64,000 bases of DNA from Alicyclobacillus sendaiensis NBRC 100866 (GTDB lineage Bacteria > Bacillota > Bacilli > Alicyclobacillales > Alicyclobacillaceae). The notes beneath the pieces are model-generated. The model had not been told where the DNA came from. It was given only the letters and a program-made list of their open reading frames with translations, and made no database searches. The first letter of the stretch is position 1; each line of letters begins with the position of its first letter. Made by a program: the position numbers and the translations under genes. Below are positions 1 through 64,000 of this stretch, in pieces. Location of the stretch: assembly GCF_001552675.1 (NCBI RefSeq), contig NZ_BCRQ01000005.1, positions 1 through 64,000 on the forward strand, written 5' to 3'.

Positions 1-432
1 GACACGGACTTTTAGTAGTCGTCATCGTGAGTTGAGGCCCGTGGATGTGGTATGATAGGAATAACCTGAGATTCAAGCCCAACTCACCCTGTTTTTCATT
101 CTGTAGATGACGGGGTAGGTGGATGAACCCGACGTGTGCGCTAGGCACAAGGATTCGGAGCCGACACGACGATTGGCGGGTACACAGGCAGGCACGTGGC
201 CGTCCCCACCATGACAGTCACAAGCGCTCGTTGCATGTCATACCTCCCCTACTTTCGCTTGTACTCCGAGCAAATGGATGACGTGCGGTTCAGAAGAGAT
301 CCACGTAGGAAGCCTCTGCAACCGCTATTCAATCTGTCACACAGTCGATGATGGGCAGCAACCGTTACGCAAACGTTACATAGGCATTCACGACGAGGAT
401 AGCTTGCGTGTGAGAAAGGCGGGGAACCTTAG
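1..432. other. Gene-free, AT-richer leader region
   Basis: No coding frame of any length is convincing here on either strand, and no RNA gene could be recognised. Base composition is visibly less GC-rich than in the bulk of the window, like the gene that follows. The only ordered element seen is an 11-bp-period direct repeat close to the downstream gene, listed separately. Confidence 0.5.
363..379 (+). promoter_or_regulatory. 11-bp-period direct repeat, possible SARP operator
   Basis: CGTTAC occurs at 363-368 and again at 374-379, so the unit repeats with an exact 11-bp period. SARP-type regulators are known to bind direct repeats of about one helical turn overlapping the -35 region. A weak -10 (GATAGC, 398-403) lies 18 bp after the second copy. 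The repeat is 53 bp upstream of a gene that encodes a SARP-like winged helix, so autoregulation is possible but inferred. Confidence 0.3.
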
Positions 433-1740
433 GTGAGCGGCCCTGCGATGAAAAACGTGCAGACTGACAAGCATCCGGTTTTCATATTGATTCCTGGCTT
501 AGGAATGGACTGTACAGCCTACCACCAGCTCGTTCCTTTCTTATCTCCATATGGGCATCTCGTCCTGTACGATTTCCCAGGCCACGGAGGCCGTACACAA
601 TCGAAATGGCATCGCGACGTGGATTGGGGCTCTCTCATCAACGACGTCATTTGTCATCTGCGCAACCTCCATCAACCTCCGTATCACGTCGTTGGCCACG
701 GGTTCGGCGGTACCATGGCCCTTCGGCTGGCCAAGTTGATGCCAGATTGGGTCTCCACATTGACCATTCTTTCACCTCACGCTTCTCATGGCACGCAAAT
801 GGGGACTGAATTCATTGAGGTTGTCAAGGAAATAGAGACAACTCACAGCCTCAGGCCCATGTGGGATACGCTCGCGCCCTTATTAGTGCGCAATCCTACT
901 GCGGCCTATCTTGAGCGCATTCAACAAATGACGGACTCAGTAAATCCAGATATTTACGTACGCATGCTCAAACTCTCGTACCAAACCTCAAGCATGAAGG
1001 ATTTTGTCGGTATTGAACCCCCAACGCTCATCATTCAGGGTGAACATGATCCCCTGACCGTCGTTGATCTTTCTGTCTTGGTGGTTAACGTTCCGAAGAC
1101 CAAGCTGTGGACATGCCCAGACGCCGCAAATCTTGTGCACGTGGAACAGCCAAAAGCGGTCGCGCGTGAGATTGTCAAATTTGCATTGGGTCAAGAGGTC
1201 GATCGTAAATTTTCAGAAAACCATTCCGCCGTGAACCGATATCTTGTTCATAGAAGCGATGAGACAAAGAACATCTACGTCCAGTGTATCAACGAGTTCC
1301 ATGTCACCGTCGATCACGACACCATTCGGCACGGTTGGGAAAAGCGCCAAGCGCAGGTACTCATGCTGTATCTAGCACTGCACAGGCGTGCTTCTCGAGA
1401 TGAACTTTGCGAAGTCCTTTGGCCCTACGAGGACCCAGCCAAGTCAAGGCTCAGATTGCGCGTTTCACTTCACTACCTGCGCACGCTTCTTGGGAAGCAC
1501 GAAGACATTCTTCACACCACAAAAGAGTACGTAGAATTGAGAGGGCGCGTCGTTTGTGACATCGCCGATTTCTTTGAAAAGCTGAAGATGCTTCGGGGAA
1601 TGGAACCTGAAAACCGCAGAATTGCAGCAAAGAAGCTGTTGCGACAACTACCCCTTCAAATGATGAAGAACATGTACCACCCATTCGCCACGAGAATTCA
1701 GCAATTATTAGAATTTGAAATTGAGCATCTCATCGACTAG
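433..1740 (+). CDS. Alpha/beta-hydrolase-fold protein (catalytic residues lost) fused to SARP-like DNA-binding domain
   Basis: The 435-residue product has an alpha/beta-hydrolase fold at residues 10-255 and a winged helix at about 281-360 (pattern WEKRQAQVLMLYLALHRRAS, then DELCEVLWP), as in SARP/OmpR-type regulators. A helical BTAD-like tail follows. The nucleophile elbow reads GHGFGG, so Gly90 stands where the Ser should be. The usual catalytic GH before LVHVEQP reads AN, so Asn233 replaces the His; only the acid Asp206 (GEHDP) remains. The fold is therefore probably a ligand-sensing or protein-interaction module attached to a transcription factor. The start is GTG at 433, with GGCGGGG 8 bases upstream; ATG at 448 is an alternative. 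The gene is AT-richer than its neighbours and stands alone, which suggests transfer. The target genes are unknown. Confidence 0.8.
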   Translation: MSGPAMKNVQTDKHPVFILIPGLGMDCTAYHQLVPFLSPYGHLVLYDFPGHGGRTQSKWHRDVDWGSLINDVICHLRNLHQPPYHVVGHGFGGTMALRLAKLMPDWVSTLTILSPHASHGTQMGTEFIEVVKEIETTHSLRPMWDTLAPLLVRNPTAAYLERIQQMTDSVNPDIYVRMLKLSYQTSSMKDFVGIEPPTLIIQGEHDPLTVVDLSVLVVNVPKTKLWTCPDAANLVHVEQPKAVAREIVKFALGQEVDRKFSENHSAVNRYLVHRSDETKNIYVQCINEFHVTVDHDTIRHGWEKRQAQVLMLYLALHRRASRDELCEVLWPYEDPAKSRLRLRVSLHYLRTLLGKHEDILHTTKEYVELRGRVVCDIADFFEKLKMLRGMEPENRRIAAKKLLRQLPLQMMKNMYHPFATRIQQLLEFEIEHLID

Positions 1741-1800
1741 AAGTTCATAACTCGCGATTTCATCCTGACGGCCCATGCCTGTGCCTCAGCCGACAGACGC

Positions 1801-2748
1801 CTACCCGCGCATCCACCGCCTGACTTCTCCGTCCATCGCCGAGGTCACCTCGCCGCGGCTCTCCATCAAATCGAGGTGGCCCTGCACCTCGGACAGCCCG
1901 AGCATGACGACGGGGCCCTCCAACTTCGGGAAGAGGAAGCGGGTGATCTCCGCCACGGTCGTCGCGCCCTGAGCCAGTGCTTCTTGGATCTGTGCGCAGC
2001 GCGCCTCGTGCTCGGCGAAGCGCCTGTCGATGAGCGCCCGATGATCGGAAAACGGATCTCCGTGCCCCGGGTAGACCATCGTGAGATCCAGCGCGCGCGT
2101 GCGCTCCATCGATGCGCGGTAGTCGAGGAGCGGCTTCGGGCGAGGGGCGGACGGATCGACCGGCGGCTCGACAAACGCGTTCGCCGAGATGGTGGGCAGC
2201 AGGTGATCGCCCGCGATGGCGTGGCCAGCGGGATCCACCAAGAGGATATCGGTCCGGCTGTGGCCGGGGACGTACATCACCCGCCAGTCGCGGCCGCCCG
2301 CGCGAACCACGTCGCCGTCGCGAACGTAGACGACGTCGCGCCAATCGTGCTTCTGCATCCAGATGCGCGACTCCCAGCGGACGTCCGATCCGGCCTCGCG
2401 GGCAAACGCCGCGTAAAACGCGTCGAAGCGCCTGTGTTCTTCTTCGCCGAGCTCGACGATTCGGCGCGCCGCCTCGGAGACGACGATTCGCGCACCGGAC
2501 GCCTGTTGCACGGCGGACACGCCGCCGATGTGGTCCAAGTGCATGTGCGTGACGACCACCTGCTCGATGTCCGCAAACCGCAACCCGTGCCGCGCGAGCC
2601 CGGCCTCGAGTTGCGTCAAAGACTTTGGAAACAGAAGCCCTGTGTCCACCAGCGTGAGCGGATCGCCCAAAATGAGGTACGCGTTCACGTGATCTTCGGG
2701 ATACGGCGTTTCGATCCGCACCCGCTCAATGCCCGTCTGCATAGCCAT
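1801..2748 (-). CDS. MBL-fold metallo-hydrolase
   Basis: This 315-residue protein has the metallo-beta-lactamase fold. The metal-binding signature THMHLDHIGG lies near residue 68, and later conserved histidines appear in VPGHSR, AGDHLL and YPGHGD. The roughly 70-residue C-terminal part (from AQGATTVAEI) resembles the winged-helix-like tail of MBL proteins of the glyoxalase-II/RNase Z-like type. The substrate cannot be told from sequence; thioester or lactone hydrolysis is typical for the family. It is a single-gene unit, converging on the hydrolase-SARP gene. ATG at 2742 is an equally possible start. Confidence 0.85.
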   Translation of the reverse strand: MAMQTGIERVRIETPYPEDHVNAYLILGDPLTLVDTGLLFPKSLTQLEAGLARHGLRFADIEQVVVTHMHLDHIGGVSAVQQASGARIVVSEAARRIVELGEEEHRRFDAFYAAFAREAGSDVRWESRIWMQKHDWRDVVYVRDGDVVRAGGRDWRVMYVPGHSRTDILLVDPAGHAIAGDHLLPTISANAFVEPPVDPSAPRPKPLLDYRASMERTRALDLTMVYPGHGDPFSDHRALIDRRFAEHEARCAQIQEALAQGATTVAEITRFLFPKLEGPVVMLGLSEVQGHLDLMESRGEVTSAMDGEVRRWMRG

Positions 2749-2879
2749 CCCTCGGTTCGTCGTTGAAGTTCTCTCTCGAGGTTACCACACTTTGCCGGAG
2801 CGTGCGCAGGAATATTCAAACATGAAATCCCGTTTTGCCTGTGCAATCCGAGGCGCGGCCGGCGGGACAGGGGTAGGCG

Positions 2880-4910
2880 CTACCGCGCGCGCGAACGCGC
2901 CTCGAGCCATTGGCGGAGGAAAGCGGCGAGATGGTCCCAACTCGGAGCGCCGGGTGCGTCCGGCGCGAACCCGTACAGCTTTGCCTCGGCGGCGCGAAGC
3001 CAGGGACCGAACGCATCCGAAGCGCCGGCGCCATCGGCGAGCGGCCTCAGATGGCGCAACGTGGCGCTTGGAGGCAGGCCGAGCGCCGTGCGCGCCTCCT
3101 CCACAGCGCGCAGGAAAGCCTCGATCTCGCCCTGCTGCGCCGAGCGCGAGCGGCGCCGGCGGGATCGCCCGAGGGCGCCAAGCGCAAAGGCGGCGGCGAC
3201 AGCGGCACCAAGCGCGACGCACGCCGCGAGTGTCCCTCGCCGGAACGTGGGCGACGATGCGCGGTGCTCGAGGTGCCACTCGGATGCCGGCGGGAGCTTC
3301 GCATGCGGGCTTCGCATCGGCGCCGCGACGGGCGCAAACGTCATGGAAAACCCGGGCGTCGGATCGAAGGGAATCCAGCCGTACTCCGGGAAAAAGACCT
3401 CGATCCACGCGTGCGCGTCGGCTTCGGAGACCACGTAGGTATGCGGCGCCACCTGGTTTTGCGCGCTCACGGCAAATCCCGTGACAAAGCGCGCGGGCAC
3501 GCCGAGCGTGCGGAGCATCACGGCGGCGGCGCTCGCGAAGTTGTCGCAGTATCCGCGGTGCGTGTCCAAGAGAAACTGCGCGACGTAGTCTTGCCCTGGC
3601 TGCGGCGCGGGCACGTCCGACACGTCGTACGTTTCGTGAGCGACGAGATATTGGATGATGGCATTGACCATCCCGTACTCCGTTGCGGCGTGCGCCTGCG
3701 CCACGGTACGCGCCGCCAACTGCCTGACGCTCGCAGGCAACTCGGCGGGCAACTGCGTGTCGACCGCGCGGATGCTCTCCGGAATATCCCGTCGAACGGC
3801 ATTGAACGGCGCCCTCAGGGAGGCGAGGCGCGCGTACGGATTCACCGGCACGTCCACCTGCACCTCATACGATTCGCCGGGACCAAGCGGCGCCACCTTG
3901 ATGTTACCCTGCACCGTGTCGATGGCGAACTCGTTGCCGTAGAGCCCCGGCAGGCGCAGGACGCGATCGACCGCATACGGCGCGAGGAGGTCGGTGGTGT
4001 TCACGGCGCCTTTGACCGACACCAGGACGTCTATGGCGCGGTAGGGAAGATGCGCGAACGGAAGCCCGCTCGGCAGGGCCTGGCCGACAGCTGCCGCGGC
4101 GACGTCCGATCCGTCGAGCGGCACCGACATCCACCCCTGCCCCGTGTAGTCGGACAGCACCTGTCCACGCAGGTCGAGCGGCAAAGGCGCCCGCACCTCG
4201 AGGATCGGCTGTGGATCCGTGACAAGGGATCCGCCGAGATGGCTGTCGTCCAAGCTGTAGCCCGTGCGCGCAGGCGTTCTTGGCACGACGGACATGACCA
4301 TCCGCGCCACGCCAGGAAGGAGGGGAGCCTTCGGTGCGATCACGGCGCACACCGCGCCGCAGAGCATGACGCCAGCGCCCACGCCCGCGGCGCGGCGCCA
4401 ATCGGAAGCGGCGGAAAGCCTGGCCGTGGCCCCCTCCCGTCGGGCAAACGCGAAGAGCGCGAGCATGGTTCCGAGACAACTGAGCTCCAACGCCGCGCCT
4501 AGGGCTGGGTGCGTCAGCGAGACGGCCACGAGCCCAATCTGAGCCAAGCCGTTGTAGAGCAACCAGGTCAGCGGCCGCCGATACGCGTAGCGCACAAGCC
4601 CCATCGCGGCAAGCCCCGCCACGCTGAACGCGTACAGCCGCCAGGGCACGGCGCCGAGTCCCGCGATCCCGCCCGCGACGCGAGCCGTTTCGAATCCCGC
4701 GGGGATCTGAGCGAGGACAAGTGTGGCCCAAGCGACGCCGCGTGTCCAAACGCTCCTCGGCGCGGCGCCCAGGCACATGGCGAACCAAAACGCGGCCACT
4801 TCGAAAGCCTGGCGCCACTCGAAGTTCAACGCCACCGGCGCGAGCGCCGTCATCACCCACGCGAAACAGAGCAGGCTTCGGACCATCCGTCGAGCCGGCC
4901 GTTGGGCCAT
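2880..4910 (-). CDS. Transglutaminase-like membrane protein (DUF3488/TgpA family)
   Basis: The N-terminal third is made of several hydrophobic segments (from residue 8 onward). A large extracytoplasmic transglutaminase core follows, with the catalytic Cys in RGYCDNFASA, the His in DAHAWIEVFFPEYGW, and the downstream Asp in FDPTPGF. One more membrane segment (AACVALGAAVAAAFALGALG) and a short cytoplasmic tail end the protein. TgpA-type proteins are inner-membrane transglutaminases or peptidases, usually encoded with MoxR and DUF58 partners, exactly as here. The ATG at 4910 has a strong ribosome site (AAGGGGGG, 7 bases away). A GTG at 4958 overlapping the upstream stop as GTGA is the alternative and adds 16 residues. 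The physiological substrate is unknown. Confidence 0.85.
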   Translation of the reverse strand: MAQRPARRMVRSLLCFAWVMTALAPVALNFEWRQAFEVAAFWFAMCLGAAPRSVWTRGVAWATLVLAQIPAGFETARVAGGIAGLGAVPWRLYAFSVAGLAAMGLVRYAYRRPLTWLLYNGLAQIGLVAVSLTHPALGAALELSCLGTMLALFAFARREGATARLSAASDWRRAAGVGAGVMLCGAVCAVIAPKAPLLPGVARMVMSVVPRTPARTGYSLDDSHLGGSLVTDPQPILEVRAPLPLDLRGQVLSDYTGQGWMSVPLDGSDVAAAAVGQALPSGLPFAHLPYRAIDVLVSVKGAVNTTDLLAPYAVDRVLRLPGLYGNEFAIDTVQGNIKVAPLGPGESYEVQVDVPVNPYARLASLRAPFNAVRRDIPESIRAVDTQLPAELPASVRQLAARTVAQAHAATEYGMVNAIIQYLVAHETYDVSDVPAPQPGQDYVAQFLLDTHRGYCDNFASAAAVMLRTLGVPARFVTGFAVSAQNQVAPHTYVVSEADAHAWIEVFFPEYGWIPFDPTPGFSMTFAPVAAPMRSPHAKLPPASEWHLEHRASSPTFRRGTLAACVALGAAVAAAFALGALGRSRRRRSRSAQQGEIEAFLRAVEEARTALGLPPSATLRHLRPLADGAGASDAFGPWLRAAEAKLYGFAPDAPGAPSWDHLAAFLRQWLEARSRAR

Positions 4911-4954
4911 CCACTGTCCCCCCTTCCCCGTGAAGCCCGAGCGCCGGGCGGTTC

Positions 4955-6046
4955 TCACCTGCGCATCCCGACGCTGCCGTCCAATCCCGTCGCTCGGCCA
5001 TCAGCCGCCGACACCACGAGCGCGCGGCCGCCTCGCGTGGGTTCCCGTCCTTGCCAAGTCCCCGCCGTGACATAGACGGCCGCGGGCCATTGTGGCACGT
5101 CTGCGCCTCGCGGGGCCGTGCCAGCGCACAGGTCGATCTCGGCCAGCGCAACCCCCGCCTCGTCCAACGTGCGGCACCGCCGCCACGCCGACCGGTGACC
5201 TTGGCCGGCGGGAATGACGCATTCCATCGGCAGGCCCCTGCGCCTCCCATAGACGAAGATCGACAGCACCACCGAAAGCGCGCGTTCCGCCGCGTGCGGC
5301 GGATCGCCCGGGCGGATCCACGGCACGATGCGCCACGGCCGGAGTCCCTCCGCCGCCATCTCTCGGGCGTACAAGTCTCCTGTTCTCAGCGATGTCGGCC
5401 AGTGCATGAGGCTCAGCCGCTCGCCCGGGCGATACGGCGCCACCCCACCCGTCGGCGCCAGCTCGGCCTCGCGCGCGGTCAAGCCTTGAGCCCGAATCCT
5501 TCGCTCGATCTCGCCCACCCACTCGTCGACGGGCACAAGCTTCGGGTACACCGCGATGGCGCGTTGGACCGGCAGGCGGCGTTCGACCGCAACGAGGCCG
5601 AATGCATCGGCCCATAAGAGCCGCACCGCGCTCAGCGCGTATCGCCCGCGGCGAAGTGAACAAGCCTCGAGTTCCACGCGGCAGCCCTCCCGCCGCTTGC
5701 GCCAGGCCACCGCGTTCACGGCGTCGCTCGGCTCGCGGTGGCCTTTCCACTCGAGCCACAGCTCTGCGCGCCGCTCCCATTTCCCCAACGCGCGCGCCCG
5801 AGTGGCGATCTCGACCGCGATGCGCACGCTCTCCCCCGCGAACGCGCGGGGCGGGAGCTCTGCGCGCGCGTTCGAGATGGCGATGGCGGCCGTGACGACC
5901 GACAGCTCGTACAGACAGAGCGCGTCCAGGGCGCCCCCCAGCGCCCGCAATCCCACCTGCCCCGTGCCGAGCGCGAGAGACGTCACGGCGGCACTCGCAA
6001 ACAGGAGTGCCATCAAAATCCAGGGCCTGCGGACACGCGTGGTCAT
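4955..6046 (-). CDS. DUF58 domain protein
   Basis: The product is 363 residues long. Two hydrophobic segments lie at the N-terminus (about 10-28 and 33-55). The DUF58 signature follows around residues 195-225: YRPGERLSLMHWPTSLRTGD and then YAREM, matching the family pattern 'YRPGD..R.IHW..sAR...l.vre'. DUF58 proteins are a von Willebrand-A-like family that nearly always partners a MoxR ATPase, probably as the target of its chaperone activity. The ATG overlaps the moxR stop codon (ATGA), so translation is coupled. The function in this operon is inferred from context only. Confidence 0.85.
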   Translation of the reverse strand: MTTRVRRPWILMALLFASAAVTSLALGTGQVGLRALGGALDALCLYELSVVTAAIAISNARAELPPRAFAGESVRIAVEIATRARALGKWERRAELWLEWKGHREPSDAVNAVAWRKRREGCRVELEACSLRRGRYALSAVRLLWADAFGLVAVERRLPVQRAIAVYPKLVPVDEWVGEIERRIRAQGLTAREAELAPTGGVAPYRPGERLSLMHWPTSLRTGDLYAREMAAEGLRPWRIVPWIRPGDPPHAAERALSVVLSIFVYGRRRGLPMECVIPAGQGHRSAWRRCRTLDEAGVALAEIDLCAGTAPRGADVPQWPAAVYVTAGTWQGREPTRGGRALVVSAADGRATGLDGSVGMRR

Positions 6047-7032
6047 CGCCGGTCACCCAATTTGGGCGCGGGGATCTGATTCAAGACCTCTTCGAGGATG
6101 TCATCTGATGAATCTTCGATCCATGAGTCAGGGTTTGGACGAAGGCGATGCCGCCACACGGGCCGAGCGAGCAGGCGTACGTCGTCCGGGACGACGTACG
6201 TTCGCCCCCAGACGTAGGCGCGGGCCTTCGCCGCGCGGATCAGCGCGAGCAGCGCGCGCGGGCTCGGCCCCATCGGCGCGCGTGGATGGTCGCGAAGCGC
6301 ACGGGCGAGAAGCACGGCGTAGCGGAGAATGGCCGGATCGACGTAGATCTGGTCCGCCTCGCGCTGCCACCGCAGGACGTCGGCCGCAGTCGCCACGGGC
6401 TGAAGGCGCGAGAGTTGGGCCTGTCCGCCGCCTGAAGCGAGCATGCGGATCTCGTCTTCCATGGATGGATACCCGAGCTCAACGCATATGAGGAAGCGAT
6501 CCAGCTCCGACTCGGGCAAGGGATACGTGCCTTCGAACTGCCGGGGATTTTGCGTGGCGAGCACCCAAAAGGGCTGCGGAAGCGGATACCGCTGCGCGTC
6601 CAGCGTCACGGAGCCCTCCTCCATCGCCTCGAGAAAGGCGCTTTGCGCGCGCGGTGAGGCGCGATTCAGTTCGTCCACCAGCACCATTTCGCTGAAGATG
6701 GGCCCCTTGCGGACTTCCACGGCGCTCCGCTCCTTGTCGTACACCGCGTAGCCAAGGATGTCCGCCGGAAGAAGATCCGAGGTACACTGCACCCGGCTCA
6801 ACGCGAGTCCAAGGAGGCGCGCGACGGCCATGGCAAGGGTCGTCTTGCCGACGCCTGGCACGTCTTCAATCAGGACATGGCCGCCCGCGACAAGCGCGCA
6901 CAGGACGAGATCGACCGCGTCGTCGTGTCCGTACACGACGGATGAGATGGCGTCCCGCAGGCGCGCGAACGTCGGAGACATCGTTTCCAACTCTATCTTG
7001 GTCTGACGCGAAGCCAAGGTCCGAATCCCCAT
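6043..7032 (-). CDS. MoxR-family AAA+ ATPase
   Basis: The AAA_3-type ATPase domain carries Walker A (DVPGVGKTTLA), Walker B (MVLVDELNRASPR) and the sensor stretch FWVLATQNP, followed by the C-terminal AAA lid. MoxR proteins act as chaperone-like ATPases for metal-cofactor or envelope-stress complexes and are typically encoded ahead of DUF58 and transglutaminase genes, as here. The start is uncertain. An extended -10 (TGCTAGAAT) at 7056-7061 would place the mRNA start near 7049, so a start at 7083 is excluded. ATG at 7032 and ATG at 6981 remain, neither with a good ribosome site. The overlap with the next gene (ATGA) marks a tight three-gene operon. Confidence 0.88.
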   Translation of the reverse strand: MGIRTLASRQTKIELETMSPTFARLRDAISSVVYGHDDAVDLVLCALVAGGHVLIEDVPGVGKTTLAMAVARLLGLALSRVQCTSDLLPADILGYAVYDKERSAVEVRKGPIFSEMVLVDELNRASPRAQSAFLEAMEEGSVTLDAQRYPLPQPFWVLATQNPRQFEGTYPLPESELDRFLICVELGYPSMEDEIRMLASGGGQAQLSRLQPVATAADVLRWQREADQIYVDPAILRYAVLLARALRDHPRAPMGPSPRALLALIRAAKARAYVWGRTYVVPDDVRLLARPVWRHRLRPNPDSWIEDSSDDILEEVLNQIPAPKLGDRR

Positions 7033-7401
7033 TCCCGTGTCATGTCTTCTTCCCGATTCTAGCAAACCGGCCGACCACCGCATAGCTCGCGCAAAGGGCC
7101 ATATAGTGGATAGGGAAGAGACGTGCTTTCGATCCGGCCAACGGCATCATGCTTGGAAGGAGATGGGCAATTGAAAGCCCCCACCGCGCGCTTCCCCAGG
7201 GCCATCCGCATCGGAACCGCTTGGCTACCGCTCGCCGCTCGTCGCAATCCGCGTGGTCTTGTGATACGATCCATAGAGGAGACAGCGCCGAAGAGCTCGA
7301 GTCCACTGCATGAACTTCCACCGCAGCCAAAGCGTCTTTTTGCGCGGATGGAGCGGCCTCCGGACAGGCCGAAGCCCTTCGACCAAAGGAGGGAGACGCA
7401 C
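7033..7401. other. Intergenic region between moxR and the zinc-ribbon gene
   Basis: This spacer of about 370 bp separates two divergently transcribed units. The leftward moxR promoter (extended -10, 7056-7061) and the ribosome site of the rightward gene (AAAGGAGGG, about 7385-7393) lie in it. No further gene or RNA could be supported in the rest. Confidence 0.4.
7056..7061 (-). promoter_or_regulatory. Extended -10 promoter of the moxR operon
   Basis: On the minus strand the sequence reads TGCTAGAAT, an extended -10 (TGn + TAGAAT). No good -35 is present 17 bp upstream, which is common for extended -10 promoters. It fixes the moxR start downstream of about 7049. Confidence 0.4.
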
Positions 7402-7806
7402 GTGGCGAGGGACACCGAGGAGATCTCGCTGTCGGCCCTCAACCCTGAGCCTGTACCCCTGTACGGCAAGAAGCCCTTCCCCAAGAGCGCGAGCCGATGC
7501 AAGCGGTGCAAAATGCCGTCGGATCTTCAGTTTTGTGTGATGTGCCAGACGGAGTTTGTCACGCAGGCTCGGATGTGCTTTCAAGCCATTTTGGACGCGC
7601 TCGAGATTCAGCGCGATCCCAACCGGTCGTACGAGGAGAAGCGGGCCGCGTACAAGTCGGCGAAGCGCCGCTTGAAAGCCCTGCAGGAACTCAAGACGTA
7701 CGGCGTGACGTTCGAGCAGACGAAGGCGTTTCGAAAAGCATTGCGCGCGCTGCGCGAGGCGCTGCGGGCGGAAAAAGCGGAGCAGCGGTTCGTGAGCCTC
7801 TCCTAG
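7402..7806 (+). CDS. Hypothetical zinc-ribbon protein
   Basis: The product has 134 residues and matches no family I recognise. Two CxxC knuckles, CKRC and CVMC, lie about 14 residues apart near residues 34-52, the usual layout of a small zinc ribbon. The rest is a highly charged, Arg/Lys-rich helical region, likely coiled coil (YEEKRAAYKSAKRRLKALQE, then RKALRALREALRAEKAEQR). The GTG start at 7402 is chosen because AAAGGAGGG lies 8 bases ahead; longer frames upstream have no ribosome site. It is a single-gene unit. A nucleic-acid- or ribosome-associated role would fit the composition but is only a guess. Confidence 0.7.
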   Translation: MARDTEEISLSALNPEPVPLYGKKPFPKSASRCKRCKMPSDLQFCVMCQTEFVTQARMCFQAILDALEIQRDPNRSYEEKRAAYKSAKRRLKALQELKTYGVTFEQTKAFRKALRALREALRAEKAEQRFVSLS

Positions 7807-7913
7807 CACGGGCGATGACGAACCGCGAGCGGGCCTTGGCCTCTGAAGGTCCGCTCGGCTGCACCCCGTTCAAGCGACCAGCGGCGCTCGGAGGCTGAGC
7901 GTTTACAAACATT

Positions 7914-8591
7914 TCAGGCATTCGCGTCGATTGGCCCTCCCGGCAACGGCGGATCCACAAGCCCGCTCTCGTAGGCGTAGCGGATGAGCGCAGCGCGGGA
8001 CGTCGTGCCCAGGCGGCGTGCGATGTGCTGACGGTGCGTCTCCACCGTTTTGACGCTGATGTGAAGGGCATCTGCAATCTCGCGATTCGTATACCCCTTC
8101 GCCAAGAGCACCAGCACCTCCGCCTCGCGCGGCGAAAGGCGGACATCGACGCGCCCACGGGCTTGCCTCTCGCACCCGGCTTCGCGCTCCACGTTCCAGC
8201 GGCGCGAGATGTAGGGGCAATCCGACCGCCCATGGTGAATGGCCTCCACGATTTCCTGCGCGTCGTCGTGCTTGAAGACGATGCCAGCGACTCCGGCGTC
8301 CAGCATCTTCTCGACGTGCAGCCGGTCGTCAAACATCGTCAACATGATGACCCGCACCCCAGGCGCGACCTGGCGGACATGGCGCGCCGTTGTAATCCCG
8401 TCGAGCCCCTGCGGCATGTGCACATCCATCAGCACCACGTCCGGGTGTTCTCGCGCGATGACCTTGAGTGCCTCCTCGCCGCTCGCGCACTCGCCCACCA
8501 CGCGGATGCCGGCAATCCCGTTCAAAATCATCCGCAACCCCTGACGCACCAGCGCATGATCATCGACGATCACGACCCGAATCTCGGGCAC
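7914..8591 (-). CDS. NarL/FixJ-type response regulator
   Basis: The receiver domain (residues 1-120) has the acidic pair DD at 10-11, the phospho-acceptor Asp in VVLMDVHMP, the switch Thr in MLTMF, and the Lys of FKHDD. A short linker leads to a LuxR-type helix-turn-helix (about 150-210) containing LSPREAEVLVLLAKGYTNRE and VKTVETHR. The total length of 225 residues is normal. It is a DegU/NreC-like transcription factor. Its gene lies 34 bp downstream of the frameshifted kinase and at the end of the sulfide-oxidation gene run, so it may control those genes. The start is GTG at 8591 with GGGGGAGAAGG just ahead. Confidence 0.92.
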   Translation of the reverse strand: MPEIRVVIVDDHALVRQGLRMILNGIAGIRVVGECASGEEALKVIAREHPDVVLMDVHMPQGLDGITTARHVRQVAPGVRVIMLTMFDDRLHVEKMLDAGVAGIVFKHDDAQEIVEAIHHGRSDCPYISRRWNVEREAGCERQARGRVDVRLSPREAEVLVLLAKGYTNREIADALHISVKTVETHRQHIARRLGTTSRAALIRYAYESGLVDPPLPGGPIDANA

Positions 8592-8625
8592 GGCCTTCTC
8601 CCCCTCGGCTCAAACTGGCATCAAC

Positions 8626-9659
8626 CTAGCGGATTGGATTGGGAAAAACCACTCGCACCACGGTGCCATGGCCAGGCTCACTGACCACCGTGAGATGTCC
8701 AGCCAAGGCAGAAGCTCGTTCGCGCATATTCTTCAAGCCGTAACCGGGCAGCGTGCGCATGTCCCGGGTGTCAAAGCCCTTTCCATCGTCGCGGATCTCG
8801 ACCTCGCACCAATCGGCGCAGTGGAGCCGGATCTGAACTTCCCGCGCCGCGCCGTGCCGTGCGACACCGCGTTGTGAACCGCCTCCTGCACGATGCGGTA
8901 CACGTGGATGGCTGCGCCGCCGAGATCGCCCGCAGGAAAGTCCTTGTTCATGCTCACTTCAATGCGGCAACCGCTCGTCGACATCTCTTCGGCGAGGAGG
9001 CGAATGGCGGCGCTGAGGCCGAGATCGAACAGGAGCGCTGGATACAAGCTGTGCGACAGCGCCCGCACCTCCTGCGAGCAGCGCTTGACCTGGGCGCGAA
9101 GATCGTCCAGCGCCCGGTGCAGGCGGCGCGGGGCCTGCCGCTTGAGATGCTCGATGCCGAGATCGACGGCGTAAAGGGACTGGCTCACGCCGTCGTGCAG
9201 CTCCTGCGAAATGCGCCTGCGCTCCTGCTCCTGCACTTCGAGCGTCATGCGGTTGAGCGTCGCTCGCAGTTCGAGCTCCTTCGCCTGCCGCTCGCGGGTG
9301 ACGTCCCGGATGACGATGACCATGTCACGACTGGACTCGACGCCGTCAGCATGGAGAAAGGTGCGGCTCATGCCAACCGGCACAAAGCCGCCGCATTTCA
9401 TGGGAAGTTCCGATTCGAAATACGACACGTCGGTCTGACTGGCGAGAAAACAGCGCTCTTCACCGTCGCCGACTTGGCGCTCTTGGCAAAAGCGGCAGTA
9501 CGGAATCCAGTCTCCTAATTCCCACCCGGTGATCCGCGTCGCAGAGGGGTTGATGAACACGATGATGCGGTCGCTGTCCATCACGATAATCCCGTCGTTC
9601 AGCGCATTGAACAGGCGCCTCAGCCGTTCGGCGCTGTCACGTCCTGGGCTGACAGCCAT
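8626..9659 (-). pseudogene. NarL-type sensor histidine kinase, frameshifted before the ATP-binding core
   Basis: A PAS domain comes first, with an unusual Cys group (YCRFC, RCF, and PMKCGG further on). The HisKA_3 phospho-acceptor stretch ERRRISQELHDGVSQSL follows, and then the start of the HATPase domain (VYRIVQEAVHNAVSHGTAR). At about 8841-8855, in the GC repeat GCGCGGCGCGGG, the frame shifts by +2 (or -1). The old frame runs on as nonsense to a stop at 8733. The other frame continues correctly with EVQIRLHC, IRDDGKGFDTRD, GYGLKNMRERA and ends at the TAG at 8626. Unrepaired, the protein lacks the G1/G2 ATP-binding boxes and should be inactive. Cys-containing PAS domains often hold a redox or Fe-S sensor. 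ATG at 9698, overlapping the upstream stop as TGATG, is an alternative start. Confidence 0.85.
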
Positions 9660-9697
9660 GTCCACCACCCCACCGGCGTTTCCCTCACCATAACGCA

Positions 9698-11122
9698 TCA
9701 CGGCTCGACAGGAAAGCCCTTTGCCCGCCAGGCGGTGTAACCACCAACCATGTTGCGCACATCCGCGATGCCGTGCGCCTGCAACACACTTGCGGCGATG
9801 GCGGAACGCCCGCCCGTCCGGCAATACACATAGACGGGTTGATCCCGCGGCACGTCGTGGATGCGAGCGGCGAGTTTGGAGAGCGGTATGTGGTGGGCCT
9901 GCGGCAGGTGCCCTGCCTCCCATTCGTCTGGATTACGGACGTCCAGCAGCCAGACACCTCGCGTGTCGAGCGCGCCACGCACCTCCTCGGGCGACACGTT
10001 CGCATAAGACGCGACATCGTCCGGGGCAGCGCGCTCGACGGCGGCCGGATCGGCCCAGTCCACCGGGCCGTCGATGCCGATAGACCGAAGCGCGCGGGTC
10101 ACGTCGGGGACCACCCCGTCCGCAGCGAGCAGGTGGATGGGCTGGTCGGCGTTCAGCAGCCATCCTGCCCATGTCACGAACGACTTGTTCCAGGGGATGT
10201 TGATGCTTCCAACGATGTGAGCGTTGGCAAATCGGTCTGCCGGTCTCACATCCAGCACCACGCCGCCTTCTCGCCACGCGCGAAGCCTCTCCGGCGTCAG
10301 GTCCACCCGTTCGGGCACGCCGAGTTCCGCGAGCAGGCGGGGACCGTTCTTATTGACCTGCTTCATGCGGGCGAAGTAGACCGGGGCCTCCGGTTGACCG
10401 GCGAGGAGGGCCTGGACGAACGCGTCCTCGTCCTTGTGCTGAAGGGCCCAGTTCACCAGCTTCTCGTAGCCGACCGTGGACGACGGGACGGCACCGAGCG
10501 CCTTTCCGCACGCGCTGCCCGCGCCGTGGGCCGGCAGGACCTGGACGTGATCGGGGAGCGCCTCAAATCTGCGCAGAGACTGAAACATCTGGCGGGCGAG
10601 CGCCTCCGAACTGCCTCGCTCACCTGCCACGCGCTCGAGAAGGTCGGGACGCCCGACGTCGCCCACAAACACGAAATCTCCGGAAAAGAGCGCCATGGGC
10701 ACATCTGGCGAGGTCTTTCCGTCATACAAAAGGTACGAGACGTGTTCCGGCGTGTGACCTGGCGTGTGCATCACGACAAGCTTCACGTGGCCGAAGTGAA
10801 GCTCGTCGCCGTCCTTCAACAGGCGGTGAGGATACGACCGGACGTACTCGGACTTCCACTCTGGCGGTCCTTCGTCGGACACGCAGATGGCCGCACCGGC
10901 CCGCTCCGCCAGCTCCCTCGCGCCGGAGACGAAGTCGGCGTGGATGTGGGTTTCCAGCGCGGCTACGATACGCAGTCCCTCTCGCTTCGCAGTCACCAGG
11001 TAAGGCTCGATGTCGCGGGCGGGATCGATCACGCACGCCTCCCCCGTTTCCTGACAGCCAACCAGGTAGGAGGCGTGCGCCAACCCCTCATCGTAAAAGC
11101 GGCGAAGGTACATGTCACCCAT
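9698..11122 (-). CDS. CstB-like persulfide dioxygenase / rhodanese fusion
   Basis: The N-terminal MBL domain of the ETHE1 type carries THIHADF near residue 57 and HTPGHTPEH later; the family oxidises glutathione or low-molecular-weight persulfides to sulfite. Two rhodanese domains follow. The first (LDVRPADRF, about 285-365) has no Cys at the active-site loop (LLAADGVVPD) and is probably structural. The second has the active loop YVYCRTGGRS near residue 436. This is the layout of staphylococcal CstB, which turns persulfide into thiosulfate. The gene lies in one direction with sulfide:quinone reductase and a DUF1641 protein, so it most likely handles the persulfide made by that enzyme. Confidence 0.88.
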   Translation of the reverse strand: MGDMYLRRFYDEGLAHASYLVGCQETGEACVIDPARDIEPYLVTAKREGLRIVAALETHIHADFVSGARELAERAGAAICVSDEGPPEWKSEYVRSYPHRLLKDGDELHFGHVKLVVMHTPGHTPEHVSYLLYDGKTSPDVPMALFSGDFVFVGDVGRPDLLERVAGERGSSEALARQMFQSLRRFEALPDHVQVLPAHGAGSACGKALGAVPSSTVGYEKLVNWALQHKDEDAFVQALLAGQPEAPVYFARMKQVNKNGPRLLAELGVPERVDLTPERLRAWREGGVVLDVRPADRFANAHIVGSINIPWNKSFVTWAGWLLNADQPIHLLAADGVVPDVTRALRSIGIDGPVDWADPAAVERAAPDDVASYANVSPEEVRGALDTRGVWLLDVRNPDEWEAGHLPQAHHIPLSKLAARIHDVPRDQPVYVYCRTGGRSAIAASVLQAHGIADVRNMVGGYTAWRAKGFPVEP

Positions 11123-11164
11123 CCTCTCTTGTGTTTGGATACCCGGCGCGATGGCGCCAAGGGT

Positions 11165-11752
11165 TCACAGGTTGCTCAACGTCGATGCGTCATCCCGCTC
11201 CTGAGCGGCCTGCAAAAAGGCCTTCGCGTAGCGCAGGCCCTTCTGCACGACCGGTTCCTTCAACAGGCGAATGAGCGACCAGACGGTCACGGGCGTTCGG
11301 TCCTGTTCCGCCATCCGTCCGGCCTCTTGCGCGATGGCGCGCACCTCCTGCAGCCTTCGCTGCATCGTCTCCCATTCGGATGTCAGGCTCGTGACGAGGT
11401 ATTCGACGGACGCACGGTCCTCGAACACGGCTTTGGCAAACTCGGCCAACTGCAGGAGAGGCCGCATGAGGGCGACGAGGGTCGGCAGCGCGTTCAGGAG
11501 GTCGACGATCGCGACGAGGGTGTCGCGATCGACGCGCAACGGGATCTCCTCAGACGCCGACTCCATGAGATAGCGCATGGATTCCCGGTCCTGCACCAGC
11601 TCCCGTCCAAACGAAATCGCGGCGGGCAAATCGCCAAGTGCCTCGTCCCACTCGGCCAAGCGCTCGATCACGCGCACAAACTTCGCCTGAAAGTCGGGAT
11701 CGCCGAGGGCTCGCTTGGCTGCGTCGACCTCCATGGTATGATGGTTTGCCAT
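11165..11752 (-). CDS. DUF1641 domain protein
   Basis: This 195-residue, mostly helical and acidic protein has no Cys or metal motif. The segment VDLLNALPTLVALMRPLLQL and the following helices match the DUF1641 pattern. Proteins of this family are commonly encoded next to sulfide:quinone-reductase-like flavoproteins or formate dehydrogenase subunits, and their function is not established. Here the gene sits between sqr and the CstB-like gene with gaps of 18 and 42 bp, so it is presumably an accessory factor of sulfide oxidation, perhaps a membrane or quinone-side partner. Confidence 0.8.
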   Translation of the reverse strand: MANHHTMEVDAAKRALGDPDFQAKFVRVIERLAEWDEALGDLPAAISFGRELVQDRESMRYLMESASEEIPLRVDRDTLVAIVDLLNALPTLVALMRPLLQLAEFAKAVFEDRASVEYLVTSLTSEWETMQRRLQEVRAIAQEAGRMAEQDRTPVTVWSLIRLLKEPVVQKGLRYAKAFLQAAQERDDASTLSNL

Positions 11753-11770
11753 GATCTCACCCCCCAGAGC

Positions 11771-12958
11771 CTACATCAGGCCCTTGAGCATGCCGTCCCA
11801 GTATAAAATCGGCAAGAACGACTTCTTGAGCACGTACATACTGAACCGCTCCTGTCCCTGATCAAACGGGAACGTCTCCTCCGGCTCATGGCTGTAGTCG
11901 AACTCGGCGAGAATCAGTCGGCCGTAGCCCGTGACCAGCGGGCAGGAGGTGTAACCGTGGTACTCGGCCTCGATGGGCCGATCTTTCAAGTAGGCCGTCA
12001 GGTTGTTGACCAAAACAGGCACCTGCTTGCGAATGGCCGCGCCCGTCTTTGACGTGGGAAGGCCCGAACAGTCACCAAGGCTGAAGACGTTCGGAAAACG
12101 GACGTGTTGCAACGTGAATTTGTCCACGTCGACCCACCCGGCTTCGTTGGCCAGCGCACTCCGCTTGATGACGTCCGGCGCACTCATGGGCGGTACTACG
12201 TGCAACAGATCGAACTCGAGAGCCATGGTCTGGCCCGTGTCGAGGTTCTCGAACACGGCGACCTTGTCGTCCGCCCTCACCTCGATGAGGCGATGCTTGA
12301 AGTGCAGCTGAATCTGTTTGCGTTCGACGACTTTCATGAGCGCATCGGCGTACTTCTTCACGCTGAAGATGGTGGGCGTTCCGGTCACGAAGTGAAGCTG
12401 CGCTTTGTGGCGGATTCCTTTTTTCCTCAGGTAATCGTCCGCGAGATACGCGATTTTCTGCGGCGCACCTCCGCATTTGATGGGCGTCTCCGGCATGGTG
12501 AACACGGCGTTGCCGCCGCGGAAGTTTTGCAGCGCGCTCCAGGTCGTTTGGACATATTCGTAGGTGTAGTTGCTACAGATCCCGTTGCGGCCGATGTTGC
12601 CCTCGAGTCCTTTGATCTTGTGCCAGTCCATTTGGATCCCCAAAGCGACCACGAGTGCGTCGTAGGCCACGGTGTCTCCAGAAGCGAGTTCCACTTCGCC
12701 CCGCTCGGGGTGGAACGCGACCACGGCATCGCGAATCCATACCGCACCCGGCGGGATGAGCGATTCTTCGTCCCGCACCGTGGCCTCTCGCGGCGCCGCA
12801 CCCGCGCCCACGAGCGTCCATAGCGGTTGGTAGTAGTGCTTATCGGCAGGTTCAATGATGGCCACCTGGCCTCGCCATCTCGGGTGCTCTCGCAGCAGCC
12901 GAGCCGCTGTGGAGATGCCAGCTGTTCCGCCGCCCGCAATGACGATGGGATAGCGCAT
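11771..12958 (-). CDS. sqr: Sulfide:quinone oxidoreductase
   Basis: This 395-residue FAD-dependent oxidoreductase oxidises sulfide and passes electrons to quinone at the membrane. The FAD-binding Rossmann motif is IVIAGGGTAGIS at the N-terminus, and the second flavin-contact motif is FSLGDCSGLP. Three Cys fall at the positions typical of sulfide:quinone reductases: about 128 (GICSNY), 161 (PIKCGGAP) and 338 (YTSCPLV). The C-terminal part is rich in hydrophobic and aromatic residues, which suits membrane attachment. A strong ribosome site (GAGGAGGGAG) precedes the ATG. It is the first gene of a leftward run with the DUF1641 and CstB-like genes and the two-component pair. Confidence 0.9.
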   Translation of the reverse strand: MRYPIVIAGGGTAGISTAARLLREHPRWRGQVAIIEPADKHYYQPLWTLVGAGAAPREATVRDEESLIPPGAVWIRDAVVAFHPERGEVELASGDTVAYDALVVALGIQMDWHKIKGLEGNIGRNGICSNYTYEYVQTTWSALQNFRGGNAVFTMPETPIKCGGAPQKIAYLADDYLRKKGIRHKAQLHFVTGTPTIFSVKKYADALMKVVERKQIQLHFKHRLIEVRADDKVAVFENLDTGQTMALEFDLLHVVPPMSAPDVIKRSALANEAGWVDVDKFTLQHVRFPNVFSLGDCSGLPTSKTGAAIRKQVPVLVNNLTAYLKDRPIEAEYHGYTSCPLVTGYGRLILAEFDYSHEPEETFPFDQGQERFSMYVLKKSFLPILYWDGMLKGLM

Positions 12959-13124
12959 GAGGCTCCCTCCTCTTGTGAAAGCCTTTTCATCCTCAAGCCT
13001 ACTCCCGCCCGCAATTTCCGACCATCCGGGAAAACCCTGATTTCACAAACGCGGCGGGCGATCTCGGCGCCTTCAAGACGGGAGACTGCCAAGGTCCTCC
13101 TTGCCGTGCCTCCTGGCAATAGAA

Positions 13125-13158
13125 AAGGCATCCGAATGGTCGCCCATTCGGATGCCTT
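13125..13158 (-). terminator. Rho-independent terminator of groES-groL
   Basis: A perfect 14-bp stem (arms 13125-13138 and 13145-13158, loop of 6) ends in TTTTC on the minus strand, 18 bp past the groL stop codon. Confidence 0.9.
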
Positions 13159-13175
13159 GATTCCTCGGAGAATCC

Positions 13176-14828
<1,653 letters not shown>

Positions 14829-14858
14829 TCATGGAGCGTTCGTCACGCGAATCTGGCA

Positions 14859-15146
14859 TTACTTCTCGACAATCGCCAAGATGTCGCTCTCGCGCAGGAT
14901 CAAGAGCTCCTCGTTGTTCACCTTGACTTCGGTGCCCGCGTACTTCGAGTAGATGACGCGATCGCCAACCTTGACCTCCATGGCCACGCGGTTGCCCTTC
15001 TCATCGAGCTTCCCCGGGCCGACGGCGATCACTTCACCCTCCTGCGGCTTCTCCTTCGCGTTGTCCGGCAGGAAAATCCCACTAGCGGTCTTTTCCTCAC
15101 GCTCCACCGGACGGACCACCACGCGATCAGCGAGCGGCTTCAACAT
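14859..15146 (-). CDS. groES: Co-chaperonin GroES
   Basis: This 95-residue co-chaperonin caps the GroEL ring. It starts [18 protein letters not shown] and contains the mobile loop ([11 protein letters not shown]) and the typical end [12 protein letters not shown]. The ATG at 15146 is chosen over a longer frame because AGGAGG lies at the right distance and the length equals that of the family. The operon promoter and CIRCE element lie directly upstream. Confidence 0.98.
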
Positions 15147-15187
15147 TGCGAACGACCTCCTTGCGAGATTGTAGTTCCGAACCTTTG

Positions 15188-15214
15188 TTAGCACTCTCGC
15201 TCGGTGAGTGCTAA
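15188..15214 (-). promoter_or_regulatory. CIRCE operator (HrcA-binding site)
   Basis: A perfect CIRCE element is present: TTAGCACTC at 15188-15196, 9 bp of spacer, and GAGTGCTAA at 15206-15214. It lies between the promoter and the groES start and is the known site for the HrcA heat-shock repressor in Firmicutes. Confidence 0.97.
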
Positions 15215-15225
15215 CACCATGGACT

Positions 15226-15254
15226 ATGATAATCGGTTCGTTGCGAGAGTGCAA
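15226..15254 (-). promoter_or_regulatory. Sigma-A promoter of groES-groL
   Basis: On the minus strand, -35 TTGCAC (15249-15254) and -10 TATCAT (15226-15231) are separated by exactly 17 bp. The transcript would start around 15219, just before or within CIRCE, the usual repressor geometry. Confidence 0.85.
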
Positions 15255-15309
15255 CAGGGAATTCAACTTTTTTGCGGGCGATTTAGGAGGAACCGAGGAC
15301 GCCCCCTTG

Positions 15310-15867
15310 TCAGCCTGAAATCGTGGGCGCAACCAGCGCGCCTTCCCGCCACCCATTGCGCCACCAGGCCAGGAGATCCCGCGCCTGATGAGGCCGAAAC
15401 ACCGGCACGGGGAACCCCTCCGGCGCCCAATCGGGCGAGACCACCGCCGCGATGGCCGTGGCGCCCGCGGCGAGCAACCGCCTCCACTCGTCCTCGCCGC
15501 GCACCACCACGACCTTCGCGTGCGCCTCCCGCTTGCCTCCCTCGGCGATCACGACGTCGACGTCCGCGACGGCGCGGATGGCCGCGAACCACTCGCGAAA
15601 CCCGCCCTCCTGGCGCGATCGCAAAAGAAAACCGCGCCGACTGGCGACCATGGTCACCGACGCGCCGGCCTGCGCGGCGCGCGCGGTGTCGGATCCGGGC
15701 TTCTCCCAATCGTCGGCGTCCTCGTCCGCGTGCCCGTCGTGCTTCAGGTAGGCCACCCGGAGCCCTTGCGCCGCGGCCTCGCGCACGAGGGCCTCCGCGA
15801 GACACGATTTGCCGGAGCCCGAAAAACCGGCGATCCCGATGATGACGGGCGCCTTTGCGTCACGCAT
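15310..15867 (-). CDS. mobB: Molybdopterin-guanine dinucleotide biosynthesis adaptor MobB
   Basis: This 185-residue P-loop GTPase-like protein has Walker A ([14 protein letters not shown]) at about 15-28, then [21 protein letters not shown]-type residues (KHDGH at about 42), and [17 protein letters not shown] near residue 108. MobB binds GTP and helps MobA attach the nucleotide to molybdopterin. Its start overlaps the end of the preceding molybdopterin-binding gene by 8 bp, and it is the last gene of the coupled run beginning with the PAP2 gene. Confidence 0.9.
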
Positions 15868-16852
15868 TGAGCCATCCGCCCACGCCCAAGACCGCGATGT
15901 CCCGCTTGCGGACGCGAAGCCCGGTGAGGACGCGCGGCAAGAGGCGATCGAACGACGTGATGGGATCGTAGATGACTGCGCCCGGCAACCCGAAGATGGC
16001 AGTGTCGTTCCGGTACGCCAGCATGAGCATGGAGCCTGGCAGCATCGGCGTGCCGTACGTCACGACCTCCGTGGCCGCGTCCCGGATGGCGCCGGGCGAT
16101 CGGTCGTCGGGATCGACCGACATCCCGCCCGTGACGAGCACCAGCGTCGCGCCCTGTTCGCACGCCTCGACAATCGCGTCCGAAATCCGCTCGCGCTCGT
16201 CGCCGACGAACACCTGGTGTACGTCCTGGATGCCGTAGCGCGCGAGCTTGGCCCTCAGCACCGGGCCGAACTTGTCCTCCACTCGCCCGTGCAGGATCTC
16301 GCTGCCCGTCGTCACAATCCGCACCTTCTGGGGCTGATACGGCAACACGTCGATCACGGCGCGCTTCTGCGCCTGCGACGCAATGACCTCCACCGCGCGC
16401 ACCTTGTCCTCGGCGATGACGAGCGGGATAGGGCGCACGGCGGCGAGGCTCGTCCCCCGACTGACGTGCTGAAACGGCCGCTTGGTGGCGATGGAGATCT
16501 CGTCGATGGTGTTCATGGCCGTCACGCGCCGCGCGTCCACCCACAGCATGCCGTCCCGCTTGGCGCGAAGGATGACCTTGCCCTCCGACACCTCGGACAG
16601 CTCCACGCCGTCCCCCGCGATGGCTTGCGCCATGCGCACGGCCGCGTCGTCTTCGTGCAACTCGCCCGGCTCGAGCTCCAGGATGTACAAATGCCGCTTC
16701 CCCATGTCGAGCAGGACCGGGATATCCTCTTCGCGCACCACATGCCCGCGCTTGAATTGGCGCCCCTTAAATTCTCCGGGCACGATGCGCGTCATGTCGT
16801 GCGCGAGCGCCAACCCAATCGCGTCTTCGACAGGCACTTCTCGCCGGATCAC
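15860..16852 (-). CDS. Molybdopterin-binding protein (MoeA/MogA-type domain)
   Basis: The C-terminal half (about 165-300) is a molybdopterin-binding MoCF domain with VRIVTTGSEILHGRVEDKFG, VTGGMSVDPDD and LPGSMLMLAY. The N-terminal half (IGLALAHDMTRIVPGEFKG...FKRGHVVREEDI) resembles the first domain of MoeA. The protein is shorter than MoeA, about 330 residues. A role in inserting molybdenum or sensing the cofactor is likely, given mobA on one side and mobB on the other. The start is GTG at 16852, overlapping the mobA stop as GTGA; a longer frame to 16918 would run into mobA without a ribosome site. Confidence 0.85.
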   Translation of the reverse strand: MIRREVPVEDAIGLALAHDMTRIVPGEFKGRQFKRGHVVREEDIPVLLDMGKRHLYILELEPGELHEDDAAVRMAQAIAGDGVELSEVSEGKVILRAKRDGMLWVDARRVTAMNTIDEISIATKRPFQHVSRGTSLAAVRPIPLVIAEDKVRAVEVIASQAQKRAVIDVLPYQPQKVRIVTTGSEILHGRVEDKFGPVLRAKLARYGIQDVHQVFVGDERERISDAIVEACEQGATLVLVTGGMSVDPDDRSPGAIRDAATEVVTYGTPMLPGSMLMLAYRNDTAIFGLPGAVIYDPITSFDRLLPRVLTGLRVRKRDIAVLGVGGWLNA

Positions 16853-17457
16853 GCCATCCCCTCCCTCTTGCGCCAGTCCTCGTAGTCCTCCGGCCGGTGC
16901 ACCGGCCGCACCGTCCACTCGTCTTCAAACGCGACAGTGCAAATCTCAAGCCCCTCAAGGGCCTTGAGGATCCGCTTCTCACCGCGCGCCGCCGCATCTG
17001 CGATGGCTCGCACCGCCCGCTTGGCGTAGACGGCGGCAAGCGGCTGCATCCTCCCCTCGCGCTCCGCGGCGGCGACGTCCGCGCCGGTGCCCGTCAAGGC
17101 GTCCACGAGCGCCCGCACGGCGTCCGCGGTGATTCCCGGCAGGTCCCCCGCCAGCACGACAAGCGGCGAGACGTCCGACGTTTGCCCCTCCAAAAAGCGG
17201 CCGAGCGCCGCGAGCGGCCCCTGGTAGCATTCCCTGTCCCTGACCCAGGCGATCTCGCCTTTCGCCCATGGCGCGACCGCGGCTCGCAGGGCATCGTCCG
17301 CGTACAGGACGGCGACGCGAGAGGCCACCTCTTCCGCCACGCGCACGACATGCGCTGCCATCGGCATGCCACGCGCATCCCGAGGAAGCCAAAGCTTGTT
17401 CCCCCGCTCCGCCATCCGCCTCGACGCGCCCCCCGCGAGCACGGCGGCCCAACTCAC
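16849..17457 (-). CDS. mobA: Molybdenum cofactor guanylyltransferase MobA
   Basis: This 202-residue nucleotidyltransferase joins GMP (or a related nucleotide) to molybdopterin. The N-terminal nucleotide loop is AAVLAGGASRRMAERGNK and the metal-binding Asp lies in VVLAGDLPGITADAV. The family normally has a tighter loop (GRSRRMGxDK), so the loop here is slightly unusual. The GTG at 17457 overlaps the stop of the 5-formyl-THF cyclo-ligase gene as GTGA and is preferred over a longer frame that would overlap that gene. Confidence 0.88.
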   Translation of the reverse strand: MSWAAVLAGGASRRMAERGNKLWLPRDARGMPMAAHVVRVAEEVASRVAVLYADDALRAAVAPWAKGEIAWVRDRECYQGPLAALGRFLEGQTSDVSPLVVLAGDLPGITADAVRALVDALTGTGADVAAAEREGRMQPLAAVYAKRAVRAIADAAARGEKRILKALEGLEICTVAFEDEWTVRPVHRPEDYEDWRKREGMA

Positions 17458-18020
17458 CCGCTGCAGGGCGCAAGCCCCCTCTCGGTCAGGAGGGCATGCA
17501 TGCGCACGTCGTGCGGATGGCGAGGGAGTGCGTCCGCCAGCTGTTCGACGAAGCACACGCCAATGCGCCGGATGGATGCCGCCTCCGGCCGCTTGAAGTA
17601 GCGATCGTAAAACCCGCCGCCGTACCCGAGCCGCGTGCCGTCCTCGGCAAAGGCGAGGCCCGGCACCAGGACGGCCACAAGCTCGTCGGGCCGGACCACC
17701 GGGGCGCGAGGCCCTGGCGCCGGGATGCCGTAGGCGCCTGCGTGCAGATCCGCGAGGGACAAGACGGCGCAGAACTCCATCCGCGCCGGTCCCTCTACGC
17801 GCGGGAAGGCCACCTTCGCCCCTTTCCGCAGCAGCGCCTCGGCCAGCGGGGCGAGATCGACTTCCCCGTGGACAGCCGCGTACAGCCCGATGAACCCATC
17901 AAGCTGGAGAGACGCCTGCGCGTGTGCGCAAATGGCCTCCTCCTGGCGGCGCCTCGCGTCGGGCAAGATGGCGGCTCGTTTCACGCGATATTGTAGGCGC
18001 AGCGCCTGTTTATCTTCGAT
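17454..18020 (-). CDS. 5-formyltetrahydrofolate cyclo-ligase
   Basis: The enzyme closes 5-formyl-THF to 5,10-methenyl-THF using ATP. Family marks are the N-terminal KQALRLQYRVKR, the central VAFPRV, VPGLAFAEDGTRLGYGGGFY with DRYF after it, and the end VRMHALLTERGL. The conserved region begins right after the end of the PAP2 gene, and no ATG, GTG or TTG lies at a suitable place. A clear ribosome site (cctccc on the plus strand, 18030-18035) points at ATC (18020, 9 bases away) as start. ATT at 18026 or TTG at 18050 are alternatives. The tail overlaps mobA by 4 bases. Confidence 0.85.
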   Translation of the reverse strand: MEDKQALRLQYRVKRAAILPDARRRQEEAICAHAQASLQLDGFIGLYAAVHGEVDLAPLAEALLRKGAKVAFPRVEGPARMEFCAVLSLADLHAGAYGIPAPGPRAPVVRPDELVAVLVPGLAFAEDGTRLGYGGGFYDRYFKRPEAASIRRIGVCFVEQLADALPRHPHDVRMHALLTERGLAPCSG

Positions 18021-18918
18021 GGGAATTCGCCTCCCGCGTGTACAGCCCAAGCACGTGGAACAGCCATGGCGCAAGCACCGTGGTCCAGGTCGCCACGGCA
18101 GTCGCGCGCACGTACTGCCACAGGGGCTCATCCAGATGCGCTTGCACCGCCAATTGTACCGCAACCACACCCCCGAGCGCGATCACGCCCGCCGCCACGC
18201 GCTTCCACAGGACGGGATCGATGGAGGTGCGAAGAAACCGCCTCTCGATGGCCGCGCCCGCGCCGCCCACGAGTAAAAACACCGCGTACACCGACGAGGT
18301 GACGTCGCGCGCGAACACGAGGAGGACGGCTGGAAACAGCACGGCGAGTACCAGGGAAACGCCAAACGGGACGCCGCGATACGTCCACCAGCGCCCGATT
18401 TGCCAGCCGACATAGCCCACCGCAAGGCCAGCCGCCCAGCCGATGACGACATCCATCGGCCAGTGAAGCCCGAGATAGACGCGCGAGATGCCGACGGCGA
18501 TCGAGAGGAGGACGGCGACAAAAAACGCCACCGGTCGGCGCAGCCACAGCGCGATGGCCGTGAAGAAGGTCATCGTCCCCTGGGCGTGGCCGCTCGGCAT
18601 GGACAGCCCAGTCGCAGAGCTGACATCACCCGAGCGAATCCCGGGCACACCGATGGGCCTGGCGATGTGATAATAGGACTTGAGCCACGCGTTCAGGTAC
18701 ATGCTGGTGAAAAACACGTAGGCGAGCCGCATGCCGAGGGCGCGATCGACGGCGAGGATGAGCACGGGCAGCGCGGCAAAGTAGAACGACTCGTTGCCCA
18801 AGTAGGAACATGCCACGGCCATCCGATCCAGGATGACCGCGTGATGCGACTGCAACCACACGATGAGGTCATATTGCCAACTGAAGCCTTGCGGCAACGG
18901 GAACGACGCTCTGGACAT
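18010..18918 (-). CDS. PAP2-family membrane phosphatase
   Basis: The 302-residue integral membrane protein contains all three phosphatidic-acid-phosphatase motifs: KSYYHIARP, MPSGHAQG and SRVYLGLHWPMD (catalytic His). It probably removes phosphate from a lipid such as undecaprenyl or phosphatidylglycerol phosphate. Several extra hydrophobic segments follow the catalytic core, giving a longer C-terminal membrane part than in minimal PAP2 proteins. The ATG at 18918 has GGAGG at good distance; a huge open frame continuing to 20520 is only antisense to the ABC-F gene. The 3' end overlaps the cyclo-ligase gene. Confidence 0.9.
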   Translation of the reverse strand: MSRASFPLPQGFSWQYDLIVWLQSHHAVILDRMAVACSYLGNESFYFAALPVLILAVDRALGMRLAYVFFTSMYLNAWLKSYYHIARPIGVPGIRSGDVSSATGLSMPSGHAQGTMTFFTAIALWLRRPVAFFVAVLLSIAVGISRVYLGLHWPMDVVIGWAAGLAVGYVGWQIGRWWTYRGVPFGVSLVLAVLFPAVLLVFARDVTSSVYAVFLLVGGAGAAIERRFLRTSIDPVLWKRVAAGVIALGGVVAVQLAVQAHLDEPLWQYVRATAVATWTTVLAPWLFHVLGLYTREANSHRR

Positions 18919-18981
18919 GACGGAGCCTCCCCACCTCGTCCGAACTTGGCTGCTAGAGTGTATGGACAAAGGAGCGTACGT

Positions 18982-20970
18982 ATGATCCTTTTGCAAGCGA
19001 ACCGGGTGAACAAGCGTTACGACGGCGTGGAGGTGCTGCGCGAGGCTTCCATCACGGTGCGCGCGGGTGACAAAATCGGCCTCGTGGGCCCGAACGGCGC
19101 GGGCAAATCCACGCTCCTGCGCATTCTCACGGGGGAAGAGGCGCCGGACGAAGGCCACGTGTACGTGAAGAGCGGCGTAGAACTGGGCTACGTCGCGCAG
19201 TTCGTCGGCCGTGGAGAGGACATGCGCGTCTACGATTTTGTCGCCGAGGCGAAGCGCCCCGTTCAGCAGCTGGAGCACGAGCTGCGCGAGCTCGAGGCTC
19301 AGATGAGCAGTGCGGCGCTCGATGAGGACGCGGCGCGATTTGCGGACATCGCACACCTGTACGAGGAGAAGACGCGCCGCTTCGAGGCGCTCGGCGGCTA
19401 CCAGTGGGAGACGGACGTGCGCCGCGTCCTCGCCGGACTCAGCTTTCCACGCGAGATGTACGACCTCCCCATTTCGGCCCTTTCCGGCGGACAGCGGACG
19501 CGACTCGCCCTCGCGCGGCTCCTGGCGTCGCGCCCCGACGTCCTCCTGCTGGATGAGCCCACGAACTACCTCGATATGGACACGCTCGCCTGGCTGGAGG
19601 ACTTTCTGTCGCACAGCGAGATGTCGCTCGTCGTCGTCTCCCACGACCGGTATTTCCTCGATCGCGTCACGCGCCTCACGGTGGCGCTGGAGCGCGGGCA
19701 GACGCGCGCCTACCCAGGCCCTTACCGCGTCTACCTCGAGATGCGCGCCGCCGAGCGCGAGGAGATGTGGCGGCGGTACGAGGCACAGCAGGACGAAATT
19801 GCCCGCATGGAGGCGTTCATCGAGCGAAACATCGCGCGGGCGTCCACGCACCGAAGGGCACAGAGCCGCCGCCGGATGCTCGAGCGCATGGAGCGGATGG
19901 AACGCCCTCCGGGGGACGATCCGTCGCTTTGGATGCGGTTTCCGGTGCGACGCACCTCGGGCGAAGACGTGCTCGAAGTGCGCGATCTCGCCATCGGCTA
20001 CGGCACTCAGCCGCTCGCGCGCCACATCAGCTTCCGCGTCCAGCGCGGGATGCGGCTCGCCATCCTCGGCCCAAACGGCGTCGGCAAGACGACACTTCTG
20101 CGCACCCTCGTCGGAGAGCTCCCGCCGCTTGGCGGCTGGTTCCGCTTCGGCCAGGGCGTCGACCTCGGCTATTACGCGCAGGAGGATGGCGGGCTTCCGC
20201 CCGACGAGCGCGTGCTCGACGTCGTGTGGAACGCATCCCCGGAGCTGGATCACACGTCGGTGCGCAAGCTTCTGGCGCAGTTCTTGTTCCGGGGCGAGGA
20301 CGTCTTGAAGCCCGTCCGCGCGCTGTCCGGCGGCGAACAGAGCCGGCTCAGGCTGTGCCTCCTGATGCAAAGCGGCGCGAACGTGCTCGTCATGGACGAG
20401 CCCACCAACCACCTCGACATCCCGAGCAAGGAGGCGCTCGAGGCCGCGCTCGAGGATTACGACGGAACGGTGATCTTCGTCTCGCACGATCGCTACTTCA
20501 TCGACAAGCTCGCGACGCACGTCGCGGTGTTACAGCCGGACGGAGTGACGTGGTACATCGGCAACTACACCGACTACGTCGAGAAGGTGATGGAGAACGA
20601 GCGGCTCAAGCGCATCGAAGGCGCGGAGGACGGAGCCGAAGAAGGCGAAGCCGGAGCGGGCGGAACTGGCTCGCAGGCGACGTCCCAAGCGTCACCGGTC
20701 CGCCGGCGCATCCGCACAAGCGAAGCGCGCAAGCTCGAGGCCGAGATCGCGCGGTGGGAGGAGGCCGCACACCGCATGGAGCGCGAGATGGAGCAGGTGG
20801 CCAGGGAGCAGAGCGAAGCCGCGGTGGCGCAGGAGGTGGACCGCCTGCGCGAGCTCGACGAGCACTACCGTCGCCTCGAGGCGGAGTACCAGCGCGCGCT
20901 CGAGCAGTGGGAGGCGAAGTCGCTGGAACTGGAGGAGCTGAAAAAGGCCCTGGAGGCGTGGCGCGGCTAG
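18982..20970 (+). CDS. ABC-F family ATPase
   Basis: The product has 662 residues with two ABC ATPase domains and no membrane segments, typical of ABC-F translation factors (YdiF/Uup-like). Walker A motifs are GPNGAGKST (about 37) and GPNGVGKTT (about 364). Signatures are LSGGQRTRLALAR and LSGGEQSRLRLC, each followed by DEPTN.LD. The inter-domain linker is Arg-rich (STHRRAQSRRRMLERMERME). The C-terminal 90 residues form a charged coiled coil, as in Uup/YdiF. ABC-F proteins act on the ribosome E site or protect ribosomes from drugs; which of these applies cannot be told. The ATG at 18982 follows AAAGGAG. Confidence 0.92.
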   Translation: MILLQANRVNKRYDGVEVLREASITVRAGDKIGLVGPNGAGKSTLLRILTGEEAPDEGHVYVKSGVELGYVAQFVGRGEDMRVYDFVAEAKRPVQQLEHELRELEAQMSSAALDEDAARFADIAHLYEEKTRRFEALGGYQWETDVRRVLAGLSFPREMYDLPISALSGGQRTRLALARLLASRPDVLLLDEPTNYLDMDTLAWLEDFLSHSEMSLVVVSHDRYFLDRVTRLTVALERGQTRAYPGPYRVYLEMRAAEREEMWRRYEAQQDEIARMEAFIERNIARASTHRRAQSRRRMLERMERMERPPGDDPSLWMRFPVRRTSGEDVLEVRDLAIGYGTQPLARHISFRVQRGMRLAILGPNGVGKTTLLRTLVGELPPLGGWFRFGQGVDLGYYAQEDGGLPPDERVLDVVWNASPELDHTSVRKLLAQFLFRGEDVLKPVRALSGGEQSRLRLCLLMQSGANVLVMDEPTNHLDIPSKEALEAALEDYDGTVIFVSHDRYFIDKLATHVAVLQPDGVTWYIGNYTDYVEKVMENERLKRIEGAEDGAEEGEAGAGGTGSQATSQASPVRRRIRTSEARKLEAEIARWEEAAHRMEREMEQVAREQSEAAVAQEVDRLRELDEHYRRLEAEYQRALEQWEAKSLELEELKKALEAWRG

Positions 20971-21016
20971 GAAGATTTCGCCGGGACGCGCGCTTTCGAA
21001 TGCGAGCAATGTTCAG

Positions 21017-21124
21017 TTATCCACATTGTCCACCGACTTATCCACAGGCTCGATCCCGACCGTTTCGAGCCTTTTCGACACGTTTCCACATCATCCACAG
21101 CGCGATTGGCCCGAGTTATGCACA
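21017..21124 (+). promoter_or_regulatory. Cluster of DnaA boxes
   Basis: Two perfect DnaA boxes TTATCCACA lie at 21017-21025 and 21038-21046. TCATCCACA (21091-21099) and TTATGCACA (21116-21124) follow, the last fitting the TTWTNCACA consensus. A weaker GTTTCCACA is at 21082-21090. All point the same way. The region lies between the convergent ends of the ABC-F gene and tsaD, and none of the oriC genes (dnaA, dnaN, rpmH) is nearby. Confidence 0.75.
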
Positions 21125-21193
21125 GGAACGGCCGTTCGCCGCGGAAGGCTGCGCCGCCCGTCCTCGGCGCGGCGAGATCCGCCACACGACAAA

Positions 21194-21215
21194 GGGCGAG
21201 GCCGAAGCCTCGCCC
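21194..21215 (-). terminator. Hairpin terminator of the thiL-tsaD operon
   Basis: The 9-bp stem GGGCGAGGC/GCCTCGCCC has a stable tetraloop (TTCG on the minus strand) and is followed by TTTGT, 20 bp past the tsaD stop. The U-tract is short. Confidence 0.65.
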
Positions 21216-21235
21216 GCTCCCGTTCATCGTCCGAT

Positions 21236-22279
21236 TCAATCCGCCGGATAACGCCCGCTCTGCCACTCGTCCAGCGTCAGATCGGCGTACGCGCCGAGCT
21301 CGAGCGTGTCGAAGCGGCCTTCCCGCGCGCGCGCGTAGGCCGCCGCCGCGATCATCGCCGCGTTGTCCGTGCACAGGCCAGGCGACGGAAAGTGCACGCC
21401 GATCCCTTCCTCCGCCGCCATGGCGCCCATGGCCGCGCGCAGCCCGCGATTGGCCGCTACGCCTCCGGCCACCACCACGGTCCTGTGGCCCGTCAGGCGG
21501 ATGGCGCGCCGCGTCTTTTCGACGAGCACCTCGATCACGGCCGCCTGGAAGCTGGCGCACACGTCCTCCACCGGCACGGCCTGGCCCTGGCGCTTGAGCT
21601 TGTCCAGCGCCACGAGCACGGCCGTCTTCATGCCGCTGAAAGAGAAGTCGAGCGACGGATCGTTCAAGAGCCCGCGCGGGAAGGCAAAGCGCGCCGGATC
21701 GCCCAAGCGCGCCAGCCTGTCCACCTCGGGCCCTCCGGGATAGGCGAGGCCCAGCAGCCTCGCCACCTTGTCGTACGCCTCGCCCGCGGCGTCGTCGCGC
21801 GTGCCGCCGAGGCGCGTGAACCGAAACGATGCATCCACCTCGTACAGTTCCGTGTGGCCGCCCGAGGCCACCAGGCACAAAAAGGGCGGCCGCACGGCCG
21901 GCCGATCCGGCTCTTCCAACATGGCGGCCGCGACGTGCCCAGCGATGTGATGCACGCCGATTAAGGGCAGCCCTGTGGCGAGGCTGTACGCCTTGGCGGC
22001 GGTCACTCCGACGAGCAGCGCCCCGAGCAGCCCCGGCCCCATGGTCACCGCGATGGCGGCGAGATCGGAAAACCCGATTCCAGCCTGCCCGAGCGCGGCG
22101 TCCACCACGCGCGTGATGGACTCGACGTGCCGGCGCGAAGCCACCTCGGGCACCACGCCGCCGAACTGGCGGTGAACCTCCGTCTGGCTCGCCGTCACCT
22201 GGCCGAGCACGCGCGCCCCATCCGCAACGACGGCCGCGGACGTCTCGTCGCAGCTCGTCTCGATGGCGAGGATGTTCAT
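21236..22279 (-). CDS. tsaD: tRNA N6-adenosine threonylcarbamoyltransferase TsaD
   Basis: The catalytic subunit of t6A37 tRNA modification has 347 residues. It starts MNILAIETSCDETSAAVV and has the metal-binding HHIAGHVAAAM (His pair), the nucleotide-binding VASGGHTELY and VAGGVAANRGLR, and the third metal ligand in the C-terminal FPSPGLCTDNAAMIA (Asp). The ATG overlaps the rimI stop codon (ATGA). Together with TsaB and TsaE from the same operon, it transfers the threonylcarbamoyl group made by TsaC, which is encoded elsewhere. Confidence 0.97.
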   Translation of the reverse strand: MNILAIETSCDETSAAVVADGARVLGQVTASQTEVHRQFGGVVPEVASRRHVESITRVVDAALGQAGIGFSDLAAIAVTMGPGLLGALLVGVTAAKAYSLATGLPLIGVHHIAGHVAAAMLEEPDRPAVRPPFLCLVASGGHTELYEVDASFRFTRLGGTRDDAAGEAYDKVARLLGLAYPGGPEVDRLARLGDPARFAFPRGLLNDPSLDFSFSGMKTAVLVALDKLKRQGQAVPVEDVCASFQAAVIEVLVEKTRRAIRLTGHRTVVVAGGVAANRGLRAAMGAMAAEEGIGVHFPSPGLCTDNAAMIAAAAYARAREGRFDTLELGAYADLTLDEWQSGRYPAD

Positions 22280-22779
22280 GCTTGCACCTCTCTGTCGCGC
22301 ATCACCTTGGGCGGGAGATCCACCCACATGATGAGCGCGTCCTCGTTGTTGTCCGTGTAGTAACCCTTGCGCACGCCGACGCGCTCGAAGCCGTACTTCC
22401 GGTACAGATTCTGCGCCACGTGATTCGTGACCCGCACCTCGAGCGTCATCTTGCGTCCACCGAGGGCCATGCACATCGACATGATGGCCTCGAGCAGCCG
22501 TTCGCCCAGCTTCAGCCCGCGGAAGTCGGGATCGACCGCGATGTTCGTGATGTGCCCCTCGTCCATGATCATCCAGAAGCCCGCGTAGCCCACGACGCGC
22601 CCGTCGTACTCCGCCACTACGTAGCGCGCGAGCCGGTTCTCCACCAATTCACCCACAAACGCCTGCCGCGACCACGGCGCTGTGAACGATCGCGTCTCCA
22701 CCCGCATGACGTCGTCGAGATCCTTCAGCATCATGCGCCGGATGGAGAGCTTCTGCGGGTCGAAAGCCGCCGCGGTCAC
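22276..22779 (-). CDS. rimI: Ribosomal protein S18-alanine N-acetyltransferase RimI
   Basis: This 167-residue GNAT acetyltransferase carries the acetyl-CoA site in ITNIAVDPDFRGLKLGERLL and the C-terminal NHVAQNLYRKYGFERVGVRKGYY. The family acetylates the N-terminus of protein S18 or related targets. It is often encoded between tsaB and tsaD, as here. The GTG start at 22779 overlaps the tsaB stop (GTGA), giving a product of normal length. Confidence 0.92.
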   Translation of the reverse strand: MTAAAFDPQKLSIRRMMLKDLDDVMRVETRSFTAPWSRQAFVGELVENRLARYVVAEYDGRVVGYAGFWMIMDEGHITNIAVDPDFRGLKLGERLLEAIMSMCMALGGRKMTLEVRVTNHVAQNLYRKYGFERVGVRKGYYTDNNEDALIMWVDLPPKVMRDREVQA

Positions 22780-23489
22780 TCGGCGCCCTCTCCCTTCGCG
22801 CCAAGCTTCGCCTCGGCCTCTGTCGGCAGCACATAGAGCGGCGCGAGGAGGTGCACCCGCTCGCCCTCGAACCGCTCGTACGATCCCGACAACCCAAGCC
22901 GCACGAGGGCGGTCGGCATCATCGGGGCAATTTCGTTCCACGATCTCACCCGCACGCCCTCCGCCTCCGCGGAATCGCCGAGGCGCCTGCCGCTCGCCAC
23001 AATGGACGCGTGCTCCCTGTCCGCGATGGCCAACCAGTCGCTGAGCGACTGCACCGTCGGCTCGCACTGCGCCCACAGGCGCCCGTCCTCCAACCTGTAC
23101 CAGCAGCCAAAGGCGCGATCGCGCCTCGCGTCGATGAGCGCCATGAACGCGCCCAACCGTTGGCCCTCCGCACAGGCCAGCGCCATGGCCATGCCGTCGA
23201 CCGTCGGCACCGCGACGATGGGAATGCCGCACGCGTGCCCGATGGCCTTCGCCGCCGCCACCGCGATGCGGACGCCGGTGTAGCTGCCGGGGCCGACGCC
23301 GGTGACGCAGAGCTTGACGTCGTGAATGTTCATGCGCGCGCCGGCCAACAGATGGCCGAGCGACGGCTGCAACAGGCGCGAGTGGGCCCGCGGCAGAAAC
23401 TCCACCAGGGAAGACATCAGCCTCCCGTCCTCGTCCGCGACTGCAAGCGCCAACACGTCGGTCGCTGTATCCATGGCGATCACGCTCAT
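22776..23489 (-). CDS. tsaB: tRNA threonylcarbamoyladenosine protein TsaB
   Basis: The 237-residue ASKHA-fold partner of TsaD begins MSVIAMDTATDVLALAV and has the family motif VGPGSYTGVRIAVAAAKAIG near residue 65. TsaB lacks the metal site of TsaD and serves as scaffold in the TsaB-TsaD-TsaE complex. The ATG overlaps the tsaE stop codon (ATGA). The C-terminal tail after VHLLAPLYVLP is short and charged. Confidence 0.95.
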   Translation of the reverse strand: MSVIAMDTATDVLALAVADEDGRLMSSLVEFLPRAHSRLLQPSLGHLLAGARMNIHDVKLCVTGVGPGSYTGVRIAVAAAKAIGHACGIPIVAVPTVDGMAMALACAEGQRLGAFMALIDARRDRAFGCWYRLEDGRLWAQCEPTVQSLSDWLAIADREHASIVASGRRLGDSAEAEGVRVRSWNEIAPMMPTALVRLGLSGSYERFEGERVHLLAPLYVLPTEAEAKLGAKGEGAE

Positions 23490-23971
23490 GAAGCCGTCCA
23501 CTCCTTCAGTATCGATTCCGGGCGCTCTCCGAACGCCTCTGCACGCACCGTGCGCGCGCTGCCCTCGGGACGGAGGACGATCCGAAGATAGGCGTCCATC
23601 TCCGCGGCCATGGGCCCCGGCCACTCGATGAGGACGATGACGCCGCCGGCGAGATCGTCGTCCAGCCCGAGCGCCCATACGCTTTCGACATCGAGTGTCT
23701 CCGGCCGATCTGGGTCGGCGTACAACCGGTACAGGTCGTAGTGCGCCACGCGGAAGCGGCCCCGGTGCTCCTGCCGCAGGACATAGGTGGGACTCGTCAT
23801 CGGCTGGGTCACGCCTGCCCCTGCACCGACGGCCGCCGCAAAGGTGGTTTTGCCAGCCCCCATCGGCCCCTCGATGAGCACGACGTCGCCAGGTGCAACC
23901 AGCGCGCCGAGGCGCTCGCCCAGGCGCTGCATCTCAGTCACGTCATCGACCCGCCACTCGTGTGCCTCCAT
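23486..23971 (-). CDS. tsaE: tRNA threonylcarbamoyladenosine ATPase TsaE
   Basis: This 161-residue P-loop ATPase has Walker A (EGPMGAGKTTFAAAVG) at about 34-50, the family stretch TSPTYVLRQEHRG, the Walker-B-like HYDLYRL, and VLIEWPGPM. It drives turnover of the TsaB-TsaD complex. ATG at 23971 is chosen because it lies 7 bp past the thiL stop with AGAGG at fitting distance; a frame starting at 24013 would overlap thiL by 35 bp. Confidence 0.94.
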   Translation of the reverse strand: MEAHEWRVDDVTEMQRLGERLGALVAPGDVVLIEGPMGAGKTTFAAAVGAGAGVTQPMTSPTYVLRQEHRGRFRVAHYDLYRLYADPDRPETLDVESVWALGLDDDLAGGVIVLIEWPGPMAAEMDAYLRIVLRPEGSARTVRAEAFGERPESILKEWTAS

Positions 23972-23978
23972 CGTGCCG

Positions 23979-24950
23979 TTACCTCTCAAGATGATTGTAT
24001 CCCCTGCGCGCAACCTCGGAGAGCTTTCCGGCTCGGCGCATGACCACGCCGTCGCCCTCCTCGACGCGCCCTATCGCCGTGACGGAGGTCCGAACAACCG
24101 GTGCGACGGCGAGCAGCCGCGCAAACACGTCTCGCGGCGCCGCGCCGACGAGCTCGTAATCCTCTCCGCCGAAAAGCGCGTACTCCAGCGGATCTTTGCC
24201 CACGGCGCGCGCGTATTCGACGACCTCCGGCTGAATCGGAACGCGATCCCCCTCCAACACCAACCGCACGCCGCTCGCCTCGGCGATTTCATGCAGCTCG
24301 CTCGCCAAACCGTCGCTGATGTCGTCGAGCGCCGTGGCTCCGAGCCGCGCCGCTTCCCGGCCGAAGGCAAGGCGCGGCGTCGGACGCCGGTGCCGCTCCA
24401 CGAGAACCGCCTGCGCGACGGCGGATCCGCCCCGCCTGCCGAGCAGGATGTCGAGTCCCGCCGCGCTGCCACCCAGGCTGCCCGTGACAAACAACACGTC
24501 CCCTGGGCGGGCACCGGCGCGCGTGACCGGGCGCTCGACGCGGCCCACGGCCGTGATCGACATCCAGAGCGGACCTGGGGTGGAGACGACGTCCCCGCCG
24601 ACGACGCTCGCACCGAAAGCTGCGGCCGCTTCCGCAACACCGTCGTAGATGGCCACCACGTCGTCCTGCGGCCAGGACGGCGGTACGGCGAGCGCAACCG
24701 TGACAAAGGCGGGCTCACCGCCCATGGCCGCGATGTCGCTCACCGCCGCCGCCATGGCGCGATAGCCCACCTGCGGCGGAGACATGGTATCGCGGCGAAA
24801 GTGCACGCCCTCCACCACGGCATCCGTCGTTACCGCCAGACGACCGCTCGCCTCCACCACCGCGCAATCATCGCCGATGGGGACCTGCACGTCCGCACCG
24901 GGAGGCGGCAGTTTCGCAACCAGCGCTCGGATCAGCGCGAACTCGTCCAT
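23979..24950 (-). CDS. thiL: Thiamine-monophosphate kinase
   Basis: The 323-residue enzyme phosphorylates thiamine phosphate to thiamine pyrophosphate. It shows the AIR-synthase-like fold: VPIGDDCAVVEASGRL at about 28, MAAAVSDIAAMGGEPAFVTV (metal-binding Asp), and the later DDISDGLASELHEIAEAS and FGGEDYELVGAAP. ATG at 24950 follows AAAGGAGGGGG and is preferred over the start at 25007. thiL is the first gene of the t6A operon, a common Firmicute arrangement with no obvious metabolic link. Confidence 0.95.
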   Translation of the reverse strand: MDEFALIRALVAKLPPPGADVQVPIGDDCAVVEASGRLAVTTDAVVEGVHFRRDTMSPPQVGYRAMAAAVSDIAAMGGEPAFVTVALAVPPSWPQDDVVAIYDGVAEAAAAFGASVVGGDVVSTPGPLWMSITAVGRVERPVTRAGARPGDVLFVTGSLGGSAAGLDILLGRRGGSAVAQAVLVERHRRPTPRLAFGREAARLGATALDDISDGLASELHEIAEASGVRLVLEGDRVPIQPEVVEYARAVGKDPLEYALFGGEDYELVGAAPRDVFARLLAVAPVVRTSVTAIGRVEEGDGVVMRRAGKLSEVARRGYNHLER

Positions 24951-25103
24951 CCCCTCGCCCCCTCCTTTCACCGCGCGGAGTCGTTGCCGTTGCCAATACC
25001 ATAACAATGACAGCCCCCGAGGTCCCCGTCAATCATGAGCCGCGCCTCTTGTCCATAGACATCCATTAGGGCGCGTCGCCCACGACGGAAGCGGGGTGGA
25101 CAT

Positions 25104-25724
25104 GTGGACGCCATCCGGGAGATGCTGCAGTCGATCAACGCAGGCCTCCTTTTGCTGGGCTACCCCGGCACGTATGTCGCCATGGTCATGGAGGGGCTCG
25201 GCCTCCCGTTCCCAGGCGATGTGTTTCTGGCCTTTTACGGTTACGCAATCGCGCTTGGAACCATGCGCGCGCCCGCCGTCTTCAGCCTCAGCGCGCTCGG
25301 GTATTTCACCGGCGTGAGCATCGTCTTCCTCCTCACCCGCCGCTTCGAATCGCTGCTGCTGAACCCGCTGTACCGGCTTCACCTGGTCAACGAAACGCGC
25401 CTTCGGCATACCGGCAGCCTGTTGGAACGCTACGGCTGGATGGTCCTCATCCCCGGCCGGTTTTTGCCCGGCATCCGTTCGCTCAGCACGTACGCCGCGG
25501 CGCTGTCCGACATGTCCTACGCGACGTTTGCGCTCTACTCCATCGTCGGCTCGATGGTTTGGTGCGGAGCTTGGCTCGCGTTTGGCTACTGGTTCGGCGA
25601 AAATATGGACGAGATGATGAAGCACGTGCAGTCGGGGCTCAGCTGGATCACGGTGGGCATGGTCGCCTCGGCTCTGCTGTACTGGGCCTGGCGCCACGTG
25701 CGGGCGAAGCGTGGGGAGCGATGA
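25104..25724 (+). CDS. DedA-family membrane protein
   Basis: The 206-residue membrane protein has the DedA/SNARE-associated domain: EGLGLPFPGDVFLAFYGYA near the N-terminus and GRFLPGIRSLSTYAAALSDM about 115 residues later, followed by hydrophobic helices. DedA proteins flip or scramble phospholipids, including undecaprenyl phosphate, and support membrane homeostasis. The glycine/proline motif around GRFLPG is intact. The start is GTG at 25104; an ATG two bases earlier is in another frame. The stop overlaps the start of the DUF1450 gene (ATGA). Confidence 0.9.
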   Translation: MDAIREMLQSINAGLLLLGYPGTYVAMVMEGLGLPFPGDVFLAFYGYAIALGTMRAPAVFSLSALGYFTGVSIVFLLTRRFESLLLNPLYRLHLVNETRLRHTGSLLERYGWMVLIPGRFLPGIRSLSTYAAALSDMSYATFALYSIVGSMVWCGAWLAFGYWFGENMDEMMKHVQSGLSWITVGMVASALLYWAWRHVRAKRGER

Positions 25725-25993
25725 TGGTGAGCCTGGAATTGGCATGGTGCGTGAACAACGCGCTCACAGGGGTGCGCGAGGCCATCGAGCGCGTCGCGGC
25801 CGAGCGCCCCGATCTGATGGTGAAGAAGTACGCGTGCGTGGAGCAGTGCGGCCTTTGCGCGCGCCAGCCGTTTGCGCTGGTCGGCGGCGACGTGGTGACG
25901 GCCGAGAGCCCCGCGTCTCTCGCGCATCGCCTGCTTGCCGCCGTGCGCGAGGCCGAACGCCAACCCGGCCCTCGTGAGCTTCCACCGGCATGA
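25721..25993 (+). CDS. DUF1450 (YuzB-like) protein
   Basis: This 90-residue protein of the DUF1450 family has three Cys in a thioredoxin-fold-like pattern: WCVNN near residue 10 and CVEQCGLC near 40. The family is small, cytosolic and widespread in Bacillales, with no proven function; a metal-cluster or redox role has been guessed from the cysteines. The ATG overlaps the DedA stop, so the two are co-translated. The C-terminus is Pro-rich (PGPRELPPA). Confidence 0.85.
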   Translation: MMVSLELAWCVNNALTGVREAIERVAAERPDLMVKKYACVEQCGLCARQPFALVGGDVVTAESPASLAHRLLAAVREAERQPGPRELPPA

Positions 25994-25997
25994 GCGT

Positions 25998-26030
25998 CCC
26001 CTCCCCGGCGGCGCGGTCGCCGAGGAGGGG
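25998..26030. terminator. Bidirectional hairpin terminator
   Basis: A 13-bp stem (arms 25998-26010 and 26018-26030, one mismatch) lies between the stop codons of the DUF1450 gene (+) and the DUF2922 gene (-). It is followed by TTCTGGTTT on the plus strand. Confidence 0.6.
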
Positions 26031-26037
26031 TTCTGGT

Positions 26038-26256
26038 TTACGACACGCTCTGGGTATCGGTCTGGGTTTGCTCAGCCGGGAGCGCCTGCACGATTTTGCC
26101 CTGCGGCAGATCGAAGACGCCCTTTTCCACAATCAGCTGTGCGGCGTTCTGCACGGCGGTCGGATCGACAGGCTGCTTCGGATTGGGAATCGCGATGCGA
26201 ACCTTCTTGTTTCGATCCGTCATGAACATCAGGTGAAGGGATACTTTCGCGGCCAT
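26038..26256 (-). CDS. DUF2922 protein
   Basis: This 72-residue protein matches DUF2922: beta-rich N-terminus SLHLMFMTDRNKKVRIAIPN and then VQNAAQLIVEKGVFD. It pairs with the DUF1659 gene 62 bp upstream, a pairing regularly seen in Bacillus relatives. No function is known. The ATG has CAGGAGG 8 bases before it. The last 12 residues are rich in Thr, Gln and Ser. Confidence 0.85.
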   Translation of the reverse strand: MAAKVSLHLMFMTDRNKKVRIAIPNPKQPVDPTAVQNAAQLIVEKGVFDLPQGKIVQALPAEQTQTDTQSVS

Positions 26257-26318
26257 CGACGCGCCTCCTGTCCATTCAAATCGGAATCCACGCCCATCCA
26301 TGTTGGGCTCTGCGGCCG

Positions 26319-26633
26319 TCACGCGCTCGGCCCCTGCCCGCCGGAGCCCGCGCCGCCGCTCGTGCCGCTGCCGCCAGCCCCACCGCTGCCCGCGCTCCCG
26401 CCGGCGCCGGACGCGTTGGTCAACAGCGCCACATCGACCCGCTCCACCTGCACGAGCGGCTCGTCGATGAGCTGCGCGAGCGCGAGGCCGACCGCGAGCA
26501 GATCTTCGTTCGCAGCCTGCGGAGACACGTGGTTGAACTTGTGGACCTTCAGTTTGGGTTGCCCATTGGCGCGCGTGCCCGACTGCGTTTGCAGCTGCAG
26601 CGTCGTGCCGAGTGCGAGGCTCGTTCCTGCCAT
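26319..26633 (-). CDS. DUF1659 protein with Gly-rich tail
   Basis: The first 70 residues match DUF1659 (LKVHKFNHVSPQAANEDLLA, then VGLALAQLIDEPLVQVERV). The last 35 residues are a low-complexity Gly/Ser/Ala tail (AGGSAGSGGAGGSGTSGGAG), which is unusual for this short family and makes the protein 104 residues long instead of the usual 70-75. The ribosome site AAGGAGG precedes the ATG. The gene forms a pair with the DUF2922 gene. Its function is unknown. Confidence 0.82.
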   Translation of the reverse strand: MAGTSLALGTTLQLQTQSGTRANGQPKLKVHKFNHVSPQAANEDLLAVGLALAQLIDEPLVQVERVDVALLTNASGAGGSAGSGGAGGSGTSGGAGSGGQGPSA

Positions 26634-26859
26634 CGCTCGTTCCTCCTTCCGCTGATTCCGCCGCCCGGGCGGGCACCGAGAGACATGCAGCGACGGCCCC
26701 CACGCGTGGACACCCCCCGCGAATCGCGCCTGGCAGCTTGACGCCCGTGATCCTGCGCAAATTTGCGCGATGGATGGCCACATCGGCAGGAAACGAGCGC
26801 AGCAGGTGGAATTATTCGTTCGAATGCGCCATTGCGTTCGACGAGATGTGGGGTGCGGT

Positions 26860-28416
26860 ATGAGCTGGACGGCGAACTACGAATTCAAGCGCTTGGTCAA
26901 GCGGCTCATCCTGAACTACTTCGCGGGTTCCATCGTCGCCGTCCTCGGCGTGGGCGGCGCGCTCATCTTCACCACTCTCCACCTGACTCAACAAGACCTG
27001 CGGATCATCTGCGCCATCCTCGGCGGATCGCTCGTGTTGATGCTTACCGCAGATTCCATCGCATTTCGCCTGCAAATTCGCCCGATTCGGAAAGCGCTCC
27101 TCACCGCCCATCCGACGGAAGATGTGCTTGTCAACGGGTACAAGCGAGCGCTGCACCTGCCGGCGCTCGCCGTGATCCGCGTCATGGGGCCGCACTGGCT
27201 CACGTTCCTCATTCCCGGACTCGTGTCGTCCTCCATTCTCGTGCACCGCGGGCTTTTGCACTTGTCGATGGGCTACGTCTGGCTGGCATCGCTCGGCACG
27301 CTGATTGTCGCGTCGATGCACGCCGTGATCGAATTCTTTCTCACTTCCCGCTCCATCGAGCCGACGCTGGTCACCATCCGACGCAGGAGCGAGCACATGT
27401 ACGGCGCGTCCGTCTTGCTCCGCGGGCAGGTGGTGGTGCCGCTTGCGCTCAAATTCGCGATGAGCGCCGTCGTGTTTGGGGCCCTGCCGCTCCTGTTGTT
27501 CGGATTGGCGAACGCCGTCCGTCTGACAAACGCGGGGCTCGGCTCATCCACCTATTGGACGTGGGCCGGCGGCATTCTGGCGCTCGGTTCGCTGTGTTCC
27601 GGTCTCGGGGGATTCCTGCTGGCGAGCGACGTGCAGCGGCCCATCCGCAGGCTGGAGGCGCTGATGCGGCGCGTGGAGCGCGGCGACTTTTCACTGCGCG
27701 TGGACGACACCTACATGGACGAGTTCTCGGATCTCATCCAAGGCTTCAACCTGATGCTGAACGGCCTGGCGTATCGCGACGCGATGAACCGCCAGCTCAT
27801 CGACAGCTATTTCGCCACGCTCGCCGCGGCCCTGGACGCGCGAGATCCGTACACGGCCGGCCATTCGCAGCGCGTCGCGCGCTACGCCGAAGCCATCGGC
27901 CGCAAGGTGAACCTGTCCCCACAGACCGTGCGCGAACTGAGACAGTCCGCGCTCCTGCACGACATCGGGAAGATTGGCATCCGCGACGAGATCCTGCTGA
28001 AGGAAGGGAAGCTGACAGACGAGGAGTTCGCCATCATCAAGCAGCATCCGGTGATTGGCGAGAACATCATCAAACAGATTCAACCCGACTACGCGATGAA
28101 GCCGCTGTTGCCGGGCATCCGCTCGCACCACGAGCGATACGACGGCAAGGGCTATCCTGACGGGCTGGCCGGCGAGGAGATTCCGCTGTTTGGCCGCATC
28201 CTCGCCGTGGCCGACGCCTTCGACGCCATGACCTCCGACCGCCCGTACCGTTCCGGCATGCCCGTGGAGCGGGCCATTCAGGTGCTTCGAGAAGGGCGCG
28301 GGACCCAGTGGGATCCGCACTTCGTGGACGCATTTATCGAGGTATATCGCGAAGTCTACATTCCGGACGAAGCCAAATTCGCCGCGCGCGAAGCCGCGGC
28401 CTCCACGAGCCAGTGA
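26860..28416 (+). CDS. HD-GYP domain membrane protein (probable c-di-GMP phosphodiesterase)
   Basis: The 518-residue protein has about six hydrophobic segments in the first 250 residues. A HAMP domain (about 253-305, SDVQRPIRRLEALMRRVERG) is followed by an HD-GYP domain (about 315-505). The catalytic HD lies in LLHDIGKIG (near 367), the further metal ligands in KQHPVIGENI and SHHERYDGKGYPDG (near 422), and the DAFDAMTSDRPYR motif is present. These residues support cyclic-di-GMP hydrolysis. The membrane region has no recognisable sensor domain. The start is ATG at 26860. The 3' end overlaps the convergent amidotransferase-like gene by 61 bp. Confidence 0.9.
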   Translation: MSWTANYEFKRLVKRLILNYFAGSIVAVLGVGGALIFTTLHLTQQDLRIICAILGGSLVLMLTADSIAFRLQIRPIRKALLTAHPTEDVLVNGYKRALHLPALAVIRVMGPHWLTFLIPGLVSSSILVHRGLLHLSMGYVWLASLGTLIVASMHAVIEFFLTSRSIEPTLVTIRRRSEHMYGASVLLRGQVVVPLALKFAMSAVVFGALPLLLFGLANAVRLTNAGLGSSTYWTWAGGILALGSLCSGLGGFLLASDVQRPIRRLEALMRRVERGDFSLRVDDTYMDEFSDLIQGFNLMLNGLAYRDAMNRQLIDSYFATLAAALDARDPYTAGHSQRVARYAEAIGRKVNLSPQTVRELRQSALLHDIGKIGIRDEILLKEGKLTDEEFAIIKQHPVIGENIIKQIQPDYAMKPLLPGIRSHHERYDGKGYPDGLAGEEIPLFGRILAVADAFDAMTSDRPYRSGMPVERAIQVLREGRGTQWDPHFVDAFIEVYREVYIPDEAKFAAREAAASTSQ

Positions 28417-29141
28417 AAGAGAGCCATCGCGCCCTCGTCCTCTCGCCACAGGTTTTCCGGGTGCCACTGGACCGCCACGACGGGCCAGCGCCCGTCCGAC
28501 TCCACCGCCTCCACCAGCCCCTCGCTGTCCCACCCCACCGGCTTGAGCAGGGGCGCCAGGTCCTTCACCGCCTGGTGGTGAAAGCTGTTCACCCGAATGG
28601 CGGTCTTTCCGTAGCACTGCGCCACGCGCGATCCCGGCTTCAGCTTCACCGTGTGCGTGGACGCGTTGCGCGGCGCCTTTTGGCTGTGTTGGATTTTCCC
28701 CTTCCACTGGCGCGGCAGATCCTGATACAGTGTCCCGCCGAGCGCCACGTTCAACATCTGCATGCCGCGGCAAATGCCGAGCACCGGCTTCTGTTCCCGG
28801 CGCATCACCTGCACGAGCAGCATCTCGAGCCGGTCTCGCTCCGGCTCAAGCGCGCCCAGCCCCTGAACAGGTTCCTGGCCGTACAGATTGGGATCCACGT
28901 CGTTGCCGCCCGTCAGGACGAGCCCATCGAGCCGCATGCCAAGTTCGATGGCACTCGCCTCGTCCGCGAGATACGGCACGACCACCGGCAATCCGCCGGC
29001 CCGCTCCACGCCGCGGGCGTAGTCGTCCGTCAGCATTACGGCCTGGAGCGGCACTCCAGGCACCGCGCTCTGCCTCAACTCGTGCGATCCCGTCAGCCCA
29101 ATCAACGGCCGCGTCAAGCGCCCCACCTCCGCCCCTACCAT
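28356..29141 (-). CDS. Class-I glutamine-amidotransferase-like hydrolase (peptidase C26)
   Basis: The product has about 260 residues with the C26 triad: Cys in GICRGMQMLNVALGG, and the His-Glu in VAVQWHPENLW. The aspect LTGGNDVDPNLYGQEP is typical of gamma-glutamyl-gamma-aminobutyrate hydrolases (PuuD family). The substrate is not certain; such enzymes cleave gamma-glutamyl bonds. The ATG at 29141 overlaps the ahcY stop (TGATG). A GTG at 29126 with GGGGCGGAG ahead is an alternative. The 3' end overlaps the HD-GYP gene tail-to-tail. Confidence 0.88.
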   Translation of the reverse strand: MVGAEVGRLTRPLIGLTGSHELRQSAVPGVPLQAVMLTDDYARGVERAGGLPVVVPYLADEASAIELGMRLDGLVLTGGNDVDPNLYGQEPVQGLGALEPERDRLEMLLVQVMRREQKPVLGICRGMQMLNVALGGTLYQDLPRQWKGKIQHSQKAPRNASTHTVKLKPGSRVAQCYGKTAIRVNSFHHQAVKDLAPLLKPVGWDSEGLVEAVESDGRWPVVAVQWHPENLWREDEGAMALFHWLVEAAASRAANLASSGM

Positions 29142-30394
29142 CAGGCGTTCCAGCTCGCGAGATACTGCTTCTGCGCTTCGGTCAACGCGTCGATTTCGAC
29201 GCCCCACGTCGAAAGTCGCATGCGCGCCACCTCTTCATCCATATGCGCCGGAATCGCGTGCAACCCAGGCGGATACGGCTTCGTCATCACCTCGCGCAGG
29301 CCGAGCGCCTGGAGCGCAAACGTCATGTCCATCACCTCGACCGGATGGCCATCCCCCGCCGCGAGATTGACGAGCCTTCCTTCGGCGATCAGGTACAACC
29401 GGCGCCCGTCGGCCAATCGATACTCGTCCACATTCGGGCGGGCGGTGCGTACCTCGACGGCGAGATCGGCAAGAGCAGCCTTGTCCACCTCGACGTCGAA
29501 ATGGCCCGCGTTGCCGAGAATCGCCCCGTCCTTCATCCGCTCCATTGCGTCGCGCGAGATGACCGCCTTGTTGCCCGTCACCGTGATGAAGATGTCGCCC
29601 ACCTCGGCCGCCTGCCGAATAGGCATCACGCGAAAGCCCTCCATCACCGCCTCTACCGCGCGAACGGGATCCACCTCGCACACCACCACCTGCGCGCCGA
29701 GGCCTCGCGCGCGCATGGCCACGCCCTTGCCGCACCAGCCGTAACCCACCACCACCACGGTCTTGCCCGAAATCATCAGGTTCGTGGTGCGCATGAAGCC
29801 GTCCCACACGCTCTGCCCCGTGCCATACCGGTTGTCGAACAGGTGTTTGCACTGCGCGTCGTTGACGGCGAGCATCGGATATTTGAGCACACCCTCGCGC
29901 GCCATGGCGCGGAGCCGGAGAATGCCCGTGGTCGTCTCCTCGCATCCCCCGCGGATCTTCGCCGCCTGCTCCGGCCGCTCGCGGTGCAGGATGGTGGCGA
30001 GATCGGCCCCATCGTCAATCAGTCCCTCGGGATCCCAGTCGAGCACCGCCTCGAGGTGATGGCGGTACTCCTCCGGCGTGGCGCCGTGCCACGCGTACAC
30101 GCGCACGCCGCGGCGGGCGAGGGCCGCCGCGACGTCGTCCTGCGTGGACAGCGGATTCGACCCCGCGATGGCCACTTCGGCGCCCCCCGCCTGAAGGACG
30201 AGGGCAAGGCGGGCTGTCTTCGCCTCGAGGTGCAGGCACATGGAGATGCGCTTGCCGCGAAACGGCTTTTCCGCTTGGAATCGGCGCTCGATCTCGCCCA
30301 ACAGCGGCATGTGCGCCCGCGCCCACTCGATCTTCTCATCGCCGGATGAGTAGGCGTCCGGGTTGCGGATCATCGATGGCTTCGGTTGTGGCAT
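29141..30394 (-). CDS. ahcY: Adenosylhomocysteinase
   Basis: The enzyme hydrolyses S-adenosylhomocysteine to adenosine and homocysteine, using tightly bound NAD, to close the methyl cycle. Marks are HLEAKTARLALVLQAGGAEV, EETTTGILRLRAM, NDAQCKHLFDNRYGTGQSV and the NAD-binding VVVVGYGWCGKGVAMRARG. The C-terminus ends EAQKQYLASW without the Lys-Tyr tail of eukaryotic forms, as in other short bacterial and archaeal enzymes. The length (417) is normal. The ribosome site GGAG is about 14 bases from the ATG, which is long. The C26-type gene follows in overlap. Confidence 0.96.
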   Translation of the reverse strand: MPQPKPSMIRNPDAYSSGDEKIEWARAHMPLLGEIERRFQAEKPFRGKRISMCLHLEAKTARLALVLQAGGAEVAIAGSNPLSTQDDVAAALARRGVRVYAWHGATPEEYRHHLEAVLDWDPEGLIDDGADLATILHRERPEQAAKIRGGCEETTTGILRLRAMAREGVLKYPMLAVNDAQCKHLFDNRYGTGQSVWDGFMRTTNLMISGKTVVVVGYGWCGKGVAMRARGLGAQVVVCEVDPVRAVEAVMEGFRVMPIRQAAEVGDIFITVTGNKAVISRDAMERMKDGAILGNAGHFDVEVDKAALADLAVEVRTARPNVDEYRLADGRRLYLIAEGRLVNLAAGDGHPVEVMDMTFALQALGLREVMTKPYPPGLHAIPAHMDEEVARMRLSTWGVEIDALTEAQKQYLASWNA

Positions 30395-30430
30395 GTCGGT
30401 TTTCCACGCTCCTTCTTAGGCATGAAAAAA

Positions 30431-30449
30431 GACGGATGGCCCATCCGTC
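30431..30449 (-). terminator. Rho-independent terminator after ndoA
   Basis: The stem GACGGAT/ATCCGTC (extendable inward) is followed by TTTTTT on the minus strand, 38 bp past the ndoA stop and 37 bp before the ahcY start. Confidence 0.85.
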
Positions 30450-30486
30450 CTCCTTGGCTTCGAACCCGCATCTCCGGCGGGAATGT

Positions 30487-30837
30487 TCAGAAATCGACCA
30501 GACCGAGGCTGATCAACAGCCCCTCGTTGACGAGCTTCATCGCTTCGTCGTCCAGATGCGTGATCTTGTCGGTCAGGCGCTGCTTGTCGATGGTGCGCAG
30601 CTGTTCCAGCAGAATCACGGAATCGCGCTCCAGACCGTACTTCTCCGCCTTGATCTCCACGTGCGTCGGCAACTTGGCCTTCTGGATCTGCGCGGTGATG
30701 GCCGCCACAATCACCGTCGGGCTGAAGCGGTTGCCGATGTCGTTTTGCACCACGAGTACGGGGCGAAATCCTCCTTGCTCCGAGCCGACCACGGGCGACA
30801 GATCCGCAAAGAAGATGTCCCCACGCCTGACATTCAA
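30487..30837 (-). CDS. ndoA: MazF-family endoribonuclease toxin NdoA (EndoA)
   Basis: This 116-residue toxin of the MazF/PemK family cleaves mRNA at short sequences. It starts [20 protein letters not shown] and includes [20 protein letters not shown] and the conserved end [17 protein letters not shown]. The antitoxin gene lies 4 bp upstream. The order alr-antitoxin-toxin is the Bacillales arrangement. A strong terminator follows. Confidence 0.96.
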
Positions 30838-30841
30838 TCGT

Positions 30842-31144
30842 TCACACCCCGCTCACCAAGCGCTCCACGGTGTTGCCGGCCTCCTGCTCGACCAGAAACG
30901 CCTCACAGGCGATGCGCAGGTTGAGAGGCGCCATCTCCTGATACCCGCGCTGCATGGTCTCGCGCAGATCTCCGGGCTCTCTCCTCGATACATACATACG
31001 CAGCGCCTCGCGCACGATGTCACGCGCGCGTTTGTCTCCGGATTCCCGACCCGCGGCTTGATCCCAGGCGTGAAATTTCGAACTCGACAAGCGCGGCACC
31101 TCCACTGTTTGCAGCGACGTCCCAGACGGCTTCCATGCCGCCAT
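30842..31144 (-). CDS. ndoAI: Ribbon-helix-helix antitoxin (EndoAI-like)
   Basis: The antitoxin partner of NdoA has a RHH domain followed by the toxin-binding region [18 protein letters not shown] and NTVERLVSG, close to Bacillus EndoAI. The start is uncertain. ATG at 31144 keeps the RHH beta-strand (QTVEVPR) but overlaps a near-perfect promoter (-10 TATAAT at 31143-31148). TTG at 31090 has GGAGG exactly 8 bases ahead and would fit a transcript from that promoter, but it loses the strand. The 31144 version has 100 residues, the shorter one 82; EndoAI of Bacillus has 93. Confidence 0.85.
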
Positions 31145-31171
31145 TATAGCCGTCTGCTTCCTTCGGCGCAA
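31143..31171 (-). promoter_or_regulatory. Strong sigma-A promoter before the toxin-antitoxin pair
   Basis: TTGCGC (31166-31171) and TATAAT (31143-31148) are separated by 17 bp on the minus strand, between alr and ndoAI. The -10 hexamer shares two bases with the first in-frame ATG of the antitoxin gene, so the transcript would start downstream of it. Confidence 0.6.
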
Positions 31172-31199
31172 AAGGCGTCGAAACGCGACGGGCGCCCCG

Positions 31200-32402
31200 T
31201 CAATCGCACACGACGCGCGGCACGCGCCGGTGCACGCGGCACAAGATCTCGTACGGGATGGTCTGCGCCCGCTCCGCCAAACGGTCAAGCGACAACACGC
31301 GCCTCTCTTCTACATTCGACGCCATTCGATACGTTTCCTGCACGCGAGCCGCACGTTCTTCCGGGCGCAGTCGGCTCCACCAGCCGCCGCGCCAGGCGAC
31401 GGGCGGATCGTAACCGAAGAGCGCCGCGATGTCGCCCGCAACGGCCTCGAGCCCCGTCGCGTCCACCATGAGCTGATCCATGCAGACGCGACCGATGACA
31501 GGTCGCAACTCGCCGCCAATCAGGACCTCGCCCCGGTTCGACAACTGGCGCGGATAGCCGTCCGCGTACCCGCCCGTGACGGTGGCGATGGTCATGGGCC
31601 GCTGCACCGCGAAGGTCGCGCCGTACCCCACGGTTTCCCCCGGCTGTGCCTCGGCGACGCGGAGCACGCCCCCATAGAGGCTCATGACCGGCCGCAGCGA
31701 GGGCGCCGGGAGAACCGACGGATCTGGGGAGTACCCATACGCGGCAATCCCCACGCGAACCATGTCGAGGTGCCACGCAGGGTTGCGCAGAAGCGCCGCG
31801 CTGTTCCCCGCGTGGACGCGCGGCGGGCGAAGTCCGGCGTCCTCGAGCGCGCGCACAAACGCCCCGAGGCGCTCCATTTGCCCCTCCGCGTGCGCCGGAT
31901 CCTCCGCGTCGGCCGCGGCCAGGTGCGTGCCGGCGCCCACCAGTTCCAAATCCTCGCGCGCCGCGATGGAACGCGCCAGCGCCACCGCCTCGTCCGTTCG
32001 CTTGACCCCCAGCCGATTCATGCCCGTGTCGAGCGGCAGGTGGACGCGGAGCCGCTTCGGCAGTCGCGGGATATGTTCAATGGGGCTCAGGTCGGTCAGG
32101 GCGATCTCGACCTCGGCCTCCGCGGCCTTCACGCACGCGTCCGGCGTGACCGCGCCCAGGACCAGGATGTTCACCTCGCGATGGAACGCGCGGATCTCGA
32201 GCGCCTCCTCGACGGAAGCCACGGCCACGTGGTGCACCCCCTCGCGCACCAGGCGGCCCACCACCGCGCGCACGCCGTGGCCGTAGGCGTCCGCCTTGAC
32301 GGCCACCATCAGGCTCGTGCCCGGGCGCAACCTACTTTTGAGATACCGGATGTTGTGGGAGAGATGAGCGAGATCAATCACGGCAAACAGGGGTCGATAC
32401 AT
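31200..32402 (-). CDS. alr: Alanine racemase
   Basis: This 400-residue PLP enzyme makes D-alanine for peptidoglycan. The PLP-binding Lys lies in MVAVKADAYGHGVRAV near residue 37. The catalytic Tyr is in TVGYGATFAVQRPMT, and the C-terminal beta domain contains GRVCMDQLMVD. The ATG at 32402 follows GAGGTGACCCC. The last stretch (LCRVHRRVPRVV) is a typical end. In Bacillus relatives the gene is followed by the EndoA toxin pair, as here. Confidence 0.96.
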   Translation of the reverse strand: MYRPLFAVIDLAHLSHNIRYLKSRLRPGTSLMVAVKADAYGHGVRAVVGRLVREGVHHVAVASVEEALEIRAFHREVNILVLGAVTPDACVKAAEAEVEIALTDLSPIEHIPRLPKRLRVHLPLDTGMNRLGVKRTDEAVALARSIAAREDLELVGAGTHLAAADAEDPAHAEGQMERLGAFVRALEDAGLRPPRVHAGNSAALLRNPAWHLDMVRVGIAAYGYSPDPSVLPAPSLRPVMSLYGGVLRVAEAQPGETVGYGATFAVQRPMTIATVTGGYADGYPRQLSNRGEVLIGGELRPVIGRVCMDQLMVDATGLEAVAGDIAALFGYDPPVAWRGGWWSRLRPEERAARVQETYRMASNVEERRVLSLDRLAERAQTIPYEILCRVHRRVPRVVCD

Positions 32403-32436
32403 TCGGGGTCACCTCATGTGCTGAGTGTAACACAAA

Positions 32437-32477
32437 CGCGCCACCCAGAGGCCTCGGGCTTCCTCTGAGATGGCGCG
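32437..32477 (-). terminator. Hairpin terminator between the lipoprotein gene and alr
   Basis: An imperfect 15-bp stem (CGCGCCA...AGAGG with CCTCT...TGGCGCG) is followed by TTTGTGTT on the minus strand, 28 bp past the lipoprotein stop. It suggests that alr is transcribed mainly from its own promoter. Confidence 0.6.
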
Positions 32478-32504
32478 GATAGCGCGGCGGAAAGCGACGT
32501 GGGG

Positions 32505-33512
32505 TCACTTTCCGACCTCGGCAAACGTGGAGATGGCGATGTTCTCGAGCTCGGGCAGGGTGAGATCGTTGGACGTGAGATCGAACTCGATGCCGTTTTG
32601 CATCCAGGTCAGATTGGCGACATGGGTGCCAGGCGCCTCGTCGTAAATGGCGGGAACCCCGTACAGGTCTACCAACTCCGCGTTCGGCAGCCCCGCGGCG
32701 CCCGGCGTCAACGCGGACTCCGTCAGCACGTAGTGATGGCCTCCGCCCTGGTAGCGCATCATGATGCTCGACTGATCGGGCTCGGCGAGATCGGTCAGTT
32801 TCGTGCCGTACATGGCCGGTGGTTCGATGTAGTCGAAGGCGTGATCGGATGCGAGGGTGGGTTTGGCGGCCTGCCCGGCTTGCGCGATGGTCTGCGGGTC
32901 GAAGGCGTTCTTCGGGAACTCGACGCCGGTCTCGAACGACTGATACGTGATGACGACCGCGGCCTTGCCGTTTTTGTCGAGCAACGTGACCGACTGCGGC
33001 TTGAGGTCCTTGGAAAGCACGATTTGCTCCCGGCTGATCACGTCGCTCGCGGGCACCACGGGCACCTCGAACGCGTAGGCGTCCTTCTCGCGGCTCACCT
33101 TCACGGATTTGTCGGACGCAATCCGCTGCAGGAGCTGATCATACAGGTAAATCTGCCCCTGGTTCTGCGCCCAATTGCCGTTGAAGCGGAACACCTTCCC
33201 GAGCGACGGGCTGACGATGAACATGCCGTTTGGCGTGCGGACAATGACCTGGTTGATCTGCTTGTCAGCGTTGCCGAGCTCAATCTTGTACAGATCCTTC
33301 GACTCATAGGAGACGCGCACGAAGTACTTCTGGACGTTGTTGTCCATCTGCACCGTCATGATGGCCTCGCTCTTGTAGTTCTTGTTCTCGAGGGCCTGCG
33401 CCTCCGACTGGATCTTGTGACTCACGGAACTGGTGGTGCCGGAGATGCCGCAGCCAGCGACGACGCCCCCCGCGAGGGTGAGCGATAACAGGACTGCCGT
33501 TAGCTTTCGCAT
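32505..33512 (-). CDS. Lipoprotein, YdcC-like (LolA-fold, sporulation-linked family)
   Basis: This 335-residue lipoprotein has the signal peptide MRKLTAVLLSLTLAGGVVAGC with the lipidated Cys at the end of the VVAGC box. The remainder is beta-rich, like the outer-membrane-lipoprotein-carrier fold found in Bacillus YdcC: FVRVSYESKDLYKIELGN, MFIVSPSLGKVFRFNGNW, and a second part with LTWMQNGIEFDLTSNDL. YdcC lies between acpS and alr in Bacillus, as it does here with nnrD inserted. Its role is unproven; a link with spore formation is known for the relative. ATG at 33512 follows AAAGGCGAGG. Confidence 0.85.
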   Translation of the reverse strand: MRKLTAVLLSLTLAGGVVAGCGISGTTSSVSHKIQSEAQALENKNYKSEAIMTVQMDNNVQKYFVRVSYESKDLYKIELGNADKQINQVIVRTPNGMFIVSPSLGKVFRFNGNWAQNQGQIYLYDQLLQRIASDKSVKVSREKDAYAFEVPVVPASDVISREQIVLSKDLKPQSVTLLDKNGKAAVVITYQSFETGVEFPKNAFDPQTIAQAGQAAKPTLASDHAFDYIEPPAMYGTKLTDLAEPDQSSIMMRYQGGGHHYVLTESALTPGAAGLPNAELVDLYGVPAIYDEAPGTHVANLTWMQNGIEFDLTSNDLTLPELENIAISTFAEVGK

Positions 33513-33545
33513 AGCCACCTCGCCTTTCTCCGCCACGCACCATCC

Positions 33546-35048
33546 TCACTCCGAGCCGTCCACCTCCGCGCGATACGCGCGCACCGCGTCCGGAAGCCGC
33601 GCAATGACGTCCGACGCCGTGACGGCGACCTCTGTCCAATCCTCTCCCGCGCGTTCACCGGCCCGGCCGTGCAGCCACGCGCCGAGCGAGGCGGCGTCAA
33701 ACGCGTCCAGCCCCTGGGCAAGGAGGGCGCCGATGACGCCGGCCAAGACGTCCCCCGTCCCCGCCACCGCGAGCGCGCTCGATCCCGTCGGATTCACCCG
33801 CACCCGTCCGTCGGGGTGGGCGATGATGGTCCTGTGCCCCTTGAGGAGCGTGACCGCCTGACTGCGTGCCGCGATGGTCCTCGCGGCCTCGAGCCGCCGC
33901 GCCTGTACCTGGCGCGCATCCCAGCCGAGCATCCGCGCGGCCTCCTTGGGATGCGGCGTCAGCACGAACTCGCCCGCCACCGGATCGAACTGGCCCCCGT
34001 GGCCCACGGCCGCGAGCGCCTCCGCGTCGATCACGCCGCGCGCCACGCCCGCCCGGACGAGATCGTACAGCCAGGTGCGCGCCTCGCGGCCGAGCAGCCC
34101 GAGTCCCGGTCCGACGATCACGGCGTCGACGTCCTGCAGTAGCTGGGCAGGATCGCTGCCTTCTCGCACCACAATGTCGGGCGCAAACAGGGACGCTTCC
34201 GCGCGGGCGCCTGCGACGACCACCAGCCCCGCGCCTGCGCGGAGAGCCGCGAGCGAGGCCAGCCGGCTTGCGCCCGGCATCTGGCCGAAGGCGATGCCCA
34301 CCTTGCCGAAGGTGCCCTTGTGGCTCATCGCGCTGCGGAAGCCGAAGCGGCGGCCAAACGCTGCGGGCGACACGTAGGACGCCTGGACGCGCGCCGGATC
34401 GACCGGGATGCCGACGTCGGCCACGCGCACGCGCCCGGCGTGGAGGGCGCCCGGCGTGACGGCCGTGCCGAGCTTCTCCGCCGCCATGGCGATGGTCTCG
34501 TGGGCGAGAATGGCGGGCCCGGGGACCTCGCCGGTGGACGCGTCGACCCCGGAAGGAAGATCTGCGCTCACGATGTAGGCCGAGGACGCGTTCGCCTCTT
34601 CAATCATCTGCGCCACGACGCCTTCCGCCGGACGCGAGACGCCCGTGCCAAGGAGCGCGTCGATGAGCACGGCGCGATCGCGGCGAGAACGCCCGAACCC
34701 TGCGAGCGACTGGCGAATGCTTCCGGGCTCGTAGATGCGCCACGGGACGCCGAAGCGCGCCGCCGCCTCGTGCGCCGTGCGCGCGTCCCCCTTTAGGGCG
34801 GCCGGATCGCAGGACGACAGCACCTCGACCTCGATGCCCGCGTGGCGAAGCCACCGCGCCGCAACCCAGCCGTCGCCGCCGTTCATGCCCTTGCCACACA
34901 GGACCACCACTTTTTCGGGGCACAGTTCCCGGACGCGCTCCGCGATGGCGCGGCCCGCGTGATCCATGAGGACGATGGCCGGGACGCCGAAGCGATGGAT
35001 GGTGTCGTGATCGAAACACCGCATTTCATCACTCGTGACGAGATACAC
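33546..35048 (-). CDS. nnrD: Bifunctional NAD(P)HX epimerase / dehydratase
   Basis: This 500-residue repair enzyme has two domains. The N-terminal YjeF epimerase domain (1-210) carries VVLCGKGMNGGDGWVAARWL and IDALLGTGVSRP. The C-terminal ADP/ATP-dependent dehydratase domain of ribokinase type (about 225-495) carries KGTFGKVGIAFG, IVGPGLGLLG, LTPHPKEAARML and AVAGTGDVLAGVIGALLAQG. It repairs damaged hydrated NADH and NADPH. The start is GTG at 35048 with GGGGAGGG 7 bases ahead; a longer frame to 35327 overlaps acpS and lacks a ribosome site. Confidence 0.93.
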   Translation of the reverse strand: MYLVTSDEMRCFDHDTIHRFGVPAIVLMDHAGRAIAERVRELCPEKVVVLCGKGMNGGDGWVAARWLRHAGIEVEVLSSCDPAALKGDARTAHEAAARFGVPWRIYEPGSIRQSLAGFGRSRRDRAVLIDALLGTGVSRPAEGVVAQMIEEANASSAYIVSADLPSGVDASTGEVPGPAILAHETIAMAAEKLGTAVTPGALHAGRVRVADVGIPVDPARVQASYVSPAAFGRRFGFRSAMSHKGTFGKVGIAFGQMPGASRLASLAALRAGAGLVVVAGARAEASLFAPDIVVREGSDPAQLLQDVDAVIVGPGLGLLGREARTWLYDLVRAGVARGVIDAEALAAVGHGGQFDPVAGEFVLTPHPKEAARMLGWDARQVQARRLEAARTIAARSQAVTLLKGHRTIIAHPDGRVRVNPTGSSALAVAGTGDVLAGVIGALLAQGLDAFDAASLGAWLHGRAGERAGEDWTEVAVTASDVIARLPDAVRAYRAEVDGSE

Positions 35049-35131
35049 ACAAGTGCCCTCCCCGAGGATTGGTATATGCATATGAGCCGTGTCCACGAAG
35101 TATGTACAACGTTGACAAGCGCTGAGGGCGG

Positions 35132-35527
35132 TTACCGCTGCTCCACGACGGCGACGGCAAACGCCACGCCAGCGGCATGGGTGAGCGCGAGGTGAATGCG
35201 CACGCGGGCGTCCTCCGGCGGACCGAATTGCGCCCAGAGCGCGGACGCCTCTTGCCAGGTCACGTAGAGCCCCGCTTGCCCAATCGACACGGACACGTGC
35301 GGCATGGACAGGCGGGCGAGGCCGCACCCCACCGCCTTCGCCAAGGCCTCCTTGGCGGCGAACCGACCCGCGACAAACTCCGCGAGCCTGTCGGGATGGG
35401 AGATGGCCGCCGCCCGCTCCTGCTCGTCCGGGGCGAGCACGCGCCGGAGAAATGGCGCGCCGTGTCGCTCGACAGCTCGCAGGATGCGCCGCGTTTCGAC
35501 GACGTCGTTGCCGATTCCGACGATCAC
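35132..35527 (-). CDS. acpS: Holo-[acyl-carrier-protein] synthase
   Basis: This 131-residue enzyme transfers 4'-phosphopantetheine from CoA to ACP. It has GIGNDVVETRRI at the N-terminus (metal-binding Asp) and FVAGRFAAKEALAKAVG near residue 50 (Glu/Lys of the active site), and it ends in LALTHAAGVAFAVAVVE. The start is GTG at 35527. It is first in the acpS-nnrD-lipoprotein-alr series, 83 bp before nnrD. Confidence 0.95.
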   Translation of the reverse strand: MIVGIGNDVVETRRILRAVERHGAPFLRRVLAPDEQERAAAISHPDRLAEFVAGRFAAKEALAKAVGCGLARLSMPHVSVSIGQAGLYVTWQEASALWAQFGPPEDARVRIHLALTHAAGVAFAVAVVEQR

Positions 35528-35678
35528 GTCTTCACCACCCTCATGGCCCGATTGTACTACGGCGCAAGCGACGCCGCGTGGGTCGCTGGAAAAGATTCAT
35601 CTACGATGCGACATTCTGTGGACGAATCGGAACCCATTTCCGCGCGCGGACATCTGCGGTAGACTGGGAGGCGGGGGA

Positions 35679-36032
35679 ATGCGCATGCATATCATCGGTC
35701 ACATGGTCCGCTTCGTCGTCTCTGCACTCGTCCTGTTGCTGGTCAGCCACCTTGTGCATGGCTTTTACATCCGCGGATTCTGGCGCGCCATCATCGCCGC
35801 GATTGTCATCACGCTGTTGGGCCTGGCGATGGAAGCCCTGTTCGGGCGGCAAATTTCGCCGTACGGGCGAGGCATCATCGGCTTCATCAGTGGTGCCATC
35901 GTCATCTATGTCGCGCAGATCTTCGTGCACGGCATGCACGTGAGCATCATCGGCGCGCTTCTGGCGTCGCTCGTCATCGGCATCATCGACCTGTTCATCC
36001 CGACGAGCTTCCGCCGCCCGCGGAACGAGTAA
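35679..36032 (+). CDS. Phage-holin-family (YvlD-like) small membrane protein
   Basis: The 117-residue protein has four hydrophobic segments (about 8-25, 30-50, 62-82, 88-106) and short basic ends, which matches the YvlD/phage holin 4_2 family. These proteins have an undefined membrane role in Bacillales. The ATG at 35679 follows GGGAGGCGGGGG. It is a single gene, closed by a strong terminator. Confidence 0.85.
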   Translation: MRMHIIGHMVRFVVSALVLLLVSHLVHGFYIRGFWRAIIAAIVITLLGLAMEALFGRQISPYGRGIIGFISGAIVIYVAQIFVHGMHVSIIGALLASLVIGIIDLFIPTSFRRPRNE

Positions 36033-36045
36033 GCGCGTTGCGGGA

Positions 36046-36077
36046 GAGGCCGGTCCGCGAACCTGCGGGCCGGCCTC
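36046..36077 (+). terminator. Terminator of the YvlD-like gene
   Basis: The stem GAGGCCGG(T)CCGC with GCGG(G)CCGGCCTC is followed by ACTTTTTTG, 14 bp past the stop. Confidence 0.9.
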
Positions 36078-36245
36078 ACTTTTTTGCGCGTGTTCTGACG
36101 GGCACCACGATGTACCCTCCCGGAAGTGCTTCCCGTCGCCATCCCAGGTGGGCACATCGCCAAGCGCTCTGACCTGGCCGTTCAGCAGGTGTTCCGCCGC
36201 GACGGCGCAGAGCATGGCATCGACCTGATCCACCGTCGGTTGGAT
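36076..36245 (-). pseudogene. Remnant of a DUF429-like gene
   Basis: On the minus strand the frame reads VDQVDAMLCAVAAEHLLNGQ, RALGD and KHFREG. At 36112-36118 it shifts by one base, and the other frame goes on GYIVVPVRTRAKK to a TGA at 36076. This matches the C-terminal end of DUF429 (RNase-H-like nuclease-type) proteins, which close with 'DALLCALAA...GD...EGWIVVP'. Nothing upstream supports the N-terminal part. I read it as a truncated, frameshifted relic; confidence is moderate because only about 55 residues remain. Confidence 0.4.
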
Positions 36246-36315
36246 GACGCTCGTGCATTTCTTGTTCGTTTATGGCACAATGATTGGGATATGTCCACAG
36301 AAAGGGCGGACAGAC

Positions 36316-36504
36316 GTGCATCACGTGCTTGAGGCCATCTTCGTTCTCTTCGTCGGCGTCGCCTTCACGTACCTGATGAAGATCCGCCCAGGCGCACAGC
36401 CCATGTCGCGGGCGAAGATGATCGCGTACTTTGTGCTTGGCGTCGTGATTGGCGTCATCTTCATCACCACGGACCACATCTACGCGCCCACGACGGGGCT
36501 TTGA
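36316..36504 (+). CDS. Small two-helix membrane protein
   Basis: A 62-residue product of unknown function. Two hydrophobic segments (LEAIFVLFVGVAFTYLM and MIAYFVLGVVIGVIFITT) are separated by a short basic loop with RPGAQPMSRAK. The GTG at 36316 follows AAAGGGCGG. The gene lies 49 bp before map, so the two may be co-transcribed. No homologue is recognised. Confidence 0.65.
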   Translation: MHHVLEAIFVLFVGVAFTYLMKIRPGAQPMSRAKMIAYFVLGVVIGVIFITTDHIYAPTTGL

Positions 36505-36553
36505 ACCACGCTGCCCCGCCCGGGCCACGACATCGAACGGAGCGATACATGGC

Positions 36554-37318
36554 ATGCAAGGGTTGATCACGCTCAAGAGCCGGCATGAACAAAACCTGAT
36601 GCGAGAGGCGGGCAAGGTGGTTGCGGGTTGCCATGAGGCGCTGCGCAGCTTCATCCGGCCCGGCATTCGAACCCTCGACATCGACCGGTTTGTCGAGGAC
36701 TTCATCCGCCGGCACCGCATGGAGCCAGCGCAGAAGGGCTACCGGGGCTATCCGTACGCCTCGTGCACGTCGGTGAACGACGTCATCTGCCACGGCTTCC
36801 CAGGCGAATACGTCCTCCAAGAGGGCGACATCATCACGGTAGACATGGTCGCCGTGCACAAAGGGCTGCACGCCGACTCGGCCTGGAGCTACGCGGTCGG
36901 CGAGGTCAGCGAGACGGCCCGCCGTTTGCTCGATGTGACGCGCCAAGCGCTCTACATCGGCATTGAACAAGCGGTGCCGGGCAACCACATCTCCGACATT
37001 GGACACGCCATTCAGACGTACGTCGAGGCGCAGGGGTTCTCCGTCGTGCGCGATTACATCGGCCACGGCATCGGGCGCCAGATGCACGAGAGCCCCGAGG
37101 TTCTTCACTTCGGGCCGCCGCACCGTGGGCCCAGGATCAAGAAAGGCATGGCGTTCACCGTGGAGCCCATGGTCAACGTCGGAACCTACGAAACCAAGCT
37201 CGATCCCGACGGCTGGACGGCTCGCACCGCGGACGGCAGCCTGAGCGCGCAGTACGAGCACACGCTCATCATCACGGACGAGGGGCCCGAAATCATCACC
37301 AAACAAGATGGCGAATGA
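36554..37318 (+). CDS. map: Methionine aminopeptidase, type I
   Basis: This 254-residue metalloprotease removes the initiator Met. All five metal ligands are visible: Asp in TVDMVAVHKG, Asp in HADSAWSYAVG, His in YIGHGIGRQMHE, Glu in FTVEPMVNVG and Glu in SAQYEHTLII. The substrate-pocket Cys of YASCTSVNDVICHG is present. It has no N-terminal zinc finger. ATG at 36554 has GGAGCG ahead. This map is outside the usual ribosomal-protein/secY location, so it could be a second copy. Confidence 0.95.
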   Translation: MQGLITLKSRHEQNLMREAGKVVAGCHEALRSFIRPGIRTLDIDRFVEDFIRRHRMEPAQKGYRGYPYASCTSVNDVICHGFPGEYVLQEGDIITVDMVAVHKGLHADSAWSYAVGEVSETARRLLDVTRQALYIGIEQAVPGNHISDIGHAIQTYVEAQGFSVVRDYIGHGIGRQMHESPEVLHFGPPHRGPRIKKGMAFTVEPMVNVGTYETKLDPDGWTARTADGSLSAQYEHTLIITDEGPEIITKQDGE

Positions 37319-37328
37319 ACCCAAAAAA

Positions 37329-37355
37329 GCCGCCGGGGCAATGCGCCTCGGCGGC
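37329..37355 (-). terminator. Rho-independent terminator after the Toprim gene
   Basis: The stem GCCGCCG/CGGCGGC is followed by TTTTTT on the minus strand, 8 bp past the Toprim stop. The same hairpin lies just past the map stop, where it has no U-run on the plus strand. Confidence 0.85.
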
Positions 37356-37363
37356 CCTCATAT

Positions 37364-37762
37364 TCACCCGTGAACGGTCTTCGGCACTCGCTCCCGTCGG
37401 GGAGGTCGGACCTGGAGCCACTGCTCGTCGATTTCAAAGTGCGCGTCTGCGAGAATCTTCGCCAGGTGTTCGAGCGGCGTGCGGGCAACCTCGCGATACG
37501 ATTTGCGCGTGTAGAGGTCAATCGCGTTCGGCAGCTCGCGCTTCAGCTGCTTGCGCAACCGATTCCCGGCCGCATCCGCGTCCACCAAGATGTACACCTC
37601 TTCGTGCTGCAACGGGACGATGTCGTTTTCCACCTGCTCGTAGCTCAACGTGCCCTGCGTGCACACCACGTCCACCTCTTCGCGCAGCACCTTCAGAATC
37701 CTCGACTTGTCCGTCTTGCCTTCGACGATGATGACTTTTCGCGAAGTCGCGTGCGTCCGCAT
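37364..37762 (-). CDS. Toprim-domain protein (YusF-like)
   Basis: This 132-residue protein consists almost wholly of a Toprim domain: the catalytic Glu in KVIIVEGKTDKSRI and the acidic pair in VYILVDADAAGNRLRKQL. The order matches RNase M5-like nucleases and small YusF-type proteins, but the C-terminal extension of RNase M5 is absent. It could be a nuclease subunit or a stand-alone Toprim protein. ATG at 37762 follows GGAAGTTG at workable distance; a longer frame upstream lacks a ribosome site. Confidence 0.8.
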   Translation of the reverse strand: MRTHATSRKVIIVEGKTDKSRILKVLREEVDVVCTQGTLSYEQVENDIVPLQHEEVYILVDADAAGNRLRKQLKRELPNAIDLYTRKSYREVARTPLEHLAKILADAHFEIDEQWLQVRPPRRERVPKTVHG

Positions 37763-38007
37763 GTCGCTCAACTTCCTTCCGTCATCGCGCGCGGCCGATG
37801 CCGCGCGGCGAAGGTGACTTCGTCGGCTCACGTCCATCATAGCACGAGTCGCGCCCCACCGGCAGAGGTCGTCCCTGGCAGCTGCGGCGCCACGGCGCGC
37901 CGGATGGAACATGCGTGCCAAGATGCCATCTCGCCCCCTTTTTCGCAGTGTATGCAGGGCTCACTCGTCCCCATACGGACGGGGCTGTCGGCGATATGTA
38001 GAAAAAG

Positions 38008-38030
38008 GCCGCCTCCAAGGTGGGGGCGGC
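38008..38030 (-). terminator. Rho-independent terminator after the 41-residue gene
   Basis: The 10-bp stem GCCGCCCCCA/TGGAGGCGGC (one mismatch) is followed by CTTTTTC on the minus strand, 20 bp past the stop. Confidence 0.85.
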
Positions 38031-38050
38031 GGTGCGGACGCTTCCCGGCC

Positions 38051-38176
38051 TCACGCCACGGGCGTGCAGACCGTGGTCGTCGAGCACGTGTACGCGGGAA
38101 CGAGCAGGAAGAACAGCACGAAGATAATCAGAAACACCACTGCCCAACGCGTGTAGCCACCAAACACTCCGTACAT
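38051..38176 (-). CDS. 41-residue YjcZ-like membrane peptide
   Basis: This very small protein has MYGVFGGYTRWA, then a single hydrophobic segment VVFLIIFVLFFLLVP, then a Thr/Cys-rich end TCSTTTVCTPVA. The Gly/Tyr start and single helix resemble the YjcZ family of sporulation peptides, although its Cys-rich motif is different. A good ribosome site (GGAGGGAACG) and a strong terminator on the same strand make it a genuine gene. It may be expressed in the forespore or mother cell, but this is inference. Confidence 0.7.
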   Translation of the reverse strand: MYGVFGGYTRWAVVFLIIFVLFFLLVPAYTCSTTTVCTPVA

Positions 38177-38302
38177 CTGCGTTCCCTCCTCCGACAGGTT
38201 TGTGCCGGCCGGCACATTGCCATAGAATGCGGGAAGAACGCGATGGTGCGGGCGAATGGCCAGGGCCCATGCCAAGTCCACGCCGAAGGGAGATGAATCC
38301 CC

Positions 38303-38623
38303 ATGTTCACCCCGTTGCCCCTCAAAGGCCCCGAGGCGCTCGACACGCTGCCCACCGTGGCGCTCGTCTTCGTCCACACGCCGCTCTGCGGCACGTGTCA
38401 ACTCGCGCGGCGCATGCTCGAGGTGGTCGACGCCGCCCACGCCAACCAACTCCCGCTCTACGATCTCGACGCCAACCTCGCGCCCGAGGCCATGCAGGCT
38501 TGGAAGATCGAGAGTGTTCCGGCGCTTTTGTACGTGAAAAACGGCGAGATCGCCCACGTCCAATACCGGTTTGGCGACGTGGTCTCTCTCGCCGAAGCGA
38601 TTCACCAGTTTCTCGGACGTTAG
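38303..38623 (+). CDS. Thioredoxin-like protein
   Basis: The 106-residue thioredoxin fold has the redox motif in FVHTPLCGTCQLARRML (CGTC, near residue 30). The cis-proline lies in ESVPALLYVKNGE, and the fold ends GDVVSLAEAIHQFLG. The CGTC motif differs from the usual CGPC and suggests a redox potential unlike classic thioredoxin. No signal peptide is seen, so it is cytoplasmic. The stop overlaps the convergent manC stop by 4 bases. Confidence 0.88.
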   Translation: MFTPLPLKGPEALDTLPTVALVFVHTPLCGTCQLARRMLEVVDAAHANQLPLYDLDANLAPEAMQAWKIESVPALLYVKNGEIAHVQYRFGDVVSLAEAIHQFLGR

Positions 38624-39993
38624 CGCGGAATGCCCGGCACAACCGCCGCGAGCTCGTCCCAGGTGAGGTATTTGCGCTCGATGTCCTCTTCCACGAGCCC
38701 GCGCCCGCGCTGAACTTCGATGAACTGCATGCCGGTCTCCGTGCGAATGGCGTGCCACACGCCCTGCGGCGCGCGCACGATGTCGCCCGCCGCGACCTTC
38801 TGCCAGCGGTCATCGACGACGATCTCGCCCTCGCCCTCGATGATGGTCCATATCTCTTCGCGCCACTTGTGCCGGTGATAGCTGAGATTGCGGCCCGGCA
38901 GAAGCTCGACGCACTTCGTCAGGACCTCCGTCTCGTCGTCGAGCAACTGATAGTCAATCACGCGGTAGCGCCCCCAGCGGCGCTCCTCGTACATGGGCCG
39001 GTTGTCGAGCGGGGCGACGACGTCCTTGAGGCCGGCGGCCATGTCCTTGTCCGCCGCGAGAATGCCGTCCGGCGTGGCCACCACAATGGCCCTCTTCAGC
39101 CCGAGCGCCACGACCGGGAGCCCCAGCTCGTTCACCACGTGCGTGTCCTCGCACTGGGAGAGAATCGCGCGCCCCACGGCCTCGCTCTCCATCTGCTCCG
39201 CGAGGGACGACCAGGTGCCGAGATCGGACCAGGTCCCCCGGTACGGGTGTGCCACGATGGACGTGAGCTTCTCCACGACCTCATAGTCGAAGCTGCGCTT
39301 CGGGAACTGATCGAAGCCATGGCGCGCCTCCGCGTACGTCGAGGGCAGGCCGCGATCGCGCAAAATGCGGACGATGGTCCGCGGCTGGAAGCAGAACACG
39401 CCGCAGTTCCAGAGCGCTCCCTGGCGAATCAACTCCTCCGCCACGGCGCGTTCGGGCTTTTCGACGAATCGCTTCACGCGGAAACAGTCGCCCTGCGCCG
39501 GCGCCTCCGGGACGATGTAACCGAACTTGCTCGTCGGCTCCGTCGGCCACACGCCCATGAGCGCCATCTCGGCGCCTTCGCGGAGCAGAATCGGTCCGAG
39601 GTTTTGGATTTCCTGGAAGTAGTGATCGTCCACGAAATGGTCCACGGGGCAGACGACCACCGGCTCGTCAGCGTCCACGCCCCGCTCGTCGAGCAAGTAC
39701 AGCGTGGACAGGGCGATGGCCGCGAAGGTGTCACGCCGCGCAGGCTCCTCAATCACGTCGATCTCGCCGAGCTGCGCGTGAATCATCTCCACCTGCGGCT
39801 TCGACGCGCACACGAACACGTCGGTCGCGGGGAGCCCCGCCTGGCCAATTTGCCGCCAGACACGCTGAAGCATCGATTCGAGCCCCTCACCTTCCGGGCG
39901 GGGCAGGATGCGCAAAAACTGCTTGGACCGGACGTCGTTCGACATCGGCCACAGGCGTTTGCCAGATCCGCCGCTCAAGAGAACCAGTTTCAT
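38620..39993 (-). CDS. manC: Mannose-1-phosphate guanylyltransferase / mannose-6-phosphate isomerase
   Basis: This 457-residue bifunctional enzyme provides GDP-mannose for surface glycans. The nucleotidyltransferase domain (1-340) has LLSGGSGKRLWPMSND, VVVCPVDHFVDD (Asp), FVEKPERA and WNCGVFCFQPRT. The isomerase part (345-455) is a cupin with SYHRHKWREEIWTIIEGEGE and IVVDD. The active-site triads are intact. The start is ATG at 39993 with GGGAGTGG ahead. It is a single gene beside the penicillin-binding protein gene, without obvious glycan-cluster partners in this window. Confidence 0.93.
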   Translation of the reverse strand: MKLVLLSGGSGKRLWPMSNDVRSKQFLRILPRPEGEGLESMLQRVWRQIGQAGLPATDVFVCASKPQVEMIHAQLGEIDVIEEPARRDTFAAIALSTLYLLDERGVDADEPVVVCPVDHFVDDHYFQEIQNLGPILLREGAEMALMGVWPTEPTSKFGYIVPEAPAQGDCFRVKRFVEKPERAVAEELIRQGALWNCGVFCFQPRTIVRILRDRGLPSTYAEARHGFDQFPKRSFDYEVVEKLTSIVAHPYRGTWSDLGTWSSLAEQMESEAVGRAILSQCEDTHVVNELGLPVVALGLKRAIVVATPDGILAADKDMAAGLKDVVAPLDNRPMYEERRWGRYRVIDYQLLDDETEVLTKCVELLPGRNLSYHRHKWREEIWTIIEGEGEIVVDDRWQKVAAGDIVRAPQGVWHAIRTETGMQFIEVQRGRGLVEEDIERKYLTWDELAAVVPGIPR

Positions 39994-40168
39994 CGTTCAC
40001 CACTCCCTTCCCCGGAATGTGCCGCCTTGGCGGATGGATACACTCCCCATCAATCACAGTTCTCACTATAAAACATCGGCAGGTGTTTCGTCCATGGGTG
40101 GACAGCCCTCGAGGCAGACGAAGACGGGGCCGCCCGCCGCTGGTGCGGCTCGGGCTGCCCCGCTTGAC

Positions 40169-42775
40169 TCAAGGTGTATTGGCTTTGTTGGCCAGCGCGC
40201 CGTTCGCTTCCGAAGCGTTGGTGTCCCCACCTCCGCTGCCATGACCGCCTTTCCCAGATGACACCACCTGCGACTTCGGACTCGGGCTGGCGGTCTCGGG
40301 AGGTGTCGATGTCACCGTCGTGTTGGCCGGTGTCGTGTTCGCCGTGTTGGTGATGTTGTTACCCGTGCCCGTGGTGGTGTTTCCCACGGTCGTGTTGCCC
40401 AGGCCCTGGTTCCCAAGACCGCCCGAACCGTTTCCCGGGAGCGTATTGTTGAATCCGTTGCCCGGCGATGTCACGTTCGTCTGGTTGTTCACGCTCGGCG
40501 GCGCCTGACTCGTCGTCACCGTCACGGACACCGGCTGGCCCAGCGCTTGACCGGTCGCTTGGCTGGTGGCCTGCACGGTATAGATGTACGTCTCATTGGG
40601 CTGAACGGACGTGTCCGTGATGGTCTGCGCGGTCGTCTGGCCAACCGGCACCGTCTCGTCCGCGCCGTTGGTGGACACGCGCGTCACCACGTACGTCACG
40701 GGCTGCGAAAAGCTGCCCGACCAGGACAGGGTCACCGTGTTGGCGTTCGGGTCGTACGTCGCGGTCAGGTGCGTGATGGCATTGGTCGGATTCGCGTTCG
40801 TCTGCCCGCCGTTCATCTGATTCACGTAGTCGACCCCTTGCGCAGTGCCGGTGATGTACGGATACGGGCCCGCCGAGAACTGCTCGGGCGTCTCGTTCGC
40901 CAGCGCGAGCGCAATGATATCGTGGAAGATCTGCGCGGCGTTCGCGGACGGATCGACCGGCGACATGGTCATATGGTGTTCTGGCGTCGACACGTCGTAG
41001 CCAATGTGAATGCTGCCCACCAGATTCGGCGTGTAGCCGTCAAACCAGCCGTCGCGCACCCAGTTCGGGTGATCGCTCACGAGGCCGGCGCTGTACTGCA
41101 CGGTCCCCGTCTTGCCGGCGACGCCCCAGCCCGGCAGCTTGGCATTCTGGCCCGTGCCGTAATCCACGACATCCTCCATGAGGCGCGTCATGTCGAGCGC
41201 CACCTGCGGCGTCATCACCTGCGTCTGCTGCGGCCCCTCGTGGTAGATAATCCCGCCCTGGCTGTTCACGATCTTCGTGACGAGATACGGCTGAGATCGA
41301 ATGCCGTTGTTGTCAAACGGAGTGTACGCGGCCACCATCTCCATGGGCGTCACCCCATTCTCCAAGCCGCCGATGGCGATGCCGAGGTGCTCATAGTCCT
41401 TGGGCGTGAGCGGGATGCCGTCCGCCTTCGCGAAGTTGGCGCCCGTGTCAATACCGATCTGCGACAACAGCCACACCGATGCGACGTTCTGCGACCACTC
41501 CAGCGCATACTGGAGCGTCACCTTTGGCGGCGCATTCGGATCCCAGTTCTGCGGGATGTACCCGCCGCCAAAATCCTGAGGCGTGTTGTCCAGGATGGAC
41601 GTGTAGGTCCACTTGCCCGTGGCCAGGGCCGGCGCGTAATCCATGATGGGCTTGATGGACGATCCCGGCGAGCTCGCCTGGTAGACGCGATCCAGCCCGA
41701 GCGGCACGTACCCTTGGCGGCGCGAACCCGCGGCGCCGAGGATGGCGCCGGTCTTGGGATCCACGAAGATGGCGGCACCTTCGACCACGGTTCCCGTCGT
41801 CGGCCCCGGGAAGTCCGAGTCGTACTTCCCGCTCCAGAACACCTCGTCGATCGCGTTCTGCACGTTCGGCGCAACGGTCGTGTAGATCTTCAGCCCGCCC
41901 TGCATGACCTCCTGAGGCGGAATGCCATGCCGATTCAGGTAATCGAGCAGGAAGTTCGTCAGGAGCGGCTGCGTGTTCCAGCCATCCCCCGGGAACGAGT
42001 GGAACGAAACCCCGAGCGGCTGCTTCTCCGCCGCGTCGGCCTGTGCTTGCGTGATGTAGCCGTACCGCACCATGTTCTGCAGCACCTGATTGCGCCGCGC
42101 GAGCGCGGCCTGCGGGTGCACGAGCGGATCGTACGCCGTCGGCGCCTGCGGCAGCCCCGCGAGCAGCGCGGCGTCCGCGAGCGTCAACTTGTTCGGCTCC
42201 GTCTTGAGGTCGATGCCGAAGTACCGCAGGGCTCCTTGCTCAATGCCGACGGCGCTCTCCCCCATCGGAATGCGGTTCAAATACATCGCGAGAATTTCCT
42301 GCTTGGTGAAATTCCGCTCGATCTGCATCCCCAAGATGACCTGCTTGAACTTGCGCACAAACGTCTTTTGATCCGTCAGATAGACCATCTTCGCGAGCTG
42401 CTCGGAAATCGTGCTCGCGCCCTGGGCCAAGCTGCCCGAGGAGACATCCACGAACAGCGCGCGAAAGATGGATTTGATGTCGATGCCCGTGCTGTTGGTC
42501 CAGAACGTGTGATCTTCCGTCGCGACGATCGCGTCCTGGATGTCCTTCGGGATCTGGTTGTATGTCAGATCTGTGTTCGGCGAGCCGAGCGTCAGGAGCT
42601 TCGTCCCGTCGGCGGCGTACACGACCGTCGGCTGATGCGATTCCTCCAAGAGACTCGCGTTAAACGGCGTGAGTCGGACCGCGAGGTAAAAGCCTACCGC
42701 AATCACCACGACAAGCGCGACGACCGTTCCGAGGGCGATGGCAATCCATCGTCGAACCAAACGGCCCACCTCCAT
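40169..42775 (-). CDS. Class A penicillin-binding protein with fibronectin-III tail
   Basis: The 868-residue peptidoglycan synthase has a short cytoplasmic end and a membrane anchor at about 12-32. The glycosyltransferase GT51 domain (about 55-230) has the catalytic Glu in ATEDHTFW. The transpeptidase domain (about 320-620) has SPGSSIKP (SxxK, 370), SQN (near 428) and GKTGTV (near 555). A fibronectin type III domain follows (about 668-765). The last 100 residues are Thr/Asn/Gly/Ser-rich (NTTVGNTTTGTGNN). The family is PBP1A/2C-like. A TTG at 42760 with GGAGG at ideal spacing is an alternative start. The D,D-carboxypeptidase gene ends 14 bp upstream. Confidence 0.95.
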   Translation of the reverse strand: MEVGRLVRRWIAIALGTVVALVVVIAVGFYLAVRLTPFNASLLEESHQPTVVYAADGTKLLTLGSPNTDLTYNQIPKDIQDAIVATEDHTFWTNSTGIDIKSIFRALFVDVSSGSLAQGASTISEQLAKMVYLTDQKTFVRKFKQVILGMQIERNFTKQEILAMYLNRIPMGESAVGIEQGALRYFGIDLKTEPNKLTLADAALLAGLPQAPTAYDPLVHPQAALARRNQVLQNMVRYGYITQAQADAAEKQPLGVSFHSFPGDGWNTQPLLTNFLLDYLNRHGIPPQEVMQGGLKIYTTVAPNVQNAIDEVFWSGKYDSDFPGPTTGTVVEGAAIFVDPKTGAILGAAGSRRQGYVPLGLDRVYQASSPGSSIKPIMDYAPALATGKWTYTSILDNTPQDFGGGYIPQNWDPNAPPKVTLQYALEWSQNVASVWLLSQIGIDTGANFAKADGIPLTPKDYEHLGIAIGGLENGVTPMEMVAAYTPFDNNGIRSQPYLVTKIVNSQGGIIYHEGPQQTQVMTPQVALDMTRLMEDVVDYGTGQNAKLPGWGVAGKTGTVQYSAGLVSDHPNWVRDGWFDGYTPNLVGSIHIGYDVSTPEHHMTMSPVDPSANAAQIFHDIIALALANETPEQFSAGPYPYITGTAQGVDYVNQMNGGQTNANPTNAITHLTATYDPNANTVTLSWSGSFSQPVTYVVTRVSTNGADETVPVGQTTAQTITDTSVQPNETYIYTVQATSQATGQALGQPVSVTVTTSQAPPSVNNQTNVTSPGNGFNNTLPGNGSGGLGNQGLGNTTVGNTTTGTGNNITNTANTTPANTTVTSTPPETASPSPKSQVVSSGKGGHGSGGGDTNASEANGALANKANTP

Positions 42776-42788
42776 CGATATGGACTTC

Positions 42789-43997
42789 TCAGAGCCGCTT
42801 CATGCGCCAACTGAGCGTGGGCGCCGGAACCGGGGACAGAGCGGCCACCGGCACGCGCACCACCTGCGATCCCACCTGAACCTGGAGTTGGCCTACCACT
42901 TGGTTGGCCGCAATCGGCTTTTTCGGATCCAGCGCATCCGCGCGGTACGACTGCTTTACCGAAAGCCCTCCCCAGCCGATGACCGAAACGGGCGCCGTCG
43001 CGACGAGCGAAACAGGCTTCGCCCACGGCGCGGACAGCGTCCCGACCGTCTGCCCGGCGGAGACAAGCTGCACAGAGCGCAGCGCCTTCTGAGCGTCTTG
43101 CGACATCGAGACGGCCGCGTTCAACGCCTCGGCGAGAGGCTGCGGACCCTTCTGGCCCAGCACCGCGCCAATGATGAGCACCTCGCGGCTGCCGATCACC
43201 TTGCGCGCGGCAAACACGAAACAGCCGCCCGCCGCGAGGGTCGATCCCGTCTTGCCCCCGATGATGGTCCCATGCCCCACCACCGAATCGACGTTGTACA
43301 CCATCCCAGCGACAGGAAGCACGGCTTGCGCCTCACCCACAATCTGGCGGAACACCGGGTTCCGCATCGCCAACGCAAACAACTTCATCTGATCCGCCGC
43401 GTCGCTCTGGCTCGCGGGTGAGTATCCCGTGGGATCCGCGTAGTGCGTTTCGGTCATGCCCAGCTTCTTTGCCGTCGCGTTCATCTCCTGGACAAACGCC
43501 TGCACGGATCCGTCGCACCACTTGGCCAAGAGCGTGCCCATGTTGTTGCCGGACGGCAAAAGCAGCCCCTCGAGCGCCTGGTACTCCGTGATCTGCTCGC
43601 CCGCCGCCACCTTCACCACGGACTGCCCCTGAGCCTTGTCCTTCTGATAGACCTTCACGTCCTCTGGCGTGACCGTGATGGAAGGTCCCTGTTGCCCCAG
43701 CTGGAGCGGGTGCTTCTGAAGCACCAGGTACGCGGTCATAACCTTGGTCACGCTCGCGATGGGGACAGGCACCTGGGGCCCGTAGGTCCCGAAGCTCCCC
43801 ACGCCGTCGGCCATCAGCGCGGCCTCCCCCTGCGAAGGCCAATGGATGACAGGCTTCTCCCCCGGGATGACACGCGGAAGCGGCGCGACCACGTCGGCGG
43901 CCGCCTGCGGGATGGGGCGCACCAGTTGCACAATCGGCACGCCGATGACGATGATGGCGATCACGATAGCAATGACGAAACCGCGCAAACTACGCAC
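42789..43997 (-). CDS. D-alanyl-D-alanine carboxypeptidase (DacF/PBP5 family)
   Basis: The 402-residue low-molecular-weight PBP trims the terminal D-alanine of peptidoglycan. It has an N-terminal signal or anchor (FVIAIVIAIIVIGVPIV). The motifs are SVTK (near 81), SGN (LLPSGNNMGTL, near 148) and KTG (IGGKTGSTLAAGG, near 249). A C-terminal beta-rich domain follows, as in PBP5. The annotated start is GTG at 43997, because AGGAGG is directly adjacent to the ATG at 44003 and lies 6 bases from the GTG. It converges with nothing; the PBP gene follows 14 bp later. Confidence 0.93.
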   Translation of the reverse strand: MRSLRGFVIAIVIAIIVIGVPIVQLVRPIPQAAADVVAPLPRVIPGEKPVIHWPSQGEAALMADGVGSFGTYGPQVPVPIASVTKVMTAYLVLQKHPLQLGQQGPSITVTPEDVKVYQKDKAQGQSVVKVAAGEQITEYQALEGLLLPSGNNMGTLLAKWCDGSVQAFVQEMNATAKKLGMTETHYADPTGYSPASQSDAADQMKLFALAMRNPVFRQIVGEAQAVLPVAGMVYNVDSVVGHGTIIGGKTGSTLAAGGCFVFAARKVIGSREVLIIGAVLGQKGPQPLAEALNAAVSMSQDAQKALRSVQLVSAGQTVGTLSAPWAKPVSLVATAPVSVIGWGGLSVKQSYRADALDPKKPIAANQVVGQLQVQVGSQVVRVPVAALSPVPAPTLSWRMKRL

Positions 43998-44030
43998 AAC
44001 CATCCTCCTATACTGCTGGTCCCGCGCCCA

Positions 44031-44546
44031 TCAGGTCGCAGGCTGTTCTGTCTTGGCGCCGGACTTCGACGCCTCCATTTCGCGCATCAAGCGCTTGTAG
44101 CGCACAAACATCGCGATGCGCCACGGCACGAGCATGCCGAACGCCAGGCAGAAAAAGAGCGATCCCGTCTGGTACACATCCACATACCGCTCGACGACGC
44201 TGTGGAGGACAATGCGCACCACCAACAGTCCGAGCAGGATATAGATGAACGCCCGCGACCGCTTCAGGTAGACGCCATCTTCTCCTACGTAAAAATGGCT
44301 CGTCGCGATGAGCGGATAGCTGAACATGCACCCCACCAGGAACGCGGCCACGGCGTAGAGAATCGGCTCGCGCGTGAACGGAAACAGATACATCAAGAAT
44401 CCCGTGCTCATGGCGAGCGGCGGAATGAGGATCTTCCGCGCATTCGTCGGGCGCTTCGATGCCCTCAGCCGCACAAAAATGACCGTGACGGCAAACACGA
44501 TGGCAACCACGGTCGCAATGAGCGTGGTGACTTCGCTGTGATTCAC
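44031..44546 (-). CDS. CcdC-family membrane protein
   Basis: The product has about 170 residues with five hydrophobic segments. The motif NARKILIPPLAMSTGFLMYL and the later LKRSRAFIYILLGLLVVRI match the CcdC family. CcdC accompanies cytochrome c maturation in Bacillus, but its exact role is not known. The start is GTG at 44546 with GGGGAGAG ahead. The gene lies 34 bp before the D,D-carboxypeptidase gene on the same strand. Confidence 0.8.
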   Translation of the reverse strand: MNHSEVTTLIATVVAIVFAVTVIFVRLRASKRPTNARKILIPPLAMSTGFLMYLFPFTREPILYAVAAFLVGCMFSYPLIATSHFYVGEDGVYLKRSRAFIYILLGLLVVRIVLHSVVERYVDVYQTGSLFFCLAFGMLVPWRIAMFVRYKRLMREMEASKSGAKTEQPAT

Positions 44547-44622
44547 GCTCTCCCCTCGCCTTCCTGCGAGATCCGACGAGCTCATTTGGCGACAATTGCT
44601 GCCCCCATGCGGACTACGTGTG

Positions 44623-44628
44623 AGTATA
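44623..44628 (-). promoter_or_regulatory. Possible extended -10 promoter before ccdC
   Basis: On the minus strand the sequence reads TGGTATACT, an extended -10 (TGn + TATACT), about 77 bp ahead of the ccdC start. No convincing -35 accompanies it. Confidence 0.35.
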
Positions 44629-44798
44629 CCACCATTGACTCAACGCTTTCTTGAACAGCGATCTACAAAACTACGAACTTTGCACACGCGCGGGCGCGGC
44701 GGGCGGCAGATCATCTGGAAAACCTGACAGCCGCCTGCTAGAATTCTTTCGGTCACTAAATCAGTTGTCAAGCCTGTCCCAGGGAAGGAGGCGCGTCC

Positions 44799-47700
44799 GT
44801 GGCAGAACGTTACGCGCATTTCATCGCGCGCTTCAAGTACGCCATCATCGGCGTCTGGATCCTTGCCGTGGCGCTGGCGCACGTGTTCTTGCCGCAGTTG
44901 AACGCAATTGTCGCCCACAAGAACACGGAATTTTTGCCAAACTCGTCGAGCGTCGTGATCGCCAGCAACTGGTTGAAGTGGGTCGACCCGTCCCGCCAGG
45001 CGGGTTCAAGCGCCGTGGTGGCCTTGTACAACCCGCATGGATTGACGCCGGCGGACAAGGCGTGGTTCACCCAGAAGCTGAGGCAGGTGGCCGAGCACAA
45101 GCGTGCCTACGGCGTGAAGACCGTCACGGCCGCCTACAACCAATCGAAGTCCGTGGCGAACCAGTTTTTCAGCGCCGATGGCACCGTCGAGATCGCGACC
45201 ATCGGCTTCCCGGGCAACGACGTGTCCAAAGCCACCGACGCATCGCTGAACCAGCTTCATCAGGTATTTCAGCAGCCGCCCAAGGGCGCACAGGTGCTAT
45301 TCACCGGCGACACGCCCATCGAAAACGACAACATCAACATCTCCATGGACGGCGCGTCGAAGACGGCGGGCGTGACCATCGCCCTCGTGCTCGTCATTTT
45401 GCTCATCGTCTTTCGGTCTGTCGTAGCCCCGTTCTTGACGCTCGTCAGCATCGGGCTCTCCTATCTTCTGACCACGAACCTCGTGGCCGTCCTCGCGAAC
45501 GTGGGCCTGCCGGTCTCCACGTTCACGGACACGTTTCTCATCGCCATCATCTTCGGCGCAGGCACGGACTACAGCATCATCGTGCTCAATCGGTTCCGGG
45601 AAGAGGCGAGCCGAGGCCTCGCGCCGGTGGACGCCCTCGCGCGAGCGATGTCCGGCGTGGCCAAGACCGTCGTGTACAGCGCGCTCACCGTCTTTCTCTC
45701 GTTTGCGACGCTTTACTTCGCTCGTTTTGGCCTCTTCCGATCCGGCGTCGGCGTGGCCGTCGGGCTGGCCGTGACCCTGTTTGCATGCCTGACGTTCCTC
45801 CCGGCGCTGATGATGGCGCTCGGGCGCTACGTGTTTTGGCCGCGGCGCAACCTGGATGGCGCAAGCCACAAGCCCTCTCGCATCTGGGATCTGACGGGCA
45901 GAACGGCGCTCCGCCATCCTTGGTGGACGCTCGCCGGCGTGCTTGTGGTGCTCACTCCCGTGGCGCTGTCGTTTACCGATCAGCGCACGTTCGATCCGAC
46001 CTCCGACATCCCGACGGCGCCTTCCGTCGTGGGCTTTCACATCGTGTCCAAAGCGTTCGGCCCCGGCAAGGTTCTGCCGATGGATGTCGTGATCGACACA
46101 CCGGAAAACCTGCGCACGCCGCAGGGGCTGACGACCATCGAACAGGTGTCGGAGGCCATCGCGAAGCTACCATTCGTGCAACAGGTGCAAAGCGCCACGC
46201 GGCCGACGGGCAGCGTCATCACGGAATTTGAATTGGCCAAACAGAACCAGCTCGCAGCCAACGGCCTGGGCAAGGTGCAGAACGGCCTGAATCAGGTCGC
46301 GAGCAGGGTAGGGCCGGCGGGCGCAGCGCAGGCGGCCGACGCGGTGAACCGGCTCGCGGGCGGCGCGACGGCGCTCGCGCTAGCGGGAGGAAAGCTGAGC
46401 CAGGGCGCGGCGCAAGCGCAGGCGGGTGCATCGAAGCTCGCCTCCGGCGCGCAGGCGCTCGCAAACGGCGCAGCGCAGCTCGCGCAGGCCAACGCCAAGC
46501 TGCAGGGAGGCGCGGCCCAGGTGGCGGCCGGATCGCAGCGAGTGGCGCAAGGCGCGGGGCAACTCGCCGGTTCTGCGCGCAGCCTTGCATCGGGGCAGTC
46601 GACGCTTGCGCAGGGGGCGGCTCGCGAAGCGCAGGCGGCCGAGCAGCTCGCGAACGCCATCGCGGCCTGGACGAAGGCCCATCCGGCGGAAGCCTCCGAT
46701 CCCAACTGGCAGCAGATTGTCGCCCTGGCGCAGGGCAGCGCATCGGGGGCGCAGCAGACGGCGAAGGCGGCTAGCGAGCTTGCGAATGGCACAGCGCAGT
46801 GGGCGAATGGCGCGACCTCACTGGCGGAGGGGGCGAGCAAAGTCGCGGAGGGCGCAAACCAGATCGCGGCGGGCAGCCAAGGCGCGGCATCTGGGGCCAA
46901 AGGCCTGAGCGACGGAGCCCGCCAAGTAGGACAAGGCGCTTCTTCGCTGGCGCAGGGGCTGGATCAGCTGAGTGGCGGCGCTCGCCAACTTCAGGCGGGG
47001 CTCGGTCAGTGGTCGGCCGGCGCTCGCCAATTCTCCTCCGGCCTTTCGAGCGCGGGTGCAGGGGAAAATCAGCTGCACAGCGCGCTCGTCAAGCTGTCGA
47101 ACGGCGTGGGCACCGTCAAGTCGGCGCTCGACGAGACCGCCAAGGCGCAGACCTCGGGCGATCCCGGCTTCTACGTGCCGGCGTCCGCCATCTCGTCGAA
47201 CAAGAGCCTGCGTCAGGCGCTGGACAGCTACATCTCTCCGGACGGACACGTCGCGGACATTCGCGTCACCCTGAAGTCGGATCCGTATTCCATGACGGCC
47301 ATTCAGGAGATGCCGCGGCTTGAGGCGGTCGCCCAGGCGGCCTTCACAGCCGCCCCCATCCATAGCGGGCAGGTCGGGTTTGCGGGTACCACGCCGACCC
47401 AGTACGCGCTGAACCAACTGTCCAATCAGGACTTCGTCCGCATGATGGCGCTCATCCTGGGATCCATCTTCGTCCTCCTCGTGGTGATGCTGCGGTCGCT
47501 CATCGCGCCGCTGTACGTCATCGCCTCGCTCACCGGGACGTACTTCGTGACGATGGCGTGCCTGCAGTTTGTCGCGGTGGACGTGATGCACAAGGCGGGG
47601 ATCAGTTGGACGGTTCCGTTCTTCGCCCTGCTGCTTTTGGTCGCGCTCGGCGTGGATTATTCCATCTTCCTGATGTCGCGCTTCGACGAGGAGTTGCGGC

Positions 47701-48005
47701 GCCATCCGGAGCTCAACCTGCGCAGCGCGATGCTCCACGCCATGCGCCAGATGGGCGACGTCATTTTTTCCGCGGCTGCCATCATGGCGGGCACGTTTGG
47801 CTCCATGTCCGTCTCCGGTGTGACCACGCTCGTGGAAATCGGCCTGTCGGTCATCATCGGGCTCGCGCTGTACGCGCTCATCGTGTTGGCGCTCTTCGTC
47901 CCGGCCTGCACGGCGATTGTCGGAGCGGCGCACTTCTGGCCATTCCGCCGAGCGCCTCGCGAAGAAACCGAGTTGAGGCTGCCGCAAGAAGTCGCGGCGG
48001 AGTAA
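44799..48005 (+). CDS. MMPL-family transporter with heptad-repeat insert
   Basis: The 1068-residue RND-type membrane protein has two blocks of about six helices. The first begins near residue 15 and includes the segment GAGTDYSIIVLNRFREE (near 250), and the second block includes ALGVDYSIFLMSRFDEE (near 950). Both carry the DYSIF/DYSII Asp-Tyr pair of MMPL transporters. Between the blocks, residues about 487-777 hold a long Ala/Gly/Gln-rich stretch with a clear 7-residue period (ASKLASG AQALANG ...). Such repeats also occur in YhgE/Pip-like proteins. It probably exports a lipid or a hydrophobic compound, substrate unknown. The GTG start follows GGGAAGGAGG. Confidence 0.9.
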   Translation: MAERYAHFIARFKYAIIGVWILAVALAHVFLPQLNAIVAHKNTEFLPNSSSVVIASNWLKWVDPSRQAGSSAVVALYNPHGLTPADKAWFTQKLRQVAEHKRAYGVKTVTAAYNQSKSVANQFFSADGTVEIATIGFPGNDVSKATDASLNQLHQVFQQPPKGAQVLFTGDTPIENDNINISMDGASKTAGVTIALVLVILLIVFRSVVAPFLTLVSIGLSYLLTTNLVAVLANVGLPVSTFTDTFLIAIIFGAGTDYSIIVLNRFREEASRGLAPVDALARAMSGVAKTVVYSALTVFLSFATLYFARFGLFRSGVGVAVGLAVTLFACLTFLPALMMALGRYVFWPRRNLDGASHKPSRIWDLTGRTALRHPWWTLAGVLVVLTPVALSFTDQRTFDPTSDIPTAPSVVGFHIVSKAFGPGKVLPMDVVIDTPENLRTPQGLTTIEQVSEAIAKLPFVQQVQSATRPTGSVITEFELAKQNQLAANGLGKVQNGLNQVASRVGPAGAAQAADAVNRLAGGATALALAGGKLSQGAAQAQAGASKLASGAQALANGAAQLAQANAKLQGGAAQVAAGSQRVAQGAGQLAGSARSLASGQSTLAQGAAREAQAAEQLANAIAAWTKAHPAEASDPNWQQIVALAQGSASGAQQTAKAASELANGTAQWANGATSLAEGASKVAEGANQIAAGSQGAASGAKGLSDGARQVGQGASSLAQGLDQLSGGARQLQAGLGQWSAGARQFSSGLSSAGAGENQLHSALVKLSNGVGTVKSALDETAKAQTSGDPGFYVPASAISSNKSLRQALDSYISPDGHVADIRVTLKSDPYSMTAIQEMPRLEAVAQAAFTAAPIHSGQVGFAGTTPTQYALNQLSNQDFVRMMALILGSIFVLLVVMLRSLIAPLYVIASLTGTYFVTMACLQFVAVDVMHKAGISWTVPFFALLLLVALGVDYSIFLMSRFDEELRRHPELNLRSAMLHAMRQMGDVIFSAAAIMAGTFGSMSVSGVTTLVEIGLSVIIGLALYALIVLALFVPACTAIVGAAHFWPFRRAPREETELRLPQEVAAE

Positions 48006-48035
48006 AACCGAAGCTCTCGGGAGCGGACCGAAGAC

Positions 48036-48074
48036 AAACGCCACCTGCCGGCCGTTACGCCGCAGGTGGCGTTT
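48036..48074. terminator. Hairpin after the MMPL gene
   Basis: A perfect 13-bp stem (arms 48036-48048 and 48062-48074, loop of 13) lies 30 bp past the MMPL stop. It has only a GTTTCG run on the plus strand, so termination strength is uncertain. Confidence 0.55.
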
Positions 48075-48191
48075 CGCGTGCATTCCGCGCTGAGCATCGA
48101 GGAGCTCACCCAGGGGATGGGCGACGCAGATCCCATGTCGGGTCGAAGATCAGTCGGTCACTAGGCCGGGCGCGGCATCTGGTGTCAGAGC

Positions 48192-48798
48192 GCGCTGAAG
48201 GTCTGGTTGCACAAAGACTACCCGCTGATTCCCGTCGGGCAAGCTCGTTTTGAACCGCAACCCGAAGAACTACTTCGCGGAAGTCGAACAGGCGGCCTTC
48301 TCCCCCGCCCACGTGGTGCCCGGCATCGGCTTTTCGCCCGGCAAAATGCTGCAGGGGCGGCTCTTCGCCTACGGCGACGCGCACCGGCATCGCCTCGGCG
48401 CAAATGACAACCTGCTGCCGGTCAACCGGCCGCACGCGACGAGCGCGCAAAACGACCAGCGGGACGGCGCCATGCGTTTCGACGACAACGGTGGGTCGGC
48501 GCCGAACTATTATCCCAACCACCCGGGCCACCCGGCGCCGACGGAACGCGCGCGCGGGCCCGAGTACCCCGTGCAGGGGCTTGTGGGGCATCACGAGTAT
48601 CGCGATCGCGACTTCTACACCCAGCCCCGCAAGCTGTACCACGTGATGCCAGAACAAGAGCGGGCCGATCTCGTCGACAATCTCGCCGCGTCGCTGCGAC
48701 AGGTGGATCGCGGGATTATTGAGCGGCAGATGGGGCATTTTGAGCAGATCGACGGAGATCTGGCACGGCGAGTGGCCGAAGCGCTCAAGAAAGGTTAA
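48192..48798 (+). pseudogene. Catalase remnant (C-terminal part, frameshifted)
   Basis: A stretch reading LKVWLHKDYPLIPVG continues in another frame as NRNPKNYFAEVEQAAFSPAH, VPGIGFSPGKMLQGRLFAYG and DAHRHRLG to GDLARRVAEALKKG. These are hallmark C-terminal sequences of monofunctional haem catalases. The GGG at 48237-48239 carries one extra G, which breaks the frame, and nothing matches the N-terminal 300 residues, including the catalytic His and the haem-binding segment. The haem-ligand Tyr region is also absent. The remaining 182-codon open frame starts at a TTG without a ribosome site. The gene is therefore a relic. Confidence 0.85.
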
Positions 48799-48820
48799 CC
48801 CTCGAGGGTGCCGCACACGC

Positions 48821-48860
48821 GAAGGGGCGCCCGCGCGGTTCTCCGCCTGGGCGCCCCTTC
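48821..48860. terminator. Bidirectional hairpin after the catalase remnant
   Basis: A perfect 12-bp stem GAAGGGGCGCCC/GGGCGCCCCTTC with a 16-base loop lies between the catalase remnant (+) and the small CxxC gene (-). No long U-run is present on either strand. Confidence 0.55.
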
Positions 48861-48904
48861 CGTTGCAACCTTCACATGTTTAGCCCTCACACGCGCAAAG
48901 CGCG

Positions 48905-49051
48905 TCACCACTCCGACTGCGCATCGCGAACCCAGCGGTCCACGCAGTCGTCACAGAGCCGATCCCACTCGCGCTCTTCCCAAGGGCGGCAAGGCTCCGG
49001 GATCTCCGTGCCGCACAGCACACAGGTGGTGGTCTCCGCCGTCCTCTGCAT
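48905..49051 (-). CDS. 48-residue CxxC protein
   Basis: A short frame with two CxxC pairs (CVLC near residue 10, CDDC near 33), an extra Cys at 21, and several Trp and acidic residues in between. The layout is that of a small zinc ribbon, and I recognise no family. The ATG at 49051 follows GTGAGAAGG closely; a GTG at 49060 (adding VRR) is possible. A stem-loop lies 45 bp past the stop. The gene was found by reading the minus strand directly. Confidence 0.6.
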   Translation of the reverse strand: MQRTAETTTCVLCGTEIPEPCRPWEEREWDRLCDDCVDRWVRDAQSEW

Positions 49052-49175
49052 CCTTCTCACCACTCCCGTCAGAATCACGTGTCTTTTCGATTGACACCCA
49101 TCATACCACGGGAGCGCGAGAGTTTCAACAGAATGTTCAGAATATGCAGTTTCGTCGGCGCGAGCCTCGCACCCA

Positions 49176-49194
49176 GGGCGCCTGGAAGGCGCCC
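49176..49194 (-). terminator. Hairpin after the DapA-like gene
   Basis: The 8-bp stem GGGCGCCT/AGGCGCCC with a 3-base loop lies 35 bp past the stop of the last gene of the hydroxyphenylacetate cluster. There is no U-run, so this is tentative. Confidence 0.4.
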
Positions 49195-49229
49195 CGTGCG
49201 CCCATAGCGATTCGACGGGAGAACGAACT

Positions 49230-50135
49230 TCAAATGAGCCCGTACGAAGACAGTACGCCGCGCAGCTTGGCCGTCATCTCATCGCCAGGCAGCGCGAGCG
49301 GCGGCCTCACCACTGGCCGAATTTTTCCGAGCATCGCAAGACACGCCTTCACCGGACCCGGATTCGTTTCCCAGAACAAAGCCTCGTTGAGGTCCGCAAG
49401 TTGAAAGTGGAGATCCATCGCCTCGTGCCACTTCCCGGCCTGCACGAGATCGTACAGGCGAGCGACTTCTCTCGGCAGGAGATTGGCGGTCGCGCTGAAA
49501 TGCCCCGCACCTCCGAGCGCCAGCATCGGGTAACACAAGAGCTCGATGCCCGAGTACACCAGAAAGTCCCGGCCGCACGCCTGGAACACCCGCGTGACCT
49601 GATCAAAGTCCTTATTCGACTCTTTGACGCCGATGATGTTCCGGCAGTCGCGCCTGAGGCGCGCCATCGTGGCGGGCTCGAGGTTCACGCCGGTGCGCCC
49701 AGGAATGTTATAGAGGATGATGGGGATGTCGACGCTGTCCGCGATGGCGCGAAAATGCCGATAAAGCCCCTCCTGCGACGGTCGATTGTAATAGGGAACA
49801 ATGACGAGCGCGGCGTCCGCCCCCAGCCGCTCTGCGGTCTTCGTCAAGCGAAGGGCCTCTGCGTGATGGGTCGATCCAGTCCCTAACACCACGGGCACCC
49901 GGCCGCGCACGGCATCGACCGTGACTTCGAACAGGTACTCCCGTTCTTCGACGGTGAGCGAACTCGGCTCGCCGGTGGTTCCTGCGCACGAAATACCGTG
50001 AGATCCGCTCTCGATTTGCCACTCAATGAGATCGCGATACGACCTCTCATCAAACGATCCGTCTTCCAAAAACGGCGTCACCATCGGAACGATGGAGCCG
50101 CGAAGACGCGAATACACGTCCAGCTCGCCACGCAT
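49230..50135 (-). CDS. DapA-family Schiff-base aldolase/lyase
   Basis: The 301-residue (beta/alpha)8 protein of the dihydrodipicolinate synthase family has CAGTTGEPSSLTVEE (phosphate- or carboxylate-binding loop), VPYYNRPSQEGLYRHF (catalytic Tyr), ILYNIPGRTGVN and the Schiff-base Lys in NIIGVKESNKD (near 165). It lies last in the 4-hydroxyphenylacetate cluster, right behind the ring-cleaving dioxygenase, so it most likely acts on a pathway intermediate (retro-aldol step) rather than in lysine synthesis. Relatives of this family are known as hydratase-aldolases of aromatic degradation. ATG at 50135 follows GAGAGGGG. Confidence 0.85.
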   Translation of the reverse strand: MRGELDVYSRLRGSIVPMVTPFLEDGSFDERSYRDLIEWQIESGSHGISCAGTTGEPSSLTVEEREYLFEVTVDAVRGRVPVVLGTGSTHHAEALRLTKTAERLGADAALVIVPYYNRPSQEGLYRHFRAIADSVDIPIILYNIPGRTGVNLEPATMARLRRDCRNIIGVKESNKDFDQVTRVFQACGRDFLVYSGIELLCYPMLALGGAGHFSATANLLPREVARLYDLVQAGKWHEAMDLHFQLADLNEALFWETNPGPVKACLAMLGKIRPVVRPPLALPGDEMTAKLRGVLSSYGLI

Positions 50136-50154
50136 GTCTCGTCCCCTCTCACCC

Positions 50155-51153
50155 TCATTTGATGTACCCAGCGGCACGTGCGTCCGTGACCCCGCGCAGC
50201 TCCACGGGAGAGCGGCGTCCCCAGTCCATCACGACGGTGCCGTCCCGCCACCAGCTCTCAGGCGTCTGATGCCCCCACAGTGTCTGCCGCCTGGGATCCG
50301 TCGCGCTCCAGCGGATGGGCCTATGATCAGGGTCAACTGTCAGGTAGTCCGAGGTATACAGTTCGATACGGTGACCGTCGGGATCGCGCAGATAGAGGAA
50401 GAACGCGTTCGATATGCCGTGTCGTCCGGGCCCCCGCTCAATGTGCTCGTGCATCTCCGCCCCGCCCAGGATGTCGCAGGCCCGTATGATGCTCCCCATG
50501 TCGTCCATCCAGAAGCCGATGTGGTGCAGGCGTGGCCCCTGGCCCTCCATGAGCGCGAGATCGTGGACATTGCCCTTACGCTGAAGCCAGACCGCCTTCA
50601 TCGCGCGAGGCTCTTCATCCGTCTCCACGTACTCCGTCACGCGAAAGCCGAAGCCCTCGCGCCACATGGCCTCGCAGCTTGACAAGTTGGAGACAAAGCA
50701 GTTGAAATGGTCAAGCCGGCGCACCCCGGCGCCCTTGTGCAAGTGGTATTTCTGAAGGAAGCATTCGGCGGGCGACATCTCGGCATAAAACTCGAGCGGG
50801 AAGCCGAACGGATCTTGCACGCGCAGCGCCCGACCCTGGCCGGGCTCTTCGCCCGCGTCGACGAAGTGCACCTCACATCCCAGCGCCTCAAAATAGGACG
50901 CGATGGCATCGAGATGATCGTCCTCCGCCACGCGGAAGGCCAGGTGCCCGAGCATGGGCACGTCGGACTCCGTCAGCACGAGACTGTGATGGTGGCGCTC
51001 CTCCACGCCGCGAAGAAACAGCTGTCCGTTGCGCTCCTCGGTGACGACGAAGCCCAGGATGTCTTCGTAGAATCGACGAGACGCGGCGAGATCGCGCACG
51101 AAAAGTTCCGCGTGGCCCGCGCGCACGACCGAATAGGCAACCCGGGGTGTCAC
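50155..51153 (-). CDS. hpaD: 3,4-dihydroxyphenylacetate 2,3-dioxygenase
   Basis: The 332-residue extradiol ring-cleavage enzyme has two vicinal-oxygen-chelate domains. The N-terminal copy (YSVVRAGHAELFVRDL, about 8-125) and the C-terminal copy (VRRLDHFNCFVSNL from about 145) repeat the fold. Metal ligands are the His of LDHFNCFV, the His of GPRLHHIGFW and the Glu of HRIELYTSDY. It opens homoprotocatechuate at the 2,3 position. The GTG start overlaps the hpaB stop (GTGA). Confidence 0.92.
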   Translation of the reverse strand: MTPRVAYSVVRAGHAELFVRDLAASRRFYEDILGFVVTEERNGQLFLRGVEERHHHSLVLTESDVPMLGHLAFRVAEDDHLDAIASYFEALGCEVHFVDAGEEPGQGRALRVQDPFGFPLEFYAEMSPAECFLQKYHLHKGAGVRRLDHFNCFVSNLSSCEAMWREGFGFRVTEYVETDEEPRAMKAVWLQRKGNVHDLALMEGQGPRLHHIGFWMDDMGSIIRACDILGGAEMHEHIERGPGRHGISNAFFLYLRDPDGHRIELYTSDYLTVDPDHRPIRWSATDPRRQTLWGHQTPESWWRDGTVVMDWGRRSPVELRGVTDARAAGYIK

Positions 51154-52601
51154 TGTGCCTCACCGTCCAAAAACGCCTTCACACGCGACACGTAGGGCGT
51201 TTTGTCGTAGGAGTCGTAGAGTGCGCCGTGCATGCGGACGGGATCGCCGAAGAAGAACCGCTCGTACAACACCTGGCGCGAACCGAAACTCGAGAGCGCG
51301 GCGTCCCAGGCGAGGCGGAACAGCTTCAGGCGGTGGAACGCGTCCACATTGCGCCCTTGGAGAAAGCGCTCGAGATCTTGGCGTATCTCCGAGTTCCAGT
51401 CGGCCTCGGTGGGGATGGCCATCAGGCCGCTCGCGCCCAGTTGTTGGATGATTTCAACCAGGCGAGGATACGTCTTGGGGAAGAGATTCCTCGCCGCGTT
51501 CAGCGGCGCCCACGCTGGCGTCATCACGCCGTATTCATCGAGCTCGGCGTCCGCTTCGGAAGCCCGCAAAAACGCTTTCATACTCTCCAGCGCGAGGATA
51601 ATCTCGGCCACCTTCTCCTTGACATGCTGGAACTGAGCAATGCCGATGGCGTCCACCATGGCCTCCGCGAGCCCGAGCAAAAACTCACACTTCGCGATGT
51701 TCTTGTGCATCACCTGGTACGTCATGTGGACGACGGCGTGGGTCGCCTGGTGCAGCTGGTTGCAGCGCTCCGCATCCTCGAGCAGAAAGACGCGGTCCCA
51801 GGGAACCAGAACGTCGTCAAACACGACAATCGCGTCCATTTCCTCGAATCTCGAGCCCAGCGGGTGATCGAAGTGAGACCGCCCGTAGTCGAAGCTTTCT
51901 CGGCAGATGTAGCGCAGGCCAGGAGTCGAGCTCGGGATGGCGAACGCGAACGAGTACGGCGCGTCCTCTTCGGTGTTCCGAAGCAGGGTGGACGGAAAGA
52001 CCAGGATTTCATCGGCGATGGGCCCTTGCGTGGCCAAGAGGCGAGCGCCGCGGATGACCACCCCGCGGTGATTTTTCTCGACCACGCGGGCCGCGATGTA
52101 CGGGTCCTGAAGTTTGCCCACGCTCACGGAACGGTTGACCTGTGGCGCGATCAGCGTGTGCGTCAGCGTGAGATCCCGTTCGCGCGCGTATTGATAATAG
52201 GCCTGGATGTTTTCCGCATACGACGGGTGATTGCCCGCAAAGTGAGCGCTCGCTTGAGCCATGGCCATGATGGCGACGTTGAGGTAATCCGAGGTCCTGC
52301 CCATCATCCCAAAGGTTGCGCGCGCCCATCGCTGCATCATGCGCCCTCTGCGGGCGAGATCGTCATGCGTCTTCGGAACCAGCCAGGACAGGCCGTAGCG
52401 CTGACCACCCTCTTCATAGGTCATCTCGTCAAGCGTGGCAGGATCCACCTGCATGTCGTACAGCCTCGCCATGCTTTGGATGACGTTGCGAAACGCCGGG
52501 TGTTCGGAGATGTTGCCCTGAAGACGCTCCCCATGAATCCACACCTCGCGAGGCTCCGCATTCAAGCGCTCCACGTATTCAGCGCCACTCTTTGCACCCA
52601 T
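51150..52601 (-). CDS. hpaB: 4-hydroxyphenylacetate 3-monooxygenase, oxygenase component
   Basis: The product has about 483 residues of the HpaB family. Hallmarks are RTSDYLNVAIMAMAQASAHF, LTHTLIAPQVNRSVSVG, RGARLLATQGPIADEILVFP, and DDVLVPWDRVFLLED in the flavin- and substrate-binding middle. It uses FADH2 from a separate reductase to hydroxylate 4-hydroxyphenylacetate to homoprotocatechuate. The reductase is presumably the product of the gene at 57177-57683. ATG at 52601 has AAGGTGGG 9 bases ahead, with a GTG three bases before it as another choice. It overlaps hpaD by 4 bases. Confidence 0.94.
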   Translation of the reverse strand: MGAKSGAEYVERLNAEPREVWIHGERLQGNISEHPAFRNVIQSMARLYDMQVDPATLDEMTYEEGGQRYGLSWLVPKTHDDLARRGRMMQRWARATFGMMGRTSDYLNVAIMAMAQASAHFAGNHPSYAENIQAYYQYARERDLTLTHTLIAPQVNRSVSVGKLQDPYIAARVVEKNHRGVVIRGARLLATQGPIADEILVFPSTLLRNTEEDAPYSFAFAIPSSTPGLRYICRESFDYGRSHFDHPLGSRFEEMDAIVVFDDVLVPWDRVFLLEDAERCNQLHQATHAVVHMTYQVMHKNIAKCEFLLGLAEAMVDAIGIAQFQHVKEKVAEIILALESMKAFLRASEADAELDEYGVMTPAWAPLNAARNLFPKTYPRLVEIIQQLGASGLMAIPTEADWNSEIRQDLERFLQGRNVDAFHRLKLFRLAWDAALSSFGSRQVLYERFFFGDPVRMHGALYDSYDKTPYVSRVKAFLDGEAQ

Positions 52602-52625
52602 CACTCATCACCCACCTTGAGTTGA

Positions 52626-54167
52626 TCAGCTTCTGGTCTTTGCATCCGACGCGCCGAAGCGGGGAATGGGATGTTGCCCGAGCGCCACATGCACCGTCTT
52701 CCATTCTGTGTAAAACTCGAAACTGTAGTGACCACCTTCCCTCCCGACGCCGCTCTGCTTCATTCCTCCGAACGGCGTGCGTAAATCGCGGACATTCTGC
52801 GAATTGATCCAGGCCATGCCTGATTCGATCCGCCTCGCCATGCGGTGAGCGCGCTCGAGATCCCGTGTCCAAATGTATGCGGCAAGGCCGTACTGCACGC
52901 CGTTGGCGATCTGGATGGCCTCCTCCTCCGTGTGGAACGGGATGGACACGAGTACCGGGCCGAAAATCTCCTCCTGCGCGATGCGCATATCGTTGCGCAC
53001 GTTGACGAAAAGCGTAGGCATGACGAAGTTTCCGCGCGCGAGCTCCTGCGGGACGGGGCCGCCCACGGCCATCGTCGCACCCTCGCGCTGGCCAATGTCG
53101 AGATACTGCTCCACGCGCCGCTTGTGCTCCGGGTGAATCAAGGGGCCCACCTCGGTCTCGGGATCCAGCGGATGACCAAGGCGAATCCTTTTCACCCGCT
53201 CCGCCAAACGGGCTTCGAACTCGTCGCGGATGGAGTCCTGAACGAGCAGGCGAGAGCCCGCCGTGCAACGCTCCCCGTTCAGCGAGTACACGCCGAACAC
53301 GACGGCGTCCAGAGCCCTGTCGAGATCGGCATCCGCGAACACCACGACCGGAGACTTCCCGCCGAGCTCCATCGAAAACCGCTTTAGCCCGTCGGCCCCG
53401 TTTTTCATGATGGTGCGGCCGGTCACCGTCTCGCCGGTGAAGGAAATGAGCGGAACCTTCGGATGCTTCACCAAGGCGTCTCCGGCGACTTCGCCAAAGC
53501 CGTGGACGACGTTGAACACGCCGGGCGGGAGATCGACCTCCTGGACGATCTCGGCCAACTTGGTCGCCGTGAGGGGGGACCATTCGGCGGGCTTGAGAAC
53601 CGCCGTATTGCCCGCAGCGAGGCAAGGCGCAATCTTCCACGTCGCGAGCATCAAGGGCGTGTTCCAGGGCGTGATGAGTCCCGCCACCCCAACCGGAACG
53701 CGGATAGCGTAGTTGAGAAACTGCTCCCCCACCGGAAACGTCTCACCGGTCATGCGCGTGGCCATCTCGGCGAAGAAACGGAAATTTTCCGCGGCTCGCG
53801 CGGCCTGCCCGCGGGCCTGGGCGATGGGCAGGCCCGTGTCCGCCACTTCGAGGCGGGCCAGCTCCTCGCCGTGTCGCTCGATGGCATCGGCAATGTGCAC
53901 GAGGTATCGCGCCCGCTCCTTCGCGCTCATTCTGCCCCAAGGCCCCTCGTGAAAGGCCCGATAGGCTGCTTCCACGGCGCGATCTACGTCGCTTGCCGTT
54001 CCTTCGGCGACCCGGGTCAACACCTCGTTGGTCGTCGGATTCAACGTGTCAAACCATCCGCCCTCCACGCTCTCCACAAACTGGCCGTCGATGAAGTGCA
54101 GCGCGGGGCCGGAGATGGGATCAAACGCAAGGCGCTCCTTCGCCTCCGTCGGATGTACGCCGCTCAT
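52626..54167 (-). CDS. hpaE: 5-carboxymethyl-2-hydroxymuconate semialdehyde dehydrogenase
   Basis: This 513-residue NAD-dependent aldehyde dehydrogenase has LITPWNTPLMLATWKIAPCL, the Glu of RFSMELGGKSPVVV, the active-site Cys in NGERCTAGSRLLV, and the usual EEIFGPVLVSIPF and NSQNVRDLRTPFGGMKQSG. It oxidises the ring-cleavage aldehyde in the homoprotocatechuate path. The start is ATG at 54167 with GGGAGG ahead. It overlaps the FAH-family gene by 4 bases. Confidence 0.92.
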   Translation of the reverse strand: MSGVHPTEAKERLAFDPISGPALHFIDGQFVESVEGGWFDTLNPTTNEVLTRVAEGTASDVDRAVEAAYRAFHEGPWGRMSAKERARYLVHIADAIERHGEELARLEVADTGLPIAQARGQAARAAENFRFFAEMATRMTGETFPVGEQFLNYAIRVPVGVAGLITPWNTPLMLATWKIAPCLAAGNTAVLKPAEWSPLTATKLAEIVQEVDLPPGVFNVVHGFGEVAGDALVKHPKVPLISFTGETVTGRTIMKNGADGLKRFSMELGGKSPVVVFADADLDRALDAVVFGVYSLNGERCTAGSRLLVQDSIRDEFEARLAERVKRIRLGHPLDPETEVGPLIHPEHKRRVEQYLDIGQREGATMAVGGPVPQELARGNFVMPTLFVNVRNDMRIAQEEIFGPVLVSIPFHTEEEAIQIANGVQYGLAAYIWTRDLERAHRMARRIESGMAWINSQNVRDLRTPFGGMKQSGVGREGGHYSFEFYTEWKTVHVALGQHPIPRFGASDAKTRS

Positions 54168-54937
54168 GACAGCACCTCCCTCGCCGGCTCGCCATTCGAC
54201 TCGCCCACCACGGGGTTCACCAGCCGGCCTATGCCCTCGATTTCGATGTCGATCACGTCCCCCGGTTTCACGGGTGAGATGCCGGGCGGCGTGCCTGTGA
54301 GAATGACGTCGCCCGGGCGGAGCGTCACAAACGAGCTGATGAACGATATCACCTCGTCGATTCGAAAGATCAGATCGCGCGTGTTGCCGTGCTGGCGGAC
54401 CTCGCCGTTCACGTAGGTCCAGATTTCGAGCTGGTGTGGATCGGGCACATCCGCGGCATCCACCCACCACGGGCCGAGCGGCCCAAACGTGTCGAAGCCC
54501 TTCGCACGGATGGGAGGGCGGAACATGTTCCCTACGAAATCGCGCACCGTGACATCGTTCGCGATGGTGTACCCGAGGACGTGATCTAACGCGTGGGCGG
54601 TCCGAATGCGCCGTCCGGCGCGCCCGATGATCACGGCCAATTCGGCCTCGTAGTGCATGTACTCCACGCCCTCGGGATACACGATGGGCGCCCTATGCCC
54701 GATGAGCGACGCGTTCGGCTTGATGAACAGAACGGGCTCCTTGGGCCTCTCCAAACTGAGTTCCGCCGCGTGGTCGGCGTAGTTCAAGGCAAGCCCGTAG
54801 ATGGTCCTCGGCTCTATCGGCGGCAGCCAAGTGACTTGCTCCTCCGAGACCACATGTCCTTCCTCGTCGATGAGCGCTCCGCCTTGCCAAACGCCCTCAT
54901 GAATCCGCCCCCGGTCGATGAATCTCGCGTGGCGCAC
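54164..54937 (-). CDS. Fumarylacetoacetate-hydrolase-family isomerase/decarboxylase (HpaG-like)
   Basis: The 257-residue FAH-fold enzyme has the metal-binding core VEYMHYEAELAVIIGRAGR and the following HVLGYTIANDVTVRDFVG. The C-terminal stretch is LRPGDVILTGTPPGISPVKPGD. In the homoprotocatechuate path this family decarboxylates 5-oxopent-3-ene-1,2,5-tricarboxylate and isomerises the product. E. coli HpaG carries two such domains; this protein carries one, so it may do only one step or act as an oligomer. The GTG at 54937 with AAGGAGGGG ahead is the start. Confidence 0.85.
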   Translation of the reverse strand: MRHARFIDRGRIHEGVWQGGALIDEEGHVVSEEQVTWLPPIEPRTIYGLALNYADHAAELSLERPKEPVLFIKPNASLIGHRAPIVYPEGVEYMHYEAELAVIIGRAGRRIRTAHALDHVLGYTIANDVTVRDFVGNMFRPPIRAKGFDTFGPLGPWWVDAADVPDPHQLEIWTYVNGEVRQHGNTRDLIFRIDEVISFISSFVTLRPGDVILTGTPPGISPVKPGDVIDIEIEGIGRLVNPVVGESNGEPAREVLS

Positions 54938-55625
54938 GATACCCCTCCTTCCGCTCCTCCACCAGGCGCATGTGTTGCTCGTTCCACCGCCTGAAGGCTT
55001 CCAGCGTCGCCAACCGGTGTTGGCGGGCAAACCGTTCCACCGCATCCTCGCCGACATCGACCGCCATCAACTGAATCAGCTTGTCGTGTTCGGCAATCGA
55101 GTCGCTCGCGCGATGCGGGATCAGGTTGAACACGGACACCCTCATGGCGTCCATCCGCTCGCGCACCCCATGGATTTCGTCCACGAGGAAGCGATTGCTG
55201 CAGCGGCGCAGAATGATCTCATGGAACTGTTGGTTCAGCCTGCTGTACAGCGTGAGATCAAAGTCGGTTCGGGCCTGGCGCATCGCCTCGTTGGTCTGTC
55301 GAAGCGCATCGAAGTCCTCATCCGTGAGATGTCGATAGGCCTGGGCAGTGGCGTAGCCTTCGAGCACCGCGAGAGCCGACAGGATATCCTCGTACATCTT
55401 TGCGTCGATGCGAGTCACCTTGGCGCCGCTGAACCGTTCCACCTCGACAAATCCCTCTGCCTCCAGGCGGCGGATGGCCTCACGAATGGGAATCGCACTC
55501 ACCCCCAATTCTCTCGCGATGCGGTCGATCACGATGCGATACCCGGGCCCATACGTGCCGTCGAGAATGCGCTGCTTCAACGTTTGATAGGCAACCTGTT
55601 GCTTGCTCGGCGTGTGTTTGGTCAT
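54897..55625 (-). CDS. GntR/FadR-family transcriptional regulator
   Basis: The 242-residue regulator has an N-terminal winged helix (YQTLKQRILDGTYGPGYRIV, GVSAIPIREAIRRLEAEG) and a C-terminal FCD ligand-binding domain with the metal-binding residues in NQQFHEIIL and AEHDKLIQ. It is likely the local regulator of the hydroxyphenylacetate genes, with a hydroxyphenylacetate-type inducer. The start overlaps the FAH-family gene by 41 bp at the 3' end. A 12-bp palindrome sits 7 bases upstream of the ATG. No ribosome site is present, so the mRNA may be leaderless or the start may lie elsewhere. Confidence 0.9.
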   Translation of the reverse strand: MTKHTPSKQQVAYQTLKQRILDGTYGPGYRIVIDRIARELGVSAIPIREAIRRLEAEGFVEVERFSGAKVTRIDAKMYEDILSALAVLEGYATAQAYRHLTDEDFDALRQTNEAMRQARTDFDLTLYSRLNQQFHEIILRRCSNRFLVDEIHGVRERMDAMRVSVFNLIPHRASDSIAEHDKLIQLMAVDVGEDAVERFARQHRLATLEAFRRWNEQHMRLVEERKEGYRAPREIHRPGADS

Positions 55626-55631
55626 GACGTT

Positions 55632-55643
55632 ATCGTATACGAT
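55632..55643. promoter_or_regulatory. Palindrome ATCGTATACGAT, probable GntR operator
   Basis: The perfect 12-bp palindrome lies directly upstream of the GntR gene and is followed by TTCCTAT. A close relative, ATCATATATGAT followed by TTC, is in the flavin-reductase promoter, and ATCGTATAGGAA lies before the MFS gene. FadR-type regulators bind such AT-rich palindromes with a central TATA. The assignment is inferred. Confidence 0.6.
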
Positions 55644-55685
55644 TTCCTATTTGTGCGAAAGCAACACGAGCGCTGCGAAGACATC

Positions 55686-57116
55686 CTACGGCGAAATCTC
55701 TTCCAGAACCTTGCCCCGCGACGCGATGCCGCCGAGGGCGATGAGCGCAGCCACCAGGAGGAAGCCCGACATCGCCACAAAGCCCGCCGTCACACCCAGG
55801 GAGGGGATGAATGGCGCAATCGCCCACAGCCCAACCCCAGCGCCGATGTGGCCCGCGCCATCCACCAGCGCGAAACCACTCGTTCTCGCGCGAGACGGGA
55901 AGTTTTCCGCCGTCCACGCGTAAAACACCGGCACCCACACGTTTTGTCCGAAGAAGAGCAAAACCGCGCCGAAATAGGACCACCCAAGGTGATGCCCCGC
56001 AAGCCCTACCACGAGCCCACCCGCAATGGTCAGGACCGCGGCGACCAACAGATACGTTTTGCGTTCCAGGACTTCACCCGCGAGGTACGCCACCACGCCG
56101 GCCAGCACCATGCCGAAGACGCCGACGGCCACGATGAGCCCCGCCTCGCTCGGCGCGTAGCCTGCGCCGACCAACAGGGTGGTCATCCCTGCGGAAAATC
56201 CGTAGACGGTGACGTAACTAAAGAGCCAGACGAAAAACAGGAGGAACACGCGCTTGCGATACCGCGAGCTGCCCAAAAGTTCACCATAGGGCATGCGCGG
56301 ATCGGAGACCGACGAGCACGAAGCAGGTCCATCCCTCTGCGGAACCGAGTCCAGGCCCAAGCGCTCTTCCATCGCGGCGACCACCGCGGAGGCTTCTTCC
56401 ACGCGGCCTTTCGCGGCCAACCAGCGCGGTGACTCCGGGAGCTCCAGCCTCAGCAGGATGGCGATGAGGGCGAGGACCGCCCCGATGGCGTACATCAGCC
56501 GCCAGCCCCAGTGGAACGACGGCGTCGCCAGCGCAAACGGAAGCCCTTCCGGAAATGGCGCGCTGGGCGTCGTCAACCACAAGCCGAGCCAAATGCCGAG
56601 GAGTGCTCCGACGCCTGAGAAAATGAACAATCCGGACGTGTACTTCGCCCTCGCGCTTCTCGGCGCAATCTCGCTCATGTACGTGTTGACCACGGCGAGG
56701 TCCGCGGCCACGCCCACGCCCGTGATGCCGCGCGCGAGGACAAACCACCAATCGCGCGTCGCGAGAGCCGTCAACAGCGACCCGATGCCGGTGATGAACA
56801 TGGTGGTCATCAACATGCGCCTTCGCCCGAGGCGATCTGCCAGCGGGCTCAACACGAGGGTACCGACCACATATCCCAACAGATTCGCGAAGATGGGCAG
56901 CCCAATGTATCGACTGGCATTCGCCGGCGTCGCGCCCGGGATGATGGATGTGGCGGTTTGGACAAAGGAGACGTTGACGTCGAAGATGTCGTAGAACGTG
57001 AAGAGGTATCCCAGGCCGATGACGAGGAAAAGCCGCCGCGGAAGCGGCCATGCCGTCAACCGCTCCATCCGCGCCAAGATGCCCGCTGCGCTCGAAACAG
57101 GCACCTCCGTGCTCAT
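55686..57116 (-). CDS. MFS transporter, aromatic-acid type
   Basis: The product has 476 residues and twelve hydrophobic segments. The family signature DRLGRRRML lies between helices 2 and 3, GRGITGVG-like features in helix 4 (ARGITGVGVAADLAVV), and PESPRWLAAKGR in the central loop is typical of the sugar/aromatic-acid porters. In this cluster it most likely imports 4-hydroxyphenylacetate. ATG at 57116 with GAGGGGGCGAG ahead is the start. The gene lies between the GntR gene and the flavin reductase gene, all in one direction. Confidence 0.88.
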   Translation of the reverse strand: MSTEVPVSSAAGILARMERLTAWPLPRRLFLVIGLGYLFTFYDIFDVNVSFVQTATSIIPGATPANASRYIGLPIFANLLGYVVGTLVLSPLADRLGRRRMLMTTMFITGIGSLLTALATRDWWFVLARGITGVGVAADLAVVNTYMSEIAPRSARAKYTSGLFIFSGVGALLGIWLGLWLTTPSAPFPEGLPFALATPSFHWGWRLMYAIGAVLALIAILLRLELPESPRWLAAKGRVEEASAVVAAMEERLGLDSVPQRDGPASCSSVSDPRMPYGELLGSSRYRKRVFLLFFVWLFSYVTVYGFSAGMTTLLVGAGYAPSEAGLIVAVGVFGMVLAGVVAYLAGEVLERKTYLLVAAVLTIAGGLVVGLAGHHLGWSYFGAVLLFFGQNVWVPVFYAWTAENFPSRARTSGFALVDGAGHIGAGVGLWAIAPFIPSLGVTAGFVAMSGFLLVAALIALGGIASRGKVLEEISP

Positions 57117-57173
57117 GGAATCTCGCCCCCTCACGAGAATGATGAGCGCCATGATTAGACTATCCAATCTGAT

Positions 57174-57185
57174 TTCCTATACGAT
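57174..57185. promoter_or_regulatory. Degenerate operator copy before the MFS gene
   Basis: On the minus strand it reads ATCGTATAGGAA, differing from the GntR-gene palindrome at two positions and continuing with the same AT-rich flank. It overlaps the last codons of the flavin reductase gene, ahead of the MFS gene. It is weaker than the other two copies. Confidence 0.4.
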
Positions 57186-57683
57186 TTTATCCAAACAGGT
57201 GCGCCTCGACGTGTCACTGGCGAGCGACGTGTAGGTCCCGCGCCAGAACACGAGCGGAATGCCCTCCTCTTGCTGATAGATGTCCTTGACAAGACCGAGC
57301 ACGATGATGTGATCCCCCGCCGGATATTGAGCGTACACTTCGCACGACAGCGCGGCCAGGCAGTCATCGAGGCGAACCGATTCCCCAAAGGGCACGAACG
57401 TCCCCCGCCATTCGCCGCTCGTTCCGGCGAAGTGGCGCGATACCTCCTCTTGATGTCGACCGAGGACATTCACTGTAAACGCTTTCGAAGACGACAGACA
57501 TTGCGCCATCCTACTGCGCTCGTCAACGCAGACCAGGATCAGAGGCGGGTTGAGCGAGACGGATGTGAACGAATTCGCCGTCATCCCGTGCACTTGCCCG
57601 CTGACTGATGTCGTGATGACGGTGACGCCCGTTGTGAACAGTCCGCACGTGCGCCTAAACGCCTTCGCGTCGACCTCAGGCAT
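57177..57683 (-). CDS. hpaC: Flavin reductase (HpaC-like)
   Basis: This 168-residue FMN/FAD-binding split-barrel reductase has the family motif FTTGVTVITTSVSGQVHGMTANSF near the N-terminus and SLNPPLILVCVDERSRM. It ends DHIIVLGLVKDIYQQEEGIPLVFWRG. It supplies reduced flavin to HpaB. It is separated from hpaB by the transporter and regulator genes, which is unusual because hpaB and hpaC are often adjacent. ATG at 57683 follows AAGGGGGGG; ATG at 57707 is a longer alternative. Confidence 0.88.
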   Translation of the reverse strand: MPEVDAKAFRRTCGLFTTGVTVITTSVSGQVHGMTANSFTSVSLNPPLILVCVDERSRMAQCLSSSKAFTVNVLGRHQEEVSRHFAGTSGEWRGTFVPFGESVRLDDCLAALSCEVYAQYPAGDHIIVLGLVKDIYQQEEGIPLVFWRGTYTSLASDTSRRTCLDKIV

Positions 57684-57745
57684 GGCCTTCCCCCCCTTTC
57701 CTTCCATCTGCCCTCAATCCTCAATCGGCGATGCGGGCTGTGTTG

Positions 57746-57774
57746 ATCATATATGATTTCATACACTCTGTCAA
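57746..57774 (-). promoter_or_regulatory. Sigma-A promoter of the flavin reductase gene with overlapping operator
   Basis: On the minus strand TTGACA (57769-57774) and TATGAT (57746-57751) are exactly 17 bp apart. The palindrome ATCATATATGAT (57746-57757) covers the -10, so a bound GntR protein would block transcription. Confidence 0.75.
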
Positions 57775-57799
57775 TTCCAACTTCGGCGCCCCATTGCGC

Positions 57800-57843
57800 G
57801 CGCGAGGGGCGTCCGCGGCCAGATGGCCTCGTGCCCCTCGCGC
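57800..57843. terminator. Long hairpin after the GH3 gene
   Basis: The 11-bp stem GCGCGAGGGGC/GCCCCTCGCGC with an inner GGCC pair lies 30 bp past the GH3 stop. No U-run follows, so it may be a weak terminator or an mRNA 3' structure. Confidence 0.4.
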
Positions 57844-57872
57844 ACAGCCCCGGTTTCCATGCAACTCGCCGC

Positions 57873-60161
57873 TCAGTTGTCCGATGAACCCTGCCCTCCC
57901 TCGGCTTGGCGCTCTGCCTGTGCAGCTCGCAGCTTCGCAAGAACTTGATCGATCTCGCCCCGCGGCACGCCGAACAATGTCGTGGTGCGCCCGATGGGCG
58001 TGAAACGCATGAACGCCTCGAACATGGGGTTCGCGTCCACCTCGCTGCCAAGCGGTGAATCGGCGAGCTTCTCCTGCAACAACTGGCGGAGCACCGGACC
58101 TATTGCCGGATCGTCCAGCAGATCTCCGAGGGTCGCATTGGCGTGGACTTGGACAGGCCGGCGCGGCGCCGTGGAGACCACCTCCACGGTGGCGGCGAGG
58201 CGCAGGTCGCGCGAGGACGATCCGACCCGAATCTCGTAGCGGCCGCTCTCCGCGATGAAATCCCCCGCGTCGACGTCGTAGTGCGCGAACGCGCGGTTGC
58301 CGAGTTGAAATTCCACGGTCTGCGCCTCGCCCGGCGCCAGCGCCACCTTCGCGAATGCGCGCAGTTCGCGGCGCGGCCGCACGATTCGCGAGGACGTCGG
58401 CTCGACGTACAGCTGGACCACCTCTTTGCCCGGGCGCTGTCCCGCGTTGCGCACGTCCACCTGGACGGTGAGCACTTCGTCGTCCCGTATCTGCTCGCGA
58501 GACACGCGAATGGCCTCGTACTCGAACGCGGTGTACGACAGCCCGTGCCCGAAGGGAAACAGCACGTCCATCTCCTTGGCATCGTAGTAGCGATATCCCA
58601 CGAAGATACCCTCTCGGTATTCGGACCTGTCGCCTTCGCCGGGGAAGAACGGATGGGACGGGTTGTGCTCAAGCTGAAGCGGAAACGTCTCGGCCAGCTT
58701 GCCGGACGGGTTCACGGCGCCCGAGAGGACGTCCGCAATGGCGCCGCCGAACGCCTGCCCGGCGAGATACGCCTCGATCACGGCCGGCACGCGGTGGATC
58801 CAAGGCATTTCCACGGGCGCGCCGTTCGAGAGCACCACCACCGTGCGGGGTTGCACAGACGCCACGGCCTCAATGAGCGCCACGTGGGCGTCCGGCATGC
58901 GCATGTGGACGCGATCGTACCCCTCCGACTCCCAAGACTCCGGCAATCCTGCGAAGACGACGGCGACATCCGCCTGCGCCGCAGCGCGCACGGCCTCGTC
59001 AATGAGCTCGGGCCGAGGCGCGTCATCGTCGAGCGCGTACCCCGGCGCGTACAGGACAAAGTCGTCGCCAAACGCGAGGCGCATCTCGGCAAGCGGCTCG
59101 TCGAGGCGCGCAGGGTTGACGTGCGAGCTACCTCCGCCCTGGTAGCGCGGCGAGACGGCGAAGGCGCCCAGCACGGCCACCCGGCGCCCCGGCGCGATGG
59201 GCAGGACGGGCCCGTCGTTTTTCAGGAGCACCATCGACTCTGCGGCGACCTGGCGGGCAAGGCGGTGGTGCGCGTCGAGATCGACCGGTTGGCCCTGAGG
59301 CCGGTACGCCCGGTCGATGAGTGCGAGCAAGCGCTCCACGGCCGCGTCGAGCACGGCTTCGTCCAGGCGGCCGTCTCGCACAGCCTGCACAATCTCACTG
59401 TCCTGCGCGTACGGCCCGCCGGGCATCTCAAGATCCAGCCCTGCGGCGAGCCCTTGCACGCGATTATTCACGGCGCCCCAGTCCGACACCACGACACCGT
59501 CGAATCCCCATTCCCGGCGCAGCACCTCGGTGAGGAGCCACGGGTGTTCAGAGCAGTAGGTGCCGTTCAGGCGGTTGTAGGCGCACATGACCGTCCACGG
59601 GCGGCCGCCCTTGACGGCGCCCTCGAAGCTCGCGAGGTAGATCTCGCGCAGCGTCCGCTCGTCCACCTCGGCGCTCGTGGTCATGCGCCGGTATTCCTGG
59701 TTGTTGGCGGCGAAGTGCTTGAGCGACGAGCCCACGCCGCGCGACTGCACACCGCGGATGTGTGCCGCGGCCATCTCACTCGAGAGCAGCGGATCCTCCG
59801 AAAAGTATTCGAAGTTCCGGCCGCACAGTGGGGAACGCTTGATGTTGGCCCCTGGCCCGAGCAACACATGCACGCCGAGCGCGCGGCACTCGTCGCCGAG
59901 CGCCTGGCCCACCCGCTCGACAAGCGCCGGATCCCAGGAACTCGCCAAAGCGGCGGCAGTGGGAAAGCAGGTCGCTGGCTCCGAATCGGTGAACGATCCG
60001 CCCGGCCGCTGCAGGCGAACGCCGTGCGGGCCGTCCGTCATGCAGAGGGACGGGATGCCGAGGCGCTCGACGGGCTTGGTCTGCCAGAAGTTGAGACCGG
60101 AGCAGAGAGAGGCTTTTTCTTCGAGGGTGAGGTGAGATGTTACCGGAACACCATTCTTCAA
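57873..60161 (-). CDS. Glycoside hydrolase family 3 beta-glycosidase
   Basis: This 762-residue enzyme hydrolyses beta-linked glucosides or xylosides. The N-terminal barrel has TDGPHGVRLQRPGG, GSSLKHFAANNQEYRRM and the nucleophile Asp in GVVVSDWGAVNN (near 228). The second domain (from about 330) and a C-terminal fibronectin-type-III-like domain (from about 590, LTVQVDVRNAGQRPGKEVVQ) follow. An additional 70-residue helical tail ends the protein. The start is TTG at 60161, with GGGGGATGAAACG ahead. No signal peptide is seen, so it is cytosolic and probably acts on imported oligosaccharides. It is GC-rich, unlike the LacI and transport genes beside it. Confidence 0.92.
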   Translation of the reverse strand: MKNGVPVTSHLTLEEKASLCSGLNFWQTKPVERLGIPSLCMTDGPHGVRLQRPGGSFTDSEPATCFPTAAALASSWDPALVERVGQALGDECRALGVHVLLGPGANIKRSPLCGRNFEYFSEDPLLSSEMAAAHIRGVQSRGVGSSLKHFAANNQEYRRMTTSAEVDERTLREIYLASFEGAVKGGRPWTVMCAYNRLNGTYCSEHPWLLTEVLRREWGFDGVVVSDWGAVNNRVQGLAAGLDLEMPGGPYAQDSEIVQAVRDGRLDEAVLDAAVERLLALIDRAYRPQGQPVDLDAHHRLARQVAAESMVLLKNDGPVLPIAPGRRVAVLGAFAVSPRYQGGGSSHVNPARLDEPLAEMRLAFGDDFVLYAPGYALDDDAPRPELIDEAVRAAAQADVAVVFAGLPESWESEGYDRVHMRMPDAHVALIEAVASVQPRTVVVLSNGAPVEMPWIHRVPAVIEAYLAGQAFGGAIADVLSGAVNPSGKLAETFPLQLEHNPSHPFFPGEGDRSEYREGIFVGYRYYDAKEMDVLFPFGHGLSYTAFEYEAIRVSREQIRDDEVLTVQVDVRNAGQRPGKEVVQLYVEPTSSRIVRPRRELRAFAKVALAPGEAQTVEFQLGNRAFAHYDVDAGDFIAESGRYEIRVGSSSRDLRLAATVEVVSTAPRRPVQVHANATLGDLLDDPAIGPVLRQLLQEKLADSPLGSEVDANPMFEAFMRFTPIGRTTTLFGVPRGEIDQVLAKLRAAQAERQAEGGQGSSDN

Positions 60162-60180
60162 GACGTTTCATCCCCCTGTG

Positions 60181-61191
60181 TCATGTGTAGATTTTTGAGT
60201 CATTTGCCGTAGATGTTGACTTTCTTCTCACAAGCCGAACGGGAAGGGTCACGCTCACGGTTGATTGCTTACCTTCCAAGGTGTCTATAAGCATTCGTGC
60301 CGCGTACTTGCCCGAAAGGTAGACGTCCTGTCGTATTGTTGTAAGTGGAGGCTGAACTAATTCGGCGTACGGCGCGTCATCGAATCCAATCACAGACACA
60401 TCATGCGGAACGTCGAGTCCCAAATCCTTCAACCCATCAATGACGCCAACAGTCATGAGGTCCGTACACACCAAAAAAGCAGTCGGAGCGCCGCGAACCC
60501 TCTTCAGTAGCCTTACGACCGCTTGCCTTCCTCCCGCTCGGGAATTGGGGGCAACCGACATCCAATCGGCCTCTAGCGGCAGTCCGTGTGCGTGCAGGGC
60601 CTTTTTAAATGAACGATACCGGTTGACTACATAATGGTACTTCGGAGGTCCGGCGATGAACCCAATTTTACGGTGGCCTAGGCTGACGAGATATTTGACA
60701 GCCTGCATGATTCCCCCTTGCGTATCGATGTCGACGGAAGGTAACGTATCGTTTACCTTCCCCATGCTTACAAAAGGGATTTTGAATTTCCGAAAGAGAT
60801 CGACGTAAGGATCGCGTCCCTTAAGTTCAGTAAGAATTAGTCCGTCCACTCGATAGGTGAGATGCTCGTGAACGGAATCCTCATATACGATCGAAACCAA
60901 ATATCCAGCCTTTGTTGCGACCTCGGTAATTCCACGGAGAATATTCGAGAAGTAACTATCGAGGAAAGCGCTCGGCGACGAAGGAATGAAGAGACCCAAA
61001 GTGTATGTTCTCTGCTGAACGAGAGCGCGAGCCGAAATATTGGGTATGTACCCGAGTTCATTGGCTATCCGGACAATGCGCTGCTTCGTCTCTGCACTAA
61101 CGCCTTGTTTGTTATTAAGTGCCATCGAAACTGTCGCCGCAGTCACGCCAGCCCTCTTCGCAATGTCTTGTACCGTATAGCGCTTGTGCAA
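60181..61191 (-). CDS. LacI-family transcriptional regulator
   Basis: The product has about 336 residues. The N-terminal helix-turn-helix reads RYTVQDIAKRAGVTAATVSM followed by ALNNKQGVS, then the hinge NISARALVQQRTYTLG and a periplasmic-binding-protein-like ligand domain with VDGLILTELKG, IVNTQ-type loop and IGFDDAPYAELVQPPLTTI. It very likely represses the adjacent beta-glycosidase and sugar-transport genes. The start is uncertain: TTG at 61191 has a GGCGG site ahead and begins just before the DNA-binding helix; ATG at 61218 and GTG at 61200 are alternatives. The gene is AT-rich. Confidence 0.9.
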   Translation of the reverse strand: MHKRYTVQDIAKRAGVTAATVSMALNNKQGVSAETKQRIVRIANELGYIPNISARALVQQRTYTLGLFIPSSPSAFLDSYFSNILRGITEVATKAGYLVSIVYEDSVHEHLTYRVDGLILTELKGRDPYVDLFRKFKIPFVSMGKVNDTLPSVDIDTQGGIMQAVKYLVSLGHRKIGFIAGPPKYHYVVNRYRSFKKALHAHGLPLEADWMSVAPNSRAGGRQAVVRLLKRVRGAPTAFLVCTDLMTVGVIDGLKDLGLDVPHDVSVIGFDDAPYAELVQPPLTTIRQDVYLSGKYAARMLIDTLEGKQSTVSVTLPVRLVRRKSTSTANDSKIYT

Positions 61192-61231
61192 AGCCGTCAC
61201 ACCGCCTTCGAAGAACATTTCGTGAAAATCA

Positions 61232-62041
61232 TTATCGGCTAAAACCAGCTGTAAGACCTGCAAGTAATTGTCTTCTGGCAACAATGTAGGCAGCAATGAG
61301 CGGGACGGCCGACAGCAGGACTGACGCCAATATCGCCGGAACATTCATAGTATATTGGCCTTGGAAATGTTCCAGCGCCAGCGGAAGGGTTTGCAAATTT
61401 GGGCTCTCGGTCATGACTAGAGGGAACAAGAAATTGTTCCACACTTGAACAAAGTTGTAGATCACAACGGCTGTCACTGCCGGCCGCGCAAGAGGAATGG
61501 TGAGTCTGAGCAGCAAGCCCCATTCCCCAACTCCTTCAAGTATCATGGCTTCATAGAGCTCAGTTGGAATATCCCTCACGAAGTTAACCAGGATTAGTAT
61601 AGAAAGCGGCAAAGCAAAGGCTGCTGACGGGAGAATGATTGCCCACAGCGTATTATATAGCCCCATCTTTTCAACGATCGCATACAGCGGTATGATGGCC
61701 GCTTGAACTGGTATGGCCAATCCAGACAAGAAGAGGGTAAAAACTCTCTCTGTACCCTTCGACTTCATTCGCACAAAGGCGTATGAACCCAAAACAGCGC
61801 ACAATAGCAGGATTATCAACGTCAGCACAGCGACGATGATGCTGTTCAAGAAGTATCTGAAGAACCCTTCTTCTAGTACTGAAGAAAAATTTCCCAAATA
61901 GATTCTAGTGGGAGGTAGCCACGGAGTTCCAGTCAGGTATGTCTGTTGCGTACGCAAACTTTCAAAAAGCATGTACAATACAGGATAGAATGAAAGTACT
62001 GCCCACACTATTGACAAGACCGAAACTACAAGCTTTTTCAC
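61232..62041 (-). CDS. Sugar ABC transporter permease (MalG-like)
   Basis: The 269-residue inner-membrane permease has six hydrophobic segments and the ABC-permease EAA loop (LYEAMILEGVGEWGLLLRLT). It ends TAGFSR. With the other permease it forms the channel of a carbohydrate importer. The GTG at 62041 has GGAGGAGGCG ahead. It is AT-rich and lies 43 bp downstream of the next permease gene. No ATPase gene is in the window; in this family one shared ATPase often serves many importers. Confidence 0.92.
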   Translation of the reverse strand: MKKLVVSVLSIVWAVLSFYPVLYMLFESLRTQQTYLTGTPWLPPTRIYLGNFSSVLEEGFFRYFLNSIIVAVLTLIILLLCAVLGSYAFVRMKSKGTERVFTLFLSGLAIPVQAAIIPLYAIVEKMGLYNTLWAIILPSAAFALPLSILILVNFVRDIPTELYEAMILEGVGEWGLLLRLTIPLARPAVTAVVIYNFVQVWNNFLFPLVMTESPNLQTLPLALEHFQGQYTMNVPAILASVLLSAVPLIAAYIVARRQLLAGLTAGFSR

Positions 62042-62084
62042 ACCCTCGCCTCCTCCACTAACATACTCACTTGATGTTTTTATG

Positions 62085-62972
62085 CTACGCAACACCTTGT
62101 TGCTGACTCTCCATCCTCGTGAAGCCGGTAAATCTCGTTAACATCAGAGAAAGAACTATTCCCATGAGCGCTATGACTACTGCCATTACGCTTCCATAGC
62201 CCATCTGCTGCTTGCTGAAAGCAGTATCGTACATGTTCACAGCCAAAACGTTCGACGCGTTGTCAGGCCCTCCGTTTGTCAATATATATATCAAGTCAAA
62301 AAATGTTAACGAGCCAGTCAGCATAAGAGTCGTTGATGTAATGAAGGTGTACTTGAGTTGGGGGACAGTGATGTACACGAATCTTTGCAGTTCATTTGCA
62401 CCGTCAATGATAGCAGCCTCGTAGAGGGAGTTTGGAATTTGCCTTCTTCCCGATTGATATAGCAAGCTATGAAAAGGTATATACTGCCACGAAACAATGG
62501 CAACAACTGTCCATAACACGACACTAGGCGATCCTAGCCAATCAAGCGCTAGCCTCCCTAGCCCAACCTTAGTAAGCAACTCATTTAGCAGTCCAAAATT
62601 AGGATCCAAAATATAGGACCATACGATTGCAATCGCGACGGAGGAAAAAAGAAGAGGAAGAAAATAGAATATGCTCAGAATTTCTCGATACTTCGACCTC
62701 CCTGCCAAAAACATTCCAATCGCCACGGATAGCGGTGTCTGAATAACCCATGTCAGTCCCATAACTTCTAGCGTCAAGACAAGAGAGTGCCAAGCTTGCG
62801 GATCGTGCGCAAATGTAACCCAGTTCGTAACTCCGACGAACTTGGGCGCATTGAGCCCGTTCCAATTGGTAAGAGACAACAATACAGCGCCCAACATAGG
62901 CAACAACCCAAATATGGAAAATAGGATAACAGAGGGGGCTATAAATATAATTCGAAGTACACCTCTAGTCAT
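62085..62972 (-). CDS. Sugar ABC transporter permease (MalF-like)
   Basis: The 295-residue permease has six membrane helices and the EAA loop (SLYEAAIIDGANELQRF, then VYITVPQLK). It pairs with the MalG-like protein. ATG at 62972 follows GAGAGGTGAG. An intercistronic hairpin lies between this gene and the binding-protein gene upstream, which often lowers expression of the permeases compared with the binding protein. The gene is AT-rich. Confidence 0.92.
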   Translation of the reverse strand: MTRGVLRIIFIAPSVILFSIFGLLPMLGAVLLSLTNWNGLNAPKFVGVTNWVTFAHDPQAWHSLVLTLEVMGLTWVIQTPLSVAIGMFLAGRSKYREILSIFYFLPLLFSSVAIAIVWSYILDPNFGLLNELLTKVGLGRLALDWLGSPSVVLWTVVAIVSWQYIPFHSLLYQSGRRQIPNSLYEAAIIDGANELQRFVYITVPQLKYTFITSTTLMLTGSLTFFDLIYILTNGGPDNASNVLAVNMYDTAFSKQQMGYGSVMAVVIALMGIVLSLMLTRFTGFTRMESQQQGVA

Positions 62973-63004
62973 ACACTCACCTCTCGTTTGTAGTGATGCG
63001 TGAT

Positions 63005-63047
63005 GGGCTAAGTGGGAGCAGAACGCAATGCAGCCCCCACTTAGCCC
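63005..63047 (-). terminator. Intercistronic hairpin between binding protein and permease genes
   Basis: A perfect 12-bp stem GGGCTAAGTGGG/CCCACTTAGCCC with a 19-base loop lies in the 84-bp gap. There is no U-run on the minus strand, so it is more likely an mRNA-processing or stabilising structure than a full terminator. Confidence 0.6.
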
Positions 63048-63056
63048 TCGTGCAAA

Positions 63057-64000
63057 TCAAGAACGAGGCATGGAGCTGTTCATGCTCTGTACAAACTGTT
63101 GCGGCGTCATTTTTAGAAGGAACACACTACTAAGATCCTGCAGCAATGTCTGTGCCTCCTGAGGAGGTAGCAGCTGATCCCAACCGGTCACGAACACAGG
63201 AGCCTTTTCTGCCTGCGTATACGCGTAATACAGAAACCGACCATCTGGTTGGTTCCTGACCTTCGCCCCCAAACCCTTTACTGGCGGAACCACACCGTTC
63301 TTCAGTTCTTGGTTTACCATATAAGAATTCAGCACAACATCCTTCAGATACGTCTCATCAGCCCATGGGTACTTTGATGTCGACGATATATAGTAGTACG
63401 TCGAGATGTTGCCCATCAGGTCCGCAGGGTTGCCCTTTCCTCCCGGAACAGAAGGAAACATCGTCCACCCAAGTTGATTAGCTGTAAATTGAGGAGCTGC
63501 CTGTTGCAACGTCGGGTAAATCCAACTTCCCTGAAGAAGCATTGCCGCTCTTCCCGAATACAACAAGGCCTGGTCCTCATTGCTATCTGCGCTTACTCCG
63601 GAGTAACCGGGTTCGAACGCGCCCATCTTAACCAACTGCTGAATCATTTGTACCGCCTTTATAATAGCTGGATTATCCCAAGCGTTAGGTTTGTTAGCAA
63701 TAATACCATTGAAGACCGATGGCCCTCCAATTCGATCGGTCAAGTACATCAACCACATTAAATCGGGCCATTCGTCGCGCGCACCCAGAGCAATCGGAAT
63801 AACGCCATGATTTTTAAGCGCTTTCACGTCGTTGATCAATTGATTCCATGTCGCAGGAACAGGAAGATCGTATTGCTTAAAAATATCCTTGTTGTAGAAC
63901 AGGAATTCAGGTTGCGTCCCGCCTCCCTCGGGCACTCCATATATGTGTCCATTAATGGTTACGTTGCCCCACACAGAAGGGAAAAACTTGTTCTTGTAAG
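63057..64000 (-). CDS. Sugar-binding protein of the ABC importer, partial
   Basis: Only the C-terminal part (about 314 residues) is inside the window; the reading frame stays open to position 64000, so the signal peptide and lipobox are missing. The sequence matches extracellular solute-binding proteins of family 1: EFLFYNKDIFKQYDLPVPAT, LGARDEWPDLMWLM, AAMLLQGSWIYP and MFPSVPGGKGNPADLM. It should bind the oligosaccharide and pass it to the two permeases. It is AT-rich, as are the permease genes. Confidence 0.9.
   Translation of the reverse strand, partial: YKNKFFPSVWGNVTINGHIYGVPEGGGTQPEFLFYNKDIFKQYDLPVPATWNQLINDVKALKNHGVIPIALGARDEWPDLMWLMYLTDRIGGPSVFNGIIANKPNAWDNPAIIKAVQMIQQLVKMGAFEPGYSGVSADSNEDQALLYSGRAAMLLQGSWIYPTLQQAAPQFTANQLGWTMFPSVPGGKGNPADLMGNISTYYYISSTSKYPWADETYLKDVVLNSYMVNQELKNGVVPPVKGLGAKVRNQPDGRFLYYAYTQAEKAPVFVTGWDQLLPPQEAQTLLQDLSSVFLLKMTPQQFVQSMNSSMPRS

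Follow-up and report, generated by a model that had tools for sequence, protein, structure and literature searches.

One gene in the window (the whole stretch of 64,000 nucleotides of Alicyclobacillus sendaiensis DNA analysed here) encodes a member of a Bacilli regulator family in which an enzyme fold has apparently been turned into a sensor, and for which a short candidate DNA site as well as candidate targets can be named (Table 1). On the combined grounds of sequence, structural models and analogy, the protein is likely to be a one-component activator, in which a pseudohydrolase sensing module is joined to a SARP part that acts at a repeat on the adjacent unit. No hydrolase-SARP fusion in Bacilli was found in the open-access papers searched.

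Table 1 Features of the pseudohydrolase-SARP locus, in window positions
Feature	Position	Strand	Basis or remark
Divergent ORF of 31 codons, strong ribosome-binding site, on the downstream side of the operator	141..236	-	candidate target transcript
Candidate operator GTAACG-tttgc-GTAACG, 11-bp direct repeat	363-379	-	only exact match in 2.79-Mb genome
Pseudohydrolase-SARP gene	433..1740	+	GTG start, 435 aa
Alpha/beta-hydrolase domain (residues 12-254), including a lid of four helices (125-185)	466..1194	+	AF2 model and structural matches
Gly90 codon, nucleophile (Ser) position	700..702	+	alignment
Asp206 codon, catalytic-acid position	1048..1050	+	invariant, 27/27
Asn233 codon, catalytic His position	1129..1131	+	alignment
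Disordered linker, residues 259-276	1207..1260	+	pLDDT <50
OmpR/SARP-type winged helix, residues 279-375	1267..1557	+	predicted fold
Shortened BTAD-like helices, residues 376-435	1558..1737	+	model; aligned to AfsR up to AfsR residue 183

Domain architecture and predicted structure

The N-terminal part of the protein gives a Pfam match to Abhydrolase_6 (residues 18-245, E 1.4e-17), and the full-length AF2 model (pLDDT 82.6) comprises a hydrolase core, four lid helices, the linker at residues 259-276 and a C-terminal domain. In structure, the hydrolase domain comes closest to an Exiguobacterium esterase and to the Burkholderia enol-lactonase 2xua (Z 29.2, rmsd 2.2 over 239 residues), with rice D14 (Z 28.8) and RsbQ (1wom, Z 27.9) as further matches; the top matches are nearly tied. 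The earlier note on this DNA had claimed that the hydrolase fold is retained, and both the Pfam match and the model confirm it. According to the model, the N-terminal domain is a canonical alpha/beta-hydrolase fold with a lid, similar to PcaD, D14 and RsbQ.

The winged helix that the same note placed behind the hydrolase is weak by sequence alone, as the Pfam family Trans_reg_C is matched at residues 311-364 with an E-value of 0.011, under the curated cut-off. Modelled alone, residues 276-435 are predicted with confidence (pLDDT 94.2, pTM 0.88), and the PDB structures that they match best are those of AfsR (Z 14.1 and 13.9, in a transcription complex with RNA polymerase) and EmbR (Z 13.5 and 12.9). 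These alignments span 153-156 residues; winged helices of the GlnR/PhoB type come next, at Z ~11 over ~90 residues. With AfsR and EmbR as best fold matches, the C-terminal domain is thus regarded as SARP-like, in agreement with the proposed winged helix. For the BTAD-like tail, about three predicted helices (376-434) could be upheld but not a complete BTAD: no Pfam match to BTAD was obtained in the 435-aa protein, and most relatives are 50-90 aa longer. Judged by predicted fold and promoter architecture (see below), the protein belongs with the SARPs, its BTAD being incomplete.

Loss of the catalytic residues

The nucleophile elbow reads GHGFGG, with Gly90 replacing Ser, and Asn233 (DAANLVH) is found at the position of the catalytic His, while the acid Asp206 is retained; in these assignments the ORF sequence and the alignment bear out what had been read from the single protein. 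Full-length relatives with identical domain order were found by profile and contig searches in Alicyclobacillaceae, Bacillaceae, Paenibacillaceae and Sporolactobacillaceae, and 12 of 399 genomes sampled evenly across the class Bacilli contain one. A search of the genome contigs with a single sequence returned no relatives, whereas an alignment-based search did recover them. Across the 27 aligned Bacilli members, the nucleophile position holds Gly in 26 cases and Gln in one, and the His position is taken by N (12), F (10), S (3), M (1) or Y (1), i.e. neither Ser nor His occurs at its place in any of them. The acid Asp is present in all 27. A divergent extra member beyond this set, L006, has the His and lacks the Ser (elbow GPGMG). 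Thus, the loss of Ser and His is family-wide in Bacilli and not local. Going by its sequence, the protein is outside the catalytic hydrolase families (PcaD, RsbQ, D14), as the Ser-His-Asp triad is lacking.

In a tree of the hydrolase domains, the Bacilli members form one clade apart from the intact hydrolases included, with a support of 100/99 under thin outgroup sampling; the row of L100 was entered in the wrong frame and its placement was disregarded. Fusions with an intact triad are not found among the close relatives. Four fusions from Acidimicrobiia (L048, L051, L067 and L080) share the domain order and differ in having Ser and His intact, and all four fall outside the Bacilli clade. The best NCBIfam score of L048, the only one of the four tested, is for a LipJ-type hydrolase, so that the Acidimicrobiia proteins seem to have arisen by an independent fusion with a hydrolase of another type.

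Host context and selection

The closest copy of the protein, 71% identical, is encoded at the same place in A. mali, with the same metallo-beta-lactamase-fold gene adjoining. Comparison of the window with A. mali gave a dN/dS of ~0.25 for the whole protein (0.29 in the hydrolase part and 0.20 in the SARP part) and of 0.11 for the neighbour gene. The pseudohydrolase-SARP protein is thus under selection, though faster-evolving than its neighbour. Taken together, the A. mali copy, the dN/dS and the single Bacilli clade argue that the fusion of a dead hydrolase with a SARP is not due to chance. Over positions 1-1750 the GC content is ~50%, compared to 65-70% in the flank. Of 15 genomes of the genus Alicyclobacillus, only two have a full-length copy, namely the window genome and A. 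mali. Patchy presence and low GC content suggest that the gene was perhaps acquired horizontally. The adjoining metallo-beta-lactamase-fold hydrolase (1801-2748, minus strand) lies downstream of the pseudohydrolase-SARP gene and is convergent with it; its A. mali copy is 92% identical.

A candidate operator adjoining the gene

A repeated GTAATG was first seen in the gaps adjoining the gene in Bacillaceae. Among the first 103 loci, 30 contain a single copy of the pattern GTAAYG-N5-GTAAYG, and all 30 belong to the pseudohydrolase-SARP family. For a spacer of 5, 16 exact pairs were counted near the genes (41 kb scanned) versus one elsewhere (639 kb); each of the other spacers from 0 to 24 gave at most one near-gene pair. 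A motif-free test of 6-mer direct repeats in the flanks also peaked at a period of 11, the largest excess by a wide margin (30 versus 3.9 expected). After training on the other clades only, the highest-scoring site of the entire locus adjoined the gene in 31 of 34 loci; here, L041 and L015 fail and L099 is weak. The best motif scores of control SARP loci (median 8.6, maximum 16.8) are mostly lower than those of the pseudohydrolase-SARP family, but 15 of the 34 best sites of the controls fall within the broad central 3 kb, above the quarter expected.

A -10-like TAnnnT starts 10 bp past the second repeat in most loci. At SARP promoters, direct repeats are 11 bp apart and the 3' repeat is located 8 bp from the -10 (PMC10936776). 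Repeat period and -10 spacing of the family thus match SARP promoters, as would be expected of a site bound by a SARP. Accordingly placed sequences of the form GTAAYG-N5-GTAAYG are proposed here as a new candidate operator. In the window, the repeat sits ~50 bp upstream of the start codon of the pseudohydrolase-SARP gene, and the reversed control pattern has no match in the 2.79-Mb genome. Both hexamers are retained in A. mali, with an altered spacer, and in both the window and A. mali the -10 after the repeat is poor.

Whole genomes contain one to four exact copies of the motif, generally no more than of the control pattern. A genome-wide regulon was tested for and is not supported, the exact copies being equal to the reversed control. 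Since copies elsewhere do not outnumber the control, the regulon may consist of a single unit, i.e. the adjacent neighbour only. One extra extended site was found, before a transposase-like ORF.

Genes downstream of the repeat

With ORFs of at least 80 aa as shared neighbours there was almost no conserved context, and the link to a neighbour emerged only from small ORFs and intergenic sequence. A SinI-like ORF (PF08671) lies downstream of the site in 14 loci (L021, L022, L023, L024, L026, L027, L029, L031, L036, L039, L040, L042, L043 and L097), in both orientations relative to the pseudohydrolase-SARP gene. The site leads to sinI irrespective of the side of the gene on which it lies, an argument for regarding site and sinI as a pair. 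Between the two, a c-di-GMP-I or c-di-GMP-I-GGC riboswitch was detected in eight loci (L021, L023, L024, L026, L027, L029, L036 and L097/L140). The unit in L140 is riboswitch-sinI-sinR, and a second such unit is located on the other side of the gene (L140:1900-5400). A c-di-GMP riboswitch before sinI has been reported in B. methanolicus (PMC4342826); the open papers searched contained no description of the pseudohydrolase-SARP regulator next to it.

A GGDEF gene directly follows the site in A. ferrooxydans (two copies); in Alicyclobacillus SP_1 a small ORF lies between the site and GGDEF. Large secreted or SLH surface proteins are encoded behind the site in L098/L139 and in several Paenibacillus, and a cNMP-binding symporter in L033/L038. 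A conserved 24-codon ORF (MRMFFICVKNSKLDLVYMRMYFRR type) without a Pfam match comes right after the repeat in L100-L103, where the next gene is presumably miaB-like. In the relatives, most units are thus either genes of the antirepressor SinI, in many cases with a c-di-GMP riboswitch in front, or genes of diguanylate cyclases and surface proteins. This points to an output at the level of biofilm and cell surface, and the general output is probably a biofilm or cell-surface decision.

The secreted protein encoded downstream of the operator in L139 (L139:3701-7795, plus strand) has 1365 aa, with five Endotoxin_C2-type and several Ig-like repeats. In L033 (7539-10187) and L038 (7547 onwards) a cNMP-binding domain is fused to a sodium/sulfate-type symporter, adjoining the regulator. 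The small ORF after the repeat in Weizmannia acidilactici (L037:5620-5868, minus strand) measures 55 aa from its ribosome-binding site and is without a Pfam match.

Proposed mechanism and alternatives

In the mechanism that we favour, the C-terminal SARP domain would bind GTAAYG-N5-GTAAYG as a side-by-side pair, just upstream of a weak -10. The bound pair would recruit RNA polymerase, like AfsR, and thereby switch on the adjacent transcription unit, which in the window would be the divergent transcript running leftward from ~350. The N-terminal fold, devoid of nucleophile and base, would act as a sensing or allosteric module; sensing would most likely rely on a small molecule held beneath the lid, in the pocket of the former active site. 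The computation shows the predicted folds, the residue losses and their conservation, the position of the repeat and the genes next to it, whereas DNA binding, activation and a ligand are inferred. A sensor role with an ester, lactone or acyl compound as ligand, as suggested in the earlier note, would fit the closeness of the modelled fold to the enol-lactonase and the strigolactone receptor D14. As a tentative extension, which we hold to be possible rather than probable, the protein may be the bacterial counterpart of a plant hormone receptor: a dead lactonase-like fold would read a diffusible small molecule and directly drive the adjacent sinI or sinI-sinR, preceded by a c-di-GMP riboswitch, resulting in a chemical-AND-c-di-GMP gate in Bacilli. 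Should a ligand be found, it would reveal a new chemical signal feeding into the biofilm decision made by SinI/SinR and c-di-GMP.

A different role of the dead hydrolase, as a dimerisation or protein-docking module without small-molecule binding, would leave the SARP part to activate the neighbour as before. The structural neighbour RsbQ works with a protein partner, RsbP (PMC3183031), and the wide variation at the His position (N, F, S, M, Y) does not point to a single conserved ligand contact. Conversely, elbow glycines, acid Asp and lid helices are retained, as expected of a pocket in use, and we regard a pure docking function as rather unlikely. Less likely again is a repressor that sits on the repeat and blocks either its own promoter or the adjacent one. 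The site is upstream of the gene and on the opposite strand in about half of the loci, making autoregulation possible there. In Bacillaceae and several Paenibacillus, however, the site lies downstream of the gene, leaving the gene's own promoter out of its control, and both the position of the site and its spacing to the -10 fit SARP activators. That the hydrolase domain keeps or has regained catalysis through other residues appears very improbable: the invariant acid Asp and the well-preserved fold would suit such an activity, but nucleophile and base are missing in all 27 members, and Gly cannot serve as a nucleophile. A decaying enzyme-regulator fusion, i.e. a local loss in a degenerating gene as the deviating GC content, the patchy presence and the shorter tail might indicate, is scarcely credible in view of the same losses throughout the Bacilli family, the intact frame and the dN/dS against A. 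mali.

Comparison with known systems

The activator with a pseudohydrolase sensor shares features with several known systems. In the plant hormone receptors D14 and KAI2 a hydrolase fold has also been turned into a receptor, and D14 is among the closest predicted folds. These receptors keep Ser-His-Asp and signal via F-box partners. The gibberellin receptor GID1 has a hydrolase fold in which the catalytic His is lost and the Ser kept, and it is without a DNA-binding domain. GID1 represents a different hydrolase subfamily and is likened here by description.

The SARP activators AfsR and EmbR resemble the present family in the predicted fold of the C-terminal domain and in the direct repeats with a period of 11 bp just upstream of the -10 (PMC10936776). 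It departs from these activators in having the SARP domain at the C-terminus, a shortened BTAD and a pseudohydrolase as sensor, and in its occurrence in Bacilli. The RsbQ-RsbP pair of Bacillus subtilis likewise employs an RsbQ-type hydrolase fold in signalling; however, RsbQ is a separate protein acting via a PAS domain, whereas here the fold is fused to a DNA-binding domain. The catalytic function of RsbQ is reported as required, according to the title of a study cited in PMC3183031 (ref. 9), and the present family differs in the loss of both catalytic residues.

Leftward side of the window

The repeat is located on the minus strand and should therefore serve a leftward transcript; the contig end is reached 362 bp beyond it. 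The small ORF in this direction (Table 1), the only one found there, agrees in start, ribosome-binding site and the PPIVVS motif with a 30-codon counterpart at another contig end (L143/L144) in A. mali. Differences between the two sequences show no codon-position bias (9, 12 and 9), and since they are equally distributed no peptide is claimed and coding is unproven. SinI is absent from the window genome, and the biofilm link is thus carried over from the relatives. A search of the window genome for c-di-GMP-I was empty, but the control of the same search gave no signal either. Downstream of the small ORF, the window shares a strongly conserved stretch, CTCAGGTTATTCC.AT.ATACCACATCCA (~35-75, minus strand), with A. 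mali.
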